Part shown: positions 1 through 23,915 of the stretch, one piece after another
Layout of the letters: each line of letters starts with the position of its first letter
Numbering within the stretch: position 1 is the first letter of the stretch
Source: a virus
IMG/VR virus record: IMGVR_UViG_3300027782_000360
Location: 1 to 23,915 of that record
Strand: one strand, 5' to 3'
DNA: 23,915 nt
Made by a program: the position numbers and the translations under genes
The notes under the pieces: generated by a model
What the model saw: the letters and a program-made list of their open reading frames with translations, nothing else
What the model was told of the DNA's origin: nothing
Database searches by the model: none

Positions 1-388
1 TCTCTTTATATCTCGATCTATTAACTGTTATAACATAAATTGAATTTGGTGTTGCAGTTCCAAAAGTAAAATTTGTATCTTCATCTCCATTTATCAAAGT
101 TCTATACTGTCCATATGTTATAGAAGAAGGTGATTTTCCTGCTTGACCTCCTATGTTACCTGATCCGCTTCCTTTGGTGTTTCCGTAAGCAATTGCAAAC
201 TGTACTGCTGCAGATACTCCTGAAGGATCTGCTTGATATACATTATAATAGTACCTACCGGTAGAGGCAATTTGATTTGAATCTGTAAAGAAGGCTGTTA
301 AGCTATTTGCCTGTCCTGTCCATGCAGGGGCTACTACTGCTTCAGCACTTATTGTTATATCTTGTGGGTCTAGTCTCTTAAATGCCAT
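1..388 (-). CDS. virion structural protein, N-terminal part (cut by window edge)
   Basis: This minus-strand reading frame starts at an ATG whose complement ends at 388 and stays open for 129 codons to the window edge, so the C-terminus is missing. The protein begins MAFKRLDPQDITISAEAVV and contains a region with YGQYRTLINGDED and a later YVITVNRSRYKE. From memory this pattern is typical of conserved virion proteins of T4-like marine phages, usually labelled only 'structural protein'. It follows the upstream structural gene by three bases, which supports membership of the same late operon. A tail or baseplate location is inferred from context; the exact role is unknown. Confidence 0.75.
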   Translation of the reverse strand, partial: MAFKRLDPQDITISAEAVVAPAWTGQANSLTAFFTDSNQIASTGRYYYNVYQADPSGVSAAVQFAIAYGNTKGSGSGNIGGQAGKSPSSITYGQYRTLINGDEDTNFTFGTATPNSIYVITVNRSRYKE

Positions 389-391
389 GTC

Positions 392-1051
392 TTATTGATT
401 TACTTTTATAATTGTTACCGGAATCGTTACTCTAGCTCCTGAATCTCTACCAATTACTGTAAGGGTTGTTTGTAGGGTTTCATTTGTACCAAACAGTGTA
501 TTAATTGTAGTTCCTGTTATATTAATTGAAGTACCAATTACTGTTTTAGAAACATTAGTACCTAATGTAGTTGTGGAGTTTAATGTAGTAGCTTCTGTTG
601 TGTTAATTCCTACTCCATTAAAAGTATTTGTAACTCTAGCGTCTGCAATTGTAGCTGTATATCCTGATGATTCAAAAGCTTGTTGAGATCCTAGGTAATT
701 TAATGTCTGTGGAGTAATAGCGAGCGATGCTCCTTGTTTCAACCTAATAGCTGCAAATCCTAAATCTAGAAGAGGTAGTTTAGCAGTACCTCTTGGTAGA
801 GTTGTAAGCTTATACTTCATGATTTGAGTTTCATCAGGAAATGCTTCTAAAAGCGGCATTGCTTCAATAGCTTGTCCATAATATGCAGATCCGGATGGAT
901 GATCTGGATTATAAAGAGTATAGTCGATTTCATCATCTGCTAAAGCAAATTGTGTTATCTTAAAAGAACCATCACCTCTTGCAAGTAATTCTCTACCTTT
1001 TTTTGTTAAAATTGCATCTACAGTTACTACTGCATTACTTAAATATCCCAT
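392..1051 (-). CDS. virion structural protein, 219 aa
   Basis: The 219-residue protein starts MGYLSNAVVTVDAILTKKG and has a conserved-looking N-terminal half, including GRELLARGDGSFKITQFAL (about residues 20-38) and DDEIDYTLYNP. I associate this with structural proteins of T4-like phages, but no biochemical role is known to me. The C-terminal half (about 125-219) is rich in Thr, Val and Ile and ends in a beta-strand pattern such as GARVTIPVTIIKV, suggesting an Ig-like or beta-sandwich domain. It lies three bases upstream of the next structural gene. A TATTTATA element lies about 20 bases before its start, so it may begin a late transcript. Confidence 0.8.
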   Translation of the reverse strand: MGYLSNAVVTVDAILTKKGRELLARGDGSFKITQFALADDEIDYTLYNPDHPSGSAYYGQAIEAMPLLEAFPDETQIMKYKLTTLPRGTAKLPLLDLGFAAIRLKQGASLAITPQTLNYLGSQQAFESSGYTATIADARVTNTFNGVGINTTEATTLNSTTTLGTNVSKTVIGTSINITGTTINTLFGTNETLQTTLTVIGRDSGARVTIPVTIIKVNQ

Positions 1052-1071
1052 TTTATTTTATGTTTATATTT

Positions 1072-1079
1072 TATAAATA
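1072..1079 (-). promoter_or_regulatory. candidate late promoter element TATTTATA
   Basis: On the minus strand the sequence reads CAACTATTTATAAAATAT, 20 bases before the start of the 219-aa structural gene, in a 51-base intergenic gap. The same octamer recurs before several other late genes. It is the reverse complement of the T4 late box TATAAATA, so gp55 recognition is only a guess. Confidence 0.35.
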
Positions 1080-1102
1080 GTTGTTTTTTAATTAATTGTA
1101 AG

Positions 1103-2197
1103 TTACGAAAAACTTCCTGTATAAACAAGCCCTGTTGGATCAATATATAGGATATCATTTGTACCTCTTACTACTACCTTTCCTTTTGTTACTCCCTGTA
1201 TTTTATTCCCCCGTAGTTCGTAGACCTTAACAGGTTCTATCTTATATACGCCTTTATCTCCAGCATACGAATTTGTATTTATTTGAGTACCACTCCATCC
1301 TCTTTTCACATCCAAATATATAACACCAGCATTTTGTGTTGGGACTATGTTTAACACTTTCATAACTTCCGGTATAAATGATACTCCTGATCCAGTTGCA
1401 ATTCTCACTAAATCACCTACTTGTATTCGGTTTGCAGTAATGTCGAAATATGTTAATCCTGCTACTATTCGGGAGCTTGAAGGAAGGAAGGCTTCGGTCA
1501 AGATGTATGAAGGAGTTTGTAATAAACTATACGTAGGTAGCTCTTGTTTTCCTGTATGAAAGTAATCTATATATAGAGGGGTTGATATAGATTGCGATAC
1601 TACCTGTCCATCAGTTAATTGTGATGAATAGGCAATTCCTTCAAAAACATTACCTGCTACTGCTGGATCCTGTCCTGTGTATGTTTCTGCACTTGTTTTT
1701 GTTCCTTCGTATCTTGCATTTTTCCATCCTGTATCTGATAATAAACTATCTTGAATATATGCTTTAATACTACTTCCTGCTTGGTAAATATAACTAGACT
1801 GCTGTGGTGTTTCTGCATTTCCGTATAATACATTATAAGGACTAGTAATAAAGTTAATATCATTAAGTCCTGGTGTAAATATTACAGAACCTGTTTCTAC
1901 TCTTTTATTCCCTAATGTTGTTATTGTTAGATTTACTACCGGGTAGAAATAAAAGGTATACCCATTAGAATAGTGTATACTTCTATTTACAATATCTAAA
2001 GTAACTACCTCACTTTCATCTGTAGGTAATGTTACATATTCTAATTGTTGAAGTATATCCTCTACATTAACAGTATTTGCATCTAATACCGGAATTGATA
2101 GTCCTTGTACTATGTACGGAGGTCCTCCTTCTGCTACCCATACATTTACTTGATATGGGGCTGTTTTTGCTGTTAATATAAATTCTTCTTGAGTCAT
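1103..2197 (-). CDS. putative baseplate/tail structural protein, 364 aa
   Basis: I do not recognise a named family. The 364-residue protein is rich in beta-forming residues and in Thr, Ser, Val, Tyr and Gly, with no signal peptide or membrane segment, as expected for a virion protein. The N-terminal part (1-115) starts MTQEEFILTAKTAPYQVNVW. A C-terminal region (about 240-330) with SSSRIVAGLTYFDITANRIQ and VGDLVRIATGSGVSF reads like a small beta-barrel. The gene starts 15 bases after the stop of the 1198-aa baseplate gene and precedes two further structural genes, so co-expression late in infection is likely. A role as an adhesin-proximal or baseplate accessory protein is inference from position. 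Confidence 0.7.
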   Translation of the reverse strand: MTQEEFILTAKTAPYQVNVWVAEGGPPYIVQGLSIPVLDANTVNVEDILQQLEYVTLPTDESEVVTLDIVNRSIHYSNGYTFYFYPVVNLTITTLGNKRVETGSVIFTPGLNDINFITSPYNVLYGNAETPQQSSYIYQAGSSIKAYIQDSLLSDTGWKNARYEGTKTSAETYTGQDPAVAGNVFEGIAYSSQLTDGQVVSQSISTPLYIDYFHTGKQELPTYSLLQTPSYILTEAFLPSSSRIVAGLTYFDITANRIQVGDLVRIATGSGVSFIPEVMKVLNIVPTQNAGVIYLDVKRGWSGTQINTNSYAGDKGVYKIEPVKVYELRGNKIQGVTKGKVVVRGTNDILYIDPTGLVYTGSFS

Positions 2198-2212
2198 TTT
2201 CTGTTATATTTT

Positions 2213-5200
2213 TTATGGGGTAGCGGTACCTGGGGTAGGATAGCATGGATATGTAGAACCTTGACTGCAAGGAACTTGGTCTCCGCTAGTTAGATCACAA
2301 CATGCGTATGTCTTTGGAGGACCTGTATTTGTGTTATTAGTTTCTTGTTCCTCTGGTGTTGGATCGTAAGTACTATTATATATATTTACAACTGCAGTAC
2401 ATGTTGGGGAATTAAATGCTTCTACTCTAATCCAGGGACTATTATGATTCGCAGGTATAGAGTAAATCCAATACTCAACACCGGGATTAATTGGATCATA
2501 TGATAGAGTTACAACAGTAGATTCTAAATCTTGTGGATTAAGTGTTATTGCAAAACTAGTATATACTGTTGAAGCCCCTATAAAATACCTATTTAATCCT
2601 AAACTATTAATGTTTGGTGGCCATCCAATAAAGGGTCCATTAGGTGGTGGGCCTATAGATGTGTTTGGGTAAGGCTCTGGAAGTAGTTGTGGAGATGTTG
2701 AAGGAGTATATGTTAGTAAACCTCTATATCCTCGTAAAGTACAACTATCTACATCTACTGTTTTTGTTAAAGAACAAAAACCACCTAACTTTGGGTCATT
2801 TACCGTAACGTTTGCTGTTGTTATTGCATTTGGGAAGGTATATAGTACGTCGTCTGAACCACTATAGGGTCCGCCACTTACTATATTAGTTATATTTGGT
2901 GGAGATTCTACAATGTAGTTAACTAATTGGTCAGGGTGTATATTAAACCAAGTATTTAAATGTACTTGACCATTAGGAGGTACTGACTGTACTACTTGTC
3001 CTGTTGGTGTTAAGCTTAAACTACAAGTACCGTATACTACATTTACTATATCAATACACTCACTAGCATCTACTATTCCGTTACTTGCTGTAATATAAAA
3101 CTCGTCATATTGATCGTATCCTGAGAAGGATATGGGCATGGTAGGGTATATTACGCCTCCTGCAGGGTTAGATGCAGTATAAACAGTTGTGGTTAGTGTA
3201 CCTACTGGGAAGAAGTAATTTGCTAGATAGAGTGCGGTACTAGATGTAACATACTTTGTTTCTACGGGTAAGGGGGTAAATATGCAAGCACTTGCTATGT
3301 CCCAAAGCTGTATATTATATACAAAGTTTTCTGCTGAAGGATATTTGTATGGGTTAGCTTCATTTAATTCTCCGTTAGTAATTCTTATTACACTATTTTG
3401 TAATTCTCCGTTATACTTAGGTTGTTCTTGTTGATTATTTGTAACACTACCTATCCCCCAAGGAGTTTGTACTGTTGCTGTATATCCAGTTATATAGTCG
3501 TCATTTGCTCCGAAAGCTCTAGCATTAGATCCAGTTATAAATGCAGTATCTATTGAAGCAGATATATCTAATTCTATTATTTCTACTGCTACAGATTTAG
3601 CTTTAGATCTATTTAGTAAATTAGGTTTTATTATAATACCTGTATCTGCTAATGCTCTGGCTGGTATGTAATCTTTAATTGACTTATATATAGTATTATC
3701 AAAAAACTTAATAAGTCTTACATAATCTTGTAAGTTATATTGATTTAAGTTCTCCAATATACTTTCAGCAACTGCACTTAGACCTTCATAAGAACCTAAT
3801 GTTAGGTTTCCTGGATCTCCTATATAGTTGTCTATGTTAAAAGTTGATAAAGAACCTGTAGCTAGTGAATAAGATACTATATAGTTATCTATATTATCAG
3901 TAGGGGAAAAACCTACTTCAATTACATGTAAATCGTCTGTATACTTTGAATCTCTTTTAACAATTGAAGTATATGCAGATAGTGTACTTCCTGATACTAA
4001 ACTTCCTGTATTATCTAATCTTATTTTATCTAAAGAACTTGTAGAGTATTCATAGTCCCCATAGTAGGGTCTTTCATTTACGTTTCTCCCTCCGTATACT
4101 TTAATTTGTAATATGTCTGAAGGAATACCAAAACAATTGATTAACGCTCTTAAGCCTCTTTCAGTTCCTTTTGTTTTTAATAAATGAGATAGATTGTGGT
4201 ATATTCTTTTCTGTACCTCTTTATTGTAGTTATCATAAGATGATGGCTGTATCGGAGTATTTGATCCTGTTAACGAACCTGTTATGTAGTATTTAATTTT
4301 TTCACTTCCTGATTGATATGCTTGACCTATAAATGATCCAAATAAATCTTCTATAGAATTATTTGATGTATATAATTTAACTCCAAAGTTCTTTAATGCC
4401 TCTCCTACTAGATCTTTTGAAATACCAAAATTAAGTCTATTATCTGCATCATATTTATCAGTTACAGCTTTCCCGTATATCCATAGATTGTCAAAATGCT
4501 GACCTATCATATGTACGAATGTTAAATAATTTTCATTATTTGGATCATCTCTTAGGAAAGATGGTATTGAGTTTATTAATAGATTTCCATTAGATAAATC
4601 ATACCCGTTTGCAGTAGCTAATTGGTTTGCATACCAGCTTATGGCTTGAGAGGAGGTTATACTACGGTTATTATATGGTTGTGTTGTATTTGATTTTGGC
4701 CAAGCAGTACTACTTGATTCATAGTATAAGTATCTTTCGTAATGATCAAAGTTATTTACAATTCCTGTTATTAGATTTTCGTAATATCTAATACTTCCTG
4801 TAGTTCCGACTGATTGTGATGTTGCAGATTGAATTAAAGGTAGAGTGGTATTATAGCTTTCAATTAACTGTATTTTATATTTAAAATTAACTAATCTCTC
4901 ATAAGCTGATGAGAAGTGCACAAAATCACTATAATCTGTGTGGTCTATACTTAGTTCTACACCTTTTTCATTTATAAGTGAATATAATTCATTGTTTTTA
5001 TTTGATACCGGATAACTAAATAAGTCATTGTAATCTAAATATCCTGTAGGTATCACACTACTATCTGATATATCTAAATTAAAGTTAGCAGAACGTAGGG
5101 TATTTACAGGTTCTTCTGGAAGATTATAAGCAGCTTCAACTTCGAAGGCTACTGAATCTGATATTATCTCTACTATATTTAGTGTTGATTTTTCTCCATA

Positions 5201-5809
5201 TAGTCCTGGTAGTGGTTCGTATAATTTTACTACTACTGTTTGGTTTTCTCCTATTATTAAGTTATCTATATTAATTCCTATTAATAGATCGTTATCTCCA
5301 AAATTTAACCTAACTTCATTAAAGTAAGATTGACTATTTAACTTATCCTTAATTGCTGATGTATATCTAACTAGTTGTTCATTAGTTAAGTTTAGGTTTT
5401 GTAATTGTAATTCTGTTCTATCAGGAGATATATTTACAATAAAAAACTCTGTTGTGTTTTTATCTTGTGTGTATAGATCATTTAGGAAATTATACAGTAA
5501 TTTAACTCCTCCGTTACTATATCCATAGGATTTACTGTCCTCTATAGGATCTATAGTAAGGGTTGATGCTCCGTTTTTTCCTGCTGACTGTGCATTACCT
5601 AATAATTTATAACTTGTATAACTATTATCAGCTTCTATAATTTCTCCGTTAAGATCTGTTATATACAGTTCTACAAAATGTTTGGTTGTATCGAATAAAT
5701 TATTTACTTGAAAAGTGCCAATAAGGTTCCTATCAGCTTGTGAAAACTGTTCAAAACCGTTTATGCTGTTTGGATCATCTTGATTGACCGTATATGTGAT
5801 ATCTGCCAT
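2213..5809 (-). CDS. large baseplate protein with P2 gpI-like tail domain, 1198 aa
   Basis: This is the largest gene in the window. Residues about 430-580 contain a pattern typical of the phage tail protein I/TIGR02242-like domain: HMIGQHFDNLWIYGKAV, then a hallmark helix at 536-560 (SHLLKTKGTERGLRALINCF) followed by GIPSDILQIKVYGG. That domain links baseplate wedge proteins to tail fibres in myoviruses and occupies the place of T4 gp7-like wedge proteins. Residues 1-230 are mostly beta-rich. The last 360 residues form a distinct Thr/Pro-rich region holding ten of the eleven cysteines (842, 918, 929, 1012, 1023, 1137, 1170, 1171, 1181, 1189), perhaps Ig-like or adhesin-like. The start overlaps the upstream stop as TAATG. 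The domain call is good; the equivalence to gp7 is inference. Confidence 0.8.
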   Translation of the reverse strand: MADITYTVNQDDPNSINGFEQFSQADRNLIGTFQVNNLFDTTKHFVELYITDLNGEIIEADNSYTSYKLLGNAQSAGKNGASTLTIDPIEDSKSYGYSNGGVKLLYNFLNDLYTQDKNTTEFFIVNISPDRTELQLQNLNLTNEQLVRYTSAIKDKLNSQSYFNEVRLNFGDNDLLIGINIDNLIIGENQTVVVKLYEPLPGLYGEKSTLNIVEIISDSVAFEVEAAYNLPEEPVNTLRSANFNLDISDSSVIPTGYLDYNDLFSYPVSNKNNELYSLINEKGVELSIDHTDYSDFVHFSSAYERLVNFKYKIQLIESYNTTLPLIQSATSQSVGTTGSIRYYENLITGIVNNFDHYERYLYYESSSTAWPKSNTTQPYNNRSITSSQAISWYANQLATANGYDLSNGNLLINSIPSFLRDDPNNENYLTFVHMIGQHFDNLWIYGKAVTDKYDADNRLNFGISKDLVGEALKNFGVKLYTSNNSIEDLFGSFIGQAYQSGSEKIKYYITGSLTGSNTPIQPSSYDNYNKEVQKRIYHNLSHLLKTKGTERGLRALINCFGIPSDILQIKVYGGRNVNERPYYGDYEYSTSSLDKIRLDNTGSLVSGSTLSAYTSIVKRDSKYTDDLHVIEVGFSPTDNIDNYIVSYSLATGSLSTFNIDNYIGDPGNLTLGSYEGLSAVAESILENLNQYNLQDYVRLIKFFDNTIYKSIKDYIPARALADTGIIIKPNLLNRSKAKSVAVEIIELDISASIDTAFITGSNARAFGANDDYITGYTATVQTPWGIGSVTNNQQEQPKYNGELQNSVIRITNGELNEANPYKYPSAENFVYNIQLWDIASACIFTPLPVETKYVTSSTALYLANYFFPVGTLTTTVYTASNPAGGVIYPTMPISFSGYDQYDEFYITASNGIVDASECIDIVNVVYGTCSLSLTPTGQVVQSVPPNGQVHLNTWFNIHPDQLVNYIVESPPNITNIVSGGPYSGSDDVLYTFPNAITTANVTVNDPKLGGFCSLTKTVDVDSCTLRGYRGLLTYTPSTSPQLLPEPYPNTSIGPPPNGPFIGWPPNINSLGLNRYFIGASTVYTSFAITLNPQDLESTVVTLSYDPINPGVEYWIYSIPANHNSPWIRVEAFNSPTCTAVVNIYNSTYDPTPEEQETNNTNTGPPKTYACCDLTSGDQVPCSQGSTYPCYPTPGTATP

Positions 5810-6147
5810 TATGTACCTACTGCTTCTAAGTCTATTAGTTGTTGATTTAGTGCTAAATTCTGTTGTCTTAGTTCTGCAATCTCATCTAAAAGAGGTTGTA
5901 TATCTTCTGTTACTGTGTCGAAATTTATTAATTCAGAGCTTTTTTTTATTAAATATTCATGTGAATCAGTTTCTCCTGTAATATCTATACTAAAGTACAG
6001 TTTTTCATAAAGTCTGAATAGTTCCTCAGGAGTATCTGGATCTTCTTCAGGTACTGGTTGGTTGAATGTCTTAAAGGATGTATCAACGACCTTATTAAAT
6101 TTTTCAGTACCAAGTACTGTTTTAACTATTTGTATACTACTATCCAT
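5809..6147 (-). CDS. small baseplate-operon protein with C-terminal coiled coil, 112 aa
   Basis: The 112-residue acidic protein starts MDSSIQIVKTVLGTEKF and ends in a Leu/Gln-rich helix (about 82-109, with LLDEIAELRQQNLALNQQL) that has heptad spacing and should form a coiled coil. No named family is recognised. It overlaps its neighbours on both sides, by eight bases with the upstream 373-aa gene and by one base (TAATG) with the large baseplate gene downstream, which implies coupled translation. A role as a baseplate assembly factor or small structural subunit follows from this position only. Confidence 0.75.
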   Translation of the reverse strand: MDSSIQIVKTVLGTEKFNKVVDTSFKTFNQPVPEEDPDTPEELFRLYEKLYFSIDITGETDSHEYLIKKSSELINFDTVTEDIQPLLDEIAELRQQNLALNQQLIDLEAVGT

Positions 6148-7261
6148 TTCTAATTACTTTAAAGATATTGTTGTTACTATCGTTTACCACAGTAGTACTT
6201 CCATCTAAAGTTGTTTTAATTAATATACGATAATATCTCTCTGGTTGCAACCCATCCATATATACATCAAAATAAGGTCCTGTTGTATCGCAACTTATTT
6301 TTGTAAAATTAGTATCGAAATCAACAATCATTTCCTCTGTATTCTCATCTCTTATTCCCCAATATGATGAGGTAGGTAGTGCGTAGTTTGTTAAATAAAC
6401 AGAGGAGGTAGTAAAAGTTCTAACTGGGTATTTTGGTTGTGCTGCTATTCTAAATCTTTGCTTTCCTGTATCTACGTATTCTCCTTTATTGTTGTTAATT
6501 TTTATTGTAGAAAGACTGTTATTTAGTATTGAAAGACTTCCTGTATTAAAGGTTGTATCGTCCCATTTAAACTCTAAGTACGGTGGGTAGATTGTATTTG
6601 TATCTGATCCAAAGTATTTTAATCTAATAGAGGAAGTTGTATTGAACTCTAAACTACTGCTTAGTTTTAATATAAACCCGTTATTATTTATGCTTCCTGT
6701 ATTCCATAACTTTACTGCATTAGTAACATTTATATCAATATCGTAAGTTGATTTAATAGTATTAGATTGAGTAAATTCTAAATTAATACCTTGTGAACCT
6801 GTATACCATGCTCCTCCTCCTGGTTTTGATCCTGTTGTTGAACCTGTAACACCGGTAGGTAAAAATGTAGTTGGCCAAGCGTTTAATTCTCCTCCTTTTT
6901 GATATTGCCAAGAAACTCCTGATGTGTTAACAGGTATATCACCGTATTTACCTGTTCCGTTATCCCATCCTGTTGTGGAGTAAGCAGGGTAGACATATAA
7001 TACCGTATTTACAGGGATTTGGTATGCATCAGCAAGATACATTCCTAGTGATGCACTATAGTTGTTACTCCTTATTTTGTTTGTAACAACATCTGCTATT
7101 TCTGTTGAATCAAATTGAACTAATATTCTACTTGTTTCTCCTTCTCCAGATATGTCCGCATATCCTCCTAATTCTAAGATCTCATCTAATCCAGAATTTC
7201 CGGTAGGTGTTTCGCTAAAAATAAATGCATCCTGTTGAGGGAATATTCTATATACTGCCAT
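6140..7261 (-). CDS. virion structural protein with DNRLRE-like and FN3-like regions, 373 aa
   Basis: The N-terminal half starts MAVYRIFPQQDAFIFSETPT and has a SRILVQFDSTEIAD stretch near residue 43, resembling DNRLRE/lectin-like beta-sandwich modules in which a Pro/Asp-rich start precedes a conserved R-x-L-x-x-F-D. The C-terminal part (about 270-373) carries SSYWGIRDENTEEMIVDF and MDGLQPERYYRILIKT, a pattern I know from structural proteins of T4-like marine phages and typical of an FN3-like fold. No transmembrane segment is seen. It lies between the gp6-like gene (one-base gap) and the 112-aa gene (eight-base overlap), so it is probably a baseplate-periphery or fibre-connector protein. The fold calls are made by eye. 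Confidence 0.75.
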   Translation of the reverse strand: MAVYRIFPQQDAFIFSETPTGNSGLDEILELGGYADISGEGETSRILVQFDSTEIADVVTNKIRSNNYSASLGMYLADAYQIPVNTVLYVYPAYSTTGWDNGTGKYGDIPVNTSGVSWQYQKGGELNAWPTTFLPTGVTGSTTGSKPGGGAWYTGSQGINLEFTQSNTIKSTYDIDINVTNAVKLWNTGSINNNGFILKLSSSLEFNTTSSIRLKYFGSDTNTIYPPYLEFKWDDTTFNTGSLSILNNSLSTIKINNNKGEYVDTGKQRFRIAAQPKYPVRTFTTSSVYLTNYALPTSSYWGIRDENTEEMIVDFDTNFTKISCDTTGPYFDVYMDGLQPERYYRILIKTTLDGSTTVVNDSNNNIFKVIRNG

Positions 7262-7262
7262 G

Positions 7263-9068
7263 TTATAATGTTGTTATTCTTCCTTTAATATCTGTATCTG
7301 GGTATTTTATTTCAAAGATCATAGTGTCATAAGAAGGGTACACTGTATTGTTTCTAGTTGCTCCTTTTATATCGTATGCATATTCTGAATAATTTATACC
7401 TGATATATTAACTATTTCTACTTTCTGTACTGTCTGAACACCTTTTACTTGATCGAGAAGTGTGTATATACTTGAAATATTTATAGGTTGGTTTATATTC
7501 CATTTTCTAATATCGAAATAATCAATTAGCAGTTTATTACATTCAAGTAGCACATCTCTACCTAGGTAGTTAGGTCTTAGTATTATATCAAAATTAACTC
7601 CTATGTTTATAACAAAAGCATCTTTTATATTAATAGCATCTGTTAGTAACATATACTGTGATAGGTATGTTTTTAAATTATTTTTTAAATTAACTGTTGC
7701 TAGTTGTAGATTTCTATTATTATCATACGCTAGAGTATATAACGATAATGATAATGGATTACTATCTATAATACTGTCTGTAGTTGAATTCGGATTTGTT
7801 AATTGATCTTGGGTAATATAAACTTTTCCTATTGATCCATATTTTGCAGGAAGTGATAGAGCTCTTACTGTATAATCTTGCAATGTTACAGCTCTTCCTT
7901 GTTCATTAAATGATCTCAATGAATTTTGTCTTATTTCTTCTACTGTATCTCCATCTTTCCCTCCTGTTGCTGCTTCAGGGTTTGTAAATGTTATTGAGTT
8001 TGTTGGATCTGGTATGGCAGTTAGTAGATTAGTAACAGTGTTTGCAGGTACATTTGAGGATATACCTCCTCCTACTAGGTATCTAATTTGTAATGTACCT
8101 AATGGTGCTTGTCCGTATGCTTCAGTGTGTAAGAAGTTAGATGGATCATATGCATAATCAATTCTAGAAATTCCTTGATTATTACCTAGTCCTACATTAG
8201 TTGGATCAGGAGTAATAATTTTATCATCTTGACCTGTTATACCGGCTCCAAATTGTATTAGTAGTTGACCTGTTGAATTAAATCTTGTTGTAAATCTCCT
8301 AGGTACCTTCTGTAATGAAAGGTTATACGGTACTAATCCATTATCGGTTGAATCTCCATTTTCATCATCCAGAAAAATTGTATCCTGTCCTAGGAATGGA
8401 ACTTCGTACCATGTATTACCCGTACTATCTGTTACTCCCAGTATTGATATTATCTGTGTATCAGTTAAGGTGATTGTTTTAAATTTCTCTATACTCGATA
8501 TAGTTTCTGTGTAAGTTCTTACTTCTCCTGAAACTGCTTTAACTGTTTTGATTAATCTATATTGATCTGGTTGTCCATTATTATCTAGTGTTTCTACAAC
8601 AACTGTTGTTGGATTATATGAGCTAGAGAATGAAAAATCTATTGGGCGATCGATGTAGAATCTTGGCTGACCTGAAGTATTTGCCTGTAATTGTGTTCCT
8701 GGTGTAATTTGCAAAGCTTGTGTCCAGTCTGGTTGTCCGTTAGGTAATGCGTTAACTAGATGAGAGACTTCTAAATCAACCTCCGCTACCGTTGTTACTT
8801 TTGGTCTATACCCCATCATATAAGCTAAGTTATAGAGATTTGCAGGATTTTTAGCATACTGTAAATATGTTTCCTGTAATTGCATATCTTGGTAAAAAGA
8901 TAGTACATCTCCAACATAAGCAGCCATTTCCATAAACATCATTCCGGGAGATGCTGGAGAGAAATCATTGTATGTGTTCGGGAAGTAGTTTTTTGTATAC
9001 TCCACAAGTTGATTTCTAAAATCTGTGAAATCCCTATTTATGTACTTTATTTCTCTATCTTGAGCCAT
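7263..9068 (-). CDS. baseplate wedge protein, gp6/baseplate-J-like, 601 aa
   Basis: The protein matches the T4 gp6/baseplate J pattern. The N-terminus has INRDFTDFRNQLVEY (10-24) and the SPASPGMMFMEMAAYVGD segment (37-54), leading into a helix with LSFYQDMQLQETYLQYA and NLAYMMGYRP (80-89). The J-type core is at about 363-400: EAATGGKDGDTVEEIR followed by GRAVTLQDY. In T4, gp6 dimers form the iris-like ring of the wedge that opens when the sheath contracts. At 601 residues the length suits the family. The start overlaps the upstream gp25-like gene as TAATG, the usual gp25-gp6 neighbourhood. This is one of the firmest calls in the window. Confidence 0.93.
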   Translation of the reverse strand: MAQDREIKYINRDFTDFRNQLVEYTKNYFPNTYNDFSPASPGMMFMEMAAYVGDVLSFYQDMQLQETYLQYAKNPANLYNLAYMMGYRPKVTTVAEVDLEVSHLVNALPNGQPDWTQALQITPGTQLQANTSGQPRFYIDRPIDFSFSSSYNPTTVVVETLDNNGQPDQYRLIKTVKAVSGEVRTYTETISSIEKFKTITLTDTQIISILGVTDSTGNTWYEVPFLGQDTIFLDDENGDSTDNGLVPYNLSLQKVPRRFTTRFNSTGQLLIQFGAGITGQDDKIITPDPTNVGLGNNQGISRIDYAYDPSNFLHTEAYGQAPLGTLQIRYLVGGGISSNVPANTVTNLLTAIPDPTNSITFTNPEAATGGKDGDTVEEIRQNSLRSFNEQGRAVTLQDYTVRALSLPAKYGSIGKVYITQDQLTNPNSTTDSIIDSNPLSLSLYTLAYDNNRNLQLATVNLKNNLKTYLSQYMLLTDAINIKDAFVINIGVNFDIILRPNYLGRDVLLECNKLLIDYFDIRKWNINQPINISSIYTLLDQVKGVQTVQKVEIVNISGINYSEYAYDIKGATRNNTVYPSYDTMIFEIKYPDTDIKGRITTL

Positions 9069-9478
9069 TATTGTTCAAAATTAATTGTAAATTCATCTAT
9101 GATATTTGTATTCTTAATACTATACTTTAAATATAGTATATAAGTATTTGCATCTTGTTGCAGTTGACTAAATAGTTGCTTTACTTCTACATTTGGAAAC
9201 CATAAAGCTAATCCAGATCTTACTATCCCCTGAACTTGTTCATCTACATCAGCTGTCATTTGATTAAAAAAAACAGTTCTTAATCCTGCTCCAAATGATG
9301 GATTAAAGTATCTTTCCATTTCACCAGTTAGAAAATAGTTAATTAGATTAGTTTTAGTAGCTTCTTGCGTTGTGTAAGTAATGTTAAATACCTGATTAGA
9401 GCTGAATGGTAATCCAACTCCAATACCTACACTTGGCTGTAGATCTAACGGGTTTATTTGCTGTACATTAAATGCCAT
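9068..9478 (-). CDS. baseplate wedge protein, gp25-like, 136 aa
   Basis: The 136-residue protein has the GPW/gp25 fold signature: a helix with EATKTNLINYFLTGEMERY, the FNPSFGAGLRTVFF segment near 58-71, then VDEQVQGIVRSGLALWFPNV and a final beta hairpin ending IIDEFTINFEQ. T4 gp25 and P2 gpW cap the start of the sheath and bind the wedge proteins. The start sits in GGAGGATAATG, giving an unusually strong Shine-Dalgarno for this genome, supplied by the final Gly codons of the upstream gene. Stop and start overlap as TAATG with both neighbours. Confidence 0.93.
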   Translation of the reverse strand: MAFNVQQINPLDLQPSVGIGVGLPFSSNQVFNITYTTQEATKTNLINYFLTGEMERYFNPSFGAGLRTVFFNQMTADVDEQVQGIVRSGLALWFPNVEVKQLFSQLQQDANTYILYLKYSIKNTNIIDEFTINFEQ

Positions 9479-9888
9479 TATCCTCCGAATCTTTGTTTAT
9501 CTTTTTCTTGCGATGCTTTAAATACTGCTGCTGCATTTTTAACAAAATCAAACTGTGATATATCTAATCCAGGTTCTGGTCTTGCAAAATTATTTTCCAC
9601 CATTACTGGGTTCATTCCTAATCCTGGTGCAGAAACCATATCAGACATTCCTGAATATGCTGTTGTATAATCCTCATTCACCATTTCTGCTTTAGTTTCA
9701 TTTAATAGATCAGCAATTGGATCTCCTGTTGAAATTCTAGTTCTCTGTACTGGCGGGGTATACGGTTCGTATTTTGTTACTTTAGAAACTTGTTTTTTAG
9801 GTGCTTCTGTTAGTACATCTGCTAATTCTTCTCTAAGTACTTCTCTTACTGCTTCTTTTATTAATTTTTTAAATAACTCTGTCTTCAT
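9478..9888 (-). CDS. conserved baseplate-operon protein, 136 aa
   Basis: The N-terminal 30 residues form a charged amphipathic helix (MKTELFKKLIKEAVREVLRE) followed by a Pro/Lys/Thr-rich linker. The rest (about 60-136) contains GDPIADLLNETKAEM and FDFVKNAAAVFKASQEKDK. The first-helix pattern LIKEAVREVLREEL is one I associate with T4-like phages of this kind, where similar proteins lie next to gp25, but I know no function. Its last Gly codons form the ribosome binding site for the gp25-like gene. A TATTTATA element ends only three bases before the start codon, so if that is a promoter the message would be leaderless or start inside the gene. Confidence 0.75.
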   Translation of the reverse strand: MKTELFKKLIKEAVREVLREELADVLTEAPKKQVSKVTKYEPYTPPVQRTRISTGDPIADLLNETKAEMVNEDYTTAYSGMSDMVSAPGLGMNPVMVENNFARPEPGLDISQFDFVKNAAAVFKASQEKDKQRFGG

Positions 9889-9889
9889 A

Positions 9890-9902
9890 ATTATAAATAG
9901 TT
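9890..9902 (-). repeat. direct repeat flanking the HNH gene, downstream copy
   Basis: A[A/G]CTATTTATA[A/G]T occurs here and at 10555-10567, one copy on each side of the homing endonuclease gene. It may be a duplicated junction left by insertion of the gene. Confidence 0.4.
9892..9899 (-). promoter_or_regulatory. candidate late element TATTTATA, downstream side of HNH gene
   Basis: The minus strand reads ATATAACTATTTATAATTATG, where the first TAA is the stop of the HNH gene and the final ATG the start of the 136-aa gene. The octamer matches that on the other side of the HNH gene, so the two may be duplicates of one regulatory site. Confidence 0.35.
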
Positions 9903-10542
9903 ATATTACTTTTTTACTTTTCCAGAAGTACCCTCCTGCAGTTCTAGTAGTATCTGTTACATTTGAGATATTTCCCCTGGATATTTGGGTGTTCTCTCCT
10001 GCTTCTTTTATTGATGTGTAGCTTAGTACAAATTCCCCCTGCTTTGTATATTGGTAGATTTCTTTTTTTCTACTCTCTGCAATTCTTTCCTTTGATACAA
10101 TATTCCTTTTCTTACCTTTGCTATTTTTATTTCCTACTAATGCTATTGAAATGTTACCTCTGTGTGTATTTAGCAGGTTTTTATCTTTCCAAAAACCCTC
10201 TTTACCGTATCTGTGGTTACCTTGTCCTTGCATCAAATATGCATAATGCCTTTTTGCCTGCTCATACTCCCTACTTGTTGGGGTGTATCTTTGTTCCTGA
10301 TTACTATTTCGCTTATTACACATTGCTATAAAAGCGAAAGCAACTTTAACATTCTTTGGATAGATTTTCGCCAATATCTTATGGCAGATGTAATGCTCTC
10401 TTGCTGTTAATTTTACAAGGTTTTCCTTTTCATTACTACCACCTAAGCATTTTGGTACGATATGATGTTTTTCCCCATACCCTTGCAGTTCTCTTACTTT
10501 TGCTCGATCAACTATTTCATTATATATTCTTTGATAATTCAT
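9901..10542 (-). CDS. free-standing HNH homing endonuclease with NUMOD-type DNA-binding domain
   Basis: The 213-residue protein has an HNH nuclease core at about 25-54: EKHHIVPKCLGG with the paired His 26-27, then NEKENLVKLTAREHYICHK with Asn 41, His 50 and His 54. A middle section (108-158) with HRYGKEGF and IALVGNKNSKGKKR resembles NUMOD3 linkers. The C-terminus (161-208) matches a NUMOD1/IENR1 helix-turn-helix module, with IYQYTKQGEFVLSYTSIKEA and ISRGNISNV. Such enzymes cut related genomes lacking the insert and spread by recombination; they do not build virions. The gene separates two baseplate genes, has its own TATTTATA element and is flanked by a short direct repeat. All expected motifs are present, so it is probably active. 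Confidence 0.92.
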   Translation of the reverse strand: MNYQRIYNEIVDRAKVRELQGYGEKHHIVPKCLGGSNEKENLVKLTAREHYICHKILAKIYPKNVKVAFAFIAMCNKRNSNQEQRYTPTSREYEQAKRHYAYLMQGQGNHRYGKEGFWKDKNLLNTHRGNISIALVGNKNSKGKKRNIVSKERIAESRKKEIYQYTKQGEFVLSYTSIKEAGENTQISRGNISNVTDTTRTAGGYFWKSKKVI

Positions 10543-10554
10543 TAAGTCTTCTTT

Positions 10555-10567
10555 ACTATAAATAGCT
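10555..10567 (-). repeat. direct repeat flanking the HNH gene, upstream copy
   Basis: The minus strand reads AGCTATTTATAGT, matching 11 of 13 positions of the copy at 9890-9902 on the other side of the endonuclease gene. The nine-base core CTATTTATA is identical. Confidence 0.4.
10557..10564 (-). promoter_or_regulatory. candidate late element TATTTATA before HNH gene
   Basis: The octamer lies 14 bases before the HNH start, in the gap after the coiled-coil virion gene. It could be a late promoter for the endonuclease or the original promoter of the interrupted operon. Confidence 0.35.
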
Positions 10568-10572
10568 TATAT

Positions 10573-11388
10573 TTATGAAAACCTTTGATTATCTATTCTA
10601 AATTTAATTTCATCTAGGAGTACTTTTGTATCTGAACTAAACGAGGATGGTCCATATAGTACGATTATCCCGACTCTATCTTTTGCTACTGCGTACCTCC
10701 TAGGTGCAATAGATGGTGAATTTGGATCATTCATTATTGATAATTCGTAGCCTCTATAGTAATAGTCTGGATCTGGAGCACCTGTACTATCTGTTGGAGT
10801 GCCTTCTGACCCTGTATTTTGGGGAGGTTGAGCTACCGCTACTATTTGACTTAATTGTCCGGAATCTGTACTACATCCTTGAATCGCTATATCAATTGCT
10901 TCTAATCTCTTTTTTATTCCTTCTAATGTAACTGAAGCTATATTAATTACTCCTAATATCCCAGCTTTATCTGCTTCTAATGAATCTAGTAACTTGTTTA
11001 ATTTAATTAACCTGTCACTTAACTTAGTTAATGTAGAATACGGTACTCCTTTTACAATTCCTCCTGATTGTCCTGGTATAAATGTAAGTACTGTAGGTAT
11101 TGGGATAGATGTTATAAATGATATTGCAATTCTAGCAACTCTAATACTAGCATCTAGTTTACTTGCTACACTTCTTAATTTTTTTATTCTTCTTTCTAAT
11201 GCATTTATATTCTTAAGTAGATTGTTTTTTATTCTTATAATTTTTTCAATCTCTTTTGCATTTGGACATTGACTTGAAAACTTAGAAAGTATATTAAGTA
11301 CCTGGTTTACTAACTGGCTTATAAGCTTTCCTTGTATAGAACCAACTTGTCTTGCGATAATTCCTGATAGTTGCGGTATTTTTGCCAT
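10573..11388 (-). CDS. coiled-coil virion protein of baseplate operon, 271 aa
   Basis: Residues about 40-185 are long helices with heptad-like spacing (KNNLLKNINALERRIKKLRS; LIKLNKLLDSLEADKAGIL), broken by a hydrophobic Ile/Pro stretch near 88-105. A short Gly/Thr/Pro-rich linker (about 185-205) leads to a compact C-terminal domain with NDPNSPSIAPRRYAVAKD and SSFSSDTKVLLDEIKFRID. I recall that C-terminal motif from structural proteins of T4-like marine phages, always without a defined role. The coiled-coil body and the position between spike and wedge genes would suit a hub or tape-measure-associated protein, but that is inference. The start overlaps the spike gene stop as TAATG. Confidence 0.75.
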   Translation of the reverse strand: MAKIPQLSGIIARQVGSIQGKLISQLVNQVLNILSKFSSQCPNAKEIEKIIRIKNNLLKNINALERRIKKLRSVASKLDASIRVARIAISFITSIPIPTVLTFIPGQSGGIVKGVPYSTLTKLSDRLIKLNKLLDSLEADKAGILGVINIASVTLEGIKKRLEAIDIAIQGCSTDSGQLSQIVAVAQPPQNTGSEGTPTDSTGAPDPDYYYRGYELSIMNDPNSPSIAPRRYAVAKDRVGIIVLYGPSSFSSDTKVLLDEIKFRIDNQRFS

Positions 11389-12524
11389 TATTCTATAAAT
11401 ACTTTTGTGGATTTAAATAACTTAAACTGTGTTTTCAACGACTTCACTGTTGCTTTTAGTACTGGTCCTGTTGCATTTAACTGCGTTACTGGTCCTGCTC
11501 CAACAGCAGATGCACTGCTCATTGATGTTGCAACAGTATCTAGAGCATCTAGCAAAACACCTAACCAATTCTCTAGCTGTTTACCTAGTACAGCTGGCTG
11601 TTGTACGCTAGGAGTTGCAGTTCTTGCTTTCTTACCTATATATATTTTTTTAGCATCTATACAAAAATAGTCTGTAGCGTCTATGTTTACTGTATTTGCA
11701 TTTAACCCTATAGATTGTTTTGCAGATATAAATGCACTTTCTTCTTTTGCATTAAAATATAACCTTCCTCCATTAATAACTACTTGATTTCCTTTAAATT
11801 GATCTGAGGTTCTAGGGATCTCAGTATAGGAATCTCTTTTAGTATTTGCTGAAGTTAGTAATATTTTATGATCTGATAAAAAGTATATTGAATTAAAATC
11901 ATCATTTATATTTTCATAAATAGGTGAATTACCTTCTGTAGTTTTTATCTGCCCATTACTTACTACTACGTATGGATTTGGGGATACTCCTTCTACTTGC
12001 GGATTAGTACCGTATCCACTAAATCTAATACTTTGACCTAACCTTCCTTCAATTAACGTATCTCCAGGATTAGCTTGCAGGGGATTTATCGTTGATACTT
12101 CTTCTTGCCCTCCTAGTAAACTTCCCTCCCATTCAGGTTGCTTAGTATCAGGTGCAGCACCATGATGTGGATGATTCCATATGTTAACTACTTTTCCCCA
12201 GTACTTAACTGTAGCAGAGGGGTTTGCTATGCTATTTGCTCCTGGTCCTGTAATTATCTCAACTACTTCCCCTGGTAGTGGTAGTCTTCTAGATGATGAA
12301 TCTCCTTGGTATGCAAAACGAAGTGCATCAGGGATACTTTCATCTGTAGCTATTTTAGGTAGTCTATAATATACTCCGTTTAACATAGAACTATCTTTAC
12401 AGTCTGGATCATCTAAAGATGTAAGTATTTTGACTACTTTACCGTAAATACTTGCTGATTTCTTTGATTTTGTAGATGAACCTTGCTTGCCTGTACTATA
12501 CTGTATATGCGAGGTATATGCCAT
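11388..12524 (-). CDS. baseplate hub/central spike protein with OB-fold, gp5-like without lysozyme
   Basis: Residues about 25-135 resemble the OB-fold of gp5/VgrG-type spikes: ASIYGKVVKILTSLDD, LPLPGEVVEIITGPG and KYWGKVVNIWNHPHH. A GRLGQSIRFSGYG segment follows near 158-170. The region 225-300 has repeated short strands typical of spike shafts (SDHKILLTSANTK, NGGRLYFNAKEESAFIS, ANTVNIDATDYFCIDAKKIY). The C-terminal helix (about 313-333) with AVLGKQLENWLGVLLDALDT is common in such proteins. No lysozyme domain is visible, unlike T4 gp5. The protein would form the trimeric spike under the hub that pierces the outer membrane. Both ends overlap neighbours as TAATG. The family call is good; trimerisation is inferred. 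Confidence 0.82.
   Translation of the reverse strand: MAYTSHIQYSTGKQGSSTKSKKSASIYGKVVKILTSLDDPDCKDSSMLNGVYYRLPKIATDESIPDALRFAYQGDSSSRRLPLPGEVVEIITGPGANSIANPSATVKYWGKVVNIWNHPHHGAAPDTKQPEWEGSLLGGQEEVSTINPLQANPGDTLIEGRLGQSIRFSGYGTNPQVEGVSPNPYVVVSNGQIKTTEGNSPIYENINDDFNSIYFLSDHKILLTSANTKRDSYTEIPRTSDQFKGNQVVINGGRLYFNAKEESAFISAKQSIGLNANTVNIDATDYFCIDAKKIYIGKKARTATPSVQQPAVLGKQLENWLGVLLDALDTVATSMSSASAVGAGPVTQLNATGPVLKATVKSLKTQFKLFKSTKVFIE
11394..11401 (-). promoter_or_regulatory. candidate late element TATTTATA inside the end of the spike gene
   Basis: The minus strand reads AAAGTATTTATAGAATAATG; the octamer encodes part of the last residues (VFI) of the spike protein and ends five bases before the next start. 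It may be chance or an internal promoter. Confidence 0.25.
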
Positions 12525-12871
12525 TATTCTTTTTCATCATTTAACTTCTTACCTAACTCTTCACTCTGCTCCATTAGTTTTGCGAGTTCTTCAGGGTTAA
12601 AGAAATCAGCTTCTGTAGATTTTCCTCCTCCTTCTATTCTTTGAACTATAGCAAGCATTTTTATCAAATGCTCATCATTCTTAACTCCTACTTCTAGGTA
12701 TTCTTTTATCATTGGAACTACTAATGTTGCATCTCCTACATTTTCTACAAGAGGTTTTAGTTCGCCAATAAGAGCGTTAATCTGTAATTCTTTTCTTTTA
12801 GAGTTATCATATACCTCCTTCAGTACATCAGATACTGTCTTTTTACCGAATATTACTGTTTCTAATCCCAT
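12524..12871 (-). CDS. conserved helical protein upstream of spike gene, 115 aa
   Basis: The mostly helical, charged 115-residue protein starts MGLETVIFGKKTVSDVLKEV and ends in a Glu/Lys-rich tail (MEQSEELGKKLNDEKE). A Gly-rich loop near 80 (RIEGGGKS) separates the helices. I recognise no family. It overlaps the spike gene as TAATG, so it should be translated with it; a chaperone or assembly role would fit but is guesswork. A one-mismatch version of the TATTTATA element (ATATTTATT) lies 13 bases upstream. Confidence 0.72.
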   Translation of the reverse strand: MGLETVIFGKKTVSDVLKEVYDNSKRKELQINALIGELKPLVENVGDATLVVPMIKEYLEVGVKNDEHLIKMLAIVQRIEGGGKSTEADFFNPEELAKLMEQSEELGKKLNDEKE

Positions 12872-12884
12872 ACTCTATTTATTT

Positions 12885-12892
12885 AATAAATA
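12885..12892 (-). promoter_or_regulatory. weak match to late element (TATTTATT)
   Basis: The minus strand reads CTAATATTTATTAAATAAATAG in the 21-base gap between the sigma-factor gene and the 115-aa gene. It differs from TATTTATA at one position and could start the baseplate transcript. Confidence 0.22.
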
Positions 12893-13603
12893 TTAGGTAA
12901 GATTATATTCTACTACAACACCGCTATCTATATAGTTTTTTTGCATAAGTATAAACTCATCTCGTAATTTATTTATAACTCTGGTAAGTGTTGGAGTCTC
13001 ACATTCAGTCATTTCCCTGATGTATATATATAGTGCTTTCTTTTTAAAGATCTCTACATCATGCCTAGTTCTAAATAGGGTTAATACTGCATCTGCTACT
13101 TCTTTATCCTGTTCTTTAGTAAATAATTCCTCAAAATTATCATAACAATTTTCTACAAAAGTATCTACCATTTTAGCGATAGGTATTTTTCTTGTATTGA
13201 TATCCTCTATGTTACTTTCATATGAATCATGAATTTCGTCAAAGGAACCTACCTGTTTTAACTTCTTATAGTTATTGTTATTATATTGAATTAACCATCT
13301 TTTAATAATAGTCTGAAAATAAGAGAATGCTTTTGCTCCATTCTCAGGATTAAATCCTCCTAATTTTTCTTCTACAATAACAACCATTACATCATGTTTA
13401 AGGTCTTCCACACTCTCTACATCCATATAGTAGAATTTAAAAGTATGGATGATATTCTCAATCATCTTATAAAATGGGTAGTATAGTTCTTTAGAAAATA
13501 ACCTGCTTCGGAAAACAGGGTCAGAGGACGCATTATATAATATTATTGCATCCTCTGTCTCTTGTGTAAAGTAGTAATTACTCTTGTTTGCTTCTTTCTC
13601 CAT
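12893..13603 (-). CDS. late-transcription RNA polymerase sigma factor, gp55-like
   Basis: The 236-residue protein resembles the small sigma factors (T4 gp55 type) that direct host RNA polymerase to late promoters. Residues 11-24 (YFTQETEDAIILYN) and 62-74 (VESVEDLKHDVMV) match the start of sigma region 2. The 84-108 block with FNPENGAKAFSYFQTI and KRWLIQYN matches the conserved DNA-melting region, in which F-x-P-x-x-x-x-A-x-x-Y-F is a hallmark. A normal region 4 is not evident; the C-terminal 80 residues are helical, with LTRVINKLRDEFI. The start overlaps the upstream membrane-protein gene by 26 bases, and an AGGA lies just before the ATG. Position directly upstream of baseplate genes agrees with a late-gene regulator. 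Confidence 0.85.
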   Translation of the reverse strand: MEKEANKSNYYFTQETEDAIILYNASSDPVFRSRLFSKELYYPFYKMIENIIHTFKFYYMDVESVEDLKHDVMVVIVEEKLGGFNPENGAKAFSYFQTIIKRWLIQYNNNNYKKLKQVGSFDEIHDSYESNIEDINTRKIPIAKMVDTFVENCYDNFEELFTKEQDKEVADAVLTLFRTRHDVEIFKKKALYIYIREMTECETPTLTRVINKLRDEFILMQKNYIDSGVVVEYNLT

Positions 13604-13871
13604 ATCCTTTAGGGAGACGGTAGGAGTTTATTAGGTCTTGAATTTCTTTCATAAAATCGAAAAACGTTCCAACTTCATCATCGGATCTAAAATGCCCTTT
13701 CTCGTCTAGTTTGTTAATGTAAAAATCTGATTCTTGTATTGTTAACGAAACCTTTCTTAGATAGTCAATTTGTTCATCGATAATATCTTCTGCTTTTGTA
13801 AGTTTGTTACTTAAATTCCATATTATATAACCACAAACTAGGATTATTAATGATAATATCGCATATATCAT
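13578..13871 (-). CDS. small single-span membrane protein, 97 aa
   Basis: The first 20 residues (MIYAILSLIILVCGYIIWNL) form one membrane helix, followed by a coiled region (about 21-50, KLTKAEDIIDEQIDYLRKV) and a soluble tail with LDEKGHFRSDDEVGTFFDFM. The tail motif is one I have seen beside gp55-like genes of related phages, without known function. The N-terminus probably anchors the protein in the inner membrane with the tail in the cytoplasm. It overlaps the sigma-factor gene by 26 bases and follows the HD-hydrolase gene with a one-base gap. Confidence 0.7.
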   Translation of the reverse strand: MIYAILSLIILVCGYIIWNLSNKLTKAEDIIDEQIDYLRKVSLTIQESDFYINKLDEKGHFRSDDEVGTFFDFMKEIQDLINSYRLPKGYGERSKQE

Positions 13872-13872
13872 A

Positions 13873-14610
13873 CTAAATGTTTTTTAATGCTGCTGCTAAG
13901 CCGGTAGAACTTACTGCTGGCTTTCCTGTACTAGTCCTTGTTTTAATAGGAGTTTGAGCAGGTTCAGGTTGTATATTCTTCCATCTATCGTATTCTATTT
14001 TCGAAGCTAGGAAATCTGCTTGATGTAGAATATGTACTAAATTAGTTCTTAACTTAGAATCTGGGTTAAATGATAGGTAATATGGTTTATTTACATCATC
14101 ATATAATCCATCATGTAATTTAATAGCTAAGAATTCTTTTTCTGACATCTCTATCTTGTTTTTCTGAAGAAGAAATAACGATCTATCTTGAATTAACATA
14201 AAAGATAGTTCTGAATTATGAGTATAAATTTCTCCTAATTTATCTTTTCTCCATTGATCTGTCTGAGGTAGATAATTAGGTTGATTCTTATAACCTATTT
14301 TACCTACATCATGATTAAGAGCTGAAAATACTAATTCTTCATCTGTAAAATCTATAGTAGACCCCATTTCCTCCCATAAGGCTTTAGTCTTTAAAGCACA
14401 ATGAACCACACGATTAACATGATCTATATACCCTCCAGGAAAAGCATTATGAAAAGAAGGTTTACCCGAAGCAGGTGCCATAATCATTTCCTCTGCTAGA
14501 ACTATATATAGATCTTTTAATCTATTTTTTCTATCTCCGGTAATGAAAGCATCTACTATTTTGAGGTGTTTATCCCAATTTGCTTGTATTTGTTCTGCCG
14601 AAAGATTCAT
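13873..14610 (-). CDS. HD-domain phosphohydrolase, 245 aa
   Basis: The metal-binding residues of the HD superfamily are visible in order: His 54 and His 64 (FHNAFPGGYIDHVNRVV), the His 100-Asp 101 pair (SALNHDVGKIG), His 131 (YTHNSELSFM), His 166-Asp 167 (KLHDGLYDD) and Asp 199 (LVHILHQADFLASKIEYD). HD enzymes cleave phosphoesters in nucleotides or RNA; phage versions are often assigned to nucleotide or RNA turnover, but the substrate cannot be read from sequence. The 35-residue tail is Thr/Pro/Ala-rich and probably disordered. The start overlaps the preceding small gene as TAATG. The domain is sure; the function is open. Confidence 0.87.
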   Translation of the reverse strand: MNLSAEQIQANWDKHLKIVDAFITGDRKNRLKDLYIVLAEEMIMAPASGKPSFHNAFPGGYIDHVNRVVHCALKTKALWEEMGSTIDFTDEELVFSALNHDVGKIGYKNQPNYLPQTDQWRKDKLGEIYTHNSELSFMLIQDRSLFLLQKNKIEMSEKEFLAIKLHDGLYDDVNKPYYLSFNPDSKLRTNLVHILHQADFLASKIEYDRWKNIQPEPAQTPIKTRTSTGKPAVSSTGLAAALKNI

Positions 14611-14783
14611 TAGTCTTGGTGCTCTGTATTAAGTAAGGTACGGATATCTCCTATAGCTTCTAATACTACAGATACTTTTTCATAAGCTAGATCTCTATCT
14701 CCTTTATGAATATTATACCCGATATTTTTAACTTCTGCTTCTAATCGTTCTAATTTGATTTGAACTACTTCCTTGTTTCTCAT
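14610..14783 (-). CDS. short helical protein, 57 aa
   Basis: I place the start at the ATG ending at 14783 (MRNKEVVQIKLERLEAEVK), giving 57 residues that are one charged helix pair with coiled-coil spacing. The frame remains open to 14963, but that extension reads as low-complexity, Arg/Lys-rich and AT-skewed sequence unlike its continuation, so I treat it as non-coding. The stop overlaps the HD gene start as TAATG, implying coupling. No family is recognised. Confidence 0.6.
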   Translation of the reverse strand: MRNKEVVQIKLERLEAEVKNIGYNIHKGDRDLAYEKVSVVLEAIGDIRTLLNTEHQD

Positions 14784-14979
14784 TTTGTTTATTTGATTTA
14801 TTAAGTTTATATTATTAATTATTTTAAATATTAATTTATTATAGAGAGAAGTTATGAACTTTTTTTTTGGGAAACAACTCCTGTGAGGTAGAGGATAAAC
14901 TACCTTGAAGAATCGCCGCGCATTCCTATATATACCTCGTTTAATTTCATTAAGTTTTATCATATAATCTATTAATATA
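14784..14979 (-). other. gap between T5orf172-like gene and 57-aa gene
   Basis: The segment contains a locally GC-richer patch (about 14885-14935) inside very AT-rich DNA. On the minus strand that patch holds a small hairpin, GGTAG-8 nt-CTACC, followed by a run of nine A. An upstream in-frame extension of the 57-aa gene covers most of it. It may be a remnant of a former gene; I see no clear promoter or terminator. Confidence 0.35.
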
Positions 14980-15606
14980 TTAAAAAATAATCGGATTTCC
15001 TACCATGAAACTTACCCCTACCTCTCTTACCTTATCAAAAGCAGAAAGAGGATCCATATTGAAAAACTCTCTAGAACTACCCCTATCGGAAGAAACCCTA
15101 AAAGAGGCTAAAGCCTTATGCACTTGTGTTTCTATTTTCATAGCACTTCCTTTTTCAACAGGAATAGCAAACCTAGCTACCCATTCATGTACCGTACCTG
15201 CGTTGTTTATCCCCATAACTCTCCTAGGAACATCAGTAATAGTCATTCCTACCTTAACCAAATCAGGATACCCAGCATTCACAAGAATATACACATATTC
15301 GATATTATCTTTACTTTTACTCTGAATCTTTTTATTTTCTATGCCGTATAAGAATCTCCAGGTAATCCCGTCATCTGTAGTATTTTCAATAACTTCAGTC
15401 GTATACCTTGCAGAAAAGAAGTCAAGGACTTTCTCTGGAGATATATGAGGGACTTTGATTAATAATCGTTCAAAGTTATCCTTCCATAACTGACCGTGTT
15501 CTTCCTGTAATGGCGGTAGTTGACTCCTACTTACATCAACAAGGGTAATTTTTCCCTTCTCTTGAAGAGAAAGTGCTACTTGGTAATCTATTTTGATGAA
15601 ATGCAT
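14980..15606 (-). CDS. T5orf172/GIY-YIG-superfamily nuclease-like protein, 208 aa
   Basis: Residues 102-185 match the T5orf172 (MUG113-like) branch of the GIY-YIG nuclease fold: EYVYILVNAGYPDLVKVGMT contains the modified GIY and YIG strands, Arg 128/129 (VPRRVMGI) follows on the first helix, Glu 159 and His 163 form the E-x-x-x-H helix (KIETQVHKAL), and Glu 180 lies in SSREFF. These positions fit a catalytic site. The first 95 residues are a separate domain I cannot name. Such proteins are often mobile or defence-related nucleases; here the target is unknown. It follows the 65-aa membrane gene by two bases. Fold call fairly firm, activity inferred. Confidence 0.8.
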   Translation of the reverse strand: MHFIKIDYQVALSLQEKGKITLVDVSRSQLPPLQEEHGQLWKDNFERLLIKVPHISPEKVLDFFSARYTTEVIENTTDDGITWRFLYGIENKKIQSKSKDNIEYVYILVNAGYPDLVKVGMTITDVPRRVMGINNAGTVHEWVARFAIPVEKGSAMKIETQVHKALASFRVSSDRGSSREFFNMDPLSAFDKVREVGVSFMVGNPIIF

Positions 15607-15608
15607 AA

Positions 15609-15806
15609 TTATCTAAAAAATGAAATTAAGAAACTGTAGACAAAAATAGCTACATTGATAGGCCAGAGAAGAATTGCCCAAGCAATCTCAATAGAAGTAT
15701 ACGGTTTATCTTGGTTAACCGTAATAATAGCCCGATTGATTAACCAAGCACTTATTAATCCAATTAATAGGTATCGGGTACCGTAAAATAGTAAACATGA
15801 TATCAT
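15609..15806 (-). CDS. small two-span membrane protein, 65 aa
   Basis: Two hydrophobic helices are visible, about 4-26 (CLLFYGTRYLLIGLISAWLI) and 42-63 (AWAILLWPINVAIFVYSFLI), joined by a polar loop with NQDKPYTS. No family is recognised. It ends two bases before the T5orf172-like gene and probably shares its transcript. Small inner-membrane proteins of phages often act in exclusion or lysis control, but nothing here points to one of these. Confidence 0.6.
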   Translation of the reverse strand: MISCLLFYGTRYLLIGLISAWLINRAIITVNQDKPYTSIEIAWAILLWPINVAIFVYSFLISFFR

Positions 15807-15837
15807 AACTAATTAATTTATAATAGAAAGATAAGAA

Positions 15838-16272
15838 CTAATCTTGTGATTTCCAACTATTCTTAGGAAAAAATACCTTATAAAATTGCATTAAAAGTGC
15901 GCAGTTTTCATACATTTCAACTTCTTCAAAAAATTCAATCATCTCGGTTAGTGCATAATTTATAGATTGCTCTCCAAGCAAGTCTTTTAATTCATATAGC
16001 GTATCCAACTGTGACAGATCAATTCTCTCAAGGTATCTTATAAGCCTAGTAAAGTACTTTATCTTGATTGAATCCCTTACCGTAGCGAAAGATTCTTGAT
16101 ATCTACTATCATACATCTGCTCCATTATAGAATAATTCTCTACACCCTTTATTGTCATTCCTAAAAGTATATAGGTATTATGTAGTAAATCATATACTTC
16201 ATTTTCCTGATATTCCTCTGCATGACTACTTTCAAAAATATTGAAAAGCGTAATTTTATCTATCTCCCTCAC
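15838..16272 (-). CDS. unknown helical protein, 144 aa, GTG start
   Basis: The start is a GTG ending at 16272, preceded 13 bases upstream by the TATTTATA element; the next in-frame ATG would remove over 35 residues. The protein is acidic and helical throughout, e.g. YLERIDLSQLDTLYELKDLL and EMIEFFEEVEMYENCALLM, with no membrane segment, signal or metal motif. I recognise no family. It is the first gene after the gene-poor region, so it probably begins the transcript that continues into the membrane and nuclease genes. Confidence 0.65.
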   Translation of the reverse strand: MREIDKITLFNIFESSHAEEYQENEVYDLLHNTYILLGMTIKGVENYSIMEQMYDSRYQESFATVRDSIKIKYFTRLIRYLERIDLSQLDTLYELKDLLGEQSINYALTEMIEFFEEVEMYENCALLMQFYKVFFPKNSWKSQD

Positions 16273-16285
16273 TAATACTCTTTTC

Positions 16286-16293
16286 TATAAATA
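16286..16293 (-). promoter_or_regulatory. candidate late element TATTTATA before 144-aa gene
   Basis: The minus strand reads TAATATATATTTATAGAAAAG, 13 bases before the GTG start of the 144-aa gene. A TTGACA lies about 20 bases further upstream, so a host-like promoter is also possible. Confidence 0.38.
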
Positions 16294-16578
16294 TATATTA
16301 ATCACATATACAAAAAATTGTCAAAATTTTTTTCTTTGATTTTATGAAAAAATACCCAAAAAGTAGAGTAGGAAAATAAAAACCTTTTTACTATATTAGA
16401 GTATCAATACAAAGCATCATAAACTGAAAAGCACGGCATTTCAAATGCTCGGTCTTTGACTCAACATATAATAGTTATTTGACATATTGAAATAAAGAGG
16501 GTGAGGGGTATAGGTGGTAACTCGTGCTTGAAGTAAAGCAGCTATATAGATCAAACTTAGAAAGAAGAGAATACCTTG

Positions 16579-16606
16579 CTCTCCTAGTACGTATAGGTAG
16601 GGAGAG
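16579..16606. other. stem-loop CTCTCC/GGAGAG
   Basis: Six perfect base pairs (16579-16584 with 16601-16606) enclose a 16-base loop containing TACGTA. It lies inside the block shared with the far-right gene-poor region; no U-run follows, so it is not a simple terminator. Confidence 0.4.
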
Positions 16607-16753
16607 TTTGGGCGGTAACTTCTATAAAGCTATGTAGTATATATAAATATATACCCCCATACCTCAATTTTTCATCAGAAATATAATACTCTATGAGGCT
16701 CGAGAACCCGACGTGCTACCCGTTTGAGGGAACCATACTATCAAACTTCTCTA

Positions 16754-16789
16754 ACCTTGACATCACCTTGACATCACCTTGACCTCACC
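16754..16789. repeat. three tandem 11-bp repeats (ACCTTGACATC)
   Basis: Units at 16754-16764, 16765-16775 and 16776-16786 are identical except for one base in the third (ACCTTGACCTC); a partial ACC follows. The spacing is about one helical turn, which would suit a protein-binding array. Confidence 0.7.
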
Positions 16790-16792
16790 GAG

Positions 16793-16819
16793 AAAAAAAA
16801 GAGAGCCCGAAGACTCTCT
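16793..16819 (-). terminator. rho-independent terminator after 122-aa gene
   Basis: On the minus strand an AGAGAGTC-TTCG-GGCTCTCT hairpin (eight pairs, one G-U, with a stable UUCG loop) is followed by eight T. It begins 16 bases after the stop of the 122-aa gene and closes the early block. Confidence 0.9.
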
Positions 16820-16834
16820 CTTAAATCCTAAAAC

Positions 16835-17203
16835 CTAAATCGAACAGTTGCAACTTGGTTCATCACAATGATGAGATTGTAATTCAGGATCTTCTTCTCT
16901 ATCTTCTATCCTAAACCCAGCTCCATCATATTCAGGTCCTTGATCTTTAAAAGGAACTAGATCTTCAAACCTATTCTTTACTACTACTTTCTTTCCCATC
17001 ACAAAGGTAAATCCTTCAAACCCTACCTTACCTACCTTACTTATATTACATTCATAATCATTCATTACTATCCTTTCATCTACAGATGATCTAGATTGTC
17101 TACAAATACTTCCTACTTCATTGAAGTAATAAGTTGAATCTCCTTTGTAAGCTTTTCTTTTAATGTAGAAAGGAGTGCCTGAAATAAATTGTTCTCTTGT
17201 CAT
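16835..17203 (-). CDS. unknown early protein, 122 aa, Cys/His-rich tail
   Basis: The protein starts MTREQFISGTPFYIKRKAYK and is mostly beta, with a FEGFTFVMGKKVVVKNRF hairpin near 61-78. The last 15 residues hold HHCDEPSCNCSI, in which two His and three Cys could bind a metal. No family is recognised. It has its own consensus promoter, a leader without Shine-Dalgarno and a strong terminator, so it is a single-gene unit, the last of the early cassettes in transcription order. Confidence 0.72.
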   Translation of the reverse strand: MTREQFISGTPFYIKRKAYKGDSTYYFNEVGSICRQSRSSVDERIVMNDYECNISKVGKVGFEGFTFVMGKKVVVKNRFEDLVPFKDQGPEYDGAGFRIEDREEDPELQSHHCDEPSCNCSI

Positions 17204-17230
17204 AATGTTTATCTTTTTAATTATTGATAC

Positions 17231-17263
17231 CTAAATATACGAACTATTATTTAAATAAGCAAC
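17231..17263 (-). promoter_or_regulatory. early promoter for 122-aa gene
   Basis: GTTGC and TATATTTAG are separated by exactly 19 bases, followed by the leader GGTATCAATAATTAAAAA. The pattern fits Bacteroidota-type -33 and -7 boxes. Confidence 0.85.
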
Positions 17264-17269
17264 TTTATT

Positions 17270-17425
17270 TTACAATCTTATGAACTTTGTTTCACCTGGA
17301 TTATCTACTGTGGTATAGATAAAAGTATTACCTGAACCATCTTCGAAGTCTATTGTAAGGATTTTACTTCCTATTTTAATCTCTATTAGCTCTTTGGCTA
17401 ATCTTAAATGTGATTGTCTCATCAT
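17270..17425 (-). CDS. small unknown protein, 51 aa
   Basis: A 51-codon frame starts at ATGATG, overlapping the stop of the preceding 74-aa gene (TGATG), and ends just before the -33 box of the next promoter. The peptide starts MMRQSHLRLAKELIEIK and ends TTVDNPGETKFIRL; it looks like one helix followed by a beta hairpin (KILTIDFEDGSGNTFIYT). The overlap with the upstream stop and the fit to the cassette borders support a real gene. The second ATG would give 50 residues. Function unknown. Confidence 0.62.
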   Translation of the reverse strand: MMRQSHLRLAKELIEIKIGSKILTIDFEDGSGNTFIYTTVDNPGETKFIRL

Positions 17426-17646
17426 ACCTTTAATATTTTTAAACTATTAATATTTACAGAGGTTAATTTATTTTCTTTTGTCTTTAGTATAGCTTCATCG
17501 TTCTGATCAAACATCTCGATTAAAACTCCTATAACTGTTTCTCCAAAGAACTTTCCTACTCCTTGATAAACCATCCCTATCATCGGAGAGGAGCTCTTAG
17601 CGACCTTCCTCTCCTTTCCTTTCCATGTATTATATAATTCAGACAT
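17422..17646 (-). CDS. unknown early protein, 74 aa
   Basis: The small basic protein starts MSELYNTWKGKERKVAKSSS. Its middle has GMVYQGVGKFFGETVIGVLI and its end LTSVNINSLKILKV, suggesting a small beta-barrel. It directly follows the 66-aa gene without a gap and overlaps the 51-aa gene as ATGATG, so three small genes form one operon. No family is recognised. Confidence 0.68.
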   Translation of the reverse strand: MSELYNTWKGKERKVAKSSSPMIGMVYQGVGKFFGETVIGVLIEMFDQNDEAILKTKENKLTSVNINSLKILKV

Positions 17647-17847
17647 TTATGCTACTTCCTTCTCTAGCTCCTCTTGAACATTCTCTAGAGCTATTTTATA
17701 ACCAAAATTAATAGCCATTTGCATTAGGATAATATCCATTGAACCTCCATTAGCTTTAGCAAATGATTCTAGATCTTCTCTAGAGTTTGGAGTTGCTACA
17801 ATACCTCTGTTCATTTTAAATAATTCTCTTTCTAAAAATTCTTTCAT
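17647..17847 (-). CDS. unknown early protein, 66 aa
   Basis: The protein starts MKEFLERELFKMNRGIVATP and has a helix with NGGSMDIILMQMAINFGYKI before a Glu-rich end (ENVQEELEKEV). No family or membrane signature is recognised. It is the first gene of a three-gene operon driven by the promoter at 17873-17905, with a leader of about 25 bases lacking Shine-Dalgarno. Confidence 0.68.
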   Translation of the reverse strand: MKEFLERELFKMNRGIVATPNSREDLESFAKANGGSMDIILMQMAINFGYKIALENVQEELEKEVA

Positions 17848-17872
17848 AATATTTTGTTTTAATTATTAATAC

Positions 17873-17905
17873 CTAAAGATAAGAAAAAGCCCCCGAAGGG
17901 GCAAC
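17873..17905 (-). promoter_or_regulatory. early promoter with terminator in its spacer
   Basis: GTTGC-N19-TATCTTTAG drives the three-gene operon starting at 17847. The 19-base spacer contains a GC-rich terminator for the upstream gene, so the -33 box overlaps the first bases of the terminator stem. Confidence 0.85.
17884..17902 (-). terminator. terminator GCCCC-TTCG-GGGGC inside promoter
   Basis: On the minus strand five GC pairs with a TTCG loop are followed by TTTTT. It starts eight bases after the stop of the 129-aa gene and lies between the -33 and -7 boxes of the next promoter. Confidence 0.9.
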
Positions 17906-17910
17906 TTTAT

Positions 17911-18300
17911 TTACAATTCATTTTCTGTTACAGGAGTAAATTCTCCCTCCCTAACTACATCAGTTACTCTAATAAATTCTTCAACTTCAACTTCTTCCTC
18001 TCCAAAATCCATAAAGTTATTCTCTAAAGCTTCTCTTAAGTTTTCTAATTGAATAGGAACTCCAACACATTCAATTCTATTATCATAATTTAATTCTAAC
18101 TCAACTGAATCTACATCAACTAAATCTCTTTCATTATTCTCAGCCCAATTAATAACTTTATCAATTGCTCTTTCAATATCTAAAGTAGAAATCTTTCTTC
18201 CTCCCTCTTCAATTGAATTGATAAGATTAATAACATCCTCTTTTGAGAAGATTGAACTAACTGAATTTTGAACTGAACTTAATACTAAATCTTTTTTCAT
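17911..18300 (-). CDS. unknown acidic early protein, 129 aa
   Basis: The protein is strongly acidic, starts MKKDLVLSSVQNSVSSIFSK and is helical to about residue 60 (EDVINLINSIEEGG, LDIERAIDKVINWAENNER). A Val/Asp/Glu-rich beta region follows (DVDSVELELNYDNRI) and then an acidic tail (FGEEEVEVEEF). Such composition is common in phage proteins that bind host enzymes or mimic DNA, but there is no specific evidence for that here. It is a single-gene unit with its own promoter and a terminator embedded in the next promoter. Confidence 0.7.
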   Translation of the reverse strand: MKKDLVLSSVQNSVSSIFSKEDVINLINSIEEGGRKISTLDIERAIDKVINWAENNERDLVDVDSVELELNYDNRIECVGVPIQLENLREALENNFMDFGEEEVEVEEFIRVTDVVREGEFTPVTENEL

Positions 18301-18340
18301 AATGTTTTGTTTTTAATTATTGATTAATTATTTTTGATAC

Positions 18341-18373
18341 CTAAATATATGAACTTTAATTTAATTGAGCAAC
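18341..18373 (-). promoter_or_regulatory. early promoter for 129-aa gene
   Basis: GTTGC-N19-TATATTTAG. The leader is longer than in other copies, because an AATAATTAA segment appears twice between the -7 box and the start codon. Confidence 0.85.
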
Positions 18374-18374
18374 T

Positions 18375-18560
18375 TTATTTTTCTATATTTTCATATACAT
18401 AATCCCTAATACCTTCCCTCTCATATTGAGACATTTCACAACCATCCTCTCTATAAATTCCTTCTATTGCATCTCCTGCTATTTGTACCTCATACAAAAC
18501 CTCATCGAACATTACATTAAAGATTTTAATAGTCCTTTCTAAGTCAATCCAATTTTCCAT
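18375..18560 (-). CDS. unknown early protein, 61 aa
   Basis: The acidic 61-residue protein starts MENWIDLERTIKIFNVMFDE and ends GIRDYVYENIEK; it is mostly helical with a central CEMSQYERE. No family is recognised. Its stop lies just before the -33 box of the next promoter, and it has its own promoter, the usual cassette layout. Confidence 0.65.
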   Translation of the reverse strand: MENWIDLERTIKIFNVMFDEVLYEVQIAGDAIEGIYREDGCEMSQYEREGIRDYVYENIEK

Positions 18561-18587
18561 AATACTATTTGTTTTAATTATTGATAC

Positions 18588-18620
18588 CTAAATATAAGAA
18601 TTATAATTGTAACTAGCAAC
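18588..18620 (-). promoter_or_regulatory. early promoter for 61-aa gene
   Basis: GTTGC-N19-TATATTTAG followed by GGTATCAATAATTAAAAC and an A/T-rich leader to the ATG at 18560. Confidence 0.85.
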
Positions 18621-18625
18621 TTTAT

Positions 18626-19012
18626 TTACCTACTTTTTAACTCCTCCCAAACATACTCCACTTCCTCGAAATCCTCTGTAAGCATTAATTGTCTCATCAT
18701 TTGATTTGACATAGCTACCTTCTCTATAATGTATTGCATTGTTTCTCCATCTACATCTATTGTTTGAAGCTTCTTGATGATCTCTTTTACTACATCTCTC
18801 TTACTCTGACTTTCCATTAGAGCAGTCTCGTAGATTACTCGATATGATTTGTAGTAATTATCCTCCCAAGTAATAACTAATGTTCTACCATCCTCTGTAG
18901 TAATTGTAGTTTCAGTTGTATCATAGACCTCTATGACATCTGCGAAGTCCAATTCAAATTCTCTTTGTGTGCTATTAGAAGCCATTGTAATGAAGTAGCC
19001 TAAGTCTTTCAT
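18626..19012 (-). CDS. unknown early protein, 128 aa
   Basis: The first half (about 10-60) reads as beta strands: STQREFELDFADVIEVYDTT and DGRTLVITWEDNYYKSYRV. The second half is helical, with RDVVKEIIKKLQTIDVDGE and SNQMMRQLMLTEDFEEVEYV. No known domain is recognised. The start codon follows directly after the conserved leader (AACATATAACATG). Single-gene cassette. Confidence 0.7.
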   Translation of the reverse strand: MKDLGYFITMASNSTQREFELDFADVIEVYDTTETTITTEDGRTLVITWEDNYYKSYRVIYETALMESQSKRDVVKEIIKKLQTIDVDGETMQYIIEKVAMSNQMMRQLMLTEDFEEVEYVWEELKSR

Positions 19013-19036
19013 GTTATATGTTTTAATTATTGATAC

Positions 19037-19069
19037 CTAAATATAAGAAGAAGAAAGGGAACTAGCAAC
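19037..19069 (-). promoter_or_regulatory. early promoter for 128-aa gene, -33 box in hairpin loop
   Basis: GTTGC-N19-TATATTTAG. The -33 TTG is the loop of the hairpin at 19057-19077, so terminator and promoter share sequence. Confidence 0.82.
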
Positions 19070-19077
19070 TAATTCCC
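19057..19077 (-). terminator. hairpin GGGAATTAG-TTG-CTAGTTCCC overlapping promoter
   Basis: On the minus strand nine pairs (one G-U) close a TTG loop, followed by TTTCTTCTTCTT. It lies 16 bases after the stop of the 58-aa gene. The interrupted T-run makes it a weaker terminator. A close copy is at 22125-22145. Confidence 0.65.
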
Positions 19078-19093
19078 AATCTTTTTCTAAAAA

Positions 19094-19270
19094 TTAATTG
19101 AAAGGAATTAAATTTCTTTCTAGTATAGTTTTAATTAATTTACCATCTTCTTCCTTATAAACTATTTTAGTACCTACTATATTAATAGTACTTTGTAGTT
19201 TGTTAGAATTAAGAATTAGAGCAGTTCCTTTTTTTACAAAAGATTTAGAAATTGAAATAGATTTTAACAT
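19094..19270 (-). CDS. small unknown basic protein, 58 aa
   Basis: A 58-codon frame lies between a full promoter (19298-19330) and a terminator hairpin, just as for the other cassette genes, and starts at an ATG 27 bases after the -7 box. The peptide starts MLKSISISKSFVKKGTALIL and looks like a small beta-barrel (STINIVGTKIVYKEEDGKLI) ending NLIPFN. Function unknown. The cassette context is the main support. Confidence 0.68.
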   Translation of the reverse strand: MLKSISISKSFVKKGTALILNSNKLQSTINIVGTKIVYKEEDGKLIKTILERNLIPFN

Positions 19271-19297
19271 AGTGTTTGTTGTTTTAATTATTAATAC

Positions 19298-19330
19298 CTA
19301 AATATATGAATAAAGATTGTAACTAGCAAC
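19298..19330 (-). promoter_or_regulatory. early promoter for 58-aa gene
   Basis: GTTGC-N19-TATATTTAG with leader GGTATTAATAATTAAAAC (one base different from the usual GGTATC). Confidence 0.85.
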
Positions 19331-19353
19331 TTTTTCACAAACTATTTTAACCC

Positions 19354-19380
19354 AAAAAAGCCCCAATTAAGGAGCCTTTT
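19354..19380 (-). terminator. rho-independent terminator after 259-aa gene
   Basis: On the minus strand AAAAGGCTCC-TTAATT-GGGGCTTTTTT forms a GC-containing stem (two G-U pairs) followed by six T. It lies 20 bases after the stop of the 259-aa gene and upstream of, not inside, the next promoter. Confidence 0.82.
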
Positions 19381-19399
19381 CTTCGACCAATAACTAAAA

Positions 19400-20179
19400 C
19401 TATTCAGCTAAAACCGGCTGAATAATATTTTTAGCAAATCCTAATACTTGATCAATAATAGAATTTACATTACAATTTTCTTCACTAGAAGAACCTCCAT
19501 GATGACCAAATTCAAACACTACAGTTCCTTTTTTACCACTTTTACTTAAGTCAACTAATTTAATTGACTTGATGTAAGGACAGTAATTAAATTTCATTTG
19601 AATATTACAACCTACACCAAAAGTAATTCCTTCATTCTTCAAATCAAATTCTATCTTCTCTTTCTTAAAAGAAGAGATTTTAATTTCCAATTCTCTAATA
19701 GCTTTATTAATTAAATTCATTTGATCTGAAATTCTACTAAATTCTTCTTTGAAAGGAATTACAACATTATTTACAGCATAAAGTATACTGAAATCATTAT
19801 CTTCTATAACTCCTGCTAATCTTCCTAATAATTGTAATCTTTTTAACTCCCAAGAATCATTTCCTTTTGTTGAGGTTGAATAATAACTCAAATCAACTCC
19901 ATTAAAAGATTTTTCTAATTCATCATTCCAATTCTCTCTCAAGTAAATATTAAACAATTCTTTCTTGTAAGAGTAATCTGGATGAGCCATTTTAAAGTAA
20001 ACAGATCCTCTTAATACTTCAATCTCTACTTCTTCAGGAAAATCTGAGAAGAAAGGAAGTAAAGCATCTGATATTGCTTTTTGCTCTCTAACATAAATGT
20101 CAGATCTTTTGTTTTCTAATTCTACTTTTTGTACTACGAAGATTGCTTTTTGATCTTCTAAAATTTGAACTCTTGTCAT
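19400..20179 (-). CDS. unknown coiled-coil early protein, 259 aa
   Basis: The largest early gene here. The N-terminus (1-45) is a charged helix (MTRVQILEDQKAIFVVQKVE). A central helical part (about 130-180) includes FSRISDQMNLINKAIRELEI and KISSFKKEKIEF, likely a coiled coil paired with the N-terminal helix. The C-terminal region (185-259) is a beta section with CNIQMKFNYCPYIKSIKLVD and GKKGTVVFEFGHHGGSSSE, followed by a helix (NSIIDQVLGFAKNIIQ). I recognise no family; the two ends framing a coiled coil suggest a structural or binding protein rather than an enzyme. Own promoter and terminator. Confidence 0.72.
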   Translation of the reverse strand: MTRVQILEDQKAIFVVQKVELENKRSDIYVREQKAISDALLPFFSDFPEEVEIEVLRGSVYFKMAHPDYSYKKELFNIYLRENWNDELEKSFNGVDLSYYSTSTKGNDSWELKRLQLLGRLAGVIEDNDFSILYAVNNVVIPFKEEFSRISDQMNLINKAIRELEIKISSFKKEKIEFDLKNEGITFGVGCNIQMKFNYCPYIKSIKLVDLSKSGKKGTVVFEFGHHGGSSSEENCNVNSIIDQVLGFAKNIIQPVLAE

Positions 20180-20206
20180 AATGTTATATGTTTTAATTAT
20201 TGATAC

Positions 20207-20239
20207 CTAAATATACGAACATTAATTTAATTAAGCAAC
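20207..20239 (-). promoter_or_regulatory. early promoter for 259-aa gene
   Basis: GTTGC-N19-TATATTTAG followed by GGTATCAATAATTAAAAC and ATATAACATT before the ATG. Confidence 0.86.
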
Positions 20240-20243
20240 TTTT

Positions 20244-20474
20244 TTATTGATTATTTTCAAAAATAATTATCTGATTATTTACTACTGCAAATTGTCTTTC
20301 ATTAGATTCGATCTTCTTATCTAGAGATCTTCTAGCTCTATTGGTAGATTTCTTCTCTGGAGATGTTTTTACTATGCTTTGATTCCTAGTAGAGGAACAA
20401 CTTGATGCTAGTATTGCTACTAAGATGATGAATAGTATTAATACCCATCCATAATCCTTTTGATCGTTTTTCAT
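20244..20474 (-). CDS. small membrane/lipoprotein-like protein, 76 aa
   Basis: I use the ATG ending at 20474, four bases after the stop of the preceding gene, not an upstream in-frame ATG inside that gene. The N-terminus MKNDQKDYGWVLILFIILVA is a hydrophobic helix followed by ILASSCSS, a plausible lipobox with Cys near residue 26. The rest is basic and polar (KKSTNRARRSLDKKIESNER) and ends in a hydrophobic IIIFENNQ. It may be an envelope lipoprotein, e.g. for superinfection exclusion or lysis; this is inferred from the N-terminus alone. Third gene of a three-gene operon. Confidence 0.65.
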   Translation of the reverse strand: MKNDQKDYGWVLILFIILVAILASSCSSTRNQSIVKTSPEKKSTNRARRSLDKKIESNERQFAVVNNQIIIFENNQ

Positions 20475-20478
20475 AATC

Positions 20479-20682
20479 TTATTTCTTTTTAAATTGTTTA
20501 AACCATTCTTCAATGTATCTTGGATTTTCTGCTCTGAAATTCAATAAGATTTCAATTACTTCTTCCTCACTATAACTTCTTTCTTGTTGCCATTTAGCAC
20601 CTTCAATGAAAGCATCTTCATTATAAGGTTGCTTAGCCCAATAATTTTCAGAAGCTTCTTCAAGTGTTTCTTTATTTTTCAT
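20479..20682 (-). CDS. small unknown phage protein, 67 aa
   Basis: The start is the ATG ending at 20682, two bases after the stop of the 50-aa membrane gene; the open frame upstream of it lies in that gene. The peptide starts MKNKETLEEASENYWAKQPY and contains EDAFIEGAKWQQERSYSEEE, a phrase common in small proteins of many phages whose role is unknown. Helical, no membrane segment. Middle gene of a three-gene operon. Confidence 0.72.
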   Translation of the reverse strand: MKNKETLEEASENYWAKQPYNEDAFIEGAKWQQERSYSEEEVIEILLNFRAENPRYIEEWFKQFKKK

Positions 20683-20684
20683 AA

Positions 20685-20837
20685 TTATAGAATTAAAAGA
20701 TAAGTTAATAATACAAACCAAGAACCTAGAATAATTACAACTACCTGTAAAGAGACTGGAGTATCTAATCTCAAAGCACATAAACTATTTACTGCCCAAA
20801 TCAAAAAGAATCTGATATTACTAAAGAATTTTTTCAT
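20685..20837 (-). CDS. small two-span membrane protein, 50 aa
   Basis: A 50-codon frame starts 28 bases after the -7 box of its promoter and stops two bases before the 67-aa gene. It begins MKKFFSNIRFFLIWAVNSLC and contains a second helix, VVVIILGSWFVLLTYLLIL, so it is probably an inner-membrane peptide. No family is recognised. The tight spacing with the next gene and the well-formed promoter support the call. Confidence 0.65.
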   Translation of the reverse strand: MKKFFSNIRFFLIWAVNSLCALRLDTPVSLQVVVIILGSWFVLLTYLLIL

Positions 20838-20865
20838 AACTTTTATTTGTTTTAATTATTGATAT

Positions 20866-20898
20866 CTAAAGATAAGAAAAAGGCCCCGAAGGGCCAAC
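20866..20898 (-). promoter_or_regulatory. early promoter with terminator in its spacer
   Basis: GTTGG-N19-TATCTTTAG followed by the leader ATATCAATAATTAAAAC. It drives the membrane protein, 67-aa and lipoprotein genes. The spacer holds the terminator at 20877-20895. Confidence 0.84.
20877..20895 (-). terminator. terminator GGCCC-TTCG-GGGCC inside promoter
   Basis: On the minus strand five GC pairs and a TTCG loop are followed by TTTTT, eight bases after the stop of the 98-aa gene. Same architecture as at 17884-17902. Confidence 0.9.
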
Positions 20899-20903
20899 CC
20901 TTT

Positions 20904-21200
20904 TTACAACTTTCTCAATAATTCTCTCTCAGCTGTATTACAAACAGATTTACTTTTTGCCCCAATATGCCAAATAATGTATTCATCCAATTTTAAAGGA
21001 CGACCCTCCTTCCAATCATAAATTGTAAATACTTCTCCATTCTCAGTTTCCATTTCCCATTTGAAATTTACTTTGTCATCTCCCCAATTTGAATCCATAG
21101 TTGGATCCCCAAAAGCATTTGTCAATTGCTCAACTGTTGCTCGAATTGTTACATCATAAAATGAAGTCCCACTTGTGTCTTTTAAAGTCTTTTTTGCCAT
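20904..21200 (-). CDS. conserved phage protein with YDWK/WHIG motifs, 98 aa
   Basis: Two motifs are clear: FTIYDWKEGRPLKLDE (58-73) and IIWHIGAKS (75-83), preceded by FGDPTMDSNWGDDKVNFKWE (30-49). I recall this arrangement as a small conserved family in phages of T4 type and other marine phages, without known function. The compact size suggests a mixed alpha-beta fold binding a partner or ligand. Single-gene cassette with promoter and strong terminator. Confidence 0.75.
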   Translation of the reverse strand: MAKKTLKDTSGTSFYDVTIRATVEQLTNAFGDPTMDSNWGDDKVNFKWEMETENGEVFTIYDWKEGRPLKLDEYIIWHIGAKSKSVCNTAERELLRKL

Positions 21201-21227
21201 GATTTTATATGTTTTAATTATTGATAC

Positions 21228-21260
21228 CTAAATATATGAAATTAAATAATACGAAACAAC
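21228..21260 (-). promoter_or_regulatory. early promoter for 98-aa gene
   Basis: GTTGT-N19-TATATTTAG with the standard leader GGTATCAATAATTAAAAC. The -33 box differs at its last base. Confidence 0.82.
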
Positions 21261-21264
21261 TTTT

Positions 21265-21537
21265 TTACTTACTTTCTTCAATTGCTTTTAAAAACTCTTC
21301 AATTACATCTTCATCTCCAGCCCAATATCCTAATTCAGATAAATTATCATTTTCCATATCATTTAAGATATCTCCTAAAGTTTTATAAGAATCAATTTGA
21401 AAAATAATAGCCCCTAAATTCTGATAATGAGCTTGATAATCCTCAAGGTTTAATTCTAAATCTGTTCTCCTATCACTATAAAGTAATTGAGCGTTTTCAA
21501 TTAAAATTTGTTTTGCAGTAGATAATAAATTTCCCAT
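21265..21537 (-). CDS. unknown acidic early protein, 90 aa
   Basis: The helical, acidic protein starts MGNLLSTAKQILIENAQLLY and contains LNLEDYQAHYQNLGAIIFQI and WAGDEDVIEEFLKAIEESK. No family is recognised. Its stop lies just before the -33 box of the next promoter, the usual compact cassette. Confidence 0.68.
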   Translation of the reverse strand: MGNLLSTAKQILIENAQLLYSDRRTDLELNLEDYQAHYQNLGAIIFQIDSYKTLGDILNDMENDNLSELGYWAGDEDVIEEFLKAIEESK

Positions 21538-21564
21538 GTTTTTATATGTTTTAATTATTGATAC

Positions 21565-21597
21565 CTAAATATAAGAATAAAAATTTAAACGAGCAAC
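21565..21597 (-). promoter_or_regulatory. early promoter for 90-aa gene
   Basis: GTTGC-N19-TATATTTAG followed by GGTATCAATAATTAAAAC and ATATAAAAAC before the ATG. Confidence 0.86.
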
Positions 21598-21604
21598 TAT
21601 TTTG

Positions 21605-21883
21605 CTAATTATTTTTCAAAAAGTTTTCTTTAACAGAAGTTGGAACATAATAACGATATAGATTTCTACTATCGGATTTTGTTTTCCATAGTATTCTCTT
21701 ATACAAACCTTTTTCTAATCCTCTTCTCAACATGTCTGCATATTTCTTATTTGATTCCCAACCACCCCTATAGTAGCTGAAAACTTCAACTTGAATTTCT
21801 GTTTCTGTTTTAAATGGATTGTGAATTAAATGATGAACAATTTCTTTTACTGAACGATAAGGTTTTGGTTTACAGTACCACAT
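21605..21883 (-). CDS. small basic protein, possible winged helix, 92 aa
   Basis: The basic protein starts MWYCKPKPYRSVKEIVHHLI. Residues about 26-57 (TETEIQVEVFSYYRGGWESN; KKYADMLRRGLEKGLYKRI) read as two helices followed by a two-strand wing with NLYRYYVPTSV, typical of winged-helix DNA-binding proteins. I have seen similar NKKYADLLRRG-type sequences in phages but know no function. It may be an early regulator; that remains inference. Confidence 0.7.
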   Translation of the reverse strand: MWYCKPKPYRSVKEIVHHLIHNPFKTETEIQVEVFSYYRGGWESNKKYADMLRRGLEKGLYKRILWKTKSDSRNLYRYYVPTSVKENFLKNN

Positions 21884-21909
21884 ATTTATATTGTTTTAAT
21901 TATTAATAC

Positions 21910-21942
21910 CTAAATATAAGAACTTTAATTTAAACTAGCAAC
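21910..21942 (-). promoter_or_regulatory. early promoter for 92-aa gene
   Basis: GTTGC-N19-TATATTTAG with leader GGTATTAATAATTAAAAC. Confidence 0.86.
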
Positions 21943-21945
21943 TAT

Positions 21946-22077
21946 TTACTGAAAACTTTTTAATAATTTTTTCATCACCTGATACTCTGTCATACAGGGA
22001 TATAATACTCTCCAGGTATTTCTAATACCCTGTAGATATGCTCTTGTCTGAAGATGTGCTTTAGATTCTACTTTCAT
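21946..22077 (-). CDS. small basic unknown protein, 43 aa
   Basis: A 43-codon frame starts 27 bases after a -7 box and stops just before the -33 box of the next promoter, as in the other cassettes. The peptide starts MKVESKAHLQTRAYLQGIRN and ends MTEYQVMKKLLKSFQ; it is basic and helical. No family is recognised. The short length lowers confidence, but the cassette would otherwise hold no gene. Confidence 0.6.
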   Translation of the reverse strand: MKVESKAHLQTRAYLQGIRNTWRVLYPCMTEYQVMKKLLKSFQ

Positions 22078-22104
22078 GATTTTATATGTTTTAATTATTG
22101 ATAT

Positions 22105-22137
22105 CTAAAGATAAGAAAAAGAAAGGGAACTAACAAC
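22105..22137 (-). promoter_or_regulatory. early promoter for 43-aa gene, overlapping hairpin
   Basis: GTTGT-N19-TATCTTTAG followed by ATATCAATAATTAAAAC. The -33 TTG forms the loop of the terminator at 22125-22145. Confidence 0.82.
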
Positions 22138-22145
22138 TAATTCCC
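22125..22145 (-). terminator. hairpin GGGAATTAG-TTG-TTAGTTCCC overlapping promoter
   Basis: On the minus strand a nine-pair stem (two G-U) is followed by TTTCTTTTTCTT, 19 bases after the stop of the 81-aa gene. It differs from the copy at 19057-19077 by one base in the stem. Confidence 0.72.
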
Positions 22146-22164
22146 TAACTTTTTTTAATTTATT

Positions 22165-22410
22165 TTAAACCTCAAAAATACTATATACATCATCCCCATC
22201 CCCATTACTTTCATCAAACCAAGTAAACAAATCTTCATCTACATCTTCATCAAAACCTATTTTATCTTTAATACATTCGATAACTTCCTTTCCATTTCCC
22301 ATTAACAAATAAGATTCTCTATCCCCGTATCTTTCATATACATTAACATGAACTAGATAATTAGCACCCTCTTGAACTTGTCTTAAATTAACTTCTACTA
22401 AATTTTTCAT
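22165..22410 (-). CDS. unknown acidic early protein, 81 aa
   Basis: The protein starts MKNLVEVNLRQVQEGANYLV and forms a predicted beta sheet with VHVNVYERYGDRESYLLMGN, then a helix (VIECIKDKIGF) and a very acidic end (DEDVDEDLFTWFDESNGDGD). No family is recognised. Single-gene unit with promoter upstream and hairpin terminator downstream. Confidence 0.68.
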   Translation of the reverse strand: MKNLVEVNLRQVQEGANYLVHVNVYERYGDRESYLLMGNGKEVIECIKDKIGFDEDVDEDLFTWFDESNGDGDDVYSIFEV

Positions 22411-22436
22411 TTTTTATATGTTTTAATTATTAATAC

Positions 22437-22469
22437 CTAAATATAAGGACTTATCTAATACGATCCAAC
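22437..22469 (-). promoter_or_regulatory. early promoter for 81-aa gene
   Basis: GTTGG-N19-TATATTTAG with leader GGTATTAATAATTAAAAC and ATATAAAAA before the ATG. Confidence 0.84.
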
Positions 22470-22492
22470 TTTTTTTTAATTTATTTTAACAG

Positions 22493-22885
22493 CTAATAGT
22501 AATAGGAGGCAACTATTTTAACAATTATTTTAGGAAACAAAATAACTCCATCCCAACAACCATATACATCCTTCATACTAGTAATCTCTCCTCTTACATG
22601 ACCTTCATTACTGGATCCATCCTTTCTGATATAAGGAGATTTAGCATAGTCCCTAACCTGTATATTAAGTGACTCATCATTTAATTTAACATATACATAC
22701 TCTTTTCCTCCAAATACTATTTCCTCTTGGATAACTCCTAATAATATTTCTGGATTATTTGTAGAGTAATACATAGACTGGAACCATTCTCTACCTCCTC
22801 CCATTATTGTAATTACATTATAGGATTGATTATCTAATTTACCTGTCATAGATTTTGAACTGATACTAACTTTTTGACCTGTCAT
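22493..22885 (-). CDS. unknown early protein, 130 aa, tail encoded by promoter-like repeat
   Basis: The protein starts MTGQKVSISSKSMTGKLDNQ and is mostly beta, with SYNVITIMGGGREWFQSMYY and EEIVFGGKEYVYVKLNDESL. No family is recognised. The last dozen residues (KIIVKIVASYYY) are encoded by a 38-bp sequence identical to the segment at 22924-22961, which there forms the end of the next gene and the -33 part of this gene's own promoter. The C-terminus is therefore probably a result of recombination rather than an old part of the domain. Confidence 0.7.
   Translation of the reverse strand: MTGQKVSISSKSMTGKLDNQSYNVITIMGGGREWFQSMYYSTNNPEILLGVIQEEIVFGGKEYVYVKLNDESLNIQVRDYAKSPYIRKDGSSNEGHVRGEITSMKDVYGCWDGVILFPKIIVKIVASYYY
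22494..22531. repeat. 38-bp direct repeat, copy inside the 130-aa gene
   Basis: Identical over 38 bases to 22924-22961 (offset 430 bp). On the minus strand it contains TAGTTGCCTCC, that is, a -33 box, but no TATATTTAG follows here. Confidence 0.95.
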
Positions 22886-22910
22886 TTTTTGTTGTTTTAA
22901 TTATTGATAC

Positions 22911-22943
22911 CTAAATATACGATTAATAGTAATAGGAGGCAAC
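22911..22943 (-). promoter_or_regulatory. early promoter for 130-aa gene
   Basis: GTTGC-N19-TATATTTAG; the -33 box and most of the spacer lie in the 38-bp repeat copy at 22924-22961. Confidence 0.86.
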
Positions 22944-22961
22944 TATTTTAACAATTATTTT
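22924..22961. repeat. 38-bp direct repeat, copy at promoter
   Basis: Covers the last four codons of the 79-aa gene and the -33 box and spacer of the next promoter; identical to 22494-22531. Confidence 0.95.
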
Positions 22962-23187
22962 TCTCTTCACACTCTGTACAAGGCATCCAATCTCCTTCTG
23001 CATTTAAGATAACATCACCACTACCATCACATAAGCTACAGTAGGTAAAATAATCTGCTAATAACTCTTTAGCCTCTTCCACTGTACCTGACATTAGTAA
23101 GTCAAATCCATTAACACCATGATCTTCCTCCCAACTGTTAACTACTGATTGAGGAACTGATTGTAAGTACTTTAATAAGTCTGTCAT
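22948..23187 (-). CDS. small zinc-ribbon-like protein, 79 aa
   Basis: The N-terminal half is helical (MTDLLKYLQSVPQSVVNSWE; VEEAKELLADYF). The C-terminal half has CSLCDGSGDV (Cys 50, 53) and PCTEC (Cys 70, 73), two CxxC pairs spaced as in DnaJ-type zinc ribbons, with one more Cys at the end. It may bind nucleic acid or a protein partner through this zinc site. The start follows a leader containing AAAGGATATATT, so there is a weak Shine-Dalgarno. Single-gene cassette. Confidence 0.75.
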   Translation of the reverse strand: MTDLLKYLQSVPQSVVNSWEEDHGVNGFDLLMSGTVEEAKELLADYFTYCSLCDGSGDVILNAEGDWMPCTECEEKNNC

Positions 23188-23212
23188 AATATATCCTTTT
23201 AATTATTGATAC

Positions 23213-23245
23213 CTAAATATAGTAATTTAACTAATAGGAACCAAC
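23213..23245 (-). promoter_or_regulatory. early promoter for 79-aa zinc-ribbon gene
   Basis: GTTGG-N19-TATATTTAG followed by GGTATCAATAATTAAAA. It is the first promoter, in transcription order, of the minus-strand cassette series in this window. Confidence 0.84.
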
Positions 23246-23264
23246 TATTTTTTAATTTATTTTC

Positions 23265-23282
23265 CATTATTCACATCCATGG
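23265..23282. repeat. 18-bp direct repeat, copy 1
   Basis: CATTATTCACATCCATGG, identical to 23298-23315, 33 bases apart. The minus-strand frame 23257-23313 would encode an 18-residue peptide with MDVNN twice, which I do not call as a gene. Confidence 0.9.
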
Positions 23283-23297
23283 TATAAAGAGAGGGTA

Positions 23298-23315
23298 CAT
23301 TATTCACATCCATGG
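23298..23315. repeat. 18-bp direct repeat, copy 2
   Basis: Second identical copy; it is followed on the plus strand by GTGAG and eight T, so TCAC/GTGA could form a weak plus-strand terminator. Confidence 0.9.
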
Positions 23316-23357
23316 GTGAGTTTTTTTTACATTATCCCTAAAATAATTAAGAAAAAA

Positions 23358-23390
23358 GTTGCTTATAAAGAGTTTAGTTCGTATCTTTAG
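23358..23390 (+). promoter_or_regulatory. early-type promoter on the plus strand
   Basis: GTTGC-N19-TATCTTTAG followed by GTAT matches the minus-strand promoters, including the 19-base spacing and the AAA before the -33 box and TTCG before the -7 box. It is the only copy facing right and leads into sequence without a long frame. Confidence 0.82.
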
Positions 23391-23600
23391 GTATGTTAGA
23401 AGGGAATAAGGGGCCTGGCTTTGGAATAAAGTCGGAAGAGTAGACGGGCCGGTACGCCATGTTCTGTACTATGTAATATATACTACCGTTTTATACCCAC
23501 TTAAAGCAAAGCTTTAACTTAAACTGTTACTTTAACTTAAAGTGATGCTTTAACTTAAAGTGATGCTTTAACTTAAATCAAAGCTTTAGGTAAGGGGAAA
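23391..23600 (+). ncRNA. candidate non-coding RNA from the plus-strand promoter
   Basis: A transcript starting near 23395 would include GGCTTT-GGAAT-AAAGTC (a six-pair hairpin at about 23417-23433, extendable by CC/GG with a bulge), then the 18-bp array, whose units each contain the inverted repeat CTTTAACTTAAAG. A weak AAGGGA/TCCCTT hairpin near 23605-23622 could end it. The 3' end is a guess. It would be antisense to the end of the minus-strand operon. Confidence 0.35.
23494..23590. repeat. tandem array of 18-bp units (CTTTAACTTAAAGTGATG)
   Basis: Four full units occur at 23512-23529, 23530-23547, 23548-23565 and 23566-23583. All begin CTTTAACTTAAA; units two and three are identical, while the last six bases vary in one and four. 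A degenerate unit precedes (23494-23511) and CTTTAGG follows. Units two and three contain the perfect inverted repeat CTTTAA-C-TTAAAG. Iterons of a replication origin or an operator array are possible. Confidence 0.88.
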
Positions 23601-23723
23601 GGGACCCTTTTGAGATCCCTTGTCTTTGTGCTTATCCTTCCTGGTGTAGGACTTTTTCGATTTATGGACTTTACTCTGTGAGGCTGCCCATCTCTCCTGG
23701 AGAGTTACTTGAATTGTTTTCAT
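23586..23723 (-). CDS. small lysine-rich basic protein, 45 aa
   Basis: A 45-codon frame starts with ATGA, overlapping the stop of the upstream partial gene by four bases, a classic coupled start. The peptide starts MKTIQVTLQERWAASQSKVH and continues with KSKKSYTRKDKHKDKG, rich in Lys, which would bind nucleic acid. I recall comparable small Lys-rich peptides with SKK-Y-RK-KHK patterns in other phages, but no established function. The last codons abut the 18-bp tandem array. Confidence 0.68.
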   Translation of the reverse strand: MKTIQVTLQERWAASQSKVHKSKKSYTRKDKHKDKGSQKGPFPLT

Positions 23724-23915
23724 GCTTCTTCTAGATATAAAAAGGTTGTAACTTCACATTTCATTTCTCTGAAGAGTTTAGGTCCTAGTCTTGACCCTAG
23801 AGTAAAATAAAATATAGCCTCTAACTTCTCAGCATCTACCATAGGATCTACTGAATATAAATCCTTTATAATATTAGCTAATTTTACTTGACCTCTACCC
23901 TCTACCCATGTAATT
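23720..23915 (-). CDS. C-terminal part of unknown protein (cut by window edge)
   Basis: The minus-strand frame enters from the right edge and runs 64 codons to a TGA at 23720. It contains GQVKLANIIKDLYSVDP, MVDAEKLEAIFYFTLGSRLG and ends CEVTTFLYLEEA; it is helical with no membrane segment. I recognise no family from this fragment. The overlap with the following 45-aa gene indicates an operon whose promoter lies outside the window. Confidence 0.7.
   Translation of the reverse strand, partial: ITWVEGRGQVKLANIIKDLYSVDPMVDAEKLEAIFYFTLGSRLGPKLFREMKCEVTTFLYLEEA

Follow-up and report, generated by a model that had tools for sequence, protein, structure and literature searches.

Four hairpins on the minus strand of a 23.9-kb viral contig (the window, meaning the whole stretch of 23,915 nucleotides analysed here) are probably intrinsic terminators of upstream genes that have been overprinted on the promoter of the next gene; we put the probability of this reading at about 0.82. 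The terminator would be written into the 20-bp spacer of the downstream gene's promoter, or around its -33 TTG. As double-stranded DNA, the promoter would require only the TTG and the -7 box, TAT[AC]TTTAG, so complementary arms could be accommodated in the spacer. Transcription of the upstream gene would yield an RNA that folds, RNA polymerase would stop in the T-rich sequence leading up to the -7 box, and a new transcript would begin some 10-15 nt beyond the stop point. We infer from sequence both the termination of transcription by the hairpins and the activity of the promoters.

Hairpins in a promoter array of a T4-like phage contig

The window has a relative in the T4-like Flavobacterium phage vB_FspM_immuto_2-6A (immuto), to which it is 75% identical over 24% of its length. 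The immuto annotation includes T4-like gp20 and gp23, and genes of the window match baseplate wedge families. The right-hand part of the window is occupied by small minus-strand genes, nearly all of which have the motif TTG-N20-TAT[AC]TTTAG and a leader upstream. A pattern scan of the window yielded 15 minus-strand promoters (Table 1); the spacing between the TTG and the -7 box is exactly N20 in all 15, and the leader GTATYAATAATTAAAAC, or a close variant of it, lies 3' of each one. A control scan of the window with the reversed pattern gave 0 matches.

Table 1 Promoters and hairpins on the minus strand of the window.
Feature	Coordinates	Strand	Details	Energy (kcal/mol)	z	Upstream gene end	Downstream gene start
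Promoter array, n = 15, TTG-N20-TAT[AC]TTTAG	17231..23244	(-)	Low coordinates 17231, 17873, 18341, 18588, 19037, 19298, 20207, 20866, 21228, 21565, 21910, 22105, 22437, 22911, 23213; 11/15 without strong hairpin				
TTG-N20-TATCTTTAG promoter with TTCG hairpin inside	17873..17904	(-)	Stem-loop 17889-17902; T-rich tail 17882-17888	-10.8		17911	17847
TTG-N20-TATATTTAG promoter (19037-19068) with overlapping 9-bp hairpin (19057-19077)	19037..19077	(-)	Triloop is the -33 TTG (19066-19068); tail TTTCTTCTTCT	-11.1	-3.8	19094	19012
TTG-N20-TATCTTTAG promoter with TTCG hairpin inside	20866..20897	(-)	Stem-loop 20882-20895; T-rich tail 20875-20881	-11.3		20904	20837
TTG-N20-TATCTTTAG promoter (22105-22136) with overlapping 10-bp hairpin (22124-22146)	22105..22146	(-)	Triloop is the -33 TTG (22134-22136); tail TTCTTTTTCT	-11.0	-4.4	22165	
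Stand-alone TTCG terminator-like hairpin	16797..16822	(-)	11 bp; long T-run; no promoter	-16.7			

An earlier, sequence-only reading had placed four hairpins in these promoters, and all four are present. In two of them, a TTCG loop sits in five G-C pairs, followed by TTTTTCT and then by TATCTTTAG. Both of these stems begin with the final G of the -33 TTG, and the difference between the two is a compensatory C-G/G-C swap. In the other two, which are longer, the -33 TTG is the triloop, just as that reading had described it. The z-scores are modest for the two TTCG hairpins (-2.3 and -1.7) and strong for the two longer ones. The stand-alone hairpin is built in the same style as the promoter-embedded TTCG hairpins and sits beyond the gene that closes the array (16835-17203). 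Searching positions 15500-23915 with the Rfam 15 covariance models gave no match at E up to 0.1.

Such hairpins also occur in the isolate. In a 50-kb piece of the immuto genome there are 23 promoters of this type on the coding strand, all of them at ~61-76 kb, in a region of small genes; six of the 23, along with both promoters of the neighbouring piece, have a spacer hairpin of -10 kcal/mol or lower. Examples in the 50-kb piece lie at its positions 18063, 18816, and 20344. The occurrence of spacer hairpins in an isolate means that metagenome assembly did not create the feature. Immuto has a stand-alone TTCG hairpin with a T-run as well, at 128528, just 3' of the major capsid gene (end 128506).

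Spacer hairpins exceed chance in related sequences

The sequence-only reading had proposed comparing the spacers of related phages, and this comparison bears out the hairpins. An IMG/VR search for the -7 box together with the leader returned 66 stretches; together with immuto and the window, these supplied N20 promoters with 362 distinct spacers, which we folded from -12 to +28 relative to the TTG. At a cut-off of -10 kcal/mol, 65 of the 362 fold, compared to 2.1 (sd 1.3) after permutation of columns among promoters, and the excess peaks at the promoter only, not beside it. In a larger set of 442 promoters from which near-duplicates had been removed, we counted 78 stems where 6.8 +/- 1.8 were expected. 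A strict scan for Watson-Crick-only stems found 39 where 1.9 were expected; this is an undercount, since stems of the class with a TTG loop often contain a G-T pair.

We scanned separately for the TTCG pattern in viral contigs, counting distinct 32-mers. When the TTCG occupies the same register as in the window, a stem of at least 5 bp is present at 35 of 72 distinct sites; with the TTCG shifted by 2 as a control, it is present at none of 54 among the matches listed. In bacterial genomes the pattern has chance matches spread across many phyla, with such a stem in 2 of 114.

Hairpins are found at about a quarter of promoters: 514 of the 697 distinct promoters have no strong hairpin. It had been proposed that each cassette is isolated by such a hairpin; with about three quarters of promoters lacking a strong one, not every cassette is isolated. 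It had also been noted that all of the minus-strand promoters with TATCTTTAG carry hairpins. That is true of the window (3/3) but does not carry over beyond it: over the 697 promoters it amounts to a bias, with hairpins in 140/410 TATCTTTAG promoters versus 43/287 TATATTTAG promoters (odds ratio 2.9).

Hairpins depend on an upstream gene

With ORFs called mechanically, a co-directional gene ends at most 80 nt upstream of 81 out of 83 hairpin promoters, compared to 162 out of 238 hairpinless promoters (P 1.6e-9, an optimistic value because related sequences in the promoter sets are not independent). The hairpins also keep clear of that gene. Of 81 hairpins, 6 have an arm that reaches into the upstream CDS, whereas the gaps at hairpinless promoters predict 46, and the hairpin starts a median of 9 nt past the upstream stop codon. 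Using a stricter ORF cut, we found the upstream stop codon within the promoter in 2 hairpin versus 33 hairpinless promoters, and no upstream gene at 1 versus 20. Finally, none of the 170 gaps that measure at most 40 nt contained a separate terminator; if there is intrinsic termination in these short gaps, it would therefore have to come from the embedded hairpin.

Diverse stems, covariation, and strand asymmetry

We distinguished at least eight registers, which have unrelated stems but all keep the TTG and the -7 box. They include TTCG stems in the spacer, stems with the TTG as triloop, GAC-TGTT-GTC, long A-rich/T-rich stems around the TTG, and stems with a 3' arm extending to the -7 box, among others; between registers, the position of the loop differs by ~9 nt. 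We selected the TTG-loop class by its 5' arm alone; in the resulting alignment, both partners change in 6 of 10 pairs and 98.5% of cells are paired, compared to 24-62% when the alignment is slid as a control. The strands are not equivalent, either. In a set not selected for TTCG, there are 32 G+C stems with a TTCG loop on the sense strand and 0 with CGAA. Such a bias would be expected of RNA transcribed in the same direction as the genes but not of a DNA structure or a protein site.

These observations bear on two readings in which the DNA itself is the functional element. Inverted repeats at -33 could be operators, with a dimeric regulator from phage or host binding the dyad and controlling a subset of genes; several of the dyads are symmetric about the TTG, and TATCTTTAG is preferred among hairpin promoters. 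We consider operators very unlikely, however, given that the stems covary by compensatory pairs without any common sequence, occupy so many registers, carry TTCG on the sense strand only, and depend on an upstream gene ending nearby. The second reading draws on the promoters of the N4 virion RNA polymerase, where a DNA hairpin with a short stem and a 3-nt loop is the promoter. Extrusion of a DNA hairpin or cruciform would likewise be needed for initiation, or would modulate it, and the stem with a 3-nt loop at -33 does recall the N4 hairpins in outline. Unlike in N4, where a DNA hairpin is present at every promoter, most promoters here have identical boxes and spacing and no hairpin; the shifting loop position, the sense-strand asymmetry of the loops, and the dependence on what lies upstream also speak against extrusion, making it extremely improbable. 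We found no support for the related suggestion, made in the sequence-only reading, that a hairpin in single-stranded DNA tunes promoter strength.

The sequence just 3' of the stem is enriched in T: 101 of 183 hairpins have at least 5 T in 8 positions, compared to 61 +/- 4 for the same positions in hairpinless promoters. A textbook U-tract is missing in ~45% of the hairpins, and these may be weak terminators. One could instead imagine that the hairpins serve at mRNA 3' ends, protecting them from exonuclease or defining them as processing sites, without halting RNA polymerase themselves. This would account for sense-strand hairpins just past stop codons, including those that lack a good U-tract. 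That the T enrichment exceeds the level at matched hairpinless promoters argues against it, as do the similar hairpins that stand alone with long T-runs at the end of the array and after the capsid gene, and we regard 3'-end protection as quite unlikely.

The sequence-only reading's proposal that a terminator lies inside the promoter held up in each of the sequence tests that could be applied: covariation, sense-strand TTCG loops, T enrichment, the rule of the upstream gene, and the lack of separate terminators. The TTCG and TTG-loop classes have all of the features of an intrinsic terminator: a G+C-rich hairpin, a U-tract, placement on the sense strand, and a position after the stop codon. 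Evidence against predicted termination comes from the five-pair TTCG stem, which is short, and from the class of hairpins with a 3' arm that extends into the -7 box.

Relation to known promoter-terminator composites

The closest precedent is the promoter-early stem-loop (PeSL) of the T4-type phages RB49, phi1, PST, and nt-1 (Arbiol 2010, doi 10.1093/gbe/evq006; Comeau 2014, doi 10.1093/gbe/evu129), described as a composite promoter-terminator motif that mediates gene shuffling. In the literature on terminators inside promoter spacers, we found nothing closer. As in PeSLs, the window's elements lie between the small genes of a T4-like phage and join a promoter to a predicted terminator hairpin. 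On the basis of 40 kb of RB49, where one hairpin lies 16 bp upstream of the -35 box, the geometry appeared to differ, but the whole RB49 genome overturned this distinction. There, a hairpin fills the 17-bp spacer between the -35 and -10 boxes of about ten sigma70 promoters, as at 121708-121736 (TTGACAGGGGATCGGTGATCCCCTATAAT, which is TTGACA-GGGGATCGGTGATCCCC-TATAAT), and the loop of a longer hairpin contains the -35 box at 18504-18532. Both geometries of the window, with the hairpin between the boxes or with the upstream box in the loop, therefore occur in RB49, and the principle was already known. The sequence-only reading did not name this precedent.

The two families differ in their parts. 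The RB49 elements have sigma70 boxes, a 17-bp spacer, and a GGGG...CCCC stem abutting the -10 box; the window's family has TTG and TAT[AC]TTTAG, a 20-bp spacer that includes the T-run, common TTCG loops, and many unrelated stems. Because the boxes TTG-N20-TAT[AC]TTTAG are not the sigma70-like TTGACA/TATAAT of early promoters, we treat the window's composites as a counterpart or variant of PeSLs, not as strict members. They would be the Bacteroidetes counterpart, working like PeSL promoter-terminator cassettes. What is new is the variant on a Bacteroidetes-type promoter, with a longer spacer that holds the T-run and with diverse stems; the principle is not.

The promoter boxes themselves recall the sigma-A promoters of Bacteroidetes, for which the -7 box in the F. 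psychrophilum map is TAnnTTTG (PMC9723704). The TTG upstream element and the TAnnTTT core are shared; in contrast, the phage box ends in TTTAG instead of TTTG, its distance from the TTG is fixed at 20, and a terminator may be embedded in between. Since the base after the core is A and not G (TATATTTAG/TATCTTTAG), we take this likeness to be one of working alike only. An archaeal parallel is found in the haloarchaeal virus HGTV-1, where a TATA-like box and an inverted repeat precede most ORFs of the left arm, a motif that its authors likened to PeSLs (PMC3950731). Here too a promoter-like box and an inverted repeat stand before many small genes, although the HGTV-1 promoter, unlike that of the window's family, is archaeal.

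A fusion of terminator and promoter within ~40 bp, known from E. coli T4-type phages, thus appears to occur also on a quite different, Bacteroidetes-type promoter. Its recurrence on another promoter type, with many hairpin builds, argues for selection on the arrangement itself. The composites form a large natural dual-code set in which to study how termination and re-initiation interact with the spacer sequence, and they offer a model of insulated, highly compact gene cassettes in Bacteroidetes.

Composites at cassette junctions

Identical composites before unrelated genes suggest that cassettes are shuffled, and the same is seen at hairpinless promoters. More than one upstream family was found for 51 of 78 downstream families, and here hairpinless promoters behave alike. 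We asked whether the composites could owe their persistence chiefly to recombination between cassettes, for which they would supply short homologies, with the hairpin incidental. As many as six unrelated gene families lie downstream of identical 32-mers, unrelated neighbours are joined by near-identical spacers, and the PeSLs of T4-type phages are reported to act in this way. Yet similar junctions at hairpinless promoters weaken the argument, and it leaves both the covariation and the upstream-gene rule unexplained; as the main reason for the composites, recombination is barely credible, while an effect on recombination may be added on top of termination.

If the hairpins are terminators, as we favour, a more speculative scheme comes into view, one that we think unlikely and in which the overlap would do more than save space: a relay in which RNA polymerase, once its transcript is released at the embedded terminator, remains bound to the DNA and passes directly to the promoter beneath it, so that single-gene cassettes are transcribed in a chain. 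Recycling termination by bacterial RNA polymerase has been described (PMC11347151); what sets the present arrangement apart is that the release point would fall within the promoter itself.

Composite promoters and their possible remnants

Two copies of a stretch of about 37 nt lie near the upper end of the cassette array, and they differ in context: one supplies the spacer and the -33 box of the promoter at 22911-22942, while the second sits at the neighbouring gene's 3' end, with no -7 box. The repeat looks like a remnant of cassette duplication or exchange at a composite, the promoter type that carries a putative terminator hairpin. In the related isolate vB_FspM_immuto_2-6A (immuto), the TTCG composite that follows gp209 has perhaps lost its promoter half and retained the terminator.

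A terminator role is least certain for a class of long dyads with arms AAGGAATAG...CTATTCCTT, found in four pieces of the comparison set (L031, L052, L061, and L040). These dyads span from upstream of the TTG into the -7 box, which is itself the only T-run.

Features in the window and in immuto
Feature	Position	Strand	Remarks
Gap without long ORF, ~500 nt	16290-16800		separates structural genes from cassette array
TAATAGTAATAGGAGGCAACTATTTTAACAATTATTTT (as + strand), two copies	22494-22531 and 22924-22961
Promoter TATCTTTAG	23359-23390	+	only plus-strand promoter of the type in the window; no hairpin
TTCG composite AAGTTGGCTCTTCGGAGCCAATTTCTTATATTAA	immuto L009:33319-33342		directly after gp209; altered -7 box

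Regions flanking the array

Within the gap, near 16757-16790, CTTGACATCAC occurs as a short direct repeat. Downstream of the plus-strand promoter there is no long ORF as far as 23700, and repeats resembling ACTTTAACTTAAAGTGATGC occur at about 23500-23580. This stretch possibly encodes a non-coding RNA; a search of 15500-23915 against Rfam 15 (E up to 0.1) returned no match for it.

The -7 box ends in TTTAG in the phage, whereas the host consensus ends in TTTG. Guanines in immuto DNA may be modified, since 7-deazaguanine genes (QueC, QueD, QueE, FolE, QueF, and DpdA) are annotated at L009:18607-37015.
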